Below, in pieces: positions 1 through 64,000 of a stretch of 64,000 nt of DNA. This DNA comes from Cytophagaceae bacterium. Lineage in GTDB: Bacteria; Bacteroidota; Bacteroidia; Cytophagales; Flexibacteraceae. The notes below the pieces were generated by a model. That model ran no database searches, was not told the origin of the DNA, and saw only the letters and a program-made list of their open reading frames with translations. Each line of letters begins with the position of its first letter. The stretch's first letter is position 1. The position numbers were made by a program, and so were the translations under genes. The stretch spans positions 248,001 through 312,000 of the forward strand of contig JAIXYP010000009.1 in NCBI GenBank assembly GCA_027490155.1, in the 5' to 3' direction.

Positions 1-1193
1 GGGTCCGTGATCTTGATGCCGTTAATAGACAGGGCACCAGCTAAAATACTTTTGCGGGTTTCGCCTTTGCTAGCATAGATCAGGGTATCGCACAAAACAG
101 CGATGACCTCAATCACATTGTGTTTGTTGGCCTCGTAGTCGGCGGCAGCAATTGTACGTTTTTCAACCCCTGAAAATACATCAAGTAAGGTTGGCTCATC
201 TAGAGAAGATAGCACTTCCAAACTGGCTTGTCCGAACAAGATATTAGTGGCTGCTAGAGCTTTATCAAGCTCTGCCTGGTTATGGACTGAGCGTGTCACC
301 TCCTCCGCTAGGGCCTTTTGCAAGATCCGCAAGTGTGGGGCCTCTAGGTGTTTCGCCTCGATGGCCTCAATTTCTGATTGGCTCAGAATTGTGAAGACAC
401 GAATAAGACGTGGGGCCTCTTCGTCCGCTACATTCAGCCAAAATTGGTAGAACTGATAAGGCGAGGTCATCGTTGGGTCAAGCCAAATGTTGCCATTTTC
501 GCTTTTACCAAACTTGGTGCCATCTGCTTTCGTGATCAGCGGGGTGGTGATTGCATATGCCTCACCATTCGCCATACGGCGGATTAGCTCTGTGCCAGAG
601 GTAATATTGCCCCACTGGTCCGATCCACCCATCTGGAGTGTTGCTCCCTTTGTTTTGAAGAGATGGTAGAAATCGTAAGCCTGAAGCAACTGATAACTGA
701 ATTCAGTGAAGGACAAACCTGTTTCGAGCCTATTCTTAACCGAATCCTTGGCCATCATATAGTTGACTGTCAGGTGTTTGCCCACGTCACGAATGAAGCT
801 AAGGAAACCCATGCCGCCAAACCAGTCATAATTGTTGACCACCTCGGCAGCATTTGGGCCGTCAAAGCTCAGGTATTGGGCCACTTGCTTACGGACACCT
901 TCCTGATTTTTACGTAAGGTATCTTCGTCTAGAAGGTTGCGCTCTGCACTTTTGCCGCTTGGGTCGCCTACCATGCCTGTAGCACCACCAACCAAGGCGA
1001 TAGGCTTATGTCCCGCCCGTTGGAAATGAACAAGCAACATCAGGGTCGCAAGGTTGCCAATATGAAGAGAGTGTGATGTAGGGTCAAAACCGACGTAGGC
1101 AACTTGCATGCCAGAGGCTAGTTTTTCGTCTGTGCCTGGCATCATGTCGCTTAGCATTCCGCGCCAGCGTAGTTCTTCTATAAAATTGGTCAT
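1..1193 (-). CDS. tyrS: tyrosyl-tRNA synthetase, C-terminus cut by window edge
   Basis: This enzyme charges tRNA-Tyr with tyrosine in the cytoplasm. About 397 residues are visible, reading from the ATG at 1193 off the left edge of the window. The family is about 420-430 residues long, so only the end of the C-terminal S4-like RNA-binding domain is missing. The class I signature HIGN lies near residue 45, inside the stretch [13 protein letters not shown]. The KMSKS-type loop appears as KFGKS, after GSDQWGNI. The remaining visible sequence ([13 protein letters not shown]) is S4-domain-like. An 81-bp gap separates it from the crotonase gene upstream, so cotranscription is possible. There is no stop codon in the window, so this gene is easy to miss. 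The identification is firm. Confidence 0.95.
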
Positions 1194-1274
1194 CTTGAGT
1201 TATTCGTGCCGAGTGGCAAAGGGTACTAATGGCTAAGTCTGATCCTGCTATTGGGTATATGATTTAGCTGCTGC

Positions 1275-2048
1275 CTACCTGCCCGTAAAACTAGGTGGTC
1301 TTTTCTCGATAAAGGCATTCATTCCTTCAGTTTGGTCCTCTGTGGCAAACAGCAGGTAGAAATTTTTACGCTCAAGGTGTAGACCTTCGTTTAAGTGGCT
1401 TTCGGCAACATGGTTGATGGCCTCCTTAGCTAAGCGCACTGCAATTGGGCTTTGAGCTGCAATCTCTGATGCTAGTTTGATGGCTTCTTCCAGATACAAC
1501 TCCTCAGGCACTACCCTATTGACTAGACCCCAAGCCTCGGCTTGTTTGGCATCGATGAATTTGCCAGTCAGGACCAACTCCATTGCCTTGGCCTTGCCGA
1601 TTGCACGGGTGAGCCTTTGAGTGCCTCCCGCACCAGGCATAACACCAATCTTAATTTCGGGCTGGCCAAACTTGGCAGTTTCGCTCGCGATGATCATATC
1701 ACAGGTCATGGCAAGCTCGCAACCACCACCAAGGGCAAAGCCTGAAACGGCCGCAATTATGGGTTTCTTTGTCCGTTTGATTCGGTCCCAGGTGCTAAAC
1801 TGGTCCGCGATCAGCATATCTGTAGCAGTTTTACCTGACATCTGTTTGATATCCGCACCAGCAGCAAAGGCACGCCTGTCTCCGGTGATGATAATTGCCC
1901 GCACGGTATCGTCAGCATCAAGTACCTCAAGACTATCCCTAAGCTCGCCCATCAGCTGTAGATTGAGTGCGTTGAGTTCTTTTGGCCGATTGAGTCGCAC
2001 AACGGCAACAAATGGGGCTACATCTTTTTCTACGATAATGAAGTCCAT
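1275..2048 (-). CDS. enoyl-CoA hydratase/isomerase family protein (crotonase)
   Basis: A 257-residue crotonase-fold enzyme of the usual length, expected to hydrate trans-2-enoyl-CoA in fatty-acid or aromatic-acid beta-oxidation in the cytosol. The oxyanion-hole segments are visible as AGADIKQM and GGGCELAMTCDM. Both catalytic glutamates of the hydratase type are present, in the contexts QPEIKIGVMPGAGG and AMELVLTG. This favours true hydratase activity over a diverged crotonase. No other beta-oxidation gene is nearby, so the physiological substrate (short-chain enoyl-CoA, crotonyl-CoA or phenylacetate pathway) cannot be assigned. It lies upstream of tyrS on the same strand and divergent from the DUF4836 lipoprotein gene. 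The 220-bp spacer should hold both promoters. Confidence 0.9.
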   Translation of the reverse strand: MDFIIVEKDVAPFVAVVRLNRPKELNALNLQLMGELRDSLEVLDADDTVRAIIITGDRRAFAAGADIKQMSGKTATDMLIADQFSTWDRIKRTKKPIIAAVSGFALGGGCELAMTCDMIIASETAKFGQPEIKIGVMPGAGGTQRLTRAIGKAKAMELVLTGKFIDAKQAEAWGLVNRVVPEELYLEEAIKLASEIAAQSPIAVRLAKEAINHVAESHLNEGLHLERKNFYLLFATEDQTEGMNAFIEKRPPSFTGR

Positions 2049-2268
2049 GGTTCGGATCTGGTATTTTGTTGGTGTAATGGGTGTGCTTTGAAGGTGCTTT
2101 TTGCCTCAAATGTGGGCAACAAAAGACTCACAAAAGTGATAACTAAATGGTGTTGCGGACCTAAGCGGTGGCAAAATACGGGATGATGGGCAATATGACT
2201 TGATAAAACCATCAGGAAACCGGCCCAATGGTTAGGATTTTGGGTCCGTTGATCCCTATTTTAGCACA

Positions 2269-3975
2269 ATGTATCAAGGCCAAATCCTGACCAGCCAACA
2301 AGCTACATACACCCTTCAAATGCTGCAAAGTGACCAGCCAAATTGCCAAGTGACCCCGCTTAACCATGTAGGTTCCAGAAGCACAATCCAATGGCTTTGT
2401 TTAAAGGCCTTGGCCTTGGTCTTTTTGGTCATGATCGTTGGCTGCAGCCAACCCAAAAATGCCAGACGCATCCCCGCAAGGGCCTCGGCAGTCGTGAAGG
2501 TGGACCTTGGTAGCATTGCTTTTAAGTCGGTCTCGTGGTCTGACATTTGGAAACAGCTCCAGAAGTCGGACGCGATGGACCCTAAGGACTCAACTACTGT
2601 CTTTGCGGCTGACATCAGCAAGTCTGGCCTCAGCCTGACTGACCCAGTCTATCTTTACGTAATGCCAACAGGCCTGACAGATGGCAAAGTATCGATCATT
2701 TCGGTTAATTTGTCTTCAGCTGCTGACTTCAAGGCCTATTTGGAAACCCAAAATTGGATCACGCGTAAACCATCCGAAACCGAAGGCACTTGGTCTGCTG
2801 CGGTGGGACAAGATATTGACATCGTCTGGAACAAGGAACAGGTACTCTTAGCCCTTAAGTATGCCAGCAGCAAAGCAGATTATACCAACCAGCTTAGGGA
2901 CCAACTCAATACAACCGAAAAGGAAAGCCTGATAGGTAGCAGCATCATCTTCAAACAAACTGATGACGAAAAGGCAGATATGAGCTTTTACGTTCGGTCT
3001 GCCTTGGTGCCAAGCCAAGAAAATAGTGCCGATGAAATATATGGACATATCACGCTCGAAGATGGAAAGTTTGGCATTAAAGGCGCGCAAGTAGGCAAGT
3101 CTGGTCGCCTCACTAATCAAGGTCTATACAGCGCCAAAACCAAACCAAACTTTTGGGCAGGCTGCCCGATAGACAAACCATCTTTGGTGATGGCGATGGC
3201 CATTGAACCAGACACCTTACTCCAAATCGCAAATGCCAATCCAGGAGCTTCTGCATTCCAGACCCTGAATACAAACCTAAATGCCTACGAAACCAATGTC
3301 GGCGAGCTTTTGCAGCTCTGGGATGGTCAGATTGGTGTGATGGGATATGTGCCGCAAGCTGCAGATGGCTGGCTGATGAGCAGCAAATTGGCTATCAGGC
3401 TTGGTGTCCGTGACCAAATGATGTTGGGTGATATCCTGAAGCGCCTGGTTGATAAGGAGGTCTTGACGCAGTTAGAGCCCAATGTTTTTGGGGTGTCGAT
3501 CTTTCCTATCCGGATCACCCAGCTAGAAAACCAAATGACGCTCAGTTACAATGTCGAGAAGCTAGTTGAAAATGGCAAAGTAGCGAAAGGACCTTGGCAA
3601 TCCGTGATCGAGGGCCATACCTTCGGGATGTGGATGGACCCTGCACCATTGGCCTCTTTAGTAGGCCAGTTTTCCTCCAATACAGATAGCCTCCAGAAAT
3701 ACAACCCCATGCAAGAAATCCAGATGGTGTCTGATCTGGATGCCAGCTACGGAAGAATGAACTATGGCCTGGACTTCGTGATGAAGGAGAAGAAACAAAA
3801 TGCGGCTCGCTCCTTGCTGATGTTCATGAGCTACGCCAACTTCAACCGTGCCCAATCCACCACACCAACCGAACCCGAACCAAGTGATGATGAGGAGCTC
3901 CCGATTGAGCCTAATACGGATGGATTGCCAAGTTCGGGTGGGCCAACAGTTCGGTCAACCGACGATAATGGGTAG
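2269..3975 (+). CDS. DUF4836 family lipoprotein
   Basis: A predicted exported lipoprotein of 568 residues from the ATG at 2269. A hydrophobic stretch ending in the lipobox-like MIVGC lies unusually far in (around residues 47-60). The true start may therefore be downstream (ATG at 2323, or a GTG or TTG codon). After the cysteine, IPARASAVVKVDLGS followed by a long alternating beta/alpha region resembles the Bacteroidota family DUF4836, whose function is unknown. The C-terminus is a low-complexity acidic and proline-rich tail (about residues 530-568). The ABC ATPase follows 36 bp downstream and then a permease, so the three probably form one operon. I infer a substrate-binding or accessory role for that transporter. 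This is not shown by the sequence. Confidence 0.8.
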   Translation: MYQGQILTSQQATYTLQMLQSDQPNCQVTPLNHVGSRSTIQWLCLKALALVFLVMIVGCSQPKNARRIPARASAVVKVDLGSIAFKSVSWSDIWKQLQKSDAMDPKDSTTVFAADISKSGLSLTDPVYLYVMPTGLTDGKVSIISVNLSSAADFKAYLETQNWITRKPSETEGTWSAAVGQDIDIVWNKEQVLLALKYASSKADYTNQLRDQLNTTEKESLIGSSIIFKQTDDEKADMSFYVRSALVPSQENSADEIYGHITLEDGKFGIKGAQVGKSGRLTNQGLYSAKTKPNFWAGCPIDKPSLVMAMAIEPDTLLQIANANPGASAFQTLNTNLNAYETNVGELLQLWDGQIGVMGYVPQAADGWLMSSKLAIRLGVRDQMMLGDILKRLVDKEVLTQLEPNVFGVSIFPIRITQLENQMTLSYNVEKLVENGKVAKGPWQSVIEGHTFGMWMDPAPLASLVGQFSSNTDSLQKYNPMQEIQMVSDLDASYGRMNYGLDFVMKEKKQNAARSLLMFMSYANFNRAQSTTPTEPEPSDDEELPIEPNTDGLPSSGGPTVRSTDDNG

Positions 3976-4011
3976 TGATCATAAATTTCGCCTTCCTAAC
4001 CGACGAAGCTA

Positions 4012-4656
4012 ATGATCAACTGGCAAGCCATAGATGTCGATACCATTCTGTTAGAAACGAGGCAGCAAAGCGAGCTTTGGGGCAAGGTCCACCAGTTCGA
4101 CTTTAGGGACAAGATTGCCCTAGAAGCTCGGTCTGGCAAAGGCAAAAGCACCGCAATAGGCATATTGGCTGGTACCCGTACTGACTACACGGGGGAAATA
4201 TTGATAGATAATGTGGATCGTCGTTCTATGTCGGCATCACAACAAAGTCAGCTGCTACAACGCATTTTTGGTATAGTCTGGCAAGACCTTAGGCTGATGC
4301 CAGAGCTATCAGGAAAGGACAACGTATTGCTCAAACACCTGCTTTTACCAAAAATGGCTAGCAATATCGACGACGTGGAAACTTGGGCTGATCTGCTTGG
4401 GGTGGGAGTAGTTTGGCATAAACCTGCCCACCAACTTTCTTATGGCGAGCGCCAACGCATTGCGATTATCAGGGCACTATCGGCCCCATTCAAGATGCTT
4501 TTGTTGGACGAGCCATTCAGCCACCTTGACCAGCATAATAGTACCCTTGCGGCTCGGTTAATTCGCTCCGTTTGTGCAGAGCGAGGCGCTGGCTACATCT
4601 TCACCACCCTAGACGCAGCCTCCTACCTAGATTCAGACCGTACCATCTTGATTTAG
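4012..4656 (+). CDS. ABC transporter ATP-binding protein with degenerate Walker A and H-loop
   Basis: A 214-residue ABC ATPase of the LolD/FtsE/MacB size class. The signature LSYGERQRIAIIRAL, the Walker B MLLLDEP with catalytic Glu, and the Q-loop (VWQD) are intact. Two core elements deviate. The P-loop reads ARSGKGKST, so the first glycine of GxxxxGKS/T is alanine. The switch histidine near the C-terminus is replaced, reading TTLD where THD is expected. It is followed 25 bp later by an FtsX/MacB-like permease and preceded by a DUF4836 lipoprotein gene. A transporter or mechanotransmission complex at the inner membrane is inferred. ATP binding is plausible, but the hydrolysis rate may be reduced. 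Confidence 0.85.
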   Translation: MINWQAIDVDTILLETRQQSELWGKVHQFDFRDKIALEARSGKGKSTAIGILAGTRTDYTGEILIDNVDRRSMSASQQSQLLQRIFGIVWQDLRLMPELSGKDNVLLKHLLLPKMASNIDDVETWADLLGVGVVWHKPAHQLSYGERQRIAIIRALSAPFKMLLLDEPFSHLDQHNSTLAARLIRSVCAERGAGYIFTTLDAASYLDSDRTILI

Positions 4657-4681
4657 TTTACGACCACATCCGCACCATCTC

Positions 4682-5872
4682 GTGATTCAATCAGAACCAA
4701 CTACATCCCGCGGCAAGTTATTGCAGAAGACCATCCTTACAGGTGATGGTGTCGGCAAGACGATTTTGGGTTTTGTTGGTTATGGACTTAGCCTATTGAT
4801 GGTGCTATCAGCTACCCTGACTTGGCAATGGTCTGAGGCAGTTTTGGCCCCAAAACCCTCGGAGGCTGGCTATATGGTCATCAGCCGGCCCGTGAATCTA
4901 GCCAACAGCCTTGGCCTAGGCAGCAGCTCTCTAACGGACCAGGATCTCAAAACTCTGTCAGTACAGCCATTTGCAAAACAAATTATTCCGTTTCGCTCAG
5001 CCAACTTTTCGGCCTTTGCTTCTGCCAGCATAAGGGGCGAAAACTTAGCCACAGCTTTGTTCTTTGAGTCCATTCCAGATGACTTGCTTGACGTCCTGCC
5101 TGCAGACTTTAGGTGGTCTGAAGGCAGTAGCCAACTGCCTATTTTGCTGGGTCGAGATTTCCTGAACCTCTATAACTATGGCTTTGCCACTAGCCAAGGA
5201 TTGCCACAACTATCAGCAGACGCAGTTGGGTTAATCAGTTTTCAGGTCACTATTACAGGGCCAAAGGGTCAACGGACCTACACTGGTAAAGTGGTAGGCT
5301 TTTCGGATCGCATCAACTCGATTTTGGTGCCTGAGTCCTTCCTGATTTGGGCCAATGCCCATGTCGGGGATGGCACAAAAAAACCTACAAGCCGTGCGAT
5401 GCTTCAGGTCCAGTCTGGAGATGATCCTGCCATAGCCAACACCATTACTGACTTAGGCCTAACGACCAACCAAGATACCCTACGGCTGAGCCTAGCTGGT
5501 AAAACGGCGCAGCAATCAAGCCAGTTGATAGGCCTGATGGCATTGATGTTTATGGCCCTTGCCGTCAGCCAACTCATCATGAGCCAACAACTGACCTTGG
5601 CGGCCAAACACCAAGAAATCAGAATCTTGAAAGAGTTAGGTTATCAAGCACATCACCTTATTGGTCCCTTGGTAAGGCCATTTGGCATACGGCTAGGTCT
5701 ATTGACCTTGGTGCTGATGGGTGGCGTGATTTGGGGCCAGACCTACCTCGAAGACAAGTTTGGGTTACCTACTGTTGGTCCATTGACAGTTGTAATGCTC
5801 AGCCTAATGTTCTGGCTCTTGATCACCAGCCTTAATGCATACGCCCTAGGCAGAAGATTACAGTATAGCTAG
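4682..5872 (+). CDS. FtsX/MacB-like ABC permease
   Basis: A 396-residue membrane protein starting at GTG 4682. One transmembrane segment lies near the N-terminus (about residues 25-50). A large extracytoplasmic domain follows (about 60-270), then three hydrophobic segments toward the C-terminus (about 280-395). This 1+3 topology is that of FtsX/LolE/MacB-type permeases. It sits directly after the ABC ATPase gene and is the natural membrane partner of that protein. I cannot tell whether it serves lipoprotein release, cell-division signalling or small-molecule efflux. It lacks the second conserved half of MacB/LolE fusions with extra domains. The convergent ligA gene ends 26 bp away, with no obvious terminator hairpin between them. 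Confidence 0.75.
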   Translation: MIQSEPTTSRGKLLQKTILTGDGVGKTILGFVGYGLSLLMVLSATLTWQWSEAVLAPKPSEAGYMVISRPVNLANSLGLGSSSLTDQDLKTLSVQPFAKQIIPFRSANFSAFASASIRGENLATALFFESIPDDLLDVLPADFRWSEGSSQLPILLGRDFLNLYNYGFATSQGLPQLSADAVGLISFQVTITGPKGQRTYTGKVVGFSDRINSILVPESFLIWANAHVGDGTKKPTSRAMLQVQSGDDPAIANTITDLGLTTNQDTLRLSLAGKTAQQSSQLIGLMALMFMALAVSQLIMSQQLTLAAKHQEIRILKELGYQAHHLIGPLVRPFGIRLGLLTLVLMGGVIWGQTYLEDKFGLPTVGPLTVVMLSLMFWLLITSLNAYALGRRLQYS

Positions 5873-5898
5873 GGACGGGTTCAACTAAGGGGAAGCTT

Positions 5899-7974
<2,076 letters not shown>

Positions 7975-7981
7975 CTAAAAA

Positions 7982-9361
7982 TCAGGATCGTGTCGCTTTG
8001 GGGTTCATGAAGGCATATAGGCCATGGTTTGACAACTCACGCCCATATCCACTGTCCTTTGTCCCACCAAAAGGAATGCGATAGTCAGAGACCATCATTT
8101 GGTTGTGATACACCATCCCGACGTCCAACCGAGAGGCAAAATAATGAAAGTTTTCAGCAGCCTTGGTCCAGATACAAGCCCCTAGACCATATGGGCTGTC
8201 ATTAGCCAACAAGATTGCTTCTTCGGCATTCTTTACACAAAAGACCATTGCCACAGGTCCAAACAACTCTTGGTAGAAGACAGGATTACCGGGTATTACA
8301 TCAGTCAGGATGCCGGGATGGTACCAAGCGCTATCTGCAGGATTGTAGGGTTCGCCCCAATAGGTTGCCCCAGCTTTGACTGCTTGTTGCACCTGATCAG
8401 CTAGTTGGTCTGCAAGATCGATGCGGGCCATTGGTCCTTGGGTAGTTGCCTGTAAAAGTGGGTTACCGAATTCATACTTGCCCAACTCCTGCTTAAAGCC
8501 ATCAAGAAAGGCGTCGAATAGCGCCTCCACTACAATAAAACGTTTGCTGGCAATGCAGCTCTGCCCATTATTGACCATTCGTCCCTGCACCGCTCCTTTG
8601 ATTGCGGCTTCTAGGTCGGCATCATCAAGGACAATAAAGGCATCCGAACCACCAAGTTCTAAGACTGTTGGTTTCAGGTATTTGCCTGCCAACGCTGCCA
8701 CTACCCTACCCGCTTTGGTGCTGCCCGTGAGGGTCACTCCTCGGACCAAGGGGTTGGCGATTACGACCTCTAACTGATCAACATCAATATTGATGTTAAT
8801 AAAACTACCATTCGGGAATCCTGCCTCTGCAAGCACCTGCTCAATGGCTTGGGCACAGAGTTGGGTACTAGGGGCATGTTTGAGTAAGTAGGTATTGCCG
8901 CCTGCGAGCACAGGCACTGCAGACCGAAACACCTGCCAAAACGGATAGTTAAAGGGCATGATCCCTAGCACTGTACCCGTCGGATAGTAAGTGGATTGTG
9001 CGTGATAGGAATCTTGTTTATTGTCTAGAGGTTGCAGCCAGGCCTCAAGATGATCAGCATAATAGGTGGCACAGTTGGCGCATTTCTCAATTTCGGCAAT
9101 ACTCTCCTTTAGGAGTTTGCCAGTTTCTGCGGTGATGATGCGGGCCAACCGATCTTTGTTTTTAGATAATACGGAGGCAACACTTACCAAAAGGTCTGAT
9201 CGAGTTCCCAGGTCAAAATGCTTTAGTAAAGCAAAGGCCCTACCAGACTGATCCAACTTAAAGGAAACATCATTAAGACTATCAATTGGATGCTCAGCGA
9301 TAACCGAACCATCAATCGGGTTGATGCTTTGGTGTACCTTAGGGTTGTGCGTCGCTACCAT
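7982..9361 (-). CDS. NAD(P)-dependent aldehyde dehydrogenase, short succinate-semialdehyde dehydrogenase type
   Basis: A 459-residue aldehyde dehydrogenase that oxidises an aldehyde to its acid. The catalytic cysteine is C269 in NNGQSCIASKRF. The general base is E235 in VLELGGSD, and the cofactor/oxyanion asparagine is N138 in MPFNYPFWQ. The length of about 460 residues and the motif FGGTKDSGYGRELS match the short succinate-semialdehyde dehydrogenase group (Sad/YneI-like), but substrate identity is inferred. The cupin gene ends one base upstream of its ATG, so the two are almost certainly translated from one mRNA. ligA follows on the same strand. Confidence 0.9.
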   Translation of the reverse strand: MVATHNPKVHQSINPIDGSVIAEHPIDSLNDVSFKLDQSGRAFALLKHFDLGTRSDLLVSVASVLSKNKDRLARIITAETGKLLKESIAEIEKCANCATYYADHLEAWLQPLDNKQDSYHAQSTYYPTGTVLGIMPFNYPFWQVFRSAVPVLAGGNTYLLKHAPSTQLCAQAIEQVLAEAGFPNGSFININIDVDQLEVVIANPLVRGVTLTGSTKAGRVVAALAGKYLKPTVLELGGSDAFIVLDDADLEAAIKGAVQGRMVNNGQSCIASKRFIVVEALFDAFLDGFKQELGKYEFGNPLLQATTQGPMARIDLADQLADQVQQAVKAGATYWGEPYNPADSAWYHPGILTDVIPGNPVFYQELFGPVAMVFCVKNAEEAILLANDSPYGLGACIWTKAAENFHYFASRLDVGMVYHNQMMVSDYRIPFGGTKDSGYGRELSNHGLYAFMNPKATRS

Positions 9362-9362
9362 A

Positions 9363-9872
9363 TTAGATGAGGCAAAATTGGTTGATTAGGTCTACATGGC
9401 TTGGATGATCCGGCAACAAATTGCGCAACTGAGCCAGCTCAAAGTCGGCAAAATCAAAACCAGGGGCGACCATACATCCTACTAGCGTAAAGGCTGCACC
9501 AACAATTGGAGTGGCCGCAAACCACGTATTTGCAGGCATTACCACCTGTAATTGTTGCCCAGCCGCTAAATCTGGCCCAATAATGGATGTGCTTAACACT
9601 CCGTTTGGGTGGATTATGTAAACTTGAGTAGCCCCCCCAGCATGATAGTACCAAATCTCGTCCGACTGGAGTCGATGGAAATGAGAACGCTCACCTTCTG
9701 GTAACAGGAAATAAATACTTGTGGACATCGCTCTACTATTGGTGTGACCGGGGTGGTTTGGAGGCAAAGCCTCACCCATGATGTCAAGCCCAGACCTGAA
9801 GACCTCTTGGTAATATCCGCCTTCTGGGTGTTGGCTCAGCCCTAGCTTTTCGATATAGTATTGCGCATCCAT
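9363..9872 (-). CDS. cupin domain protein, DUF985 family
   Basis: A 169-residue cupin of the DUF985 group. The hallmark N-terminus HPEGGYYQEVFRS is followed by the cupin core, with motif FHRLQSDEIWYYHAGG and a second half at VVMPANTWFAA. Members form small beta-barrels with a pocket that binds a sugar-like or nucleotide-like ligand, and the biochemical role is unsettled. The gene is 1 bp upstream of the aldehyde dehydrogenase, which suggests a shared function, perhaps handling a sugar-derived aldehyde (inference). Its ATG (9872) is divergent from the HsdR_N-like gene, with about 130 bp between the start codons. Confidence 0.85.
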   Translation of the reverse strand: MDAQYYIEKLGLSQHPEGGYYQEVFRSGLDIMGEALPPNHPGHTNSRAMSTSIYFLLPEGERSHFHRLQSDEIWYYHAGGATQVYIIHPNGVLSTSIIGPDLAAGQQLQVVMPANTWFAATPIVGAAFTLVGCMVAPGFDFADFELAQLRNLLPDHPSHVDLINQFCLI

Positions 9873-10004
9873 AATAATATAGCTTTAATGATCCGTGGGC
9901 GGAGGGGCGTTGCTCTTCCCAAAAGGGGTGACAGAATCTTAACCACAACGTCAGACGGAAAGTTAGGGGTTGGCAACCTAAATTGCACCACCAAAGTAAA
10001 ATCG

Positions 10005-10502
10005 ATGCAGCCCAGCCTAAATTTGCCGAAATACCATCTTCGCCAACGCACTGAAAATGGCTTGTCGCAAGTCTGGGATCCAGTCCGGCAGCGTTACGTC
10101 CTGCTTACACCAGAAGAGTGGGTCCGGCAACACATCATCCAGCTCCTGATCCATCACTTAGGCTATCCTAGGACGGTGCTCAGGATAGAAAGAGGCCTTA
10201 GGGTCATGGCCAGAGATCGGAGGACCGATATAGTGGTATATCAAGATCATCAACCCTACATCGTAGTGGAGTGTAAAGCGCCCACTGTGCCAATCAACAA
10301 TGCAGTACTAGAGCAGGCTGGGCAATACAACCATACCCTAAAGGCTCCTTATTTGATGGTCACGAATGGCATGGTCCACTTAGCAGCGAGGCTTGTGGAA
10401 GGCAATCAGTATCGAGCTATTCAGCAACTTCCGTATTATGCTGCACCTCAGAACCAAAGCCAGACTATTCCAAAACAAGAAACAATTCTAGGCCACGACT
10501 AG
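10005..10502 (+). CDS. orphan type I restriction HsdR N-terminal domain protein (PD-(D/E)xK fold)
   Basis: A 165-residue protein from the ATG at 10005. A longer frame opens at 9861, but its extra 48 residues run across the divergent promoter region and look non-coding. The sequence from LNLPKYHLRQRTENG through LTPEEWVRQH matches the stand-alone HSDR_N family common in Bacteroidota. The nuclease core is visible: RTDIVVY (Asp) and, 12 residues later, VVECKAP (Glu-x-Lys). No hsdM or hsdS and no helicase domain are near, so it is not a complete restriction system. A DNA repair or DNA-processing role is possible but unproven. hutU starts 130 bp downstream. Confidence 0.85.
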   Translation: MQPSLNLPKYHLRQRTENGLSQVWDPVRQRYVLLTPEEWVRQHIIQLLIHHLGYPRTVLRIERGLRVMARDRRTDIVVYQDHQPYIVVECKAPTVPINNAVLEQAGQYNHTLKAPYLMVTNGMVHLAARLVEGNQYRAIQQLPYYAAPQNQSQTIPKQETILGHD

Positions 10503-10559
10503 TCATTACTATGGAACAAAAACATTGACCAATTGGGTCTTCAGACCCTAATATCAACC

Positions 10560-10587
10560 TTGTTGACGGGATCACCTTTATCTTTGT
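10560..10587 (+). promoter_or_regulatory. candidate promoter of hutU
   Basis: A perfect Bacteroidota -7 element (TATCTTTG, 10580-10587) lies 45 bp before the hutU ATG. A TTTG at 10560-10563 could act as the -33 element, but the spacer is 16 bp rather than the usual 19. An imperfect palindrome, GGGTCT-TC-AGACCC, sits just upstream at 10535-10548. Moderate support. Confidence 0.4.
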
Positions 10588-10632
10588 CCTTGTTATTCGT
10601 TGCACTACCCTACTGACACACCAACCCCAAAT

Positions 10633-12315
10633 ATGTCATCAACCACCGTCAAACGTGCCCCTGGCTTAGGCCCTACTCCTACTGGAACAACCCTCAATTG
10701 CAAAGGCTGGGTACAGGAAGCAGCACTTAGAATGCTGTATAACAATCTAGACCCTGATGTCGCTGAACGGCCCGAAGACTTGGTTGTATACGGCGGCACA
10801 GGCAAAGCAGCACGCAATGCTGAGGCACTCAAAAACATAGTTGCAGCGCTAAAGGACCTCAATGATGACGAAACCTTGCTAGTCCAAAGTGGCAAGCCTG
10901 TAGGTATCCTACCTACGCACCCTGATGCCCCACGCGTGATCATCAGCAATAGCCAGCTGGTACCTAATTGGGCCAATTGGGAGCATTTCCGTGAGTTGGA
11001 GGCCAAGGGGCTGATGATGTATGGCCAAATGACGGCTGGTAGCTGGATCTATATCGGTTCGCAGGGGATCGTTCAAGGAACTTACGAAACATACGCTGAG
11101 GTGGCACGTCAACACTTCGGCGGTAGCCTTCGCGGAACCCTGAACGTTACGGCTGGCCTTGGTGGTATGGGTGGTGCCCAACCACTAGCCATCACGATGA
11201 ACGAAGGTGTCTGCCTCGCAGCTGAGGTGGAAGAGTGGCGTGTTGACAAACGACTAGAGACCCGCTATCTGGACTACAAATTCACTGACCTAGATCAGGC
11301 AATCGACCGCGCGCTGGAGGCCAAGGCAAACAAGGAGGGCATCTCAATCGGGGTGATCTGCAATGCTGTGGACTTACTGCAACGCTTGATCGACCGTAAC
11401 ATCATCCCTGACACCCTTACGGACCAAACCAGCGCGCATGATGCTTTGGTAGGATATTTCCCTGAAGATCTATCCGTGTCCGAGGCCAATACTTTGCGAT
11501 ACGTCAACCCAACAGAATACGTGGAACGCAGTCTTGATACCATGGCGCACCACATCCGTCTGATGCTTCAGATGCAAGCAAATGGAGCGATCGTGTTTGA
11601 CTATGGCAACAACCTGCGGGGTCAGGCTAAGGATAAACGAGCTGTTAAAAATGCGTTCGATTTCCCAGGCTTTGTTCCTGCCTATATCCGTCCCCTCTTC
11701 TGTGAAGGCAAAGGTCCATTTCGCTGGGTGGCCCTTAGTGGTGACCCAGAGGACATTTATACCACAGACCGAGCCTTAATGGAGTTGTTCCCCGAGGACA
11801 AAAGCCTACATCGTTGGCTCAAAATGGCTCAAGAGCGTATTGCATTCCAAGGTCTGCCCGCCCGTATTTGTTGGCTTGGCCAAGGTGACCGTGAAAAGGC
11901 AGGCCTTCTGTTTAACGAACTAGTAAGGACGGGCAAGGTTAAGGCCCCAATCGTCATTGGTCGTGATCACCTCGATACTGGCAGTGTGGCTAGCCCCAAC
12001 CGCGAAACTGAGGCCATGAAAGACGGTAGCGATGCTGTTGCAGATTGGCCTGTGCTTAATGCACTAATCAACACTGCTGGTGGTGCAAGCTGGGTCAGCC
12101 TGCATCATGGCGGAGGAGTAGGCATCGGTTACAGTATCCATGCTGGCATGGTTATCGTTGCTGATGGCACTACAGATGCAGCTAGGAGGCTGAAACGTGT
12201 ATTGCATAATGACCCAGCGATGGGCGTCATCCGTCATGCCGATGCGGGCTATGACATTGCATTAGACACCGCTCGCAAACATAGGCTTGACCTAGGCTCT
12301 AGGCTTGGGAATTAA
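10633..12315 (+). CDS. hutU: urocanate hydratase
   Basis: Urocanase converts urocanate to imidazolonepropionate in histidine degradation, using a tightly bound NAD+. From the ATG at 10633 the protein has 560 residues, the normal family length. The upstream TTG-started extension of 11 residues is less likely. Family hallmarks are visible: [34 protein letters not shown] and the C-terminal [13 protein letters not shown]. The rest of the hut pathway (hutH, hutI, hutG) is not adjacent, so the pathway must be dispersed. A 16-bp perfect inverted repeat follows the stop codon. Confidence 0.97.
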
Positions 12316-12341
12316 AAGGCCTTATACTTGTTTCCAACATC

Positions 12342-12381
12342 CAGAGATCCTTCATGCGCTAATAAGCATGAAGGATCTCTG
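12342..12381. terminator. long perfect hairpin downstream of hutU
   Basis: A 16-bp perfect inverted repeat (arms 12342-12357 and 12366-12381, 8-nt loop GCTAATAA) begins 27 bp after the hutU stop codon. Only a weak pyrimidine stretch (CCTTTCT) follows, so it is not a textbook intrinsic terminator. It may protect the 3' end or act with other factors. Confidence 0.6.
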
Positions 12382-12613
12382 CCTTTCTGAGAACTCGATT
12401 AACCGCTATCGACCTCTGCCTGAGAGCTGTACCTACCTTTGGAACAGCGCTAAACCAAAGCTCCAAAGTTTGGCAGCACCACAGGCCATAACTAGCTTTA
12501 CACCTAAGTTTGGCCAATTGGCAAATGCATCGTTAAGCAGTTTGTCAGTTTGATCGACCAAAAAACTAGGACTGACCATTTTTACCTGATTGCAGGTGGC
12601 CTACCAACAAGAT

Positions 12614-14542
12614 ATGAAAAAGATAAAGCCAATTTCGCTCGCAGTTGTTGGGCTAATAGCCATCATTAGCTTCTTGATCACGAGCCCAATGTTTGCGGCT
12701 TACGATCTTTACAACAGTGATACCGCCATCCATATCCTGATGGCGCAAAGCCTGCACTTCCCAGATAGTTTCTACTACTGGGGGCAGAATAGCCTTGGGA
12801 GCTTAGTGCCCATGTTGTCATATCCTTTCGTTAGCATTTTGCCTTTGCCACCCATCGTAACCGTATCAATGATCCAGTTGGTGCTGTTGGCCTTGACTTG
12901 GTGGTTTTTTGCACAATCCGTACGGTCGGTTTTGGCACAAATTATGTTAGGATTGGTCGTATTTTTGCCACCGTTTGTTTTTGCTGAAGCCTCGTTAGTT
13001 GGGCAGCCTTTTACTGGTCAGTTGTTTTTACTCGGTGCCTCCATTTACCTTTTCCGGAAGGCCGAGGCACAAGGAGATGCAAAGCTTATCTTCCTTTTTG
13101 CGGGATTATCTGCTGCGCTTGGCCTTTGGCTAGCTGAGCTCCATAGTTTGGTGTTAGTTGGTACTGGTCTATACTTTTTGGTCCGGACTTCGAAACTGGA
13201 CCTCGAAAAACGCTGGCCAGTGTCCTTCAGCTGGGACTTTAAGTGGAGGACCAGGTTTACACCAATACTTTGGGGTCTTTTGGTCGCCTTTGTTTTCGTG
13301 ATAATCGCCAAGGCCATCAACCACAACTTGGCATACGAAGGTCCACTAATCAGCACACAACTAGGCGAGTCATTTGCTTTGCTTTTCGAGAAACTATGGA
13401 ATAGCCTAAGTTTTGGCGTCTTTAGCCTCTGGACTAGTTTGTTCACTTGGCTTGGTTTGATCAGCTTTGGGCTGTTGACCTACCATGCGATAAAGGCACC
13501 AAAGTTGACCTTGGGAGTTACTTTGGTCTTAACCGGAGTCCTGGTTACACTCTATTGTGCTATGAGCAATTGGGTCTTTATCAACCAGTTGCTGCCGCGT
13601 CACTTCAGCTTGGCATACCTCCTGATTGCTATTGGGGGTATCCTCTTCCTGAATCAGGAAAGCAAAACTGAAGACAAAAAGACTGTCTTACCGAACTATA
13701 TCCTGACTGCTACCTTAATAGTTGGCGCCTTATCACTTGTCTTGCGCCAAGGGGTACCATCGCTTGACAGTGCCGTGTTTTATTCACAATCAGAACCCTT
13801 CAAGGCCTTATCACCCTCGGTTGTCTTAGGTGATTATTCGGTGGTTTATGCGGTGGCAGGCACTAATCCTGCTAATATTTCCCCTATTAGCATCCAGAAT
13901 GGTGTCAACCGCATGCCATGGAATAAGGACCTGATTTTTGCTGGCCTACCGACCTATTTCTTTGAGACAAACTACAAAAACAAGCTAGACACTGTAGAGT
14001 CTTATGCCGGTTACCAGTTCGTAAAGACAGGTCCAACTGTTTTTGTGACTGGCGCCTATCGGTGGGCCCCTTATCGCCTGAGCCTCGTCAACAAAACCTA
14101 TTTACCTCAGGACCTAGGCCACCAGATAGGCCAAGAGCAACCAGACCCAGCAGCCGAAACTGGCAAAGCTTGGTTGACAGACGCCAGTAGCATCCAGAAC
14201 CCTGGGTTTGTAGTTTTTGGTCCTTATCTCCCGCTTGACACTGGAAGCTATGTTGCCAAGTTCCGGGTCAGGACGCCACGTGGCACCACCGAGACCTATC
14301 CTATCACGTTTGATGTGGTCGGTAATGGTGGCCAGTTCATGATTGGCCAAAACAAGGTGCCAGTTTCTAGCCTTGCTGCCGATGGTTACAGCCAAATTGA
14401 GGTACCGTTTCGAGTGACAGAAAGCGCAGGTCTTGCGCATGAGTTTAGGGTCTATAACAATACGGGTGTGCCACTTTACTTTGAAAAGCTCAAGGTTGAG
14501 CAGCAGATCCCAGCCTACTATCGCGACAAGTTCCGCAAGTAG
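12614..14542 (+). CDS. polytopic membrane protein, GT-C glycosyltransferase-like
   Basis: A 642-residue protein from the ATG at 12614; the earlier TTG adds only eight residues. After a short basic N-terminus comes a hydrophobic segment, then a periplasmic loop containing NSDTAIHILMAQ. The acidic residue in this first loop is the position of the catalytic Asp in GT-C enzymes. About eleven further hydrophobic segments run to residue ~390. A soluble C-terminal domain of about 240 residues is rich in beta-strand patterns (GPYLPLDTGSYVAKFRV) and resembles a jelly-roll carbohydrate-binding fold. I do not recognise the specific family. Lipid-linked sugar transfer to protein or glycan is the likeliest role. 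It is convergent with the GH27 gene. Confidence 0.6.
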   Translation: MKKIKPISLAVVGLIAIISFLITSPMFAAYDLYNSDTAIHILMAQSLHFPDSFYYWGQNSLGSLVPMLSYPFVSILPLPPIVTVSMIQLVLLALTWWFFAQSVRSVLAQIMLGLVVFLPPFVFAEASLVGQPFTGQLFLLGASIYLFRKAEAQGDAKLIFLFAGLSAALGLWLAELHSLVLVGTGLYFLVRTSKLDLEKRWPVSFSWDFKWRTRFTPILWGLLVAFVFVIIAKAINHNLAYEGPLISTQLGESFALLFEKLWNSLSFGVFSLWTSLFTWLGLISFGLLTYHAIKAPKLTLGVTLVLTGVLVTLYCAMSNWVFINQLLPRHFSLAYLLIAIGGILFLNQESKTEDKKTVLPNYILTATLIVGALSLVLRQGVPSLDSAVFYSQSEPFKALSPSVVLGDYSVVYAVAGTNPANISPISIQNGVNRMPWNKDLIFAGLPTYFFETNYKNKLDTVESYAGYQFVKTGPTVFVTGAYRWAPYRLSLVNKTYLPQDLGHQIGQEQPDPAAETGKAWLTDASSIQNPGFVVFGPYLPLDTGSYVAKFRVRTPRGTTETYPITFDVVGNGGQFMIGQNKVPVSSLAADGYSQIEVPFRVTESAGLAHEFRVYNNTGVPLYFEKLKVEQQIPAYYRDKFRK

Positions 14543-14569
14543 TTATTATTTTAGGCTGTTCCTCAACTA

Positions 14570-16552
14570 TTAAGGTTGTTTCCGCAGGCTTAACAAAGCA
14601 ACTCCATGCCTATTAATGCGGCAGGTTATCTCCTTGGAAGTTGTCCCAGTATCCTTCTGGCGCCAGAGGTCACGGATTATGTACTTGCCACTTAGCCCAA
14701 GGTCGGCTACAGACACCTTGATGGATTTGGCATCATAGTCTAGGTTGAACAGCCCAACGGCCAAGGATCCATCCTCCAATGTTTTGGTATAGATGGCCTC
14801 CTGAGCCGACTGTCGGATCACTTTGGCAGGATTTGCAGCAGGGTCTTGGTTGATATCGAGTACTTCATCATTGGTCAGTAGACCAAGTGTGAAGTCATCT
14901 AACTTGGTCAGGTCACAACCCAGGAGCAAGGGTGATGAAAGCAAACACCAAAGGCTAATATGGGTATATTGCTCAGATGGGGTAAGGCGGCTTGGGTGTA
15001 GTTTGTCGCTCCAGCCGACTTGGCCAACCACCAACATATCCATATCGTTAAAATGGCCAGCCTTAGTATAAGGCATTGCTTCGCGCTGGCCGAACCCAAT
15101 GTTGCGCATGGAGGCCCATGTATCGATGATATCATCGGTTGTGCGCCAACTGTTACCATCGACCTCATGTCCCCATTTCCAGACCTGATCTTCACCATAT
15201 TGACACATGCTGTAAATGATGTCACGTTTGGTTCCTCTGAGGGCCTTTTGCATCACCTGGTAAGGGAATTGGTGCCAGTAATGGGTTGGCGGAGATACAG
15301 GGATGGCTGCACTAAATGAGCACTTATCATACTTCAGGTAGTCAATACCCCAAGCTGCCCAGGTTTGCGCATCGAGGACCTCATGACCAAGGCTACCCAG
15401 CCTTTTGCCACAGGTCCATTTGCCAGGGGACGAATAGATGCCCAGTTTCAGTCCTTTGTTATGGACATAGTCTGCAAGGTTCTTCATGTCCTTGAACTTG
15501 ATTTGGTCTGTGCCAAGGATACCCGTTACTGAATCTCGATCCGCAGCCTCCCATCCATCATCGATGTTGACAAAGCTCCATCCGTGATCAGCTAGGCCAG
15601 TGTTGACGAGCTGATCTGCGGCGGCTCGGACCTTTTGCTCGTCGATGGTCATGGCCCAACAATTCCAGCTATTCCAACCCATGGCGGGGGTCAAGCCAAT
15701 TTTATCACCTACGACAAGCTTAAAGTTGCGGCTCGTGGTACCAACAGCATTGCTGGCTTCAACCTCTAGGTTACAGGTTAAGGTTATGATATTCCAAGGT
15801 GAGCCTAATGAACCTGTAAGCTGGCCTGTGTTGGCATCAAGAAACAAGCCTTCAGGCAAATTCTTCACCGCAAACTTGATCGGCTTGGTGCCTGTGGCAG
15901 TAAACCTGAATAAAATTGGAGAACCACGTCGTACACCAAACACTTTCGGCCCCGTTATCCTAGGAGCAGGTCCGGGCTTTGGTGTTAGGATCTCGGCTTT
16001 GTCATCCGATGGATAAGGAACCATTTGTGGTTTGGCTCCGAGGTAGGTGATGCTGGCATCCGCCCAAGAAGTATGGGTATGGCTGTAGCCACCAACTCCT
16101 TCTATCTGGAGCTCAAGTAGTTTAACACCTTTAATCGGTAGGTCAATGGTGGCTTGGGACTTGCCTGAAATGAGCTGACTGGAGGTATAGATCACCTTTT
16201 TGTCAGCGATGATGGTCGCAATAACTGGTTTCACTCCAGCCAAATCTGCATTGATGTCCTCAACGCCTACCACCGCATGAAAGGTCAGAGCCTTGCCATC
16301 TAGGATGATAACCGCCTCACTAGGTGCATGGGTACAAAATCCCCGCTCATAGACCTTGCCACCAAGGGTAATGGGTTTGTTTCGCAGATTTTTGCGGGCT
16401 GTTGCGCTGGCCCATCCTTGCTGCACAGAGCTAATGTCTAAGTCATCTAAATAGACTGATTGGGCAGTCTGGGCAAAGAGGTCAGGGGAAAACCAACTGG
16501 AGAGCCCAATTAAAAGGGCCAGCAGTAAGCGCAATTTGGTCGATTTGGTCAT
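14570..16552 (-). CDS. secreted GH27 alpha-galactosidase with NPCBM domain
   Basis: A 660-residue secreted glycosidase removing terminal alpha-galactosyl (or related) residues. It has a signal peptide (about 1-28, ending LFAQ), an NPCBM-type sugar-binding domain (about 29-172), an Ig-like beta domain (about 195-282, GVRRGSPILFRFTATG) and a GH27 catalytic barrel from LTPAMGWNSWNCW (about 288) to about 570. A C-terminal beta-sandwich ends it. The nucleophile is D409 in YLKYDKC, and the acid/base is in RTTDDI (residues 473/474). There is no adjacent sugar-uptake or regulator gene. The gene ends 27 bp from the convergent GT-C-like gene. Confidence 0.92.
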   Translation of the reverse strand: MTKSTKLRLLLALLIGLSSWFSPDLFAQTAQSVYLDDLDISSVQQGWASATARKNLRNKPITLGGKVYERGFCTHAPSEAVIILDGKALTFHAVVGVEDINADLAGVKPVIATIIADKKVIYTSSQLISGKSQATIDLPIKGVKLLELQIEGVGGYSHTHTSWADASITYLGAKPQMVPYPSDDKAEILTPKPGPAPRITGPKVFGVRRGSPILFRFTATGTKPIKFAVKNLPEGLFLDANTGQLTGSLGSPWNIITLTCNLEVEASNAVGTTSRNFKLVVGDKIGLTPAMGWNSWNCWAMTIDEQKVRAAADQLVNTGLADHGWSFVNIDDGWEAADRDSVTGILGTDQIKFKDMKNLADYVHNKGLKLGIYSSPGKWTCGKRLGSLGHEVLDAQTWAAWGIDYLKYDKCSFSAAIPVSPPTHYWHQFPYQVMQKALRGTKRDIIYSMCQYGEDQVWKWGHEVDGNSWRTTDDIIDTWASMRNIGFGQREAMPYTKAGHFNDMDMLVVGQVGWSDKLHPSRLTPSEQYTHISLWCLLSSPLLLGCDLTKLDDFTLGLLTNDEVLDINQDPAANPAKVIRQSAQEAIYTKTLEDGSLAVGLFNLDYDAKSIKVSVADLGLSGKYIIRDLWRQKDTGTTSKEITCRINRHGVALLSLRKQP

Positions 16553-16656
16553 AGTCTAAAGCGTTCATCAGCAATTTGGCACAAATCAGGGGCTATGTCA
16601 AGGACGGAGCCGATTTTGTAGGGCGGCTTGGTGGTAGAGGAGGAAGTCGCGCAAAC

Positions 16657-16690
16657 ACAAAAACACCCACAACTTTCGTCATGGGTGTTC
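16657..16690 (-). terminator. intrinsic terminator of maeB
   Basis: On the minus strand, an 8-bp stem AACACCCA/TGGGTGTT with a 12-nt loop is followed by a T-rich tail. It starts 25 bp after the maeB stop codon. Confidence 0.75.
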
Positions 16691-16714
16691 CATTATCCAA
16701 GATATTGGTAGAAA

Positions 16715-18961
16715 CTACTCAGCCTCCACAACGCCAATCATGACCATGTTGACGATCTCACGGACGGAAGAGCCTAGCTGTAGGATATGCACTGGTTTGT
16801 TCATGCCCATCAAGACCGGGCCGATAATGTCGCATCCGCCAATGGTATGAAGGAGTTTGTAGGCAATGTTACCTGATGCCAGGTTCGGAAAAATCAGGGT
16901 ATTAGCACCTTGGTGAGCTAAATTGCTGAAGGGGAAAACCTCTTGTTGCAACTCTGGGCTGAGGGCAATATTAGCTTGTACTTCGCCATCGATGGTAAGG
17001 CCAGGAAAGGCCTCTTGAGCGCGTTTGGCGACCCTAGCCATTTTGGTGGGCTCGGGGCCTTGGCTGCTGCCAAAGTTACTGTAGCTAAGGCAGGCCACAC
17101 GTGGCTCGAAACCAAAGAACTTAACTTGTTTGGCTGTAAGACCGATGATCTCAACCAATTCGTCCTCACTCGGCTCAACATTGACAGTGGTGTCTGCAAA
17201 GAAATAAGTCCCCTGTTTGTTACCGATGATGTACATGCCACTAACCTTTTTAATACCCGGCTTGACGCCAATCAAGTGCAGGGCAGGCACGATAGTCTGT
17301 GCATAGTCCTTCGTAAGACCAGAGATCAGGACATCACCCTCGCCCATTTCGAGCATGGCAGCTCCAAAGTAAATCCGGTCGCGCATGGCTTTGACGGCAT
17401 CATACTTTGTCATGCCCTTGCGTTTGCGCTTTTCGTATAGGTGGGCACCATAGCGCTCGCAAAGGGCCGTCTCGTTGCGTGGATCGATGATTTGACAATC
17501 TAAAAGGTCCAGGTTCTGCTCGACCATCATGGCTTTGATACGCTCAATGTTGCCAAGGAAAATTGGTGTGCCAATTCCCTCGTCCTTGATGATCTGGCCA
17601 GCTTTAAGGATTTTATAGTGATCAGCCTCAGCAAATATGACTCGTTTAGGAGCTTGCCTGGCCCTAGCTGTCAACTGGTTGATGAGCTTATTGTCCAGCC
17701 CGAGGCGCCGCAAAAGTTCCTGCTCATAGGCTTCCCAATCCTCAATGACGAATCGTGCCACCCCACTGGAGATCGCAGCTTTGGCTACAGCCACTGAGAT
17801 GGTCGTAATCAGGCGTGGGTCTAATGGTTTGGGGATGAGGTACGTGCGGCCGAAAGCCAGGTTAGTGGTGCCATAAGCACGATTTACTGTATCCGGCACA
17901 GGCTCTTTGGCTAGCTCCGCCAATGCGAAAGCTGCAGCCAACTTCATTTCCTCATTGATAGCAGTGGCCCGGACATCTAGAGCACCGCGGAAGATATACG
18001 GGAAACCAAGGACATTATTCACTTGATTAGGGTGATCTGAGCGGCCAGTTGCCATCACGATATCTGACCGAGTGGCCATCGCCAAGTTGTACTCGATTTC
18101 TGGATTAGGATTGGCAAGTGCAAAAACAATGGGATTAGGAGCCATCTTGAGCAATTGCTCAGGCAAAAGGAGGTTGGCTGCTGCCAAACCAAGGAACATA
18201 TCAGCACCTTCGATTGCATCGTCTAGTGTGCGGATATCACGCTGAGTCGCAAAGGGATAGCGGACAGAATCAATAGGTGTGTTATCAATCCTGATGACAC
18301 CATCACGGTCGATCATCACGATGTTATCAAGCTTGGCGCCAAGGCTGAGATAGAACTTGGTACATGCAATTGCTGCAGCCCCAGCACCCATTATGACGAT
18401 ACGTATCTCACCAATCTTTTTACCGACTACTTCAAGTGCATTGAGTAATGCGGCCCCGCTGATGATAGCCGTACCATGCTGATCATCATGCATGACAGGG
18501 ATGGTCATTGTGGCTTTGAGTTCCTCCTCGATCTTGAAGCTCTCTGGGGCTTTAATATCTTCTAGGTTTATGCCACCAAATGTTGGCTCAAGCGCTCGGA
18601 CTGTGCGGATAAACTCATCTGGATCCTCGATGTCGATTTCGATATCAAACACATCGATGCCCGCAAACTTCTTGAACAAGACTCCCTTGCCCTCCATCAC
18701 AGGTTTACTAGCCTGCGCCCCTATGTTGCCAAGGCCAAGGACAGCTGTTCCGTTGCTAATAACACCAATGAGGTTACCCTTTGCTGTATATTTATAGGCA
18801 TCCTCCTTATTATCCTTGATGGCCAAACAGGGCTCTGCTACGCCAGGACTATAGGCAAGGGCCAAGTCTCTTTGCGAAACGAGGGGTTTTGTCGGGACTA
18901 CCTCGATTTTGCCAGGCTTGCCACCTTGGTTGTGGTAGTTGAGCGCGTCTTCTCTACGCAT
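16715..18961 (-). CDS. maeB: NADP-dependent malic enzyme with phosphotransacetylase-like domain
   Basis: Decarboxylates malate to pyruvate, producing NADPH. At 748 residues this is the MaeB type. The malic enzyme portion covers about residues 1-430 ([40 protein letters not shown] for NAD(P) binding). A C-terminal phosphotransacetylase-like domain covers about 430-748 ([30 protein letters not shown]). In this family the second domain binds acetyl-CoA and regulates activity but usually lacks acyltransferase activity. The start ATG at 18961 gives a full-length protein. It is monocistronic, with a terminator just downstream and about 440 bp of non-coding DNA upstream. Confidence 0.96.
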
Positions 18962-19398
18962 ATTGTTGGGTTAGTTGGTGCTGCAATCCCAGCTAGTGGG
19001 CTAGGCTACTTGGCTAAAGGAATGCGAGCCCAAATGTAGGTACAAAGCGGTGGTGGTTGGCATTCCGGCAACATAGATGCTCAAAAGCTGTTGGTTTTGG
19101 CGGATATTGACCTGTTTGGACAGCTGATTAACAATTAGGCCAAAAAACCAATAGGCCCAAAAAACTGGATAACCTCCTCAAAAGCTTAGCAAAGTACATG
19201 GTAGGGCTATTGCCGGAACAGTCCAGTCCGTGCAACCTAGGCAATCCAATTGTTAATATCAAACCTTGATAGATTACTTAAATCACGCTTCAGGATTAAG
19301 GACTCGCCAAGTTGGCTTTTTGGTTGAGCCAGCGCGGTGAAGGAGGCCTTTTGCTCTAGGTTGGTCAAGGTGATGTCTGGATAATCTTATTGTTAGAC
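18962..19398. other. gene-poor stretch between maeB and the VWA gene
   Basis: No convincing gene was found. The only notable content is a 49-codon open stretch on the minus strand (19237-19386). It lies in the same frame as the small ORF at 19399-19644 but is separated from it by three stop codons. The maeB promoter should lie near 18962-19050, but no consensus element stands out. Confidence 0.5.
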
Positions 19399-19644
19399 CT
19401 ACAAACTTTGCAATGCTTTAGGTGGTATGCACTCATCAGTTGTAAGTAATTGTAAGATCAAAACTTGCATCTCCAAATCGATTTCTTGGTCTGCTAGACC
19501 AAAGTGCTGCTTGTAAATTGCATTTACAATACCTTCTGTTTCTTGGATAGTAGTCTCGGTTTCTGTCGTAGCTGGGCCGAAAAGTTGGAGAATCCCCTCC
19601 CCTTTACAGCCTAATAATCTTGATCGTAAACAAGACATCAGCAA
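19399..19644 (-). CDS. small hypothetical ORF overlapping the VWA gene
   Basis: An 81-codon frame overlapping the last 41 bp of the VWA gene. Its residues after about 15 look protein-like and acidic (TETETTIQETEGIVNAIY), but I recognise no family. The frame stays coding-like for another 49 codons after a cluster of three stops. It may be a translationally coupled small gene, the decayed end of a longer one, or chance. Confidence 0.25.
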   Translation of the reverse strand: MLMSCLRSRLLGCKGEGILQLFGPATTETETTIQETEGIVNAIYKQHFGLADQEIDLEMQVLILQLLTTDECIPPKALQSL

Positions 19645-20572
19645 TCAGAAGACCTAGGCCTACGAGCACGAAGTAATAGTACTTATCCGCCCCAATGTCA
19701 ACCTTACGGACCTCACGTAGTTGGCCTTCAATCTTGTCTAGGGCAGCAATTAGCCGAGGCATCTGGTTAATGTCCTGATTTAGCTCATAATACTCACCGC
19801 CAGTGGCCCCAGCAATGCCTTTCAGGTCCTTGGGGTTTAGCTTTGTGATGACTCGCTGTCCTTCATTGTCCATCAGGAGGTTGCCCTTAAATGGGATTGG
19901 ACCTCCTTCACGTGTGCCGATGCCTACCGTGAATACCCTGATTCCTGCTTTGTTCAGCAGCCGAACAGACTCCTCAGTTTCATCCCCAAAATCCTCGCCA
20001 TCGCTCATCAAGACCACTACTTTACTTTGGTTACGCCCCCTGACCTTGGCAGTGGCTAAGTGCTTGTCAAGGGCCACACTAAGGGCTGCGCCAAAATCAG
20101 TGCCTTCGTCTGGGACTTGGTCCGTCTTGAGGGTAGCGGCAAAAAGTTGTAATGCGTTATGGTCATACGTCAGTGGGCATTGTACATAGGCCACTGAGCT
20201 AAAGACAATGATCCCGATCCTATCAGCCCTGAAAGTGTTGATGAGCTGCTCTACGGAGGCTTTGAGTCGCTCCAGACGTGAGGGCTGTACGTCTTTGCAG
20301 TTCATACTCTCACTCAGGTCCACACATATGTAAATATCCTTACCCTGCTCCCGTACCTCACGTTTGGTTTCGCCAAAAGAGGGACCTAACAAAGCCATGA
20401 TGAGGACCGCAAACGTTATTGACCGCAATACTACCTTAATATAGACCGACCGTGTCTTACTATGGAGTAACCGCCCAACCCTATAGTTACGATAGATGAA
20501 AAGCCCATACGCCACCACAAATAGGGCGATCAGAATCAGTTCGGTCAGGCCAAGGGTACGAGTCCAGTTCAT
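19604..20572 (-). CDS. VWA domain membrane protein, BatA/BatB-like
   Basis: A 322-residue protein from the ATG at 20572, where the frame's upstream 24 codons carry no signal. Two transmembrane segments near the N-terminus (about 10-30 and 50-70) are followed by a cytoplasmic-membrane-anchored von Willebrand A domain (about 85-285). Its MIDAS motif is DLSESMN, with later MIDAS residues in the TDFG and MSDGEDFGDE regions. A final transmembrane segment sits at about 300-320. This is the layout of Bat (Bacteroides aerotolerance) proteins. The usual neighbours (MoxR ATPase, DUF58, BatC/D TPR proteins) are absent here, so this is an isolated copy. Its role in stress tolerance is inferred from the family only. 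Confidence 0.82.
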   Translation of the reverse strand: MNWTRTLGLTELILIALFVVAYGLFIYRNYRVGRLLHSKTRSVYIKVVLRSITFAVLIMALLGPSFGETKREVREQGKDIYICVDLSESMNCKDVQPSRLERLKASVEQLINTFRADRIGIIVFSSVAYVQCPLTYDHNALQLFAATLKTDQVPDEGTDFGAALSVALDKHLATAKVRGRNQSKVVVLMSDGEDFGDETEESVRLLNKAGIRVFTVGIGTREGGPIPFKGNLLMDNEGQRVITKLNPKDLKGIAGATGGEYYELNQDINQMPRLIAALDKIEGQLREVRKVDIGADKYYYFVLVGLGLLIADVLFTIKIIRL

Positions 20573-20725
20573 GCTGTTGCAATATGGCATATAGCTTCTA
20601 ATATGCCTAGTGCTAATGCGTCCAAAAGCTAGATGATTGGGCACTTTAGGTACTTGTACTGCGTCTTAGAGGCAATACTCAACGTAAACAGGCGTAATAT
20701 TTTCTGAAAATAATGCCTCAGGCGC

Positions 20726-20755
20726 TTGACAGGTCAAATTGACCGCTTATATTTG
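20726..20755 (+). promoter_or_regulatory. promoter of tRNA-Ser with palindrome in its spacer
   Basis: TTG at 20726-20728, a spacer of exactly 19 bp, and TATATTTG at 20748-20755 match the Bacteroidota -33/-7 consensus perfectly. The expected start is near 20762, giving a leader of about 60 nt before the tRNA. A perfect palindrome, GGTCAA-A-TTGACC (20732-20744), lies wholly within the spacer, where a bound repressor would block RNA polymerase. Confidence 0.7.
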
Positions 20756-20825
20756 CAATCCCTAAAGCAAACAGGGGCCAGAAGCAGACGTTTAAGCAAC
20801 TGGAAAGTATTAAGTAAAACCATAC

Positions 20826-20918
20826 GGAGAGGTGACTGAGAGGCCGAAAGTAGCCGTTTGCTAAACTGCCGAACTACCAAAAGTGGTTCCGAGGGTTCGA
20901 ATCCCTCCCTCTCCGCCA
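20826..20918 (+). tRNA. tRNA-Ser (anticodon GCT)
   Basis: A class II tRNA with a long variable arm. The acceptor stem GGAGAGG pairs with CCTCTCC, followed by discriminator G and an encoded CCA. The anticodon loop is TTGCTAA, reading AGC/AGU serine codons. The T-arm is GAGGGTTCGAATCCCTC. The variable stem GAACTAC/GTGGTTC has one G-U wobble. The anticodon stem GCCGT/ACTGC has a C-U mismatch at the 29-41 pair. A promoter lies 70 bp upstream and a terminator directly downstream, so it is transcribed alone. Confidence 0.97.
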
Positions 20919-20924
20919 GTAACT

Positions 20925-20960
20925 AAAAAGACCTTCTTGTTATCAAGAAGGTCTTTTTTT
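20925..20960 (+). terminator. intrinsic terminator of tRNA-Ser
   Basis: A hairpin AAAGACCTTCTTG - TTAT - CAAGAAGGTCTTT followed by a T-run, starting 7 bp after the tRNA CCA. Confidence 0.92.
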
Positions 20961-21156
20961 GGTCCATACGCAACCTAACCTAGTCTCCAAATTATTCGCC
21001 AATTATCAGGCAAACATTATCCATGTAAGCGCCATGACCGGACTTCAAGACTAGACTGCCATCGGATTGATCAAGAAAGCAGGTTGGTGTGGTATCTGAG
21101 CAAGCAAGTTCAGCGGCTAACCCTAAGGCAGAGCGACAGCCTAAATACATCAGGAT

Positions 21157-22632
21157 TCAGGAATCGGTTGGTCGAATCGTACCATCATTTGTGGCAGGCA
21201 AGCGTACCATCCACAAAAGCCCAAAAACCAAGGCCCCGTTAAACAACAAAAGTTCATAACCAAACTGGTAACCGCCAAACCATGCAGCTGAGTTCTCGCG
21301 CATCAGGTAACAAATCAAGGGACTTGCCACACAAATGAAGGGTACTGCCAACCTCCTAACTCGGTACTTGGTTAACAAACCAAACCCAAAAAGACCCAGT
21401 AAAGGACCATAGGTAAGGGCTGCAAGCTTGAATATAGCAGTGATTAAGCTTTCTTGATTCAACCATCGGAACATCAAGACGATGACCACTAACAAGAGCG
21501 AAAAGCCTACATGCACCCAGAGCCGTAGCCTACCCTTTTCGGCTTCGTTTTCTCGTTTGTTGAAGTTCAGGATATCGATGCAGAAAGAAGTGGTCAGGGC
21601 AGTTAGGGCACTGTCAGTGCTGGCGTATGTGGCCGCAATAATCCCCATTATGAAAGCGATATAGGCAATAGGGCTGAAATAGTCCCTGGCTAAGAGTGGG
21701 AAGAGCTGGTCCGTTTTCGCAGGCAATGTGACCCCTTTAGCCTCCGCATAAAGGTAAAGCGCGGCCCCAAGGGTCAGGAACATGGCGTTGACAACAAACA
21801 TCGTGATGCTAAACCAGAACATGTTCTTCTGTGCCTCACCTAGATTACGGCACGTCAGATTTTTCTGCATCATGTCCTGGTCTAGACCCGTCATAACGAT
21901 TGCTATGAAGGCACCAGCTACCAGTTGTTTCCAGAAGTTTACCTTGCTGGTCATGTCCCAGAAGAAGACTTGGCTGTATTTACCTGTCCAAGTTTGGCTC
22001 ACTAAATCCCCAAATGAAACCTGAAGGGCGTCAGCCACTAAATAGAGGCTAAGCGCAACAGCAGCCAACATAAAGAAGGTCTGGAGGGTGTCCGTTACTA
22101 TTATTGTCTTCATCCCACCACGGAAAGTATAGAGCCAGATCAACCCCACACCAGCCAAAACAGAGAGCCAAAAAGGAATGCCAAAGGCATCAAAGACAGC
22201 AAGCTGCAATACTCCTAACACTAAGTAGAACCGTGCCGCCGAACCAACCGACCGTGAAAGCAAGAAAAAGGCTGCTGCCGTTTTGTAAGCCGAAGCCCCT
22301 AGTCGCTGCTCAATGAAGGTATAGATCGAGACCAGATTGAGGCGATAATACAGGGGCATCAGGACGGTGGCAATGACTAGGTAACCCAGCAGATAGCCCA
22401 TTACGATGCCGAGGTAACTGAAGCTACTGTTGAGCACATCCCCAGGCACTGAGATGAAGGTTACCCCACTAAGCGAGGTGCCAATCATCCCGAAGGCTAC
22501 CAAGTACCAAGGAGATTCGCGGTTGGCGCTGAAGAACGTATGCGAGTCGCCTTTGCCAGAGGTCAGGAATGAGATAAAAAAAAGGAGGGCGAAATACCCT
22601 CCGATCAATAATAATGCTGTTGTTGGCGACAT
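21157..22632 (-). CDS. sodium:solute symporter family protein
   Basis: A 491-residue SSS-family transporter coupling Na+ entry to uptake of an organic solute. About thirteen hydrophobic segments are spread over the whole length. The region ESPWYLVAFGMIGTSLSGVT near residue 40 and the RGGMKTIIVTDTLQ segment (about 170) are typical of the family. Position in the SSS tree suggests sugar or sialic-acid-like substrates, but this cannot be read from sequence. It is separate from the second SSS gene at 45.6-47.2 kb and only distantly similar to it by eye. The T9SS-tag gene lies 66 bp upstream on the same strand. Confidence 0.9.
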   Translation of the reverse strand: MSPTTALLLIGGYFALLFFISFLTSGKGDSHTFFSANRESPWYLVAFGMIGTSLSGVTFISVPGDVLNSSFSYLGIVMGYLLGYLVIATVLMPLYYRLNLVSIYTFIEQRLGASAYKTAAAFFLLSRSVGSAARFYLVLGVLQLAVFDAFGIPFWLSVLAGVGLIWLYTFRGGMKTIIVTDTLQTFFMLAAVALSLYLVADALQVSFGDLVSQTWTGKYSQVFFWDMTSKVNFWKQLVAGAFIAIVMTGLDQDMMQKNLTCRNLGEAQKNMFWFSITMFVVNAMFLTLGAALYLYAEAKGVTLPAKTDQLFPLLARDYFSPIAYIAFIMGIIAATYASTDSALTALTTSFCIDILNFNKRENEAEKGRLRLWVHVGFSLLLVVIVLMFRWLNQESLITAIFKLAALTYGPLLGLFGFGLLTKYRVRRLAVPFICVASPLICYLMRENSAAWFGGYQFGYELLLFNGALVFGLLWMVRLPATNDGTIRPTDS

Positions 22633-22698
22633 GCCCTAACGTGTGGTGCGGTTTGGTGGGAGGACGACGAATGGTAAATAGTCAAATACCAGAAAAGA

Positions 22699-23112
22699 CT
22701 AGTGCTTGACAATCATCCGCTTGCTAAACTCGCTGACACCATCAACGCTGATGGTAAAGATATAGACCCCACCAGCATAGTCTGTGGTATTGATCGATAC
22801 TTGTTTGTCAGTGCGGTTGAGCTCTTGTTCTTCGATCTTGGTGCCAAGGATGTTAAAGATCACCACTTTAGCGGACTTAACATTCGCAGGAAAGGTGTAG
22901 TCAGCGTTAACTACGTTGTGAGCAGGATTGGGATAGATTTCAGTAACGCCCAGTCGGTTTTGGTTTGGCTTGATATCGCCATTGCCAAAACCTGAAAATC
23001 CGCTTATGGCAACCACACTTTTGGTACGTTCTATGGAGCTAGCCTGCAAACTTGCAGACATACCGATCACAAACAGGATGGCGAAAGAGAATATGTGTAA
23101 GAGTTGTTTCAT
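22699..23112 (-). CDS. short secreted protein consisting mainly of a T9SS C-terminal sorting domain
   Basis: A 137-residue protein from the ATG at 23112; the earlier start gives a non-signal N-terminus. A signal peptide (about 1-25, MKQLLHIFSFAILF, ending LQAS) is followed by only about 30 residues. A complete type A T9SS sorting domain then runs to the end (EIYPNPAHNVVNADY, VVIFNILGTKI, GGVYIFTISVDG, SKRMIVKH). Such domains normally direct a large passenger through the outer membrane. Here almost no passenger exists, so it may be a minimal surface protein or the surviving tail of a lost gene. The frame is intact. Confidence 0.85.
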   Translation of the reverse strand: MKQLLHIFSFAILFVIGMSASLQASSIERTKSVVAISGFSGFGNGDIKPNQNRLGVTEIYPNPAHNVVNADYTFPANVKSAKVVIFNILGTKIEEQELNRTDKQVSINTTDYAGGVYIFTISVDGVSEFSKRMIVKH

Positions 23113-23494
23113 TCTAAAGAAGTAGGCCTGGTGTAAGCTCAAATTTGATGATGGGATGTCAGCAGATCTAGGTGTATGTTACCTGATTATAGCTCCAACA
23201 ACTGCTGTGCCAAAATGCAAGCGAACCTGTCAAAATGGCCTTAAGGAGATCATACTCTGGCTACTGAAGACACTGATACTGGTATAAAAGTATATAGTGT
23301 GTCTGAAAAATCCAATACCCTTATGAAAATATTAACAGCTTGCCTGTCGTTAATCGCCACCAAGGCAGTCAAAACCAAATAAAACCTATCTAATAGTCAC
23401 AAAAGCAATCATAATCACACGAAAAAAGGAGAGTACACCAAATTAGCTACTAGCAGTGCTAGCAAACTTTAACACCAAATAATTTACATTATTA
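23113..23494. other. AT-rich intergenic region upstream of the T9SS-tag gene
   Basis: No gene is supported. It contains an imperfect inverted repeat around GCTACTAGCAGTGCTAGC (near 23445-23465) and a 19-codon frame at 23323. That frame begins like a signal peptide and then stops. It presumably carries the promoter for the T9SS-tag gene, but no clear -33/-7 pair was found. Confidence 0.4.
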
Positions 23495-23530
23495 AAGTCG
23501 GACAGCCTAAAACCTGGGGCCTCCCGACTT
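23495..23530 (-). terminator. possible terminator overlapping the OstA-like stop codon
   Basis: A 7-bp stem AAGTCGG/CCGACTT spans 23495-23530, partly formed by the last codon region of the OstA-like gene. On the minus strand it is followed by a T-rich stretch (TTTAATAATG). Confidence 0.45.
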
Positions 23531-25403
23531 ATGGCTTGGTTGGCAGCGCAAATTGACCGCCAGGCATTATAGGTATCGGCTGGATCAAGCCTGGGGTTAG
23601 CTTGGGCTGCAAAGACCTAGCAGCTTTGGACTTGATACTTTTTTTAGGACTAGTAACAATCTTTTTAGCCTTGCCTGGTAGGTTCTGTTTATTCTTCGGT
23701 GCGCTTTTGGGCTTTGGACTGTTGGTTGGTTGGACCTTAGGTACCAATAGATCAATATCACGTTCTCTTCCGATCATAACCAATAGGGTTGGCCGCTCGG
23801 CATTACGCCATTTGAACCCCTTGAGTTTTTTTTCAGGTTCCTTGAGTTCGTGAGGAGGAGTGAAAACCGCATCTGGCTCCTTGATGAAGGTTAGCTTGCT
23901 GAGTTTACCTTGTTCATTTAGCCGAATGATCATGTCAGAGCAAACAATCCTGTTCATACCACTAGAGACGGTGTCTCCATCTAGCACCCAATAAATGCTC
24001 TGCCCATTACCATCTACATCAATACGATTGATTCGGCCCGACCTAAAGTGAGCCAACATATTCCGCCCCTTGGTCTGATTATAATTCCCTAGGGTATCGA
24101 TGCTGATGACAAAGGCATCCTTACGGATATAGACCTTATCGAGCTTTTGGCTCCGTGACACAGCCTTGATTGTGTCGGCAGTGATTTGGTTCTTCCCGCT
24201 CCAAACGACCGGATCCTTGTACAGCCAAAGCAAACTATCCGAAATCTCATACACCAATGAGTCGGCAATGGCTTGCAGATTTTGTTTGAAAACCTGTGCC
24301 TTAGGCCATGCCAAGACCCGTTGTTTGAGGTTAGGTAATTTTTGACTTCCAAATGCCACCAAAGTATCGCCCCTGAGATATAGGGTGTCCTTCCGGATGC
24401 CATTGGGGGTCATAACCTCGTCAACTGGGCTACGCAGGAGTGGCTTGTCCCATACCTTAGAGATTCCTTTGAAGCCGTCATAGAAACCCTGGTCGCCCGA
24501 AATGATAGTACTATCTTTCTTGCTGAAAATGATGACGTTACCCTTGCCAACTCCCTTGTCCTTGACCTTGTCGAAGTCCAGCAGATCGGCGGTCATGGTA
24601 TAGTCTTTAGCATCAACAAAACTGCGTCCTTCGAGGAAGGCGATCTCTGTTTCGGTGTTGTAACGACCTTTGGTACTAATGATGGTACCATCCTCGCTCA
24701 TTACTTTGCTTGGCCCAAAAAAGTAGGCCATTTTGTCGGCCTGGTGGTAATTGAGAGAATCTGTTACTAGGCTACTTTTTTCTCCTGTTACCACAACATC
24801 CTTGCGGAAGTAGAAGATGCCTTTGGCCCGATCGTAGTCGCCTTGCTGGCTTATTAGGGTCGTTTTACCATCCTGAATGGTCGCCCCTTTGCGGTAGTTG
24901 ACCATGGCTGTCTCCATGTTATAGTCAAGCTCGGTGGATGTCAAACGACTATTTTTACTTTCGAGCAGGACCTGACGGCCTTTCATGGTCGCTATTCTCG
25001 TAGATTTCTTGTAGAACAAGGTATCCCCTGTCATGACCTCACCAGTGTTCTGGACCAGCCGAACGTTTCCCATAAATACGACATCCTTGCTGAGCAAATA
25101 CTCATAAGCCGAGTCGCAATAGAGTACCTTGTCTGGCTGGGTCAGGACCACATTGCCTTTCAGTATACGGATATCAACACCATTGCGGTTGGTACGCTCT
25201 AGCACGTCACTTTTCCAGCCAGTCTCCTGTGCTGATGCCTGTTCTACGCCAACAGTTACCATCGTCACCACGGTGAAAAGGCAAATGGCAAGGGACCTGA
25301 AGTTGGAGATAAATGACAATGGAAAGACAAATAATGACCTAAGTAGCCACAAAGCTAACCATAGCCTAGTGATCGAAACCAATCTTGGATAAGTTTGGAT
25401 CAA
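23529..25403 (-). CDS. OstA-like (LptA/LptD N-terminal domain) exported protein
   Basis: A 624-residue exported protein of the Bacteroidota OstA-like family. Its repeated beta-strand segments (ILKGNVVLTQPDKVLYCDSA, VFMGNVRLVQ, RKDVVVTGEKS) form the beta-jelly-roll used by LptA/LptC and the LptD N-terminus to carry lipopolysaccharide across the periplasm. The first codon at 25403 is TTG. A start at TTG 25319, giving 596 residues, would place the signal peptide (ending SAQ) at the very N-terminus and is equally likely. The C-terminal 80 residues are rich in lysine and proline. The full LptD gene is at 61.0-63.9 kb. A role in LPS transport is inferred from the fold. Confidence 0.85.
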   Translation of the reverse strand: MIQTYPRLVSITRLWLALWLLRSLFVFPLSFISNFRSLAICLFTVVTMVTVGVEQASAQETGWKSDVLERTNRNGVDIRILKGNVVLTQPDKVLYCDSAYEYLLSKDVVFMGNVRLVQNTGEVMTGDTLFYKKSTRIATMKGRQVLLESKNSRLTSTELDYNMETAMVNYRKGATIQDGKTTLISQQGDYDRAKGIFYFRKDVVVTGEKSSLVTDSLNYHQADKMAYFFGPSKVMSEDGTIISTKGRYNTETEIAFLEGRSFVDAKDYTMTADLLDFDKVKDKGVGKGNVIIFSKKDSTIISGDQGFYDGFKGISKVWDKPLLRSPVDEVMTPNGIRKDTLYLRGDTLVAFGSQKLPNLKQRVLAWPKAQVFKQNLQAIADSLVYEISDSLLWLYKDPVVWSGKNQITADTIKAVSRSQKLDKVYIRKDAFVISIDTLGNYNQTKGRNMLAHFRSGRINRIDVDGNGQSIYWVLDGDTVSSGMNRIVCSDMIIRLNEQGKLSKLTFIKEPDAVFTPPHELKEPEKKLKGFKWRNAERPTLLVMIGRERDIDLLVPKVQPTNSPKPKSAPKNKQNLPGKAKKIVTSPKKSIKSKAARSLQPKLTPGLIQPIPIMPGGQFALPTKP

Positions 25404-25464
25404 GAAAGGTGGTTAGCAGGAGCAGCCTATTGCCATATCCTAACCCAAATCAGACCAAAACAAG

Positions 25465-25998
25465 ATGACAAAAAGGTACGAAACACAAACAACTCCTACC
25501 GTTTCAGCTACCTTGGCAGCCAACTATGGGCAGCAGCTTAGGGTGCGGGTTTGTGGGATATGCTGGTCAGATGATAAACTATTGCTTGTCAGGCATGATG
25601 GCCTAGGACCATTAGGCTACTATTGGTCACCCCCGGGTGGTGGACTAAATTTTGGTGAGGCCGTAGTCGATTGCCTCAAGCGGGAAATGCTCGAGGAAAC
25701 AGGACTTGAAGTAACGGTGGAGACACTGGCGTTCCTGAACCAATACATCAACCCGCCTTTACACGCTGTGGAAATGTTCTTTACCTGTACCCCACCACCT
25801 GATCCCATTGACAGAACAACTCTTGGTACAGACCCCGAGCAAGAAATAGGCAACCAGCTCCTAACTGGCGTCGCATGGATGACCTACTCCGAAATCTTGG
25901 CAATACCTGCAGAAGCAAGGCATCAATCTTTTTTGTACGCAAAAACTGAGGCCGACTATAGGGCACTGACCGGTCTTTTGGCGACAGACCCTGCATAA
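25465..25998 (+). CDS. Nudix hydrolase
   Basis: A 177-residue Nudix-fold pyrophosphohydrolase cleaving nucleoside diphosphates linked to another group. The complete Nudix box is visible at about residues 53-76: a glycine in PGGGLNFGEA, then LKREMLEETGLEV. The segment before it (GYYWSPPGGG) is typical. The substrate cannot be assigned; mutT-like or NADH-type motifs are not evident. The gene is divergent from the OstA-like gene. It ends 57 bp before the GH28 start codon, so it may share a transcript with that gene. The ATG at 25465 fits the family length. Confidence 0.9.
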   Translation: MTKRYETQTTPTVSATLAANYGQQLRVRVCGICWSDDKLLLVRHDGLGPLGYYWSPPGGGLNFGEAVVDCLKREMLEETGLEVTVETLAFLNQYINPPLHAVEMFFTCTPPPDPIDRTTLGTDPEQEIGNQLLTGVAWMTYSEILAIPAEARHQSFLYAKTEADYRALTGLLATDPA

Positions 25999-26055
25999 AA
26001 CAATACCATTTTCATGATCCTTGTTCATCTTTGGTTAAAAGGCAACCTACATCTA

Positions 26056-27540
26056 ATGAAAATCTCGTTCCCTACCCTACTTTTTATCCTAGTGATTTAT
26101 TTGTCCCCTCTAATGGGTATAGCTAAGGACGTCAATGTGCTGGATTATGGTGCTATTAACGATGGGAAAACACTGACAACCAAGGCACTGCAATCAGCAA
26201 TCGACGCCGCAGGCAATGCAGGGGGCGGAACTGTAACCCTACCACCAGGCACATACTATACAGGTACCATCTATCTGCGCAACAACACCTACCTAAACAT
26301 CCAGGGAGGTGCTACTATCCTTGGCAGCACCAATATTGCAGACTATCCATTACAAACAAGCCGTTGGGAAAGCCCCAATAACCTAAGACATTTGGTTTGC
26401 ACCCAAAACACCCACCATGTCGGGATAGTTGGTACTGGCACCATCGACGGCAATGGACCTGCCTTCTGGGAGCCAATCCAACCGATGCCGGACTGGATCG
26501 TGGGTAAGCCGATCAGGATCCCTCGTTATGTCGAGTTTACAAATTGTACCGACGTATTGATTAGGGACATAACGTTGACCAACGCCCCCGAGTGGACCCT
26601 ACATTTGTTTGGCTGCCAACGAGTTACCGTGGACAATATCCGGATCGAAAATCACCTTTTTGGGCCTAACAACGATGGCATAGACATCAGTGGTTGCCAG
26701 GATGTCCGTATTAGTAACTGCTATATTAAAACCTGTGATGATGGTATATGCCTAAAGACGCTACCAGAAAATAAGGCCTGCGAACGCATCACAGTTAACA
26801 ACTGCATCATCGAGACCAGTTGTGCAGCGCTCAAGATCGGCAACGAAAGCTACCATGATTTTAGACAGATTACCTTTAGCAACTGTGTCGTAAGCCGCAG
26901 CAGCCGCGCCATTGGCATCTATGCCGAAGATGGCGGGGATGTTGAAGACGTGGTCATCAGCAACATCGTCCTAGACAATAACGCACCCTTAATCCTGAAT
27001 CGTCCGATCCATATCAGTAACTTTCGCAAGGGAACCAAGGCGGGCATTATTAGCCACATCCTACTCCAAAACATCATCTGCCGTACCAATGGTCGTGTTC
27101 TGATCACTGCCGAACCAGGTAGCATTATTCGAGATGTTTCAATTGCAGGCCTTCGGATAACCTACCCCTTCATCGAGGATCCGTATACCATATCTGACAG
27201 TGCTAGAAGTGCGCAATACTCACCACGAAACAAAAATGCTCGGAAGCAACGTGCTGCAATTGTAGCCGAAGGGGTAGAACAACTAACAATTAAAGACCTA
27301 AGAGTCGAATGGCCGACAGTGCCAGTACCTGAAGCGTGGAGACAACCAGTTAAAATTGAGAATGGCTGGAAATACCGCACAATCCGCCCGAACTATGACA
27401 GGCCTCAAGCATGTACCTTCCAAGTTCTATGGGGTAATAACCTCAAAGACGCCGATCTCCACCTCGATGGGGTCACTTCTTCTAATGCAAAACTAAAGCC
27501 CTACACCCTCGAGAATAGCACCTACAGGTTAGTTAAGTGA
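26056..27540 (+). CDS. secreted GH28 family glycoside hydrolase (polygalacturonase-like)
   Basis: A 494-residue protein from the ATG at 26056. A signal peptide (about 1-24, MKISFPTLLFILVIY) is followed by a right-handed parallel beta-helix. The start VNVLDYGAINDGKT...ALQSAIDAA is the standard N-terminus of bacterial GH28 enzymes. The catalytic aspartates lie in GPNNDGIDISGC and CDDGICLKT. The usual GHG motif is not present in canonical form; the equivalent region reads LKIGNES. This subgroup more often acts on rhamnogalacturonan or other uronate polymers than on plain polygalacturonan. It is consistent with uronate use elsewhere in the window (GH88, uxaC), although not linked to those genes. 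Confidence 0.9.
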   Translation: MKISFPTLLFILVIYLSPLMGIAKDVNVLDYGAINDGKTLTTKALQSAIDAAGNAGGGTVTLPPGTYYTGTIYLRNNTYLNIQGGATILGSTNIADYPLQTSRWESPNNLRHLVCTQNTHHVGIVGTGTIDGNGPAFWEPIQPMPDWIVGKPIRIPRYVEFTNCTDVLIRDITLTNAPEWTLHLFGCQRVTVDNIRIENHLFGPNNDGIDISGCQDVRISNCYIKTCDDGICLKTLPENKACERITVNNCIIETSCAALKIGNESYHDFRQITFSNCVVSRSSRAIGIYAEDGGDVEDVVISNIVLDNNAPLILNRPIHISNFRKGTKAGIISHILLQNIICRTNGRVLITAEPGSIIRDVSIAGLRITYPFIEDPYTISDSARSAQYSPRNKNARKQRAAIVAEGVEQLTIKDLRVEWPTVPVPEAWRQPVKIENGWKYRTIRPNYDRPQACTFQVLWGNNLKDADLHLDGVTSSNAKLKPYTLENSTYRLVK

Positions 27541-27962
27541 CATCAGGATCGGCCAAGAAAACAAAACAATCTACTTAAATCGACCAAATTATACAAGTTC
27601 TATAACTAGCCGTCTCCTTACCGGACCGCAGATTCTTGAATAAGCAAAATAAATCTTATGGCCAAAGGCACTATAGCCATTAGTAGTTTTAACCTCAGTT
27701 GCTAACCCTGAAGGCAGACTAAAATTGGTCAAAAATAGTGCTCATGCAGACTAATGGTCGTTATTTATAATAACCAACATATCAATCTTGCCCCTTTTGA
27801 GCTGATTATTGGGGATATTACCATGCCTAGTAATCGTATCTTAACAGCCGATTGTTACTAAATCTTCAATTGCCGAATATAACATTCGGCAACTTATATG
27901 CTGTTTGCGCCGTCAAAATCTGACACCCCAGATCAAATACCAAATCCCAGACTGAAGCGCAC
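27541..27962. other. intergenic region between GH28 and the WYL regulator
   Basis: AT-rich with no supported gene. It holds a short hairpin GTTATT-TAT-AATAAC near 27760 and the stronger inverted repeat at 27870-27892 listed separately. Confidence 0.5.
27870..27892. promoter_or_regulatory. perfect inverted repeat upstream of the WYL regulator
   Basis: TTGCCGAAT - ATAAC - ATTCGGCAA, with 9-bp arms and a 5-bp centre. It ends 70 bp before the regulator's start codon, a fitting position for an autoregulatory operator. Confidence 0.5.
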
Positions 27963-29000
27963 ATGGCACGGAACGAATCGAAGCGAAGCAGATTGTTAGC
28001 CATCCATGACAAGTTGATAACAGGCAAGACCTTCACTGTCAAGGACTTGATGGATGTAGTCGAACATTCGGTTTACCAAGGACTTACGCCAAGGTCACTT
28101 GAGAAGAGCATCCAGGATGATCTGAAACAGATGATGAGCGAGGGGATTGACGGGCAAACGCTTCCGATTGTCAAGGTTCGGTCTGGACGGACATGGCTTT
28201 TTTCGTACACTGACACCAACTTCGAGCTCAAGAACTCGGTCCTAAGCCCAGAACAATTCGGGATACTAAGCCAGCTAATCAAGACCATGGACCATACTGA
28301 CCTCTTTGGCGAGCTAGCGCAGCTATCCAACAGATTGTCGCAATTAGTACCTAAAGCCATGGCCAAAGATATCCTGAGCCGGAACTATTTGTTTTTCGAT
28401 GATCGCCATGCCGATTACGAAGGGAGAGTTTATCTAAAACTACTTTGTGACCTGATTGCCAAACAAACTGCAGTCTCAATCCTGTACAAGCCCTTTGGCA
28501 AAACAGAAGGTGAGCGGCTTGTGATACACCCTTACAGTGTCCGCGAATACAACATGCGTTTCTATGTCTGTGGCTTGCTGGAAGGGGTGCCAGACAAACA
28601 GAGTAACTTGGCCCTCGACAGGATTATGGAACCACCTATCGTCCAGAATGACGTTCCATTTATCCCCAATCCGTTTGGAGAAGACTATTATGCCAGCGTG
28701 ATCGGCCTCACGATCCCTGAGGAAAGTGTGGAGGAGGAGGTACAGCTGCTTTTCAGCCCATCACGAGCTCCTTATGTAATCACCAAACCCATCCATAGGA
28801 CACAAAAAGCTGGCCAACCTCAAGCAGATGGTCGCTACCTTATTAGACTGAAGCTCATTGTTAATCAGGAGCTTGAGAGTGTGATCCTCAGTTTTGGTCA
28901 AGACGTGGAGGTCCTTGCCCCCTTCAATCTTAAACAGTCAATCAAGCGGCAACTCGGTGCCGCTATCTCTCGTTATGACCTCAGTACGTCTCATAAATAA
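27963..29000 (+). CDS. WYL domain transcriptional regulator
   Basis: A 345-residue cytosolic regulator. The N-terminal ~100 residues form a winged-helix DNA-binding region (SRLLAIHDKLITGKTFTVKD; the recognition helix is probably near TPRSLEKSIQDDLKQM). A WYL ligand-binding domain occupies about residues 155-240 (VSILYKPFGKTEGERLVIHP, SVREYNMRFYVCGL). A C-terminal WCX-like region follows. WYL regulators often sense nucleic-acid fragments or nucleotides and frequently control defence or DNA-damage genes. No defence gene is adjacent here, so its targets are unknown. A perfect inverted repeat 70 bp upstream may be its own operator. Start ATG 27963. Confidence 0.88.
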   Translation: MARNESKRSRLLAIHDKLITGKTFTVKDLMDVVEHSVYQGLTPRSLEKSIQDDLKQMMSEGIDGQTLPIVKVRSGRTWLFSYTDTNFELKNSVLSPEQFGILSQLIKTMDHTDLFGELAQLSNRLSQLVPKAMAKDILSRNYLFFDDRHADYEGRVYLKLLCDLIAKQTAVSILYKPFGKTEGERLVIHPYSVREYNMRFYVCGLLEGVPDKQSNLALDRIMEPPIVQNDVPFIPNPFGEDYYASVIGLTIPEESVEEEVQLLFSPSRAPYVITKPIHRTQKAGQPQADGRYLIRLKLIVNQELESVILSFGQDVEVLAPFNLKQSIKRQLGAAISRYDLSTSHK

Positions 29001-29060
29001 GTAATCAACCTGTTAACTGAACAACCAATAACCTCGTAATTTCCTCTAACATATAAGCAC

Positions 29061-31241
29061 CTAAGGTCGCACCTCAAATGCACCTTGTTGGCTAAGATAA
29101 AAGGGGCGGACTCCGTTGGCAGTATCTAGGTAGTCTTTAGGATACTTGCAGATCCAGACTGGAGCCTGAATTTGGCTTAAGGCACCAAATAACCTGACTG
29201 TTTGCCCTATGGCCACATCAAAATGTGGTTTTAGGATAGATGGCTTAGATCCTGGAGCTGTAACTACAACAGCCGATTTATTGACTTTGGAAGACGGATT
29301 GCTTGATGCCTTATTGGTAACCAGAACGTAGGATTTACGATCAAACCACCAACTTCTTGCCCACCCCACCGCTGGGACAACCCTAAATGCAGACTGCGGA
29401 AATGCCAATTGCCAAGTTTTTGTCATTTGTTCGTCTGGCGCTGAGCCAAGCCAGTAGACCGTATCACCTAGGCTAGACACAACATGCACTTCACTCTTTT
29501 GACTCCAGACCCATAAGCCTTGTTGGTTTGGCCTGTAGTGTCCGACCAATGCATAACCCAACCAAAACAAGGGCAATATCAGCAAGACATAACCAGCCCA
29601 TCGCTGCCGATGCCACCACCACTGAAACAGAACGAAGACACCTATACCGAGGATTGCAGTTAGGGTCATGTCCCCAACTCGAACTTTTAGAGCTGCAATC
29701 GGGACAGTGGCCAAGGTATCAACAAGCCACAAAATGACACTGGCAATTACCATCGATATCTGGGCCAAAACCCAACCCAAAATTGGCAATTGACCCATGA
29801 CCGAAAGTGCAATACTTATGACAGTCAGGACTGAAGAAAGCCCACCGACGAGAATGTTGGCGGGTAAGAAAAGGAGGGGCACCTGCCCAAAGTGATAAAT
29901 ACTGATAGGCAGGGTTAAAATGGTAGCTGCCAAAGTGATGGCACCAGTCTCCCAAGCTAACCTAATCAATAAATGGTCAGGGCGCCAATAGGCGGACCAT
30001 GTTTGCCCTAAAGTTGCGAGCCCCACGCATCCTGCAACACTGAGCTGAAAACTAGGCTGGATAATAAGGCTAGGATCAGTCATCAACATGACCCAGACTG
30101 CCAAACCAAGGCTGTTGAGCATATTGGTTTGCCGACTAATGGTCTGGCCGACCAACATCACCGTTGTCATCGCAACAGCTCGGACGGCAGCTGGCGAGAG
30201 GCCAGATATCACGACATAGAGCCACAAGACCACAATACAACCCCAAACCCAAAAGCCCCTATGTCGTTTGTTACTACCTCCGATGAGTAGAGCAATGCCC
30301 GAAAGGAGATTAAAGAAAACCATGGTATGCATCCCCGACACTGACAAGACATGAGCGGTACCCGTAACTGAAAAATCATCGGCTGCGGCCTTATCAATGC
30401 CTTGACGAAGCCCCAGCGCTAAACCTAAAACCAAGCCGCGTGCATTGCCAGCAGGCAATTGGGTCAGGATTCCATGTTGTAACCAAGCTCGAGCTCGCAG
30501 CAACTGGGCACGTATTTGGTACCAGACGGGATGGCCAGCAATTACCTGATATTGCCCATCTTCAATCTTAGTTTGATAATATACACCTTGCCTCTGGAGG
30601 TATTGCCCATAATCAAAACCACCAATGCCGATCTTGGGGAACATTCCAGCAGTTACCATCCTTATGGGTGCTCTGATCAGAACAGTATCACCATATCCAA
30701 GCCCAATATTGCTTTTGAATTTCGGTCGTTGTACGGTAACCTGGACCAATACTGATGTATCTAGGTACTGCCAAAGACGATTATGAGCAGGATCTGAATG
30801 CTCGACTGCTAGAAGTCGTAACGTCATGGTGATACCACTCGGCTTAGTGATTGTGTCTGAGACCACTAACCCTAGAACGCCTCTTTTATGGTCAATAGGT
30901 GGCAGCTTGGGTTGCTTCGCTCGTTGCTCCTGTTGTTGATGTGCTACTACAATTCCGAAAGTCAAACTGACAAATAAGATCCCTAAATCGAACATTCTGG
31001 AGGCCCCAATGGTCCGTCTGGCATTCAGCCACCAAAGGAAGAAGAGCAGCAAGGCCAAAACGAATCCCCAAAACCATGGATTGACTGCAATCGGGATGAA
31101 CCAGCCAGCATAAACTCCGCCAACACCAATGGCCATACCAATGGCTAATACCAACAAAGGTGGCCAAACCTGGACCATGACATCTGGTTTGACTGTTCGT
31201 TTACGTTTACTGGTTGAAGATTGGGAGGCAGGTCTGTCCAT
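29061..31241 (-). CDS. comEC: ComEC/Rec2 family DNA uptake channel
   Basis: A 726-residue inner-membrane protein of natural transformation that passes single-stranded DNA into the cytoplasm. The N-terminus has three hydrophobic segments and a DUF4131-like OB region (about 95-225). The Competence domain follows with the hallmark HVLSVSGMHTMVFFNLLSG (about 285) and ALGLRQGIDK, with many transmembrane helices to about 560. The C-terminal 160 residues are soluble but lack the HxHxDH metal site of the metallo-beta-lactamase domain found in longer ComEC proteins. The phosphoribosyltransferase gene lies 102 bp upstream on the same strand. Confidence 0.92.
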   Translation of the reverse strand: MDRPASQSSTSKRKRTVKPDVMVQVWPPLLVLAIGMAIGVGGVYAGWFIPIAVNPWFWGFVLALLLFFLWWLNARRTIGASRMFDLGILFVSLTFGIVVAHQQQEQRAKQPKLPPIDHKRGVLGLVVSDTITKPSGITMTLRLLAVEHSDPAHNRLWQYLDTSVLVQVTVQRPKFKSNIGLGYGDTVLIRAPIRMVTAGMFPKIGIGGFDYGQYLQRQGVYYQTKIEDGQYQVIAGHPVWYQIRAQLLRARAWLQHGILTQLPAGNARGLVLGLALGLRQGIDKAAADDFSVTGTAHVLSVSGMHTMVFFNLLSGIALLIGGSNKRHRGFWVWGCIVVLWLYVVISGLSPAAVRAVAMTTVMLVGQTISRQTNMLNSLGLAVWVMLMTDPSLIIQPSFQLSVAGCVGLATLGQTWSAYWRPDHLLIRLAWETGAITLAATILTLPISIYHFGQVPLLFLPANILVGGLSSVLTVISIALSVMGQLPILGWVLAQISMVIASVILWLVDTLATVPIAALKVRVGDMTLTAILGIGVFVLFQWWWHRQRWAGYVLLILPLFWLGYALVGHYRPNQQGLWVWSQKSEVHVVSSLGDTVYWLGSAPDEQMTKTWQLAFPQSAFRVVPAVGWARSWWFDRKSYVLVTNKASSNPSSKVNKSAVVVTAPGSKPSILKPHFDVAIGQTVRLFGALSQIQAPVWICKYPKDYLDTANGVRPFYLSQQGAFEVRP

Positions 31242-31343
31242 CTCGCAGATTTGTAACGGGATGCGGTTCTATCGATTGATGACCGCAAAACACATGTTAC
31301 ACAGTGCACCAGATCAAGGCAAAATTACATCATCAGGAGACAG

Positions 31344-31862
31344 CTAGATCAGATAGGCCCCCATGGTCACAGCATCATCCATCACGACCTTGACATGGTT
31401 ACTGAGGGTGGTGCTAATGCCATAGCCTACAATGTCAGCCTTGATCGGGAAGAGGCTATGGTTGCGAGCGACCATCACAGCAACCTCAATTTTGGGCAAG
31501 GCTATTGCAGTGAAGGGGTTAAGTGCAAACCAAAGTGTACGACCAGTGTTCAGTACATCATCAACTAAAATCAACGGTTTGCCGGATAGTTCGGCCAGAT
31601 CGATATCTAGCACAACTGCTGGTTGGGATTGGGCAGTTTTGTCCAAGGTGAGTTTGGCTTGTTGAACCTTGATCGGCGATATGCGACTAAGCTCGGCGGA
31701 CAAAAGGTTGGATAACACGTAGCCCTCGTGGCTTATACCTACAATGGTTACTTCTGCAAAATCAAAATTACGTTCGTAGATCTCGACTGCCATCCGTTTC
31801 ACCTTTTGGTGCATTTGGCTGGCTGTCAGGATCTGCAATTTGGAGTCAGTATCAAAACGCAT
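31344..31862 (-). CDS. phosphoribosyltransferase family protein
   Basis: A 172-residue type I PRTase-fold protein from the ATG at 31862. An upstream TTG would add seven residues. The PRPP-binding loop is LILVDDVLNTGRTLW (about residues 105-120). The earlier VTIVGISHEGYVL supplies the flexible region. Size and motif fit a PyrR or hypoxanthine/uracil phosphoribosyltransferase, and the exact base is not determined. It is a cytosolic enzyme of nucleotide salvage, or a regulator. It precedes comEC by about 100 bp on the same strand and is divergent from rsgA. Confidence 0.85.
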   Translation of the reverse strand: MRFDTDSKLQILTASQMHQKVKRMAVEIYERNFDFAEVTIVGISHEGYVLSNLLSAELSRISPIKVQQAKLTLDKTAQSQPAVVLDIDLAELSGKPLILVDDVLNTGRTLWFALNPFTAIALPKIEVAVMVARNHSLFPIKADIVGYGISTTLSNHVKVVMDDAVTMGAYLI

Positions 31863-32027
31863 AATTAGTTTACTGAGAGTCAATGATAGTCAAGGAAGAA
31901 TATTGAGGGATTGGGAGTTTAACATTGTCGTTTAGGAAACAGATGCAAAATATGTTTTTTTCGGGTGCGAACCCAGACTTTAGTCTTGCACTGATTATAT
32001 GGACGAAAATATCGACATTTGGACCTA

Positions 32028-32984
32028 GTGAAGGAACAAGCAAAAGACATCTCAGCAACATACACAGGTCGGATTTTTAAGTCTACAGGCTCTTGGTACT
32101 GGATCAAGACTGAAACAGGGGCCATCGTACGCGGGCGCCTAAGAGGCAAATTCAAGGTCAGTGGCCTCAAGGTCACCAACCCTATAGCAGTAGGTGACCA
32201 AGTGACGTATATACTCGAAGATGAAGCCGAAGGTACCGTCATGATTACTGGCATCAGTGACCGGATCAACTACTTGGTGCGCAAGTCAGTCCATAAAACA
32301 GGCCATGCCCATCTGATTGCCAGCAACCTAGACCAGGCGATCGTCGTTACGTCCTTGTTTATGCCCCGGACTAGCACTGGCTTCATCGATCGGTTTGTGG
32401 TTAGTGCTGAGAGTTTTGGCATCCCGACCGTTGTCATCTTTAACAAAACAGACCTGCTAGAAGGCGAAGATTTGGATGTGGCCAAGTGGCTATGCTCGGT
32501 CTATGACAAAGCAGGCTGCCGTACCATCCTAACCAGCACAGTCAGTGGCCAAGGTCTAGATGAACTTAAGGAAATCCTTTCTGGCAAAACATCGTTACTG
32601 TCAGGGCACTCTGGGGTGGGCAAATCATCCTTGGCGAATGCACTATTCCCAGGCCTAGATCTCCGGACCCAAGAAGTAAGTGACTTTGCCGAAAAGGGCA
32701 AGCACACAACCACCTTTGCTGAAATGTTCCAGATCGATGAGCGAACCTATTTGATCGACACCCCAGGAATAAAAGAGCTAGGTATTGCCGAGATTGATAA
32801 TACAGAAATGGCCCACTTTTTCCCCGAGATGCGTGCGCTTTTAGGTCAATGTAGGTTCCATAACTGCCAGCATATCAATGAACCCGGCTGTGTTGTTATT
32901 GATGCTGTCAAGGCTGGTCGCATCGCCCAGACGCGCTATCATAGCTACCTGAGCATGATGTCCGGAGATGATAATCGTCGCTAA
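32028..32984 (+). CDS. rsgA: small ribosomal subunit biogenesis GTPase RsgA
   Basis: A circularly permuted GTPase that checks late 30S subunit maturation. It has an OB fold (about 10-70, GRIFKSTGSWYW), then G4 NKTD, G1 GHSGVGKSS and G3 DTPGIKELG in permuted order. A C-terminal zinc site includes CRFHNCQH and GCVV. There is no ATG in frame before residue ~70. The candidates are TTG 32019 and GTG 32028. I prefer the GTG because it overlaps the stop codon of a nine-codon ORF (31999-32028). It is divergent from the phosphoribosyltransferase gene and convergent with lipB. The length of 318 residues is normal. Confidence 0.95.
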   Translation: MKEQAKDISATYTGRIFKSTGSWYWIKTETGAIVRGRLRGKFKVSGLKVTNPIAVGDQVTYILEDEAEGTVMITGISDRINYLVRKSVHKTGHAHLIASNLDQAIVVTSLFMPRTSTGFIDRFVVSAESFGIPTVVIFNKTDLLEGEDLDVAKWLCSVYDKAGCRTILTSTVSGQGLDELKEILSGKTSLLSGHSGVGKSSLANALFPGLDLRTQEVSDFAEKGKHTTTFAEMFQIDERTYLIDTPGIKELGIAEIDNTEMAHFFPEMRALLGQCRFHNCQHINEPGCVVIDAVKAGRIAQTRYHSYLSMMSGDDNRR

Positions 32985-33025
32985 ATGACAAATCGGTTGG
33001 GATATCAGGCCTCATAGGGGTGATC

Positions 33026-33733
33026 TTATTCCATTACTAAATCCATCTCGAAAAGCGCCACAAGGTGCCCTAGTACCTTGTAGCTAACTGCCGCAAAATC
33101 TTGTACCGCGCCTAGCTCTGCCGCCAAGGAGGTAACTGCTTTATCGTCAATGCCACACGGGATGATGTTGCCAAAGTAATTTAGATCGGTGTTGATATTG
33201 AAGGCAAATCCGTGCATGGTAACCCAGCGACTAGCACGGACCCCTATCGCGCAGATTTTACGGTCCTCAATCCAGACCCCTGTAAGTCCGTCTATCCTAC
33301 CTGCATTGAGGCCATAGTCTGCACATGTATTGATGATGGCTTGCTCGATCGTCCGGAGGTAGATGTGGATGTCAGTAAAAAAATTATCAAGGTCTAGGAT
33401 GGGGTAGCCTACCAACTGCCCAGGTCCGTGGTAGGTGATATCACCGCCTCGGTTGATTTTGTGATAGGACGCACCTACTTGTTCGAGGCCATCTTCATCC
33501 AGAAGGAGATGCTCTGGTTTCCCACTTTTGCCTATGGTGTAGACATGGGGATGCTGGCAAAATATCAGATAGTTGGGTGTTGCTACAGGACATTCTGCAG
33601 TCCGATTATGAACCTTCGTAGCCACAGTCTGAGCAAACTTGTCCTCCTGAAACGACCAAGCCTGCTCGTATCCGAGCAGGCCTAGATCAATGAATTCTGT
33701 ACGTTTTGATTGGGCGGCCTTTACCTCTGACAT
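33026..33733 (-). CDS. lipB: lipoyl(octanoyl) transferase
   Basis: Moves the octanoyl group from acyl carrier protein to lipoyl domains, the first step of lipoate assembly. From the ATG at 33733 the protein has 235 residues, the normal size; the longer frame from 33793 is not family-like. The hallmark RGGDITYHGPGQLVGYPIL is complete. The active cysteine is in IIPCGIDDKAVTSL, where the conserved lysine also lies. It is on the same strand and 90 bp downstream of the sugar phosphate isomerase gene. lipA is not in the window. Confidence 0.96.
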   Translation of the reverse strand: MSEVKAAQSKRTEFIDLGLLGYEQAWSFQEDKFAQTVATKVHNRTAECPVATPNYLIFCQHPHVYTIGKSGKPEHLLLDEDGLEQVGASYHKINRGGDITYHGPGQLVGYPILDLDNFFTDIHIYLRTIEQAIINTCADYGLNAGRIDGLTGVWIEDRKICAIGVRASRWVTMHGFAFNINTDLNYFGNIIPCGIDDKAVTSLAAELGAVQDFAAVSYKVLGHLVALFEMDLVME

Positions 33734-33822
33734 AACCTCAGCAGGCCCCACACAAAGCAAAATCGCTGAGTCTATACTGCCTGATGCCCACAAAAGTAGA
33801 CATTTGGCGCACAGAATCAGGA

Positions 33823-34818
33823 CTAGTATTTAGCTAGTTCAGTTTTCAGGAACGTGATGACGTCAACTGGGAATGGATCGACACCATTCTCTTCGGCTAG
33901 ATAAAAAGAAACCCAGTCCAAAAGATAAATCAGATAGATGGCCTGCTCAGCAAAAGAGTCACCTTTAGCATGCAACTCGACCACTTGACCGGCAATTTTG
34001 CTGAAGATATCTTTGGAGATATCCATACGTTTGCTGGTGCGCGGGTTGTCATATCCAGAGCGTAGCATCAGGGTATATGTCTTTTCCCACAAGAACTTAG
34101 GAAAAGCCCAGCCCACTAGCTCATTGTGGTTCATCTCGGGCATCACGTTGCAATGCGCAAGTTGTTTGCTGTTTTCGGCGATCTGTTGTTGGGTCCTGAT
34201 AACCACTGACTCGAGACGGCTGTCACTATACAAGATGACAAACTTCTCTTTCATGTCCTTAGCGATTGCGACAGCAGCAGAGTGGACTGCGTCATTTTCA
34301 GAATCAAGAAGGTCAGCGGCTTTAGCTACTTCGGCAGCTAGGTTACTACTTGTGAGGCCAAAAGCGTTCAGGATATTGAGGATCTGGACATAAGCATACC
34401 CTATGCTTGCACGTGGGCTGTTGTCATGGCCAGGAATGTGGACGATGTCCCATCCATGCTCCTTGGCAAGCTCGCCAACTTTACCGCCGCTACTCACACA
34501 AACGATGGTAGCACCTTTTGCATGGGCCGCAAGGGTTGTTGCGATGGTTTCTTCGGTTCCTCCACTATAAGAACAAGCCAAGAACAAGGTACTTGACGAG
34601 ACAAAAGAAGGTAGGTCGTAGCTTTTGCTGATGTAAAGCGGCACAGATGTGATGTCCATCGTCATGGCCTGCACTAGGTTGCCACCTATGCCCGAACCAC
34701 CCATACCAGCGATCACGATATTGGTAAATGACTTGTCAGATGGGCTGAACTGGCTTTGGGATGCGATCTCAAGCGCTGTACGTAGTTGGGTCGAAAAGCC
34801 CTCAATGAGTTTTTTCAT
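33823..34818 (-). CDS. bifunctional phosphoglucose/phosphomannose isomerase (SIS fold)
   Basis: A 331-residue double-SIS-domain isomerase interconverting fructose 6-phosphate with glucose or mannose 6-phosphate. The first SIS domain shows NIVIAGMGGSGIGGNLV and ACSYSGGTEET. The catalytic Glu/His region is EMNHNELVGW. The length and the motif order match the archaeal/Bacteroidota PGI/PMI family, which is much shorter than classical Pgi. This gene may be the main phosphoglucose isomerase if no pgi exists elsewhere (not testable here). Start ATG 34818. lipB follows on the same strand. Confidence 0.93.
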   Translation of the reverse strand: MKKLIEGFSTQLRTALEIASQSQFSPSDKSFTNIVIAGMGGSGIGGNLVQAMTMDITSVPLYISKSYDLPSFVSSSTLFLACSYSGGTEETIATTLAAHAKGATIVCVSSGGKVGELAKEHGWDIVHIPGHDNSPRASIGYAYVQILNILNAFGLTSSNLAAEVAKAADLLDSENDAVHSAAVAIAKDMKEKFVILYSDSRLESVVIRTQQQIAENSKQLAHCNVMPEMNHNELVGWAFPKFLWEKTYTLMLRSGYDNPRTSKRMDISKDIFSKIAGQVVELHAKGDSFAEQAIYLIYLLDWVSFYLAEENGVDPFPVDVITFLKTELAKY

Positions 34819-35066
34819 GCTTAGGAGCCGAAGCTCTAATTGGTTAAACTAATGCAATATTACGACCCATCGACCGCCTTGCCAAACATACCAGACGTTA
34901 CCATTTGGTCAAGTTTGGTCCCAATTGAAACAGGCAGGTAAGTCGCTGAGCTGGGTCAACATATTTTTTTAGTCCCACCAGTCCCCCAAAAACAACTAAG
35001 ATTAGGCAATAGAGGCCCAAATGGGGGGTACGGGGACAACAAACACCTCAACTTTTTTATTTGTTT
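34819..35066. other. non-coding stretch upstream of the acpP promoter
   Basis: No gene, hairpin or repeat of note. The region becomes strongly T-rich near 35050, as expected for an UP-like sequence before a highly expressed promoter. Confidence 0.4.
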
Positions 35067-35097
35067 TTTGACTTGCCACATAAAAGCCATTTATTTG
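35067..35097 (+). promoter_or_regulatory. promoter of acpP-fabF-rnc
   Basis: TTTG (35067-35070), 19-bp spacer, TTTATTTG (35090-35097). This differs from the Bacteroidota -7 consensus TAnnTTTG at one position. The acpP ATG is 31 bp downstream of the -7 element. A T-tract precedes the -33 element. Confidence 0.6.
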
Positions 35098-35128
35098 CAG
35101 CCATTACGTACCAAAACACGCAATACCA

Positions 35129-35368
35129 ATGTCGGAAATAGCCGCCAAAGTAAAGAGCATCATCATCGAGAAGCTCGGAGTAGAAGAAACTGAAGTTACT
35201 ACCGAGGCCAGCTTCACCAACGATCTTGGTGCTGACTCTCTCGATACCGTTGAGCTGATCATGGAGTTCGAGAAAGAGTTCAACATCTCAATCCCGGACG
35301 ACCAAGCTGAGAACATCGGCACAGTCGGTCAGGCGATTGACTATCTTGAAAAGAACGTTAAAGCCTAA
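35129..35368 (+). CDS. acpP: acyl carrier protein
   Basis: A 79-residue acidic acyl carrier protein for fatty-acid synthesis. The phosphopantetheine serine is in [12 protein letters not shown] (about residue 39). All four helices are present, including the recognition helix II and [11 protein letters not shown]. It is the first gene of the conserved acpP-fabF-rnc set. The hairpin after its stop codon probably lets acpP be made in excess of fabF. ATG at 35129. Confidence 0.98.
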
Positions 35369-35373
35369 CGCAT

Positions 35374-35400
35374 AGCAGCCTTAACGGGCTGCTTTTCTTA
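35374..35400 (+). terminator. attenuator-like hairpin between acpP and fabF
   Basis: AGCAGCC - TTAACG - GGCTGCT followed by TTTCTTA, within the 57-bp gap. The stem and T-rich tail look like a partial intrinsic terminator. It would reduce but probably not abolish read-through into fabF. Confidence 0.7.
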
Positions 35401-35425
35401 TTACAACCACTACCTTCAGCACACC

Positions 35426-36679
35426 ATGGAATTATCGCGTGTCGTCATCACTGGCATGGGCGCACTCACACCAATAGGCAACACCTTGCAGGATTACTGG
35501 CAAGGATTGCTTGCAGGCGTGAGCGGAGCTGCCCCGATCACTAGGTTCGATGCTAGTAAGTTCAAGACGCGATTTGCATGTGAGCTGAAGGATTTTGATA
35601 TCCACAACTTCCTAGACCGCAAAGAGGCCCGAAAAATGGATCCCTTTGCGCACTACGCGGTGGTGGCAGCCGACGAGGCCATCAAGGACAGCGGGCTGCT
35701 TGACAGCATGTATGATCAGGATCGTATCGGAGTTATTTTTGGATCAGGTATTGGCGGACTTTTTACGTTCCAGGACGAGGTTACTTCCTTCAACAAAGGA
35801 GATGGAACGCCAAGGTTCAATCCGTTCTTTATCCCGAAAATGATCATCGACATTGTGCCTGGTCATATCAGCATCAAACACGGATTCCGTGGTCCAAATT
35901 TTTCGGTTGTTTCAGCTTGCGCCACGGGCACTAATGCCATTATCGATGCATTCAACTACATCAGGTTGGGCATGGCAGATGCGATTGTGACGGGTGGTAG
36001 CGAAGCTGCGGTGACCGCGGCAGGTATCGGAGGATTTAATGCTTGCAAAGCAATGAGCGAGCGCAATGACGACCCTGCCTCAGCTAGCCGACCTTACGAT
36101 AAAAACCGTGATGGATTCGTGTTGGGCGAAGGTGCAGGTTGCCTTATCCTAGAGCGTCTAGACCATGCATTGGCTAGAGGTGCAAAAATTTATGCCGAGG
36201 TAATCGGAGGTGGTATGAGCGGAGATGCTCACCACATTACAGATCCACATCCTGAAGGCCTTGGTGCACTTAATGTGATGCGCAACGCCCTCAGAGACGC
36301 TGGTATATCACCTACCGAGATCGACTATGTCAATACCCACGGCACTAGCACCCCAAAAGGAGACATTGCCGAAACCAAAGCCGTCCAGAACGTATTTGGT
36401 GATCACGCCTATAACCTCAACATTAGCAGCACCAAGTCCATGACTGGACACTTGTTAGGAGCTGCTGGCGCCATCGAGGCCATTGCGAGTGTTATGGCCG
36501 TGAAACATGACATTATCCCGCCGACCATCAACCATAGCACGGTGGACGAGGAGCTAGATCCACGACTCAACTTTACGTTCAACAAGGCTCAAAGCCGTAT
36601 CGTGAACGTTGCTTTGAGCAATACATTCGGGTTTGGAGGGCACAACGCGAGCATTATCGTTCGCAAGTTCAAGGGTTAG
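35426..36679 (+). CDS. fabF: beta-ketoacyl-ACP synthase II
   Basis: A 417-residue condensing enzyme that extends acyl-ACP with malonyl-ACP. The catalytic cysteine is in VSACATGTNAI. The two histidines are in NTHGTSTPKGD and MTGHLLGAAGAIEA, giving the Cys-His-His triad of KAS I/II. The NTFGFGGHNA signature is near the C-terminus. The length is standard for FabF. It follows acpP after an attenuator hairpin and precedes rnc by 18 bp. Confidence 0.97.
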   Translation: MELSRVVITGMGALTPIGNTLQDYWQGLLAGVSGAAPITRFDASKFKTRFACELKDFDIHNFLDRKEARKMDPFAHYAVVAADEAIKDSGLLDSMYDQDRIGVIFGSGIGGLFTFQDEVTSFNKGDGTPRFNPFFIPKMIIDIVPGHISIKHGFRGPNFSVVSACATGTNAIIDAFNYIRLGMADAIVTGGSEAAVTAAGIGGFNACKAMSERNDDPASASRPYDKNRDGFVLGEGAGCLILERLDHALARGAKIYAEVIGGGMSGDAHHITDPHPEGLGALNVMRNALRDAGISPTEIDYVNTHGTSTPKGDIAETKAVQNVFGDHAYNLNISSTKSMTGHLLGAAGAIEAIASVMAVKHDIIPPTINHSTVDEELDPRLNFTFNKAQSRIVNVALSNTFGFGGHNASIIVRKFKG

Positions 36680-36697
36680 GCACCCGTCTGACAGAAG

Positions 36698-37435
36698 GTG
36701 TCAATCGCAACCTGGTTTTCTGATCGAGTCCGTAGGTTATCTGCTGAAGATGCCGCCTTTGTGGCCGCAATCAAACAGATTACGGGAGGTGTCCCTCATA
36801 ACATTAGTCTTTATCGGCTTGCACTTAGGCATTCCAGCACGTCTAGTGGCAAGGAGGTAACACTTGGGCTCAACAACAACGAGCGACTTGAGTTTTTGGG
36901 TGATGCTATCCTAGGTGCCATTGTAGGCGAATACCTGTTCAAGAAATACCCACTTAAAGACGAAGGATTCCTTACTGAGGTGCGATCACGGATCGTCAAC
37001 CGCGAGTCTATGTCCGTGTTAGCTGGGAAGATTGGCATCCCAAAAATCATGGATTTCAACACTCGCCAGAAGGGTGCCCTCTACAACAAGTCCATGCATG
37101 GTGATGCCATGGAAGCCCTAATTGGTGCAGTATATCTGGACAAGGGTTATCGCTTCTGCCAAAGTTTCATCATTAACAAACTAATTGGCGATCACATCAA
37201 CCTGACCGACCTGCTTGCTACTGAGGGTAACCCTAAAAGTCGCCTCATCGAATGGGCACAACGCAACGGTGGAAGTATCACCTTTGAGGTTGTAAGCGAA
37301 AGTGGCCGGGATCACCACAAAGAATTTGCAATACAAGTGGTTTATAATGCCAAGGTTATTGGTACTGGCAAGGGAATGTCTAAAAAGAAAGCAGAACAGG
37401 AAGCTGCTGCAAATGCGTTGCAGGCTCTGGTTTAG
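36698..37435 (+). CDS. rnc: ribonuclease III
   Basis: A 245-residue dsRNA endonuclease processing rRNA and structured mRNAs. The catalytic signature NERLEFLGDAILG is at about residues 65-77 and the second acidic site is in GDAMEALIGAVYLDKGY. A C-terminal double-stranded RNA-binding domain follows at about 175-245 (NPKSRLIEWAQRNGG, KKKAEQEAAANAL). The start is GTG at 36698, 18 bp after fabF, which implies translational coupling. This order is conserved in Bacteroidota and many other bacteria. Confidence 0.96.
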   Translation: MSIATWFSDRVRRLSAEDAAFVAAIKQITGGVPHNISLYRLALRHSSTSSGKEVTLGLNNNERLEFLGDAILGAIVGEYLFKKYPLKDEGFLTEVRSRIVNRESMSVLAGKIGIPKIMDFNTRQKGALYNKSMHGDAMEALIGAVYLDKGYRFCQSFIINKLIGDHINLTDLLATEGNPKSRLIEWAQRNGGSITFEVVSESGRDHHKEFAIQVVYNAKVIGTGKGMSKKKAEQEAAANALQALV

Positions 37436-37680
37436 GAGGTAATCCTAGTCATTACACCAACATTTGCTTCATTTTTGAAATCAGCAGGAAAAAACTGAAA
37501 GAAACATCTGACTGAGAGCAAATCCAAAACAAAATTCGGGCCTGCACTTGACATTGGTACAACCTTTCAGGTGCTTTAGGCAGTCTTATTAGTGGAGGTA
37601 ATTACGCAACCTTGTGCGTTAGGTATCCATAAATGTCTATGGCCATTGTTTACTCCTCCTATCAAAATTAAGCACCCAAT

Positions 37681-39012
37681 ATGGATCAGAAACGAAAAAG
37701 CAATAGCTATGCTACCCTATTGGCACAATCAAGCCGACAACGGATAGTACTCGTCTTGCTGCTGATGATAATTTGCAGCTTTGGCACCTTGGCTCAGCCT
37801 AAGATCAAGCGGGATTGCCCAATGGTAGTGACAACAAGCGTCCCTACCTTGCGTGGGCCCTTTTCCCCGATGGCCCAAGTCCAGTCTGGGAACTGTCGGC
37901 TGCAGTATGACCCATCTGACACCACGATTTATCGTATCCCGGTTGTTGTCCATATCATCCATAACGGAGAGGCAATCGGTACTGGCGCTAATGTGGCTGA
38001 TGCCCGTGTCTATGAACAGATCCAGACCCTGAATGAGGACTTCCGTCGCAAGCCAGGTACCCGTGGTTTCAATACTGACCCTGTTGGCGCAGATCCGAGA
38101 ATCGAGTTTGTGTTAGCAACAGTGGACACCGCGGGGCGACCATTTGATGGAATCGTACGGGTCAACGGAGGTCAATCGAGCTATAATGTAGGATCTAACA
38201 CGTTCAAACGCCGCAGTTTTTTTAGATCTGACCGGTACTTCAATATCTGGGTCATCAACCTCAATACCTATTTGGGTTATGGCTCTTGGCCGGTGAGCTC
38301 CTTACCTGGAATGAATGGCTTAGGATCTCCCGCTGACTCTGCATTTGACGGGCTAGTCATTTCATACAAATATTTCGGTAACTCGGGAACGCTAGGAGGC
38401 AACTATAACCTTGGCCGTACCGCTACGCATGAGATCGGCCATTGCCTTGGCCTGTTGCATGTCTGGGCCGACGGTAACTGCCAAGCCACGGACTATTGCA
38501 ATGACACACCGAGTCAAGATGGTCAAATCTACTTTTGCCCAACTAATCCACCCAACTCTTGCCCGCTAGATAGGCCAGGGCCAGACCAAATTGCTAATTA
38601 TATGCAGTACACTGACGACCGCTGCATGAATTTGTTTACCGTAGATCAGGTGAGGCGGATGCGCACAGTGATGCAAACTAGTTTGTTGCGCTGCACCTTG
38701 CCTAGTAGCCCTGCCCTTGGGTTAGACATACCAACAATCGATAAGCCACTCAACGGAGCCCGGTTGTACCCCAATCCTAGTAGTGATGGATATGTAACAA
38801 TTCAGCTACCGAAACCAGCACCTATTAACTCACTACGTTGGTATGATAGCATGGGTAAGGCCCTTGGCAGCGTTTCATCTGACATGACTAATGGACTGAG
38901 TGGTTCGGAAACAAGCCTAAAAATTGAGGCACCGTGTGCCCCCGGGATCTATTTCCTGCGTATGACCCCAGCCAATGGACAAGCAACCATCCTAAAACTA
39001 GTTGTCAGGTAG
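37681..39012 (+). CDS. secreted M43 (pappalysin-like) metalloprotease with T9SS sorting domain
   Basis: A 443-residue exported zinc protease. An N-terminal signal region (about 15-38, VLLLMIICSFGTLAQ) is followed by a propeptide-like segment. The M43 domain comes next (IPVVVHIIHNGE near 85; zinc site HEIGHCLGLLHVW near 260, fitting HExxHxxGxxH). The Met-turn region is NYMQYTDDRCMNLF. The C-terminal 80 residues form a type A T9SS sorting domain (RLYPNPSSDGYVT, GIYFLRMTPANG, ending KLVVR). The protein should reach the cell surface or medium. It is 245 bp downstream of rnc and probably transcribed separately. Confidence 0.92.
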   Translation: MDQKRKSNSYATLLAQSSRQRIVLVLLLMIICSFGTLAQPKIKRDCPMVVTTSVPTLRGPFSPMAQVQSGNCRLQYDPSDTTIYRIPVVVHIIHNGEAIGTGANVADARVYEQIQTLNEDFRRKPGTRGFNTDPVGADPRIEFVLATVDTAGRPFDGIVRVNGGQSSYNVGSNTFKRRSFFRSDRYFNIWVINLNTYLGYGSWPVSSLPGMNGLGSPADSAFDGLVISYKYFGNSGTLGGNYNLGRTATHEIGHCLGLLHVWADGNCQATDYCNDTPSQDGQIYFCPTNPPNSCPLDRPGPDQIANYMQYTDDRCMNLFTVDQVRRMRTVMQTSLLRCTLPSSPALGLDIPTIDKPLNGARLYPNPSSDGYVTIQLPKPAPINSLRWYDSMGKALGSVSSDMTNGLSGSETSLKIEAPCAPGIYFLRMTPANGQATILKLVVR

Positions 39013-39172
39013 GTATTTGACATATTTGCTTACTTTTGCCCCTGATACGAGACTTATCGCATTTGACAGGGTCTAGCAGACATCATTCGATAACTGCCAC
39101 CCAATCCGTAGAGATGGATGTTGATGCCTTAGGGCTACTAAATCCCCTAACTAAAAACCATCTCCAGAAAAG

Positions 39173-39598
39173 ATGACCGCAAAAAAAGGCGATACCGTAA
39201 TGGTACATTACACAGGCACCCTGCTTGACGGCACCGTGTTTGACTCCTCAAAAGGCCGCTCACCATTAGGCTTTAAAGTCGGTGCTGGCCAGATGATCCC
39301 TGGCTTTGACAAAGCTGTAGAAGGTATGGCTGTTGGCGAAACTAAAACAGCTACCCTAGCCCCTGCAGATGCTTATGGTGAGTCTGACCCAGACTACATG
39401 ATGACCGTTCCGCTAACTGAGGTTCCAGAAGACATTACTCCTGAGCTTGGAATGCAACTCCAGCTTACCGACGAAACTGGCCGCCCTACCAACGTTGTCA
39501 TCACGGAGATCACAGACGAGCACATCGTACTTGATGCCAACCATGATCTAGCTGGCAAAACATTGGTATTCGAGATCACACTGGTCAGCATTAACTAA
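39173..39598 (+). CDS. FKBP-type peptidyl-prolyl isomerase, SlyD-like
   Basis: A 141-residue cytosolic prolyl isomerase/chaperone. The FKBP core has MVHYTGTLLDGTVFDSS and GQMIPGFDKAVEGMAVGE, then the insert-in-flap domain (about 70-120, typical of SlyD). The fold closes with LVFEITLVSIN. The His-rich metal-binding tail of E. coli SlyD is absent. It probably helps protein folding. It is monocistronic, with a terminator 48 bp downstream. Confidence 0.93.
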   Translation: MTAKKGDTVMVHYTGTLLDGTVFDSSKGRSPLGFKVGAGQMIPGFDKAVEGMAVGETKTATLAPADAYGESDPDYMMTVPLTEVPEDITPELGMQLQLTDETGRPTNVVITEITDEHIVLDANHDLAGKTLVFEITLVSIN

Positions 39599-39645
39599 TG
39601 CTAAATCGGTTTTATATACCGAAAAAAAATAATACAAACTTAGCG

Positions 39646-39679
39646 AAAGCCGTGACCACAAGTTGCGGCTTTTGTTTTT
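39646..39679 (+). terminator. intrinsic terminator after the SlyD-like gene
   Basis: A 7-bp stem AAAGCCG/CGGCTTT with a 13-nt loop is followed by TTGTTTTTG. Confidence 0.7.
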
Positions 39680-39729
39680 GGACCTAAATATAATCTAGGA
39701 GGCGTACTGTTATAGCCCCTAGGTCCTAA

Positions 39730-40458
39730 CTAAAGTCCCAAAAAACTAGGTAGTTGGTCCCAATGCGTCAAGACAGCATCTGCATTTGACAGTTGGCTCT
39801 GGTCATGTGCCGGGGCATAATGCACGGCTTGCCAACCTACTTGTTGCGCTCCCCAGACGTCGGCCTCTGGGTTATCACCTATCATTAGGCAGGTGCCTGG
39901 CTCAGCCTTGGCAACCTCCATCAGGGCCATAAAGATTTCGGGTTTGGGTTTGGCTGCCCTCAGCTTTTCGCTGGTGATGATGTGTTTGAAGTAGTGATGT
40001 ATGCCGCCTGATTTGAGTTTAGTATGCTGGGTATCGGCAAAACCGTTGGTTAGGATATGCAGGTCGTACTTTCCATGTAGTTTATCTAGCATCTCCATGG
40101 CTCCATCCATCAGATGGGGCTGCTGGGGGCATAGCTCAAGATATGTCTGCCCAAACCCAATAGGCAAGGTACCGGCTGACCAGCCCAATTGTTCCTCCAT
40201 CAGCTCAAAACGACGATTGCGCAACTGCCATTTATGGATTTCTTGTCGACTATATGCCTGCCATACGAACTCGTTTGCGACCTTGAAGGCAGCCACAAAT
40301 TGATCTAGATCCACCCCTAATCTCTGAAGCTCATATTGCCCAAAGAGGTCTGCTAGGGTCAAGGACGAGTTGCGGTCATAGTCCCATAGGGTATGGTCTA
40401 GGTCAAAAACAATATGTCGGATACTGGCTGGGTCTAGGCGCGAAAGTGGTGATGTCAT
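39730..40458 (-). CDS. HAD-superfamily hydrolase, YjjG-like nucleotidase type
   Basis: A 242-residue HAD phosphatase from the ATG at 40458; the extra 40 codons of the open frame upstream carry no family signal. Motif I is HIVFDLDHTLWDYDRNS, motif II ILTNG, motif III lysine in KLRAAKPKPEIF, and motif IV MIGDNPEADVWGA. The sequence fits the YjjG group that removes phosphate from pyrimidine nucleotides. The substrate is inferred. It is divergent from the LysE-type exporter. Confidence 0.88.
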   Translation of the reverse strand: MTSPLSRLDPASIRHIVFDLDHTLWDYDRNSSLTLADLFGQYELQRLGVDLDQFVAAFKVANEFVWQAYSRQEIHKWQLRNRRFELMEEQLGWSAGTLPIGFGQTYLELCPQQPHLMDGAMEMLDKLHGKYDLHILTNGFADTQHTKLKSGGIHHYFKHIITSEKLRAAKPKPEIFMALMEVAKAEPGTCLMIGDNPEADVWGAQQVGWQAVHYAPAHDQSQLSNADAVLTHWDQLPSFLGL

Positions 40459-40550
40459 CAGATGCAAGCTAGACAATGTGACTAACATTGTCCATTTTTC
40501 TGACAAGGTTAAACGTGCAAGACTTAGTACCTTGGCAGTCAGAAATCGAT

Positions 40551-41171
40551 ATGGAAGCATTTGGTGGTGGCATTGCATTGGGTCTGGTCCTGAGTTTGTT
40601 GCTCGGCCCTGTGTTTTTTGCCTTGTTACAGATCAGCCTAGCACATGGCTTCAGGGCAGGTGCCAAGATGGTGGCAGGCATTGCTGCTAGTGATCTTTTC
40701 TTTATTCTCATCTGCTATTTTGGTCTAGCTCCAATAGCCTCAACCCCAGTTTTTCAGTACTTGATGGGCATCATTGGCGGAGGCATTATGATGGCCTTTG
40801 GCTTGGCCTCGGTCCTGAAGCTACCTGCCAAGGCTAGCGATGCAGACAAAACCATCGCAAAACTAGATGGTTGGAAACTTGTTTTGAGGGCCTTTGTGCT
40901 CAATGGCCTCAACCCCTTTGTTTTGATCTTTTGGCTCACGACCACGAGTAATGTCATCACTAGGTATCCTGCGGAGCCGATGAATCACTGCCTTTTTTTT
41001 GTTGGTATGGTGATAACAGCGATAGGCACAGACCTAGCAAAAGCATACGCTGCCAAACGCCTTAGTAGTGTGATGAAGCCCGAACTATTACGCTACCTCA
41101 CGATCGGGGTCGGGATTGCCCTCATCATCTTTGGGGCACGGACAATCTACAAAGTATGGTATATGATTTAA
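40551..41171 (+). CDS. LysE-family amino acid exporter
   Basis: A 206-residue inner-membrane protein from the ATG at 40551. The 21 upstream codons of the frame are polar and unlike the family. Six hydrophobic segments, beginning MEAFGGGIALGLVLSLLLGP, and the family-typical GPVFFALLQISLAHGFRAG are visible. Export of an amino acid or similar metabolite is expected. It is convergent with the eboF-like gene. Confidence 0.85.
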   Translation: MEAFGGGIALGLVLSLLLGPVFFALLQISLAHGFRAGAKMVAGIAASDLFFILICYFGLAPIASTPVFQYLMGIIGGGIMMAFGLASVLKLPAKASDADKTIAKLDGWKLVLRAFVLNGLNPFVLIFWLTTTSNVITRYPAEPMNHCLFFVGMVITAIGTDLAKAYAAKRLSSVMKPELLRYLTIGVGIALIIFGARTIYKVWYMI

Positions 41172-41197
41172 CTAGCCACCAATATGGCATGCTTACA

Positions 41198-42580
41198 TTA
41201 ACCCAAAAAGCGACGCAACAGGGTATAGACATCGGTTGCAGCTATTGTATCCTTGCCTATTTGCTCGTGATTCCCAATAAGTACAGGATGATAGGCAGAG
41301 TCAGCATGGATGGCACCATGACTACCCTTAACCAAGGTGGCATCTAGCGGAATAACGTCCATCAGGTACCGGAAGCCTAGCTTTTTGCGCAGCAGCTTCA
41401 GCCCAACTTGCAAGATTGGCAATGGCATTTTGGGGTTGATAAAAAGCTCGACAGGGTCATAGCCTGGCTTTTTGTGGATATCGACAATGCGGGCAAAGTC
41501 TGGGGCCTTGGTGTCATCCAGCCAATAATAGTAGGTGAACCAAGCATCTTGATTTGCTACTACCACTAGGTCTCCAGCTCTTGGGTTGTCAAGACCTGCG
41601 GCAGCAAGATCGGTGCCAGACAAAACCTGAGCAACGCCATCTTGCGCGGCAAGCAAGGCCTTGATGGGTTCGAGTTGTGCTTTGTCCTGGATGAAGATAT
41701 GGGCAACTTGGTGGTCTGCGACAGCAAAGGCAGGACTGGCTGGGGCATCAAGCAACTCTCCTCCATTCTCCTCCCTAATCCTGAGGTAACCCGCTTTGCG
41801 AAGTACACGATTGAGGTGGACAGGACGACTGACGGTATTGATCCCGTATTCACTAATTACCCAGACTTCGAGGCCACTGGCCTCGGCTTCAGTAATCAAG
41901 GTTTTGAGGACCTGATCAAGCTCATCAAGGTCTTGTTGGTTGTCGGGGTGATCATCACCACGGCGCTGAAGGCAGTAGTCAAGATGGGGCAAATAAACCA
42001 AATTGAGATCTGGTTGCCACTTGCGCTCGGCAATGATGGCAGCTTTAGCCAACCAGGCAGAGCTTTGGATCGTGGTCCTTGGGCCCCAATAGTGGAAAAG
42101 AGGAAACTGGCCTAGTTCGGCCTGAAGCTCGTCTCGCCATTGCGGTGGCTCGGTGTAGCAATCTGGTACCTTGATACCATCTGCCCGATATTGTGGCCTT
42201 GGCGTTACACTATATTCTGCCCCTGAATACATATTGAACCACCAGCCTGTATTGCAGACCTTAAAATCAGGGTTGGATTGCCGGATTTGGTGCCAGATAT
42301 AGGGCGCCTGGAGCAGACCATAACTCTGACGCCAAAGGTTGATTTCCGAAATTTCTGGATTGTACCAACCATTACCAACGATCCCGTGCCCTGCTGGTGT
42401 TTTGCCAGTGAGGTAGGTGGCCTGCACTGCACACGTAAGAGCAGGCAACATCGGGTTGATGTTGTTGACTTGTTTGTGGGCAGCCCAGGCATTCGACCAC
42501 GGCATCTTGCCCAGCAGACCCTTTGTGAGGCCTACGACATCGATCAACATTAACCGTTTGGCGGCTTTGCTAGGCATCAA
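41198..42580 (-). CDS. eboF: EboF-like nucleotide pyrophosphatase/alkaline phosphatase superfamily protein
   Basis: A 460-residue member of the alkaline phosphatase superfamily (type I phosphodiesterase/nucleotide pyrophosphatase). The N-terminal metal/nucleophile region reads MLIDVVGLTKGLLG, with the threonine as likely nucleophile. Further ligands lie in LPHLDYCLQRRGDDHP and ISEYGIN, and near the C-terminus in KGSHGAIH. There is no signal peptide, so it is probably cytosolic. Its family assignment rests on resemblance to EboF and on the EboE-like gene two genes upstream. In the ebo cluster (eboA-F) these proteins help move metabolite precursors. The uronate isomerase gene lies 62 bp upstream. 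It is the last gene of the cluster. Confidence 0.75.
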   Translation of the reverse strand: MMPSKAAKRLMLIDVVGLTKGLLGKMPWSNAWAAHKQVNNINPMLPALTCAVQATYLTGKTPAGHGIVGNGWYNPEISEINLWRQSYGLLQAPYIWHQIRQSNPDFKVCNTGWWFNMYSGAEYSVTPRPQYRADGIKVPDCYTEPPQWRDELQAELGQFPLFHYWGPRTTIQSSAWLAKAAIIAERKWQPDLNLVYLPHLDYCLQRRGDDHPDNQQDLDELDQVLKTLITEAEASGLEVWVISEYGINTVSRPVHLNRVLRKAGYLRIREENGGELLDAPASPAFAVADHQVAHIFIQDKAQLEPIKALLAAQDGVAQVLSGTDLAAAGLDNPRAGDLVVVANQDAWFTYYYWLDDTKAPDFARIVDIHKKPGYDPVELFINPKMPLPILQVGLKLLRKKLGFRYLMDVIPLDATLVKGSHGAIHADSAYHPVLIGNHEQIGKDTIAATDVYTLLRRFLG

Positions 42581-42642
42581 TTAAAGGAATTCGATAAGAT
42601 TTGTGCTAGGTCAGACGATTAGTTTAGCTTCTTTGGGCTAAT

Positions 42643-44064
42643 CTAGAACTTCGGCAAGTCAAACCCAAAGTAGTTGGCGGCGTTGTGGTAGCAAATGTTC
42701 TCGACCAATTGTCCGAGCCAGATTTCGTCATTCGGCAGCTCGCCATTCTCGACATCGTTACCCAGTAGGTTGCATAGGATGCGGCGGAAATAGTCGTGAC
42801 GACTATAACTCAGGAATGAACGCGAGTCGGTCAGCATACCAACAAAACGGCTCAGCAAACCAAAGTTGCTCAGGGCGTTCATTTGGTCGATCATGCCTTG
42901 TTTTTGGTCTAAGAACCACCAACCTGAGCCATACTGAATTTTGCCAGCGACGGTCCCGTCGTTATAGTTGCCGATCATCGTGGCGAACAAGGCATTATCT
43001 GCTGGGTTGAGGTTGTAAAGGATGGTTTTGGCAAGTTTGTCATTGCTGTCAAGGCGATCCAAGAACTTAGCTAGGCTGCGGGCCATCGCAAAGTCACCGA
43101 TGGAGTCAAAGCCTGTGTCAGGGCCTAGTTTGCCAAGCAGACGGCTATTTGTATTACGGATTGCACCTAGGTGGAACTGTTGTGTCCAACCCTTGTCATG
43201 GTCAGCTTCGGCAAAATAGACCAACATATAGCTCTTGAACTGAAGGATCTCATGGGTGTGCAATTCATATCCATCACGGACTTTGCTGAAGATCCGTTTG
43301 ATGTCAGCCATGGTATAATCCTCGGCATAGACAGTCTCTAGACCATGGTCGCTCAGGCGGCAGCCATTATCATGAAAATGCTGGTGCCTATAGGCCAAGA
43401 CGTCCAAAAAGGTATTGAGGTCGCGAATGGTATGCCCAGAGACAGCCTCCAATTTATCTACGTAGGCATTAAAAGTGGTGGCACTTTCTGGCGACATGGC
43501 TTTGTCTGGCCGATAGGTGGGCAACACTTGGGTGGCACAACCATCTTGTTTGATTTTCTGATGGAAGGACAGGTCATCAGCAGGGTCATCGGTTGTGCAA
43601 ACGAGACGTACCTTGGCTTTGGCCATCAGCCCCTGAACGCTAAACTCTGGGGTCTGGAGCAGAGCTGTAGTTTGAGCATAGACCTCGTCAGCGGTGGTGC
43701 TATCGAGCAGAACATCAATCCCAAACGGATTTTTGAGCTCCATATGCGTCCAGTGATAGAGTGGATTACGCATGGTGTAGGGCACCGTTTTGGCCCATTG
43801 AGCGAACTTTTCGGCATCGGTGGCATCGCCAGTAATGAAGCGCTCGTTAATCCCGTTAGCCCGCATAGCCCGCCACTTATAGTGGTCACCGTCCAGCCAA
43901 ACTTTAGTAATAGTACTGAAGTTGCGGTCCTCAGCAATGATATCTGGTTGCAGGTGGCAGTGATAGTCAATGATAGGCATATCAGCTGCATGGTCATGAT
44001 ACAGCTTTTGAGCGGTTTTGGTCTCAAGCAGGAAATGCTCGTTCAGGAAGGGTTTGATAGCCAT
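42643..44064 (-). CDS. uxaC: glucuronate/galacturonate isomerase
   Basis: A 473-residue amidohydrolase-fold isomerase converting glucuronate to fructuronate or galacturonate to tagaturonate, the first step of uronate catabolism. The length is typical. Visible hallmarks are DYHCHLQPDIIAEDR near the N-terminus (metal-binding HxH), MLTDSRSFLSYSRHDYFRRI near residue 400, and CTTDDPADD. It is unusual that it lies between eboF and eboE. The next uronate genes (uxaB/uxuB, uxaA, kdgK) are absent here. Start ATG 44064. Confidence 0.96.
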   Translation of the reverse strand: MAIKPFLNEHFLLETKTAQKLYHDHAADMPIIDYHCHLQPDIIAEDRNFSTITKVWLDGDHYKWRAMRANGINERFITGDATDAEKFAQWAKTVPYTMRNPLYHWTHMELKNPFGIDVLLDSTTADEVYAQTTALLQTPEFSVQGLMAKAKVRLVCTTDDPADDLSFHQKIKQDGCATQVLPTYRPDKAMSPESATTFNAYVDKLEAVSGHTIRDLNTFLDVLAYRHQHFHDNGCRLSDHGLETVYAEDYTMADIKRIFSKVRDGYELHTHEILQFKSYMLVYFAEADHDKGWTQQFHLGAIRNTNSRLLGKLGPDTGFDSIGDFAMARSLAKFLDRLDSNDKLAKTILYNLNPADNALFATMIGNYNDGTVAGKIQYGSGWWFLDQKQGMIDQMNALSNFGLLSRFVGMLTDSRSFLSYSRHDYFRRILCNLLGNDVENGELPNDEIWLGQLVENICYHNAANYFGFDLPKF

Positions 44065-44202
44065 GTTTTGGGCGTAATTCTATACGGATTTGGATCCTTA
44101 GCTATTGCTTACTAGATCGTGGTTTCGGAAAGTCAAATATGGGCCAAAGGCTGCACAATGCAATGTGACCTGTGGCGTATTGTAATGGTCCTGCAAGGAT
44201 AT

Positions 44203-45402
44203 TTAGGAAGTAGCCTGCCAAACATCTTGCACCCAGTTGAGCTCCCTGGCAATGCTTTGCTGGATCGGTATCTGGAGGGCTATGGGCAAAATACCCCATG
44301 TGTAGGTCTCGACCTCTAGGATGGTGCCTGGTATATGGGCCTTAACGTAGGTGATCACCTCCCGCACTGCTGGTTGGGTACTGCTAAGGGGCCCAAAGTA
44401 TTCGGTAAAAAGCGGAACATGGTAGTGCGTGCGGAGTTCGGACCACAGGTCTGGGTTTTGGCTGCACCAGTCGAGGGCGGGACCAAGATCCGGAAACCGT
44501 TTGATTTTACCATTCTGGAGCAAAACAGCAGACTGATGGAGGTAGTTGGGTTCGTCAAAAGGCTGGAGCGTAGCAAGTCCCTGAGTATCCTTGGCGACAA
44601 GTGCCGCACTTAGCTGCACCCGACCAATGGAGATTCCAGCTTCGTCAAGCGCCTTGAGGGCCTCAACAACAGGGATATGTAACACAGCAAAATGGCAAAC
44701 ATCAAAACAAACTGCCACGTGGCGCTGCAATAACTGGAGAGCCTCCTCCTCATTACATTCGTAGCCCGACATCAGGACTTCCTTGCCATAAACCCATAGG
44801 TACTCCTGGAAGAAGGAAATAGTGTTCTGTACGTCATCTAGCAGGCCATCCGGCTCAGGCTCAAGCTCAAGTCGGATTAATTTGCTAGTGGATTGGTTGA
44901 GTTTAGCCGCAAAAACAACCCAGTGGCCTAGTTGGCGGGCAGCTGTTACGAGTGTTTCCCATTGGCGCATGGGCTCATCCTGAAACCAAGGAGCATAGCT
45001 GATAGGTGAGGTAGAGATACCCGCAACGGAAACCTCCTCAGGGAGAAGCTTGGCCAACAATTCAGCCAACTGGCAGGTATAGTCACGCCGTGAGGTTGTC
45101 GTCCAGTCTGGCTCATGGACTTTGTCCTTGACCACCATGCCATGAAAATCACCGTACGGGAATCCATTGATCACAGGTACAATCAGGCCTTGGTCGGCCA
45201 GCCAATGTTCAAATGCCGCCAAATGATCTGGTTGCGCAAGGTCTGCCGCCGCCGTAGCCGAAAGCCGTAATCCAAGCTGAGTTAGCTTCTCTTGGCTAAG
45301 CTTGGCCTGCAAACCAGGAATTTCGGTCTGCAGGACGGCAAAGTGCTCGGCCCAAGTAGTACCAGGGAAGATATTGGTGCAGAATGTTAGCTGTGGGGAC
45401 AT
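44203..45402 (-). CDS. eboE: EboE-like metabolite traffic protein (xylose isomerase-like TIM barrel)
   Basis: A 399-residue protein from the ATG at 45402, since the family begins close to TFCTNIFPG. It has the xylose isomerase/AP-endonuclease 2-like barrel. Characteristic EboE segments are TFCTNIFPGTTWAEHF, LGLRLSATAA, VINGFPYGDFHG and CFDVCHFAV. Enzymatic activity is unknown for the family. The ebo cluster is linked to precursor transport in cyanobacteria such as scytonemin producers. eboA, eboB, eboC and eboD are not in the window. A terminator-like hairpin separates it from the symporter gene upstream. Confidence 0.8.
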   Translation of the reverse strand: MSPQLTFCTNIFPGTTWAEHFAVLQTEIPGLQAKLSQEKLTQLGLRLSATAAADLAQPDHLAAFEHWLADQGLIVPVINGFPYGDFHGMVVKDKVHEPDWTTTSRRDYTCQLAELLAKLLPEEVSVAGISTSPISYAPWFQDEPMRQWETLVTAARQLGHWVVFAAKLNQSTSKLIRLELEPEPDGLLDDVQNTISFFQEYLWVYGKEVLMSGYECNEEEALQLLQRHVAVCFDVCHFAVLHIPVVEALKALDEAGISIGRVQLSAALVAKDTQGLATLQPFDEPNYLHQSAVLLQNGKIKRFPDLGPALDWCSQNPDLWSELRTHYHVPLFTEYFGPLSSTQPAVREVITYVKAHIPGTILEVETYTWGILPIALQIPIQQSIARELNWVQDVWQATS

Positions 45403-45497
45403 GAGGTGCCAGATTGGTGAATCCCCAATCTCCCCTGCAATATACACCCTACCCTACCCCTAGGGCAAGCAGAGCTATAAGGCTAGATCTAAAATAA

Positions 45498-45523
45498 CGA
45501 AGCCCAGCATTAACTGGGCTTCG
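45498..45523 (-). terminator. hairpin between the symporter gene and eboE
   Basis: CGAAGCCCAG - CATTAA - CTGGGCTTCG, a 10-bp perfect stem, 35 bp after the symporter stop codon. The tail on the minus strand (TTATTTTAG) is T-rich. It could attenuate transcription into eboE. Confidence 0.7.
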
Positions 45524-45557
45524 TAAGGATCTAATAATTAGGATCGGCAACAACTGA

Positions 45558-47165
45558 CTACCAGAACTTGACGTACAAGAACACCAAGGCAATCAGGATG
45601 GTTATGGCGCCAATATTGAAGATTGGACCAGTTTTGAACAGGCGTGAGCTGATATCGATCGATTTGGCCTTGTCCTCTTCGGTTTGGGCTTTAGAAAGTG
45701 AGGCTGCAATCATGATCGCACTCAGGATCAAGAAGCTATAGCCCATCCGGTCTAGGAAAGGGATCTCAGAAAGTGAAGGGGTAAACTTAAAGAGCAACGA
45801 GATTGGCAAGGTAGCCAAAGCAACTGCCAATGCACCAGTGGCATTGGCACGACGCCAGAACAAGCCAAACAAGAAGATTGTAAAGATACCAGGGCTGAAG
45901 AAACCAGTAAACTCTTGGATGTAGGTAAAGCCACCACCAAGCTTCTCGATGTTATTAGCAATTAGGATAGCAATAGGGATCGCAATCACTAAGGATAGGC
46001 CAGTTGTTACACGCCCAACATTAATTAGGTGGCTTTCGGACTTGTCTTTGCCGAACAATGGCTTGTAAATATCCATCGTGAAGATGGTTGCGATGCTATT
46101 GGTTTTGCTGCTGAGGGATCCGACAATGGCCGCAACCAATGCTGCGAAGGCTAAGCCTTTTACCCCTGGGAACAAAAATGTATTGAGCAGGTAGGGATAG
46201 GTTTCGTCTGCTTGTTTGATGATGTCACTAGCACCTTGTTCGCCTGCCTTAAACAAACCAGCAGCGACAATACCCGGTACAACCACGATCAGTGGCATGA
46301 GAAGTTTCAGAAAACCGGCAAGAATAATGCCGTTCTGGGCCTCTGTTAAGCTTTTAGCTGCAAGCGCACGCTGGGTGATGTATTGATTAAAGCCCCAATA
46401 GTTAAGGTTCACGACCCACATAGAGCCTATCAAGACTGTCAACCCTGGTAGATCAGAGTAGAACTCATCACCTTCAGAAAAAATCATGTGGAACTTCTCG
46501 GGCATCTCAGTGGTCATACGGGTTACACCAGCCATGATACCACCATCATGTCCGTAGGCATTAAGCGCTAAATAGGTCGTGATCAGTCCACCTAGAACAA
46601 GGAAGGTGACCTGGATCGGATCTGTAAAAGCAATGGCTTTAAGACCACCAAAGACTGTGTAGAGAGCACTGAAAACCGCAATACTGACGACTGCTATGCT
46701 AAGATCAACGTCAAATACTTTATGGATACAGATTGCACCAAGGTACATGATGGAAGTAAGGTTAACCAGGACGTACAAGGCTAGCCAGAAAACTGCAAGG
46801 CTAGTAGAGACCCTGCTATCATAGCGCATCTTCAAGAACTCAGGCATCGACATGATGCGTTTTTCTAGGAAAACTGGGACGAAAAACTTACCTACGACGA
46901 TCAAAGTAGCTGCTGCCATCCACTCATAAGTAGCGATAGCGAGGCCCATCTTAAAGCCTGAGCCAGTCATACCAATCAGCTGCTCTGCGCTGATGTTGGC
47001 CGCAATCAGCGATGTGCCGATAGCCCACCATGGCAGGGTGTTACCAGCCACAAAATAGTCTCTAGTGTCCTTCTTTTCGCCTTTTTTGCTGCGCGACACA
47101 TACAAGGCAATGCTGACGACAATCGCACAGTAGCCTAAGAATACCGCAATGTCAATTTGATTCAT
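45558..47165 (-). CDS. sodium/sugar symporter (SSS family, SglT-like)
   Basis: A 535-residue transporter from the ATG at 47165; upstream codons of the open frame are polar. About fourteen hydrophobic segments are present. DYFVAGNTLPWWAIGTSLIAANISAEQLIGMTGSGF near the N-terminus is the SGLT-type signature region containing Na+- and sugar-binding positions. NLNYWGFNQYITQRALAAKS follows later. Glucose, galactose or a uronate are plausible substrates. Its position upstream of eboE and uxaC suggests uronate or sugar uptake (inference). A palindrome lies 48 bp upstream. Confidence 0.9.
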   Translation of the reverse strand: MNQIDIAVFLGYCAIVVSIALYVSRSKKGEKKDTRDYFVAGNTLPWWAIGTSLIAANISAEQLIGMTGSGFKMGLAIATYEWMAAATLIVVGKFFVPVFLEKRIMSMPEFLKMRYDSRVSTSLAVFWLALYVLVNLTSIMYLGAICIHKVFDVDLSIAVVSIAVFSALYTVFGGLKAIAFTDPIQVTFLVLGGLITTYLALNAYGHDGGIMAGVTRMTTEMPEKFHMIFSEGDEFYSDLPGLTVLIGSMWVVNLNYWGFNQYITQRALAAKSLTEAQNGIILAGFLKLLMPLIVVVPGIVAAGLFKAGEQGASDIIKQADETYPYLLNTFLFPGVKGLAFAALVAAIVGSLSSKTNSIATIFTMDIYKPLFGKDKSESHLINVGRVTTGLSLVIAIPIAILIANNIEKLGGGFTYIQEFTGFFSPGIFTIFLFGLFWRRANATGALAVALATLPISLLFKFTPSLSEIPFLDRMGYSFLILSAIMIAASLSKAQTEEDKAKSIDISSRLFKTGPIFNIGAITILIALVFLYVKFW

Positions 47166-47212
47166 CGGAAAATTTGGGTAAAAAAATGTTCGGGATAATT
47201 CGGTCATGGTTG

Positions 47213-47225
47213 GCATTGGCAATGC
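47213..47225. promoter_or_regulatory. palindrome upstream of the symporter gene
   Basis: GCATTG-G-CAATGC, with perfect 6-bp arms around a single centre base, 48 bp before the symporter start codon. A possible operator for the symporter-eboE-uxaC-eboF cluster. Confidence 0.35.
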
Positions 47226-47501
47226 TAAACGAACCAGCACCCAATGCCACTTGTCTGCAATTATATTACTAATTGTCTAAAAAGCAGGCACATTAGCTCA
47301 AAACTTCGCAATTGGCCACTTTTTATGAGCCTCTGCAGGACTTTAGGCATCATAGATGGGATGTCTATGAAAAGCAGAAAATCAAAAGACCCCACACAGC
47401 ATTACCTAAATGAGGTCAATGGTAAGGGTAAATAATCAGCCCAGTAAAGAAAAAGAAATTAGACAATCGTGGTCAAGCACGAATGGCTGCAGATAGTGGG
47501 C
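47226..47501. other. intergenic stretch between symporter and serA genes
   Basis: No supported gene. The open frames here have no family resemblance. It presumably carries the symporter promoter. Confidence 0.4.
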
Positions 47502-49421
47502 CTAATACAACACCCGGAACTTGATGGTATCGGTGATGCTTTTAAGCTTGGCAATGGTGTCCTTTTCGTAGCTTCGGTCCACGTCGGTGATCACATAGCC
47601 GATAACGTCATTTGTCTTGAGATACTGGCCCATAATGTTGACCTTTTGGTCGGCCAAGACACTATTGATCTTGGCCAAGATACCTGGCACGTTGTGATGG
47701 ACATGCATCAGGCGATGGGCATTGGTTAAGGTCGGAAGCTGGATGTTCGGGAAGTTAACCGACATATAGGTGCTGCCAGTGTTCACATACTCGATTAGTT
47801 TGTCAGGCACATAGGTAGCTATGTTGAGCTGGGCCTCTTCGGTGCTGCCACCGATGTGAGGGGTTAGGATCACGTTAGGCAAACCACGCAATGGGCTCAC
47901 AAACTCCTCCTTATTGTTGGCAGGCTCATACGGGAAAACGTCTAGGGCGGCACCAAGGACCTTTCCGCTTTTAAGGTTGGCAACCAAGGCATCCACATCG
48001 ACTACATGACCACGTGATAGGTTCACGAACACGACACCGTCCTTCATTTGGTCAAACTCACGCGCACCGATGACGTGGGTGTTCTCTTTGCGCCCATCAA
48101 TATGGAGGGTCACAATATCGGACTGCTGAAGGAGATCATCTAGGGACTTGCACTTGTGGGCATTGCCGAGTCCGAGTTTGTCTACAATGTCATAATAGAC
48201 GACCTGCATCCCGAGCGACTCGGCGAGCACAGAAAGCTGCGTGCCAATGCTGCCATATCCAATAATACCTAGGCGTTTGCCCCTAATCTCGAAGCTATTG
48301 CCTGCACTTTTGTTCCAGACACCATTGTGCATCTGGTTGCTTTTTTCGGTTACGTTCCGGAGCAGGAGGATGATCTCGCCAAGAGCCAGCTCGACTACAG
48401 AGCGAGTATTGCTGTATGGGGCGTTAAAGACGGCCACACCTTTGCGCAAACAGGCCTTGGTATCGATCTGGTTGGTGCCAATACAAAAGGCTCCAATGGC
48501 AATTAGTTTGTTAGCTGATGCCAAAACGCGTTCGGTAACTTGGGTTTTGGACCGAATGCCAAGGATGCTGACTTGCTGGATACGCTCACAAAGTTCGTCT
48601 TCGCTTAGCGCACCAGAGGCCACCTCAACAGTGTAGCCTTCTGCCTCAAAGACCTGGGCTGCATGTGGGTGTATGTTTTCTAACAACAGTACGTTAATAC
48701 GGTTCTTAGGATAAGAAATACTCATAGGAAGCTGGTTGATATATAAAATTTCGTCGAGGCTGGCCGCAACATGGTCTGCCACTTCTACCACTTGGGCTCG
48801 CTCAACATTTTCTGTAAAGGCATAAAACTTATTAGCAAGGCCAGCTTCACGGATTTCGTAGTCCGTGTAGCCATCACCAATAACATAGACATCACCGGGC
48901 AGTGCTAATTGGTTTAGCAACTTGACTTTTCCTTTGTCTTGTGCAAGTGGGTTGCTCTGGTCACAGCCTGTTATATGGCCGACCTCATCATAAGTAAAAG
49001 TATTGGCATAAACATGGGCAGCATCGATGCCAAACTCAGCCACAATGGGCTCAATGATCTCCCGAAAACCACTACTTACGATCAATACCTGACCCTGATG
49101 TGCCCTAAAAAAAGCCTCATTACGGGCGAAACTGGCGGAAACCTTATTCCGCAGGACCTTAACTGTAGAGGAAATATCTTGCTGACGTGCACCAAGCAAA
49201 GCCAAACGCTGGCTCAAGGCTGTGGCAAACGATAGCTGGCCACACATCGCCAGGTCTGTCAACTCCTTGATTTTGATGAGACGGCCTTCAGCTTCTGGAT
49301 GGCCCGAAAGGGATATCATGGCTAACTCATCCATCGCCTCCACCCGCATAAATGTGCTGTCAAAGTCAATGACGTAGTAGGTGGACGGATGTGGTTTGGT
49401 TTTGACTGGGATGTCTTGCAT
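47502..49421 (-). CDS. phosphoserine phosphatase - phosphoglycerate dehydrogenase fusion
   Basis: A 639-residue protein from the ATG at 49421 that joins two serine-biosynthesis enzymes. The N-terminal HAD domain (about 15-215) has motif I DFDSTFMRVEAMDELA, motif II VSSGF and motif III VIGDGYTDYEI, as in SerB. The C-terminal part (about 240-570) is a D-3-phosphoglycerate dehydrogenase: NAD motif GIIGYGSIGTQ, the catalytic histidine in LTPHIGGSTEEAQ, and RGHVVDVDAL. An ACT domain ends it (about 570-639, HVHHNVPGILAKINSVL), for serine feedback. The first and third steps of the pathway are thus fused, and the middle enzyme, SerC, is not nearby. A perfect palindrome lies 21 bp upstream of the start codon. 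Confidence 0.93.
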   Translation of the reverse strand: MQDIPVKTKPHPSTYYVIDFDSTFMRVEAMDELAMISLSGHPEAEGRLIKIKELTDLAMCGQLSFATALSQRLALLGARQQDISSTVKVLRNKVSASFARNEAFFRAHQGQVLIVSSGFREIIEPIVAEFGIDAAHVYANTFTYDEVGHITGCDQSNPLAQDKGKVKLLNQLALPGDVYVIGDGYTDYEIREAGLANKFYAFTENVERAQVVEVADHVAASLDEILYINQLPMSISYPKNRINVLLLENIHPHAAQVFEAEGYTVEVASGALSEDELCERIQQVSILGIRSKTQVTERVLASANKLIAIGAFCIGTNQIDTKACLRKGVAVFNAPYSNTRSVVELALGEIILLLRNVTEKSNQMHNGVWNKSAGNSFEIRGKRLGIIGYGSIGTQLSVLAESLGMQVVYYDIVDKLGLGNAHKCKSLDDLLQQSDIVTLHIDGRKENTHVIGAREFDQMKDGVVFVNLSRGHVVDVDALVANLKSGKVLGAALDVFPYEPANNKEEFVSPLRGLPNVILTPHIGGSTEEAQLNIATYVPDKLIEYVNTGSTYMSVNFPNIQLPTLTNAHRLMHVHHNVPGILAKINSVLADQKVNIMGQYLKTNDVIGYVITDVDRSYEKDTIAKLKSITDTIKFRVLY

Positions 49422-49441
49422 CAGCAGACGTTGGAGCGGCT

Positions 49442-49465
49442 GTTTGGACCAAAATTGGTCCAAAC
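49442..49465. promoter_or_regulatory. perfect palindrome upstream of the SerB-SerA gene
   Basis: GTTTGGACCAA-AA-TTGGTCCAAAC: 11-bp perfect arms, 2-bp centre, 21 bp before the ATG on the minus strand. It is either an operator or an RNA hairpin near the ribosome-binding region. Confidence 0.55.
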
Positions 49466-49568
49466 GCTAGGAAGGATGGGTTGTCAGAGGTATAAAAATC
49501 TTTGGTGTATTGGGCCGCAAGTTAGGGATAAGCCACGGACCATGCCGCCCGACTTGTCAGAAATAATA

Positions 49569-49602
49569 ATGCCTCTACAATGCATGGTGCTGGTAGAGGC
49601 AT
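49569..49602 (-). terminator. intrinsic terminator of the proline-rich outer-membrane protein gene
   Basis: A 10-bp stem ATGCCTCTAC/GTAGAGGCAT with a 14-nt loop. On the minus strand it is followed by TATTATTT, 48 bp after the stop codon. Confidence 0.75.
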
Positions 49603-49649
49603 CTGATTGCTGGATATATTAAGGCAGTTAATATCGAGCAAAGACCGCC

Positions 49650-50573
49650 CTAGAAGCTGTAAGAATAGGACACGTAAGGCAAAGGATAGTTCTGGAGGGA
49701 AGAGCCAAAAAGTCCCAAGTCCCAAGTCCTATTTTGTTTTCGGTTGTCTATACGCAAACCTCCCATGACGGCATAACCGATGACAGACTGGCTGTATTCG
49801 GCCACCACGGACAAAGCATTAGTTGCACGCGCATGGACAGCCATGGTGCCAATCCAGGTGCTCCCATAGTTGATGGTCTTGCCATTATTGGTTGTATTAA
49901 AATCCCAAAGCCTGACCATTGGGATAATATTACCATCACCAATTATATAGCTGGTGCTAACACTAAAGTTATAGTCCTGGCCACCATAGCCAGCGATAAG
50001 CGTTGGCGTGACACTATAACCGTTATGTTTGGTTGAGGTAAAATAGGAAGCCTCCGTAAACTGAGAAGTATATGTTAACATACCCCCAACACGGAGCATA
50101 GGATAGATTTCGTGTGTGGATTTGAGGTTGAGGTAAAACGGAAAGGCCAGTGGTGAAACCAAGGCGCCTACATTAAGCGAAATCCAGTCTGTGAAACCGA
50201 TTTCGAGTCTGTTGAGTAGGCCCATAAAGTTGTTGTAGTGACCTGTACGCCCGGGTTGGCATAAGGACGAGGGCGCCAAAAGGATACTGCGTGAGCTATT
50301 AATCAGGTTGTAGTCAAAACCATTAACGTTGGCCTTGCTCTGATCGACATTTGGGTTGCCGGGCTTTGGCGGCAGGATCGGCTTTGGCGTATCTGCAGGT
50401 GCTGGGACCACAGGAGCAGGTACTGGCACTGGTGCAGGCGGCGTCGGCGCAGGTACCGGAGGAACGGGAATAGGTGGTGGTGTAGGCTCAGTCTGTGCAA
50501 ATGCAAGTTGTTGAAGCGCAACTATGGCTACAAACAAAGTAGATAGGATGTACTTAGTAAAGGTTTTTTTCAT
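49650..50573 (-). CDS. putative outer-membrane beta-barrel protein with proline-rich N-terminal linker
   Basis: A 307-residue exported protein from the ATG at 50573. A signal peptide (about 1-27, ending AFAQ) is followed by a 50-residue segment of mostly Pro, Ala and Val (about 30-72). About 230 residues of alternating aromatic/polar strands come next and end in YVSYSYSF. A terminal aromatic residue after a beta pattern is the outer-membrane barrel signature. I do not recognise the family. The Pro-rich piece could span or bind peptidoglycan. A single gene with its own terminator. Confidence 0.7.
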   Translation of the reverse strand: MKKTFTKYILSTLFVAIVALQQLAFAQTEPTPPPIPVPPVPAPTPPAPVPVPAPVVPAPADTPKPILPPKPGNPNVDQSKANVNGFDYNLINSSRSILLAPSSLCQPGRTGHYNNFMGLLNRLEIGFTDWISLNVGALVSPLAFPFYLNLKSTHEIYPMLRVGGMLTYTSQFTEASYFTSTKHNGYSVTPTLIAGYGGQDYNFSVSTSYIIGDGNIIPMVRLWDFNTTNNGKTINYGSTWIGTMAVHARATNALSVVAEYSQSVIGYAVMGGLRIDNRKQNRTWDLGLFGSSLQNYPLPYVSYSYSF

Positions 50574-50725
50574 GATTAGCAGAACAGGTTTCGTGCAACA
50601 ACAGGCCTGCTGTTCGGCCATTGTCTTGTGCCCTCCCACAACATTTGAGCCACAATCTGCAAAACCGCAATGGCAGCAATCATAATACCGAGGTGTAGCC
50701 TAGGTGTCAATGCCAGATTAGGGCA

Positions 50726-51766
50726 TTAGCTAGCCATTTTAGCATATTGCCACTTTAGGTATTGCGCCATCAGGCTTAGCTGCCAGCTTGTTGCAGGTAG
50801 AACATCATGGGTAATACCAATTGTGGCTGAAGCCTGGTCGCCTAAGAAGAACTTAAGCATCTGGCTAGCTTTAGGCACAAGTTGAGCTCCTACGTTATTA
50901 GCCATTAGGTTGGCATCTAGCGCGGCGCAAAGGCTATGGGTAAGCGCAGTGGCTTGGTCGCTGGGGCTGAAACACAACTTTGCTATACGTTGTTCGGTTG
51001 CCCAAGCGGATTTGGCATCTGGCGGCAATAAGACCTTATCCACCCCAAGCACGTTACTGATATTGTTCCAGACCTGGAGCCAAGCCTCCGTAACATTGGG
51101 CGGCACTAAAATGCCCATCTTACGCAACCCCCTCAATACCACCATGCTGAACGATAGTCCAGTTCCGAGCAATTCAGTTTGGTTGATTGCTATATACCCT
51201 GGGCGGTGGCGGGCGGACATCATCCGGACAAGGGTATGGACTAACCGCACTCGCAACAAAACCTCCGTCAACTGATGGCTTGGACCTAACGGACTTATTT
51301 CAGAGAAAACAGCATCAATAAACTGAGCCGTCTCAGCTAGCCGTGCCAAAGGATCGGTATGGAGGCGTTTACTATGGAATAATGTGGCAGCTCCTTCGGC
51401 AGACTGGTAACAAAAGGGCAAACCATAGGTACCTAAAACCAAAAAGACGGCACTTTGATGTTCTTGAAAAAAGCCCTTAGCCAGCTTCACTGAGCCTTCG
51501 TCCATCGGAAGATGCCAACGACCATCGATTTTGGTCTCGAGCTGGCGCAAACTAGATGGCAGAGATGTTAAGATTCTCCAGTCCTGAAGGCGGCAGCAAC
51601 CAAATGCTGCCATAATCTCATCTTGCCCTGCTGAGGTAGCCCATTCTGCCACGATACCGTCAAAGGTGACATCCCCAGTCCTAATCCCGGCCTCGAGCAC
51701 CTGCTGGGTAGAGAGTGCATTTACGTAGGATTGGTTTATAAGGTTGTTAGTTTGGTCAGCAGTCAT
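50726..51766 (-). CDS. DUF2236 / MpaB-like oxygenase family protein
   Basis: A 346-residue, mostly helical protein. The segments LRVRLVHTLVRMM and GYIAINQTELLGTGLSFSMVVLRGLRKMGI (about 180-240) resemble the DUF2236 family. That family includes the rubber oxygenase (latex clearing protein) haem domain and fungal MpaB. No signal peptide is visible. Oxidative cleavage activity is a family property of a few members only and is not shown for this one. It is on the same strand as the outer-membrane protein gene and divergent from the carbohydrate operon. ATG at 51766. Confidence 0.7.
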   Translation of the reverse strand: MTADQTNNLINQSYVNALSTQQVLEAGIRTGDVTFDGIVAEWATSAGQDEIMAAFGCCRLQDWRILTSLPSSLRQLETKIDGRWHLPMDEGSVKLAKGFFQEHQSAVFLVLGTYGLPFCYQSAEGAATLFHSKRLHTDPLARLAETAQFIDAVFSEISPLGPSHQLTEVLLRVRLVHTLVRMMSARHRPGYIAINQTELLGTGLSFSMVVLRGLRKMGILVPPNVTEAWLQVWNNISNVLGVDKVLLPPDAKSAWATEQRIAKLCFSPSDQATALTHSLCAALDANLMANNVGAQLVPKASQMLKFFLGDQASATIGITHDVLPATSWQLSLMAQYLKWQYAKMAS

Positions 51767-52138
51767 CTTACTGTCCTAACCCTAGATAGAACCTGTCTGT
51801 TTAGGTAACGGGACAAAAGGAGCTAACATTGGAGAAAGCGGCTGTAAACAGAACCTTGGTATAGCTTAATGTTTTCGGGCCGATACCATGGACTCGGCAT
51901 ATTATACTCGAGCATGGTCTAGGCTATTTGTCATGATTAGGTGAGGGGGATAGCAGGAAACTTAGGACCTAAAGTATGTCAACTAGTGGTTGTTAAATTG
52001 CCTGAAAAATACGGAAAATAGCAAAATTTAGCCTCAAGATAGGCTACTATCTTGATGGGTCTGGATTTGTAGGTCCTGATCCTGTATCTTGCCCAAACTT
52101 TCCCCAAACAATAAAAGGGCAACACGCTTTAGCAATAG
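51767..52138. other. regulatory region upstream of the carbohydrate operon
   Basis: No gene is supported. It should hold the divergent promoters of the DUF2236 gene and the GH3 operon. The clearest element is the perfect inverted repeat at 52034-52055, listed separately. Confidence 0.5.
52034..52055. promoter_or_regulatory. perfect inverted repeat upstream of the GH3 operon
   Basis: TCAAGATAG-GCTA-CTATCTTGA, with 9-bp perfect arms, ending 83 bp before the GH3 ATG. Its position fits an operator controlling the four-gene operon. Confidence 0.5.
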
Positions 52139-54487
52139 ATGACGATAACAATTAGACTTGTGGGCCTAGCAACCATTGTAGCACTAGGGATCCAATATAG
52201 TAACCTTTCGGCCCAGCCAGCTGCAAAAAAAACAGCAGTAACCCTACCCTACCAAAACGCAGCCCTTACACCTCAGGCTCGTGCAGAGGACCTTTTGGCT
52301 CGAATGACGCTGGAGGAAAAAATCGGCCAGATGACCCAGATTGCCACCACAGAAATCAACAAGGTGGACAATCCCAAAACTAAAGTCGATCGGTTTAAGC
52401 CCTATTTGGAAAAAGCCAAAGCCGAAAAACTAATCAAGGAGCACAATATTGGTTCGTTCTTGGCAGCATTTGCCGTTTCACCACAGGATTGGTACACCTT
52501 TAGCAATGAGCTCCAAAAGGTCAACATGGCTAACAGCCGCCTTGGTATCCCGATCATTTATGGCAATGACAATGTCCATGGGGCCAACTATGTTGCTGGT
52601 GCGACCATTTTTCCACAACCAGTCAACCTTGCAAATACGTTCAACCTGCAGTATGCCGAGGCCATGGGACGGATCACTGCCACCGAAATCAGCGACCTAG
52701 GCCAACCATGGAACTTTGCTCCTATCCTGGATATCGGGCGTAATCCTTACTGGCCTCGTCAATACGAAACATTTGGAGAAGACACCTATTGGGTTGGTCA
52801 GCTAGGAACTGCCTACATCAAGGCTTTGCAAACTGCCGAAGCTGCCAAACCATACAAGATTGCAGCCACTGCTAAGCACTTTATGGGCTATTCGGACCCC
52901 AAGTCCGGTTGGGATCGCAGCCCGTCGGTCATTGGTGACCAAGAGTTGCGTGAGATTTTTTTGCCACCGTTCCGCCAAGCAGTCAATGCAGGTGTCAAGA
53001 CCTTCATGATCAATAGTGGAGAGGTCAACGGTGTTCCGATCCATGCCTCAGCCAAATACCTGACCGGTATGCTCAGGAACGAACTCGGGTTTGACGGAGT
53101 CATCGTTACAGACTGGGCAGACATCTTGCAACTGATCGGCCAGCACCATGTCGCCCATAACGAAAAAGAAGCTACGCTGATGGCGCTCAAAGCTGGCATC
53201 GATATGTCTATGACAGCCAGCAGCACTACATTCTGCACCGTGACCAAGGACTTGGTAAAGGAAGGATACCTCTCTGAGTCGGTTATCGACAAAGCAGTAT
53301 TGCGGATTTTGCGCCTTAAGTTTGACCTAGGACTGTTCGAAAATCCGTATCCACGCAACGATCGATTTGCCCGCATTGGTAGTAAGGCCAATAAGCAAGA
53401 GGCACTAGAGGCAAGTCGCGAAAGCATCGTCTTGCTTAAGAATGACGGAATCTTGCCAATCAAAACTAGCCCTAAAAACATCCTAGTCGTTGGCCTGCAA
53501 GCCAATAGCAAACGTAACAACGCCGGTGGCTGGACCATCAACTGGAACGGTGGCAATGAGGACCAATTCCCGACTTCGATCCCTACCCTATTCGCTGCGG
53601 TACAGGCAGGTTTCCCGAATGCCAAAGTGGATACATCAGCTGTGGTAGTGAACGGCACTGGCAAACTTGACCCAGCCAAACTTGCAGCTGCGGACTTGGT
53701 CATCATGGCCGTTGGGGAGGAGCCTTATGCCGAAGGTATGGGCAACATTCAGGACCTAAACCTACTTACTGACCAACAACTACTGATCAACGAAGTACAG
53801 GCTAGTGGCAAACCAAATGTTTTGGTAATGTGGGCTGGTCGTCCTCGGCTCATTACCTCATTTTTGCCCAAAACCAACGCCTTTATCCATGCTGGTTTAC
53901 CGGGCGAGTTTGGCACAACTGCCTTGGTCGAAATTTTAGCTGGCAAGGTCAATCCATCAGGAAAATTGGCCATCACCTACCCAGGAGAGGTTGGCCACAT
54001 CACACCATACAATGCCCGCATTCATGACCGCTACTCCAACCTGTTTGCCTTCGGCACTGGACTGAGCTACACAACGTTTCAATACATCGACTTGCGCGTT
54101 TCTGATAGCTCCGTGAACCGTAATGGAAGCATCAAAGTGTCTGTAACAGTTCGTAATACTGGTGCGCGCGAGGGTAAAGAAGCTAGTCTGCTCTTTGTCA
54201 AAGACGAGGTCCGGACGCACAGTACGCCATTGCTCAATTCGTTGAGAGGTGTAGTTAAAGAAGTTTACAAACCTGGTGAAGCCAAAACAATCACGTTTGA
54301 GCTTAAGCCAGAACGGGATTTCAGCTACCCTGACGAGGTGGGAGGTATTCACCTTGAAGAAGGCTATTTCGTGATCGAGATTGGCGGTCTAAAAAAACGG
54401 GTATCACTTCGGGCACCAGGGAACGGGCTCAACCAAAAGGACTTTAAGCTCAAAAATTACCTCCAAGAAGATATCGGCACCAACTAG
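52139..54487 (+). CDS. secreted GH3 beta-glucosidase-like glycoside hydrolase
   Basis: A 782-residue exported retaining glycosidase. The signal peptide covers about 1-26. The N-terminal GH3 barrel (about 45-390) has the substrate-binding KHFMGYSD and the nucleophile D325 in GVIVTDWADI. The alpha/beta sandwich (about 420-640) contains MAVGEEPYAEGMG and should supply the acid/base glutamate. A C-terminal FN3-like domain (about 670-750) includes GLSYTTFQY. This is the BglX-type architecture. It is the first gene of an operon with GH88, an unknown secreted protein and an esterase. The substrate is probably a beta-linked oligosaccharide with uronic acid side groups (inference). Confidence 0.95.
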   Translation: MTITIRLVGLATIVALGIQYSNLSAQPAAKKTAVTLPYQNAALTPQARAEDLLARMTLEEKIGQMTQIATTEINKVDNPKTKVDRFKPYLEKAKAEKLIKEHNIGSFLAAFAVSPQDWYTFSNELQKVNMANSRLGIPIIYGNDNVHGANYVAGATIFPQPVNLANTFNLQYAEAMGRITATEISDLGQPWNFAPILDIGRNPYWPRQYETFGEDTYWVGQLGTAYIKALQTAEAAKPYKIAATAKHFMGYSDPKSGWDRSPSVIGDQELREIFLPPFRQAVNAGVKTFMINSGEVNGVPIHASAKYLTGMLRNELGFDGVIVTDWADILQLIGQHHVAHNEKEATLMALKAGIDMSMTASSTTFCTVTKDLVKEGYLSESVIDKAVLRILRLKFDLGLFENPYPRNDRFARIGSKANKQEALEASRESIVLLKNDGILPIKTSPKNILVVGLQANSKRNNAGGWTINWNGGNEDQFPTSIPTLFAAVQAGFPNAKVDTSAVVVNGTGKLDPAKLAAADLVIMAVGEEPYAEGMGNIQDLNLLTDQQLLINEVQASGKPNVLVMWAGRPRLITSFLPKTNAFIHAGLPGEFGTTALVEILAGKVNPSGKLAITYPGEVGHITPYNARIHDRYSNLFAFGTGLSYTTFQYIDLRVSDSSVNRNGSIKVSVTVRNTGAREGKEASLLFVKDEVRTHSTPLLNSLRGVVKEVYKPGEAKTITFELKPERDFSYPDEVGGIHLEEGYFVIEIGGLKKRVSLRAPGNGLNQKDFKLKNYLQEDIGTN

Positions 54488-54619
54488 GCCAAACAGCTGT
54501 CTTACTTTGGTCAAATTCAAACTCCTTCAATCTCAACCAAAATGATTAGGACTCAAGACGCTGACCTTTATTGCGTCTGCCGATCTACTCCGATCCTTAC
54601 CTTCCCCCCTATTGATCAG

Positions 54620-55897
54620 ATGAAAGTCTTGATATCTAGTACAATATTATCTAAAGTAGCACTAGTATTTGGCTTAGTATTAGTCTTCGGAGCTAGCTCC
54701 GGATTTGCTCAAATTGGTGCAAGTTCAACTAGTAAAAACAGCAAAGGTGCCACCATGTCCCGTGAGGAGCGCATGCGCACCATGCCTGCACGTCGACTTG
54801 ACGCCATCAAACTGCTGCAACATTGTGAGACCAAACTCAAGATGTCCCTAGGACAACTGAAAGACTCAAGTGCCTACCCTCGGAATATCGAGCTCGGAGG
54901 CACCAAATGGAAAACAACGAACTATAAGGACTGGACTGGTGGATTTTTCCCTGGCCAGCTCTGGTATATGTACGAAAGCACCAGTGATGAGTATTGGAAA
55001 ACCCAAGCCATAAAGTGGCAAAAGGCGATGGAACCAGCAAAATCGATTACGTGGACTCATGATCTAGGCTTCATGGTTTATAACTGTTATGGTCATGCTT
55101 GGCGCTTGACTCGAGATCCAGCATACAAAGAGGTACTATTCACTTCAGCTGCAAGCCTTGATAAACTCTACCACAACAAGGTAGGGACCACCAAAAGCTG
55201 GACTTGGCGCAAAAACTGGATGCACCCTACCATTATCGACAATATGCTAAATCTGGAGCTATTGTTCTGGGCTGGCAAAAATGGTGGTCGTCGTGCTTTC
55301 TATGAACATGCATTTCAGCATGCCACAGTAACCCAACACGAGCACCTAAGGCCAAACTACACCTCCTACCATGTTGTTAACTATGACACTGCTACCGGGA
55401 AACCCTTACACAAAGTTACTGACCAAGGCCTAGCTGACAGCAGTACTTGGGCACGCGGTCAAGCTTGGGGTGTTTACGGCTTTGCCATGTCACACCGCGA
55501 GACCAAAAACATCAAGTTCCTGGCTACTGCAAAAAAAATGGCTGAGGTCTTTATGGCTAATCTTCCAGAAGACAATATACCCTATTGGGACTATAATGCC
55601 CCTCATGAAGCTAGCACCCCACGCGATGCTAGTGCAGCAGCCATTGCAGCAAGTGGCATGCTCGAAATCGCCCGTCTATCAAAGGACCCTATCGATCAGC
55701 TCACCTACCGTGAATATGCGGTCAAACTCCTGACGGCCCTAAGCAGCCCACAGTACTTGGCACCTGACAACAGCCCAGCAATCCTGCAGCATAGCACTGG
55801 GAGTATGCCCCACAAAAGCGAAATAGATGTCAGTCTTATCTATGCTGACTATTATTACGTAGAAGCCCTAATCCGCCTAAAGGATATGCGCTATTAG
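54620..55897 (+). CDS. secreted GH88 unsaturated glucuronyl hydrolase
   Basis: A 425-residue enzyme from the ATG at 54620; the open frame upstream lacks a signal peptide at its start. A signal peptide (ending FAQ) is followed by an alpha6/alpha6 barrel. The two catalytic aspartates of GH88 are recognisable as D148 (THDLGFMVY) and D207 (IIDNMLNLEL). It hydrolyses the 4,5-unsaturated uronic acid that polysaccharide lyases leave at the non-reducing end. A lyase should therefore act upstream, yet no known lyase is encoded nearby. The gene that follows is a candidate. It is 132 bp after GH3, with 64 bp to the next gene. Confidence 0.93.
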   Translation: MKVLISSTILSKVALVFGLVLVFGASSGFAQIGASSTSKNSKGATMSREERMRTMPARRLDAIKLLQHCETKLKMSLGQLKDSSAYPRNIELGGTKWKTTNYKDWTGGFFPGQLWYMYESTSDEYWKTQAIKWQKAMEPAKSITWTHDLGFMVYNCYGHAWRLTRDPAYKEVLFTSAASLDKLYHNKVGTTKSWTWRKNWMHPTIIDNMLNLELLFWAGKNGGRRAFYEHAFQHATVTQHEHLRPNYTSYHVVNYDTATGKPLHKVTDQGLADSSTWARGQAWGVYGFAMSHRETKNIKFLATAKKMAEVFMANLPEDNIPYWDYNAPHEASTPRDASAAAIAASGMLEIARLSKDPIDQLTYREYAVKLLTALSSPQYLAPDNSPAILQHSTGSMPHKSEIDVSLIYADYYYVEALIRLKDMRY

Positions 55898-55961
55898 TCA
55901 GAAGGTAGTTTCTATTGACCCCGCCTAAACTTGTTTACCATTGTCCTTTCTTGTTCTGCTG

Positions 55962-57890
55962 ATGGATCATAATCCTTTCAAAGCCTTACACAGTTTGCTC
56001 AAACAAGCACTAGTAGCCAGCCTTGTTGTGCTTGGTCTCCTTGTGTTGTCTGATAGGGCGGCGGCGCAATCAGCAGATGTTCAGCCACGGATGAAACTGG
56101 CCTACCTTCGGGATTCGCTGATCGGCGGGGTTATTAAAAAGGAGCTAGCCTTTAGCGTCGATGAGCTTGGAAAACCTGGCGATCCGATACCAAAGTACAT
56201 CTTGGGCAACAAGGTCGGTGGCGACTATATGCTGATGAGCATCGGCGAGACAATGGCGTCAGTCGAACAATTGACTGGGATAAAGGGCACTAATCAATAC
56301 CCCTTCATTAAGTTCCTTAAGCCTTGGATGTTAGCAGAGGCTCCTGTGGCACACACCTTTGGCCAGCTCTTCATGATCCGGTCATTACTGATGTACCAAT
56401 CCAAAGGAGCCAAACCCGTCAAGAGCCTGAAGGGTAACCCAATTTGGGAATCAATGACAGGCGAAGAACAAAAAACCATCAGCGCTGGACTAGATTTCCG
56501 CCGGAGCTATGACGTACTAAAACGTGAACCAAGCAATGGAAGGCCACTAAACTATTTAGCAGTTGGGCTTTTGATAGGTGCCTATGGTAAGTCGATAGGC
56601 ATTGACCCAGATCCGGAGGCATTGGACTACCTGGCTAATAAATGTGCCGATATTATTTACCAGAACAATGGCATCCTGGACGATGACAAAGGTGGACGAG
56701 GCCGTTATGACCGTTATGGTCGTGAGTTCAACCACTTCACATGGGAGGCACTTACCTTGTTAGGAAAAAGTGACTTGCTTGTTAAAATCAAACCTGCTGT
56801 CATCAACAGTAACCAGATTTGGTTCGACATGGTCAATCCTGCCACAGGTTATGGCTATCCTTATGGTCGTAGCCTACAGAATAGCTGGGATGACACGTTC
56901 GAACAATGTGGTTTTTTAGCTACCTATCCCGAGCTAAGCCCAGCTCCACTCCCGCTGATCGCTGCGCTATACGCTAAGGCCTGGGACCATTATATCACTA
57001 ACCAATATAACCCGACCAAACACCTGAACCGGATGCTAGAACCTGGCCGAGGTACTTATAGCTACGCAAGTACTGACCGCATCTGGGGCTATACTGTCCA
57101 TACGTTTGGCAAGGTAGCATTGAGCGCCCAGCTATTGTTTGCGGCCCTCGAGAAAAACAAGATCTCATCCTGGACCATCAAACCAGAACTACCACCAGTA
57201 AGTCGGTTTGTGCCAATCACCCACAAAAACAAGAGCAAAAAGATGGGTTGGTGGATTGTCCGGAACCCAGGAAACTACTTTGTGCTACCCATCGTCGGGA
57301 GCTTCAAAAATAGTGCAACGTCTGACTACCTCCCGATACCCTACGGATTTGAAGGCATACAGGTACCCGTGGCCCAGCAGGTGCCAACCATGGTGCCTTT
57401 CCTGAGCCTTCCTGATGGTACGACCCTGTCAACTGCAGATGGAGCTGACTCGATTTATCTTAACCAAGACGGCAATAAACTCACGATCGTTTGGCGGAAC
57501 TTGGTTGATGTCAAGGGCAATAACAACAAGTTTGGCATCGGCGCCACCGCGAGCTGGACCTATCAAGACCAAGAGATCATCAACGAAATCAGTATCACGA
57601 GCATGGCCAACACCGTCATAAGCAAGTTGCAATACTGGGTGCCGACCAGCTACAACTATGCCGATTTAGCGAGCGGATCTGTTTTCAATACAGATGGCAA
57701 ACAACTCTACGTCAACTTAACAACCGACTGGGACTGCCAACTCATGCTAATGTCACCTGGCCATACCGACCTTGGCAAAGGCCCTTTTGCCCCAATTCCG
57801 CTCATAATGCAATGGACTGGGACAGATGTGCCACTATTGCAGGACAAAACCTACAAACTTAAAGTTTCCTTACGCAGTGCTGGCTTCTAA
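55962..57890 (+). CDS. unrecognised secreted protein, helical barrel plus beta domain, in the carbohydrate operon
   Basis: A 642-residue protein from the ATG at 55962. The signal peptide covers about 1-36 (VASLVVLGLLVLS, ending AAAQ). The first ~390 residues are mainly helical with aromatic-rich repeats (FNHFTWEALTLLGK, GYGYPYGRSLQNSWDDTFEQ), suggesting an alpha/alpha toroid. The remaining ~250 residues are beta-rich (WWIVRNPGNYFVLPIV, KLTIVWRNLVDVKG). This two-part layout recurs in polysaccharide lyases and in DUF2264-like proteins. I see a weak resemblance to DUF2264 only. It sits directly after GH88, which needs lyase products. Candidate catalytic residues are the Tyr/Arg/His cluster around residues 215-275. 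The function is unknown. Confidence 0.85.
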   Translation: MDHNPFKALHSLLKQALVASLVVLGLLVLSDRAAAQSADVQPRMKLAYLRDSLIGGVIKKELAFSVDELGKPGDPIPKYILGNKVGGDYMLMSIGETMASVEQLTGIKGTNQYPFIKFLKPWMLAEAPVAHTFGQLFMIRSLLMYQSKGAKPVKSLKGNPIWESMTGEEQKTISAGLDFRRSYDVLKREPSNGRPLNYLAVGLLIGAYGKSIGIDPDPEALDYLANKCADIIYQNNGILDDDKGGRGRYDRYGREFNHFTWEALTLLGKSDLLVKIKPAVINSNQIWFDMVNPATGYGYPYGRSLQNSWDDTFEQCGFLATYPELSPAPLPLIAALYAKAWDHYITNQYNPTKHLNRMLEPGRGTYSYASTDRIWGYTVHTFGKVALSAQLLFAALEKNKISSWTIKPELPPVSRFVPITHKNKSKKMGWWIVRNPGNYFVLPIVGSFKNSATSDYLPIPYGFEGIQVPVAQQVPTMVPFLSLPDGTTLSTADGADSIYLNQDGNKLTIVWRNLVDVKGNNNKFGIGATASWTYQDQEIINEISITSMANTVISKLQYWVPTSYNYADLASGSVFNTDGKQLYVNLTTDWDCQLMLMSPGHTDLGKGPFAPIPLIMQWTGTDVPLLQDKTYKLKVSLRSAGF

Positions 57891-58011
57891 GCAATGTTCT
57901 ATGGTATGCTTAGGGATGGCTCTCAAGCTCAACTTACAGGGTAGTTACTAATCAAAATTTACCAACAACAGTCCGACACATAGCTACACCTTCGCCATTA
58001 ACCAACGCTTT

Positions 58012-60066
58012 ATGTACACAACCATCCCTACCATCAAACAGTCAGTATATTGGAGCTTGCCTCGTCTGGGCATTATTCTGCTGCTTTTTTTAAGCATCAA
58101 CTCCAACCTTACTGCTGCACCTACTGCCAAAGATCCGGCCCTGAAAGTTGCACGAATTTTTACCCATCAAGCAGTATTGCAGCGAGACCGCCCGATTCCA
58201 ATTTGGGGCACCAGCAAACCTAAAGAAACAGTCGTGGTCAGCATCAATGGGCAGAAAAAAACAACTAAAGCCGATCCTGCGGGGTACTGGAAAGTTTTGT
58301 TAGGTGCTATGCCAGCTGGTGGACCTTATTCCGTCAGGATTAGTACTAAGAAACAAGAGTTGGTCCTGAACGATGTGCTCATTGGTGAGGTCTATATCGC
58401 CAGTGGGCAAAGCAATATGGAGTGGCGGCTGAAGCAAACAGTCAATAATTACAAAAAGGAGATCGAAGAGGCCAAGTATCCTAACATTAGGTACATCAGT
58501 ATCACGAACAACTTTGCGCCTAGCCCGCAAGCAGATCTGCTAGATACCTTTGCTCTTTGGAAGGCTGTGAGCCCCGAAACATCACAGGAGATGTCCGCTG
58601 TAGCTTACTTCTTTGCCCGCTCAATTCACAAAGACTTTAAAATTCCTGTCGGGATCATCAGCTCCGAATGGGGTGGCACAGTTGCTGAGGCCTGGACCAG
58701 CCAAGAGGCCCTGAGGGCAATGGGAAATGATTTTGATGAAAAGCTAAATGAGCTTAACGCCAAAGGCAAGGATATTGATACCTACAAAGCCCGCAGCAAA
58801 GCCATGATCGATCAGTGGATCAAGGCCATGCGCGCTGCTGACCTTGCTTCGAAACCCGAGAATGGCCAGTATTGGACGGATGCTGGATACGACCCAGTCA
58901 AAAATCCGGCTTGGAAACAAATGAAAGTCCCAGGAAAGTGGGAAAACAATGGTCTCCCGTCATTCGATGGCATCGTTTATTTCCAGACTTCTATTAAGAT
59001 CGAGGCGCTTCCGACATCGCCAACAGTTAAACTCTCCCTCGGTCCTATAGATGACATTGACTCCGTTTGGATCAATGGTATCAAGGTAGCAGGTGGCGAA
59101 GGCTGGGACAAACCCCGCACTTATGCAATACCTATCAGTATCTTAAAGACGGGCACAAACACGATAGTGGTTAAGGTAACGGACACGGGTGGTGATGGTG
59201 GATTCACTGGCGAGGCAGCTGATATGTACCTCGCATTAGGTAACAAAAACATTTCTCTGGCCTATGATTGGAACTATCGTGTTGCCACTGATAATAGCAA
59301 ACTGCCCCCCAAGCCCGAAAACATCAATACCCAAAACACTCCAACGGTTTTGTTTAATGCCATGATCAACCCTATCATACCCTATGCCATCAAGGGTGTG
59401 ATCTGGTATCAGGGAGAGTCAAACGCAACAAGGGCCAAACAATATCGGCAATTGTTCCCGACCATGATCAAGGACTGGCGGACCCGCTGGGCACAGGGTG
59501 ACTTTCCGTTCCTATATGTGCAGCTAGCTAACTACCGCCTAGAAACAGACAAACCCGTAGATAGCGACTGGGCAGAGCTGCGCGAGGCCCAAACGATGAC
59601 CCTTGCATTGCCTAACACTGGTATGGTTTGCACAATAGATATTGGAGAGGCGAATGATATACACCCCCGGAACAAGCAGGATGTAGGTGCAAGGCTATAC
59701 CAAGCCGCTAAAAATGTAGTATATGGACAACCCGTTGTGGCAGCAGGGCCAATGTACAAATCGCATGAGGTGAAAGGCAACAAGGTCTATATAACTTATA
59801 ACAACACCGACGGCAAACCGCTAGAGGTACGAGACAAATATGGCTACCTGAAGGGCTTTGCTGTTGCAGACGCTAATAATGTTTGGCATTGGGCCAAGGC
59901 AGAGGTGATTGGCCAGCAAGTGGTGGTCTATGCTGAAGGTGTTAACAACCCAACAGCAGTGCGTTATGCATGGGCTAACAACCCAGGTGAGCTGGACCTC
60001 TATAATGCTGTAGGTCTGCCAGCGGTGCCATTCCGGACAGATAAACTGCCAGGGATTACTAATTAA
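58012..60066 (+). CDS. secreted sialate O-acetylesterase-like carbohydrate esterase
   Basis: A 684-residue exported SGNH-type esterase. A signal peptide or anchor lies at about 15-36. The nucleophile is S134 in IASGQSNMEW. The block WYQGESNATRA and the catalytic Asp/His in DIHPRNKQDVG (about residue 550) complete the SASA family pattern. A jelly-roll, galactose-binding-like insert sits at about 300-420 (MKVPGKWENNG, DDIDSVWINGIKV). It removes acetyl groups from sugars, and in this operon it more likely deacetylates a uronate- or xylan-type glycan than sialic acid (inference). It is the last gene before a strong terminator. Confidence 0.9.
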   Translation: MYTTIPTIKQSVYWSLPRLGIILLLFLSINSNLTAAPTAKDPALKVARIFTHQAVLQRDRPIPIWGTSKPKETVVVSINGQKKTTKADPAGYWKVLLGAMPAGGPYSVRISTKKQELVLNDVLIGEVYIASGQSNMEWRLKQTVNNYKKEIEEAKYPNIRYISITNNFAPSPQADLLDTFALWKAVSPETSQEMSAVAYFFARSIHKDFKIPVGIISSEWGGTVAEAWTSQEALRAMGNDFDEKLNELNAKGKDIDTYKARSKAMIDQWIKAMRAADLASKPENGQYWTDAGYDPVKNPAWKQMKVPGKWENNGLPSFDGIVYFQTSIKIEALPTSPTVKLSLGPIDDIDSVWINGIKVAGGEGWDKPRTYAIPISILKTGTNTIVVKVTDTGGDGGFTGEAADMYLALGNKNISLAYDWNYRVATDNSKLPPKPENINTQNTPTVLFNAMINPIIPYAIKGVIWYQGESNATRAKQYRQLFPTMIKDWRTRWAQGDFPFLYVQLANYRLETDKPVDSDWAELREAQTMTLALPNTGMVCTIDIGEANDIHPRNKQDVGARLYQAAKNVVYGQPVVAAGPMYKSHEVKGNKVYITYNNTDGKPLEVRDKYGYLKGFAVADANNVWHWAKAEVIGQQVVVYAEGVNNPTAVRYAWANNPGELDLYNAVGLPAVPFRTDKLPGITN

Positions 60067-60078
60067 CCTAAAAAATGA

Positions 60079-60160
60079 TCGTCCACAGGACGAGTCTATA
60101 TCATCAGCCAAGTACTTGAGCCTTAAGAGAACAGGATCAGGTGCTTGGCTGATTTTTATT
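60079..60160 (+). terminator. terminator of the carbohydrate operon
   Basis: A small hairpin, TCGTCC-ACA-GGACGA (60079-60093), is followed by a 17-bp stem (arms starting at 60103 and ending at 60153, two G-U pairs). A T-rich tail, TTTTATT, comes directly after. Confidence 0.9.
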
Positions 60161-60287
60161 AGGCCTTTGCAGGGGGGTAGGTGTGTTTTTGGCACGGATT
60201 CTGCCAATATATCTAGTGTTAGTACTAAGCGGTATCTAAGGTCAAGAAAGGAGGTGAAAGTCGGCTTGGCAGCCTGATAGAACCGAC
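60161..60287. other. spacer between the operon terminator and the hpf leader
   Basis: No gene. It contains a short inverted pair, GTCGG/CCGAC (60259-60287), whose significance is unclear. Confidence 0.35.
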
Positions 60288-60307
60288 ATTTGTCAGATTT
60301 GACAAAT
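60288..60307. promoter_or_regulatory. palindrome abutting the hpf-leader promoter
   Basis: ATTTGTCA-GATT-TGACAAAT, with 8-bp perfect arms, ends 5 bp before the -35-like element. A likely protein-binding site. Confidence 0.5.
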
Positions 60308-60312
60308 ATTTC

Positions 60313-60341
60313 TTGACATTGAGATAACAATTGCGTAACTA
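60313..60341 (+). promoter_or_regulatory. sigma70-like promoter upstream of the structured leader and hpf
   Basis: TTGACA (60313-60318), 17-bp spacer, TAACTA (60336-60341). A second TTGACA at 60299-60304 overlaps the palindrome. The predicted start is near 60348-60352, just before the closing stem of the RNA element. Confidence 0.45.
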
Positions 60342-60353
60342 ACTATCCTGTTA

Positions 60354-60502
60354 GAGGGCAAGGCACTCGCCTTGGATTTCGAAGGTTGACCAAACGAGGA
60401 CAGCCAGAAAAACACCTGAGGAAGCGCGGCCACCGAACGAGGAGCCATCACTTGGTGTTAAGGCCAGTTGCCTTGCCCCCTCACGGCATCACGAACTTTT
60501 TT
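60354..60502 (+). ncRNA. candidate structured RNA or hpf leader, family unrecognised
   Basis: The 5' arm 60354-60365 pairs with 60469-60482 in 12 bp, with two bulged C's. Inside are two near-identical 12-nt motifs, ACCAAACGAGGA (60389-60400) and ACCGAACGAGGA (60432-60443). The first is the loop of a 5-bp hairpin GGTTG/CAGCC. The second is flanked by GGC/GCC. AACACC/GGTGTT forms an intermediate stem. CAAGGC at 60359-60364 can pair with GCCTTG at 60369-60374 or with the identical GCCTTG at 60470-60475, so two folds compete. A T6 tract at 60497-60502 could end transcription before hpf. It does not look like tRNA, tmRNA, RNase P or SRP RNA. A 6S-like RNA or an hpf regulatory leader are the options I consider. 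Confidence 0.5.
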
Positions 60503-60531
60503 CGTTTTACCTAATCACTACCTTATTGCTT

Positions 60532-60879
60532 ATGAAACTCAACATTCAGAGCATTCACTTCGATGCTGACACCAAGCTCATCGATTTCATTCAGAAGAAG
60601 CTAGACAAGCTTGATACCTTTTCTGACCGCATCATCGATGGAGAGGTTTTCCTTCGCCTTCACAAGGACAGTGAAAGCAAGGACAACAAGATGCTCGAAG
60701 TCAAGATAAACCTACCTGGTACTACACTCTTTGCCAAAGAAACCAGCAGCACCTTCGAAGCTGCTGCCGACATCGCCCTTGAGGCCCTAAAAAGTCAGGT
60801 CAAAAAGTACAAAGACAAAAAACAAGAAAAACCATCAGTGCTTTCTCCTGAGCTTGCCGTTGTCGAAGACGACGAATAA
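60532..60879 (+). CDS. hpf: ribosome hibernation promoting factor, short form
   Basis: A 115-residue HPF/RaiA-family protein that binds the 30S subunit and silences ribosomes during starvation. From the ATG at 60532 it starts MKLNIQSIHFDADTKL; an earlier start adds two residues. The beta-alpha-beta-beta-beta-alpha core is intact, with FLRLHKDSES and SSTFEAAADIALEALKSQ. There is no long-form dimerisation tail, only a short acidic C-terminus. A structured element and promoter precede it, and a bidirectional terminator follows. Confidence 0.94.
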   Translation: MKLNIQSIHFDADTKLIDFIQKKLDKLDTFSDRIIDGEVFLRLHKDSESKDNKMLEVKINLPGTTLFAKETSSTFEAAADIALEALKSQVKKYKDKKQEKPSVLSPELAVVEDDE

Positions 60880-60907
60880 GCAAACAGTCCTAGGGATGGA
60901 CCCAATG

Positions 60908-60943
60908 AAAAAACACCCTCGCAGCAATGTGAGGGTGTTTTTG
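60908..60943. terminator. bidirectional terminator between hpf and lptD
   Basis: AAACACCCTC - loop GCAGCAATGT - GAGGGTGTTT, flanked by an A-run on the left and T's on the right, so it can stop transcription in both directions. Confidence 0.92.
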
Positions 60944-61000
60944 TTGTTGGAAACAACCTCAATTCTGGTCACCAAAAGGAAACCGATCCAAGACTAAGGC

Positions 61001-63931
61001 CTAGCGATCATACCAACTGCGGCGCCGGCTTAGTTTCAGATCCTGAAGAATGCTGGCCTTGACGTTGATATCGATGTTATAACTCTGGCGGAAACCAAAG
61101 GGAATCCAGTTAAACTTAATCTCCCAGCAGTGTAGGTTGCGGTAGATGTTGATGTTGGTATAGCTGAAGTTCCTATTCTTGAGGTCATAACCTGAGGAGC
61201 CGCCCACCTTCCAGTTCTCGGTGATGTTAACGTCCCCGCTGAAGTTCATGGTCTGGGTGATACTAGCTTCTTGATTGATCCCTCGAGAGTAGGCCAAGTT
61301 ATACCCCACTGATATGGTCCAAGGAATGTTAAAATCCACATATAGATCAGGGTTGGCATTGACGAAGGCCAGCTGTTGGTCATTCATCTTGTCAAGACCT
61401 TTTTTGGTCGTGTTGGGTTTGAGACCGAGCCCTTCTGGTGTTAGAGAGGTACTCATCGCTAGGTTGATAAAGTCTAGATAACCAAAACCCTGCCCACGCC
61501 CGATGGCCAGCTCTTTGTTCCGCCTTAGTTGGCCAGTGCCCTCTACCTCGGTACGGCTATATGGGTCGAGGCTGCCGTTCATGTTGATGTCTATCTTGTT
61601 GAACAGGCGGGTACGGGCTGTTAGCGAAATGGCCGAGAGATTAAACGAGTCGGCCAGGAGATTGTAAGATCCATTGATGCCGATGTTGTCAAACAAGGTG
61701 ACCTTTTCGAAGGCCTTGCTACCCTTAAGGGTATCAGCGTTGCCCTTTTTGCGGACTTTAGCCTCGAACGTATTGGTGAGCCCGAAGTTGATATTGGCCG
61801 ATCGACCAGCGCCGACAACACCGTAAGGTGAAAGCTGGAAGGGGTTATAGATTACCTCTCGTCCGGTGCTATCAGCCTGCACACGTTTGTAGATTCCGTA
61901 GCCCGCATCGGCATAGTTAGGCCGGAAGCTAATACCAATACTAGGCAATAATGTATGTCGGATGGCTTCAATCCCCGCCCGTTTTACAAAAAATGTGCCG
62001 TAAATCCTGGTATTCGTATTGATACCAAACCCTTCGAGCCAACCTGCCCGCCCAAATTGATTAAGGGTATCAGCAAACACACCCCTCTGCCCAGGGCCAC
62101 GGTCTTGATACTGATACCTAATCTGGCGGGTGCTCCAGACCTCGGTGTAGGTAAGACTTGGTGAAAGGTTGAAGTACTTAAAGGCTTGGAGTGTGGTACT
62201 GATCGGGAGGGTGTGCTGGACGCCAAACCGACCTCGATTGAAAAGGGGGCCAAAGTTAGTACCGTTAAACGGGATCAATGTGTCGGCGGTGGGGTTTAGA
62301 AGGCGGGTGCCAGACAAAGCCAAGGACTGAGGAGCGGCATTGGTCAAGAAATTTTGGGCATTGGCAGACCAACCAATGTTGATCTTTTGCCACCAAGTGT
62401 TGCCAAGGGACCCCTCTCGTTTGAAGGGATAAATCCGGTTCATGTTCCAGACCAAGCTAGGTAAGGTGGCAGTAACAGTAGTGGTTCGGCGCCCGCGAGC
62501 ATCAGCAGCGTTGGTTTGCTGCTGTGTGGCTGCAATGTTGAAGTTAAAAGGTGTGCCTGTCAGCTGCTTAGCATAGCTGACGGTGGAGTTAAAATTGCTA
62601 CTGAGGTAGTTTTCGGCTAGTTGACTATTGAGGGTATTGTAGTTGGTACTACCGAGGCTAACGCTGGCGCTAAACTGGCTACTGCCACGGCTTAGCGGGA
62701 TGTGACTCCAGTCCAACCAATAGTCCTCACCCACGTTCTCAAATCCCTCTTGGCCAGTTAGGCGGCGATTGTAACGCAGATTCAGATTGCCCTGAAATCC
62801 ATATCGCACCTTATAGTTGGTCAGGACGTTAAGGCCATAGCTACCCTTTGTGTATATCTCGCCTAGGAGTTTGACACCAGCATAATCGCCTATTGGGAAA
62901 TAGAAACCACCGTTCCGGAGAAAAAAACCCCTATCGACACTTTCGCCATACACTGGGATGATGATACCAGCTGATTGGCGTTCGGGCACGGGGAAGAGGC
63001 CAAACAGAAAGCCTAAGGGTGTTGGTGCATCAGCGATGACGACATTAAACGGACCTGTGATGATCTTGTCATTGGGGATCATCTTTATCTGGGGGGCATT
63101 AATATAGAAATGCGGGTGTGCCAGGTTGCAGGTCGTATAATGGGCATTCTGGACAAACATCTCCTCGTTAGGCAAGCGCTTGACCCTTTCGCCTTGTATG
63201 TATCCCTCGCCGTTCTGCGTCACAAGGCCGGTTATAATGCCCTTTTTTGTCTTGAAATTAAACTTGATGCGCTGGGCCTGATACTTGTCGGGCCCTTGTT
63301 CAAAAAGCGGTACCCCTTTTAGTTTGCCAGTGCTGTCTGCCAAGGGGCGGGCATTGACGATACTTGTCTTCCAGTTAAGGTCGATGACGTTGGCCTCAAG
63401 TTTCATCTCGCCATAGTCCACCTTGCTCTTGTTATAGAGAAAAAATTGGTTGGTCGCAACGTCAAACGTCATGGAGTCCTGCGCTGAGTACTTGACAGCC
63501 GTCTGGACCGAGCTACGCTTGTTGCGACGGATACTGTCACGTTTGGCTAAGGCAAGGCCAACGCTATCAAGTTGTTTGACGATCGGAATGGAATCGCTTA
63601 GGCGAGGAGTTGGTGTCGGCTGAGCTACCTTTATGGTATCCGCTGCTGGCGCCAAGTAAGGCCGAGCCTGTGGCTTGTCTGGTACCGAGGACTTGAATTT
63701 GGCATTGGTTTTAGGCCTAGGTTTGACAGCTTGCTTGGATTTGACCTTTGGCTGGGCCTTGGTTGGTGTTAATGGTGTTGGCTGTGTTGGTGCAGTTTGG
63801 CCCAAAGTGTCATTGCTGATACCTAACCAAATAGCCAACAAAATGCAGCACATGGTAGGTACAGCTGCTGCAGATGCAAACAACCGAGTAGTCAAAAAGA
63901 AATGCTGAAGGCAGCGGGCAGCGTTAGCCAT
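61001..63931 (-). CDS. lptD: LPS-assembly protein LptD (Bacteroidota type)
   Basis: A 976-residue outer-membrane protein that inserts lipopolysaccharide into the outer leaflet. Signal segment at about 20-45. A Pro/Thr/Lys-rich linker (about 45-110) precedes the OstA-like jelly roll (about 140-260, MKLEANVIDLNWKTS, EEMFVQNAHYTTCNLAHPHF). A very large beta-barrel follows, with alternating aromatic strands (about 320-970). The long N-terminal Pro/Lys linker is unusual compared with proteobacterial LptD. Its partner-like OstA protein is 36 kb away. ATG at 63931; only 69 bp of upstream DNA is in the window. Confidence 0.9.
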   Translation of the reverse strand: MANAARCLQHFFLTTRLFASAAAVPTMCCILLAIWLGISNDTLGQTAPTQPTPLTPTKAQPKVKSKQAVKPRPKTNAKFKSSVPDKPQARPYLAPAADTIKVAQPTPTPRLSDSIPIVKQLDSVGLALAKRDSIRRNKRSSVQTAVKYSAQDSMTFDVATNQFFLYNKSKVDYGEMKLEANVIDLNWKTSIVNARPLADSTGKLKGVPLFEQGPDKYQAQRIKFNFKTKKGIITGLVTQNGEGYIQGERVKRLPNEEMFVQNAHYTTCNLAHPHFYINAPQIKMIPNDKIITGPFNVVIADAPTPLGFLFGLFPVPERQSAGIIIPVYGESVDRGFFLRNGGFYFPIGDYAGVKLLGEIYTKGSYGLNVLTNYKVRYGFQGNLNLRYNRRLTGQEGFENVGEDYWLDWSHIPLSRGSSQFSASVSLGSTNYNTLNSQLAENYLSSNFNSTVSYAKQLTGTPFNFNIAATQQQTNAADARGRRTTTVTATLPSLVWNMNRIYPFKREGSLGNTWWQKINIGWSANAQNFLTNAAPQSLALSGTRLLNPTADTLIPFNGTNFGPLFNRGRFGVQHTLPISTTLQAFKYFNLSPSLTYTEVWSTRQIRYQYQDRGPGQRGVFADTLNQFGRAGWLEGFGINTNTRIYGTFFVKRAGIEAIRHTLLPSIGISFRPNYADAGYGIYKRVQADSTGREVIYNPFQLSPYGVVGAGRSANINFGLTNTFEAKVRKKGNADTLKGSKAFEKVTLFDNIGINGSYNLLADSFNLSAISLTARTRLFNKIDINMNGSLDPYSRTEVEGTGQLRRNKELAIGRGQGFGYLDFINLAMSTSLTPEGLGLKPNTTKKGLDKMNDQQLAFVNANPDLYVDFNIPWTISVGYNLAYSRGINQEASITQTMNFSGDVNITENWKVGGSSGYDLKNRNFSYTNINIYRNLHCWEIKFNWIPFGFRQSYNIDINVKASILQDLKLSRRRSWYDR

Positions 63932-64000
63932 AGTTTTCCGTCTGCAAAACTAACAACTAGTCCGCAAGGAGCCACACCATTGACGAGCTATTAACACCAC

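Follow-up and report, generated by a model that had tools for sequence, protein, structure and literature searches.

A rare protein encoded beside a GH88 gene in a Cytophagaceae genome: a candidate enzyme for the formation of 4,5-unsaturated uronates

The usual reading of an unsaturated uronyl hydrolase of family GH88 or GH105 is that it partners a polysaccharide lyase. In the window (the whole stretch of 64,000 nucleotides that was analysed), a GH88 gene is followed by a gene of no recognised family, here called X, and the locus raises the question of which protein makes the unsaturated uronate for the GH88 enzyme. The features concerned are as follows.

52139-54487, + strand: GH3 glycosidase (Pfam)
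54542-55897, + strand: GH88 unsaturated glucuronyl hydrolase, the only copy found in the genome (PDB match); the likely start is a later ATG at 54620, read by eye
55962-57890, + strand: X, 642 amino acids, candidate enzyme forming 4,5-unsaturated uronates (ORF analysis; no significant family match)
55962-56066, + strand: signal-peptide-like start of X, residues 1-35, with an AAA/QS cut (read by eye)
57204-57887, + strand: C-terminal beta-rich region of X, about residues 415-642 (from a poor full-length model; no profile match found)
58012-60066, + strand: SASA-type carbohydrate esterase (Pfam), with a GH2-N-like stretch under the Pfam cut-off

The frames of the GH3, GH88, X and esterase genes, all on the + strand, are spaced 54, 64 (counted to the ATG of X) and 121 bases apart. 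The order is kept in a sister species (locus L001: GH3 end, GH88, X at 93% identity, esterase), which bears out the gene row proposed by the first-pass annotation. The GH88 protein matched 3wiw, whose title reads unsaturated glucuronyl hydrolase specific for heparin, at E 8e-88 and 1vd5 at E 2e-55. When the alignment was read by eye, D88 (also named in a PDB title) and D149 of 1vd5, which we take to be its catalytic residues, were both aligned with Asp in the window protein. The Pfam family Glyco_hydro_88 (PF07470) misses this protein (54542-55897) although 3wiw matches it at 8e-88; GH88 proteins like the window copy may escape Pfam-based annotation.

No polysaccharide lyase was detected by Pfam, whose coverage of PL families is incomplete, among 41 window proteins (40 of the 59 ORFs of at least 120 amino acids, plus one of 117; most of the other 19 overlap scanned ORFs). 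To that extent the earlier remark that no known lyase is encoded nearby stands. The single lyase-named Pfam match, at 26014-27540, is to the beta-helix domain in a GH28 protein. A UxaC glucuronate isomerase is encoded some 5 to 10 kb ahead of the GH3-GH88 row, at 42643-47240 on the - strand, with genes for an EboE 'metabolite traffic' protein and for a sodium/solute symporter next to it.

The frame of X is open over 55941-57890 (+) with TTG as first codon; the in-frame ATG at 55962 gives 642 residues, and the ATG of the sister-species counterpart lines up with this start region. Comparison with the sister species over 642 codons gave a dN/dS of 0.083, indicative of purifying selection and close to the values for GH88 (0.050) and the esterase (0.069); X is thus a working gene. 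The N-terminus carries a basic stretch, then a hydrophobic core, then AAA/QS, as judged by eye. Searches returned no Pfam family for any of three X sequences at E<=10, no NCBIfam family for X at E<=1, and chance-level PDB sequence matches (best E 1.1). The description of X as a secreted protein of no known family is therefore upheld. The promoter-like pattern TANNTTTG occurred 46 times against 43.4 expected. The proposed helical N-terminal and beta-rich C-terminal halves do appear in a single-sequence AlphaFold model of full-length X, which is helical as far as residue 398 or so and has strands from 415 onwards; at pLDDT 34.5, however, this model is very poor, and it was set aside as useless.

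The first-pass annotation started from the premise that GH88 depends on a lyase, which is incomplete: the unsaturated end can also be made by a dehydratase (PMC12269599 and PMC8511951, each in part), and in the same portions of these papers two kinds that act on saturated ends to give the GH88-type substrate, P29_PDnc and GH154, are unrelated in sequence. The GH154 enzyme BcGDH of Bacteroides caccae is described in part of PMC12269599 as a glucuronate dehydratase, acting on saturated chain ends to prime them for GH88, with Y229 as proposed catalytic base and Y289 as proposed acid. Ten of its alanine mutants (E74, R78, N176, N177, W178, F181, Y229, R285, Y289, Y354) had no detectable activity, in an assay whose substrate the authors caution is poor (same part of PMC12269599). 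All ten letters were found in the 9o4u sequence at a single numbering offset.

The genome of the window encodes a DUF2264 protein that matches PF10022 at 1e-90 and 9o4u, 9nwf and 8oi4 at E<1e-67, and on these matches DUF2264 is equated with GH154. Its gene (G000:C39 / L025:1357-2688, +) is on another contig, between transaldolase-like and M16-peptidase-like genes (by eye) and not adjoining GH88. Pairing of DUF2264 with GH88/GH105 is common: a Glyco_hydro_88 domain was found in the 1.5-kb flanks or fused at 7 of 19 loci (L023, L024, L028, L032, L035, L036; fused in L027). Twenty loci, some from the same genus, had been fetched and 19 opened (L034 was left out); among the neighbours, seven ORFs of at least 380 amino acids were scanned with Pfam, six of them with Glyco_hydro_88, the remainder being judged by eye or unread. 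The fusion (L027:679-3726, -) is a chain of 1015 amino acids with Glyco_hydro_88 (33-367) followed by DUF2264 (389-742), a hydrolase and a dehydratase in one protein. At L030:2703-3971 (-) a DUF2264 gene adjoins one for a protein with a heparinase II/III-type lyase domain, which places a dehydratase next to a lyase.

Profile comparisons were carried out with hhalign. The X family (3 rows) against DUF2264 (19 rows) gave a score of 38.7 (P 7e-4, probability 26%) as one collinear match of 135 columns over residues 161-307 of X, joining N197, D250-Y252 and G302-S304 to DUF2264 motifs. The score was reached by 0 of 400 column shuffles (maximum 29.4) and by 0 of a further 200 (maximum 30.4; Gumbel P 1.1e-4), and 33 other window proteins, taken as single sequences, scored 23.5 at best. 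X scored 16.7 against PL17/heparinase, 15.4 against GH88 and 17.6 against GH105, while DUF2264 scored 26.2, 17.6 and 25.5 against heparinase, GH88 and GH105; with just 5, 2 and 3 rows in the control alignments, these low scores are weaker evidence than they appear. PDB matches of the five-row heparinase/PL17 control are PL17 and heparinase III. With X reversed, the scores were 15.9 (DUF2264), 25.9 (heparinase) and 21.2 (GH88).

The match to DUF2264 is weak in absolute terms and fragile. Its hhalign probability is 26-34% at best and falls to 1.8% with seven DUF2264 rows; as single sequences X scores 29.3 and its distant relative (G027, below) 17.0; five random subsets of DUF2264 rows gave 28.4-38.4, the set without long forms 31.6, seven short rows 25.9 and the two long rows by themselves 18.8 (P 0.25). 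Pairwise BLASTP between X and DUF2264 found nothing, and the C-terminal region of X has no profile similarity to the C-terminal parts of the long DUF2264 proteins or heparinase. With that weight, the N-terminal half of X looks like a remote relative of DUF2264/GH154, one of the families that the first-pass annotation had named.

The register of X against the functional residues of BcGDH was taken from a trimmed MAFFT alignment of 20 rows (3 X and 17 of the 19 DUF2264 rows); an untrimmed full alignment misplaced the region after GRS and was set aside.

56550-56555, + strand: N197-Y198 of X, against N177-W178 of BcGDH (hhalign, MAFFT alignment)
56676-56717, + strand: LDDDKGGRGRYDRY (residues 239-252), with Y252 against the proposed base Y229 (hhalign, MAFFT alignment)
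56865-56882, + strand: GRSLQN (residues 302-307), with R303 against R285 and N307 in place of the proposed acid Y289 (hhalign, MAFFT alignment)
57063-57065, + strand: Y368, against Y354 (MAFFT only)

The equivalence of Y368 and Y354 comes from MAFFT alone, the global mode of hhalign having yielded nothing usable for X and DUF2264. Four of the ten BcGDH sites are kept in all three X sequences, namely N177 (N197), Y229 (Y252), R285 (R303) and Y354 (Y368), and the letters of the first three are identical in 17/17 DUF2264 rows. The other six are changed: W178 to Tyr, F181 to Val and Y289 to Asn, while E74, R78 and N176 are not kept. The Y289 column holds Asn307 in 3/3 X sequences against Tyr in 17/17 DUF2264 rows; the N176 column is Asn in just 6 of these 17; and at the E74/R78 pair of the LExxGR motif, in the least secure stretch of the alignment, X has Tyr and Asn and the G027 relative Glu and Leu. 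Eighteen of the 25 columns that never vary in the 17 DUF2264 rows are constant in the three X rows too, nine with the same letter, which is supporting rather than independent evidence since MAFFT maximises such matches. X is not filed as GH154, because Y289 and five other BcGDH residues are absent. H354 is the only invariant His of the three X sequences, which have none after residue 415.

A model of residues 39-415 from the mixed alignment reached pLDDT 71.9 and pTM 0.80, its fold being partly circular because that alignment held 17 DUF2264 rows. Foldseek with this model placed two GH154 structures, 8oi4 and 9o4u, at the top (E 0.013-0.036, TM about 0.5) and PL35-type lyases next, with no match at E<=0.001.

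X is rare. It was found in 3 of 98 relatives: its own genome (G000), the sister species (G001, counted as one genome with the sister-species contig match) and G027, from another family of the order, at 32% identity. A contig scan gave the sister species as the only relative, and in a phylum sample the X sequence matched 1 of 395 genomes. Two X genomes were present among 290 genomes of the order and three (G000, G001, G027) among 390; no other relatives were found in these two samples, one 14.9-bit match (G547), unopened, being treated as chance. Within the family of G027, X occurred in 1 of 18 genomes, and searches of plasmid and viral contigs found none. The relatives, phylum, order and family samples overlap one another. 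A phylum profile search gave 10 further matches at 11.8-16.3 bits, and the three loci opened look SusD-type, peptidase and histidine kinase by eye.

The X relative of G027 (L059:8314-10170, -) lies 3 kb from a GH88 gene (L059:4060-5283, +; 3wiw E 3e-82), with three other genes in the gap, and neither a DUF2264 nor a Hepar_II_III_C match was found in this genome. A search with the window GH88 found one GH88 in each of the three X genomes, within 3 kb of X. The tie between X and GH88 is thus supported, in two lineages rather than three, since the two genomes of the same genus are not independent.

Taken together, these results put at about even the chance that X represents a rare family, new to science, whose members form 4,5-unsaturated uronates and would act as exo-dehydratases rather than as lyases. 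Two points favour the dehydratase: the closest relatives of X have that activity, and G027 combines X with one GH88 while giving no match to DUF2264 or, among lyases, to the heparinase-type domain. Against this, the DUF2264 gene of the window genome could supply the GH88 instead of X. We infer the activity, substrate, direction of attack and mechanism of X as follows. It would be a periplasmic or secreted enzyme on uronate oligosaccharides, carrying out the same step as the GH154 glucuronate dehydratases: elimination of the group carried at C4, most likely the free 4-OH of a glucuronate at the end of the chain, with release of water. The resulting 4,5-unsaturated uronate would be removed by the neighbouring GH88, and GH3 and the esterase would trim the remainder. 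N197 and R303 may hold or neutralise the carboxylate and Y252 may take the C5 proton; with the second Tyr of GH154 absent, the leaving group would be protonated by Y252 or by a residue specific to X (e.g. H354 or Y366). By the loss of Y289, X is not GH154 in its mechanism residues, though it may work alike. The fuller proposal, that X founds a rare carbohydrate dehydratase family which split early from GH154, works with one Tyr where GH154 has two and, in a small number of genomes of the Cytophaga order, supplies a single GH88, is offered tentatively, at well below even chances. A literature search gave nothing recognised as X, which has no name to search by, and no paper naming DUF2264.

The first-pass annotation had favoured a polysaccharide lyase. 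The signal-like start, the GH88 link in two lineages and the DUF2264-like N-terminal half agree with it, but the nearest family dehydrates a chain end and does not cleave the chain. The elimination at C4-C5 is common to dehydration and lyase cleavage, which keeps a lyase in play, and the conserved Asn, Tyr and Arg of X would fit either. It is nevertheless rather unlikely that X is a true lyase, whether endo- or exo-acting, which breaks the glycosidic bond at uronate C4 and belongs to a new family with a toroid and a beta-sheet. A toroid with an antiparallel beta-sheet is indeed the plan of PL35, PL8, 12, 15, 17, 21, 23 and 39 (PMC12269599, in part), Foldseek rows 6 and 10 are the PL35 lyases 8khv and 8khw and row 7 (9o3q, 'chondroitinase') is probably BcPL35, the missing Y289 would suit a single-tyrosine mechanism, and the 41 Pfam-scanned window proteins contain no recognised lyase. 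Against it, the kinship suggested with the heparinase/PL17 group (PL12/15/17/21) finds no support, with 16.7 against the five-row alignment, no PF07940 match and a higher, chance score of 25.9 for reversed X. PL8 kinship likewise found no backing in Pfam (no PF02278 match of X); a PL8 search of three genomes gave no match but its control was silent too, so it is uninformative. PL35 has H387, whose mutant is inactive (PMC12269599, in part), where X has no invariant His (after residue 415), and the enzymes of the nearest family are exo-acting dehydratases.

A toroid enzyme of other chemistry, for instance a glycoside hydrolase or epimerase acting on the oligosaccharide of GH88, is improbable. 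The VIA-align Z list for the 39-415 model is topped by cellobiose 2-epimerases (up to 19.1), with GH154 at 18.0-18.2, GH88 3wiw at 17.8, and GH105, GH76 and N-acylglucosamine 2-epimerases within a few units. However, such ties reflect a common fold, and the comparison supports a predicted (alpha/alpha) toroid in general with no chemistry singled out; the sequence profile and residue register, with four functional residues kept, point to GH154. It is very improbable that X is a non-catalytic glycan-binding or surface protein that resembles DUF2264 by chance or as a dead relic: X differs from BcGDH at six of the ten functional residues and the hhalign probability is 34% at best, but the charged and aromatic motifs LDDDKxGRGRYDRY and GRSLQN do not vary among the three sequences, even with the distant one at 29-32% overall identity, conservation typical of active sites.

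Of the known systems set beside X, the candidate dehydratase, the heparinase II/III and PL17 group (PF07940) has a toroid-plus-beta plan and uronate elimination (PMC12269599, in part) but no Pfam match or profile similarity to X. The PL35 glycosaminoglycan lyases (8khv, 8khw) share the toroid and beta-sheet plan and follow GH154 in Foldseek; they are endo-lyases with a catalytic His in the beta domain, where the three X sequences, aligned without a PL35 row, have no invariant His. The ulvan oligosaccharide dehydratase P29_PDnc has the same proposed role, dehydration of a saturated uronate end for an unsaturated uronyl hydrolase, with D248, K303 and R230 as proposed key residues (PMC8511951, in part); set beside X by description alone, it is unrelated in sequence to GH154 according to part of PMC12269599. 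Should X prove to be one more, distant kind of dehydratase, loci with GH88 and no lyase would be open to a different reading.

GH154/DUF2264 (PF10022; BcGDH 9o4u and 9nwf; BT_3677; 8oi4) differs from X, which has no PF10022 match, has Asn for Y289 and does not keep E74, R78 and F181; the C-terminal regions of two long DUF2264 proteins show no similarity to that of X (P 0.2). It resembles X in the remote profile, in N177, Y229, R285 and Y354 and in partnership with GH88, and BT_3677, a long GH154 form, is of similar length (construct residues 30-673) with a second domain present. If the dehydratase reading of X is true, setting it against GH154 would test how far the two-tyrosine mechanism proposed there is indispensable.
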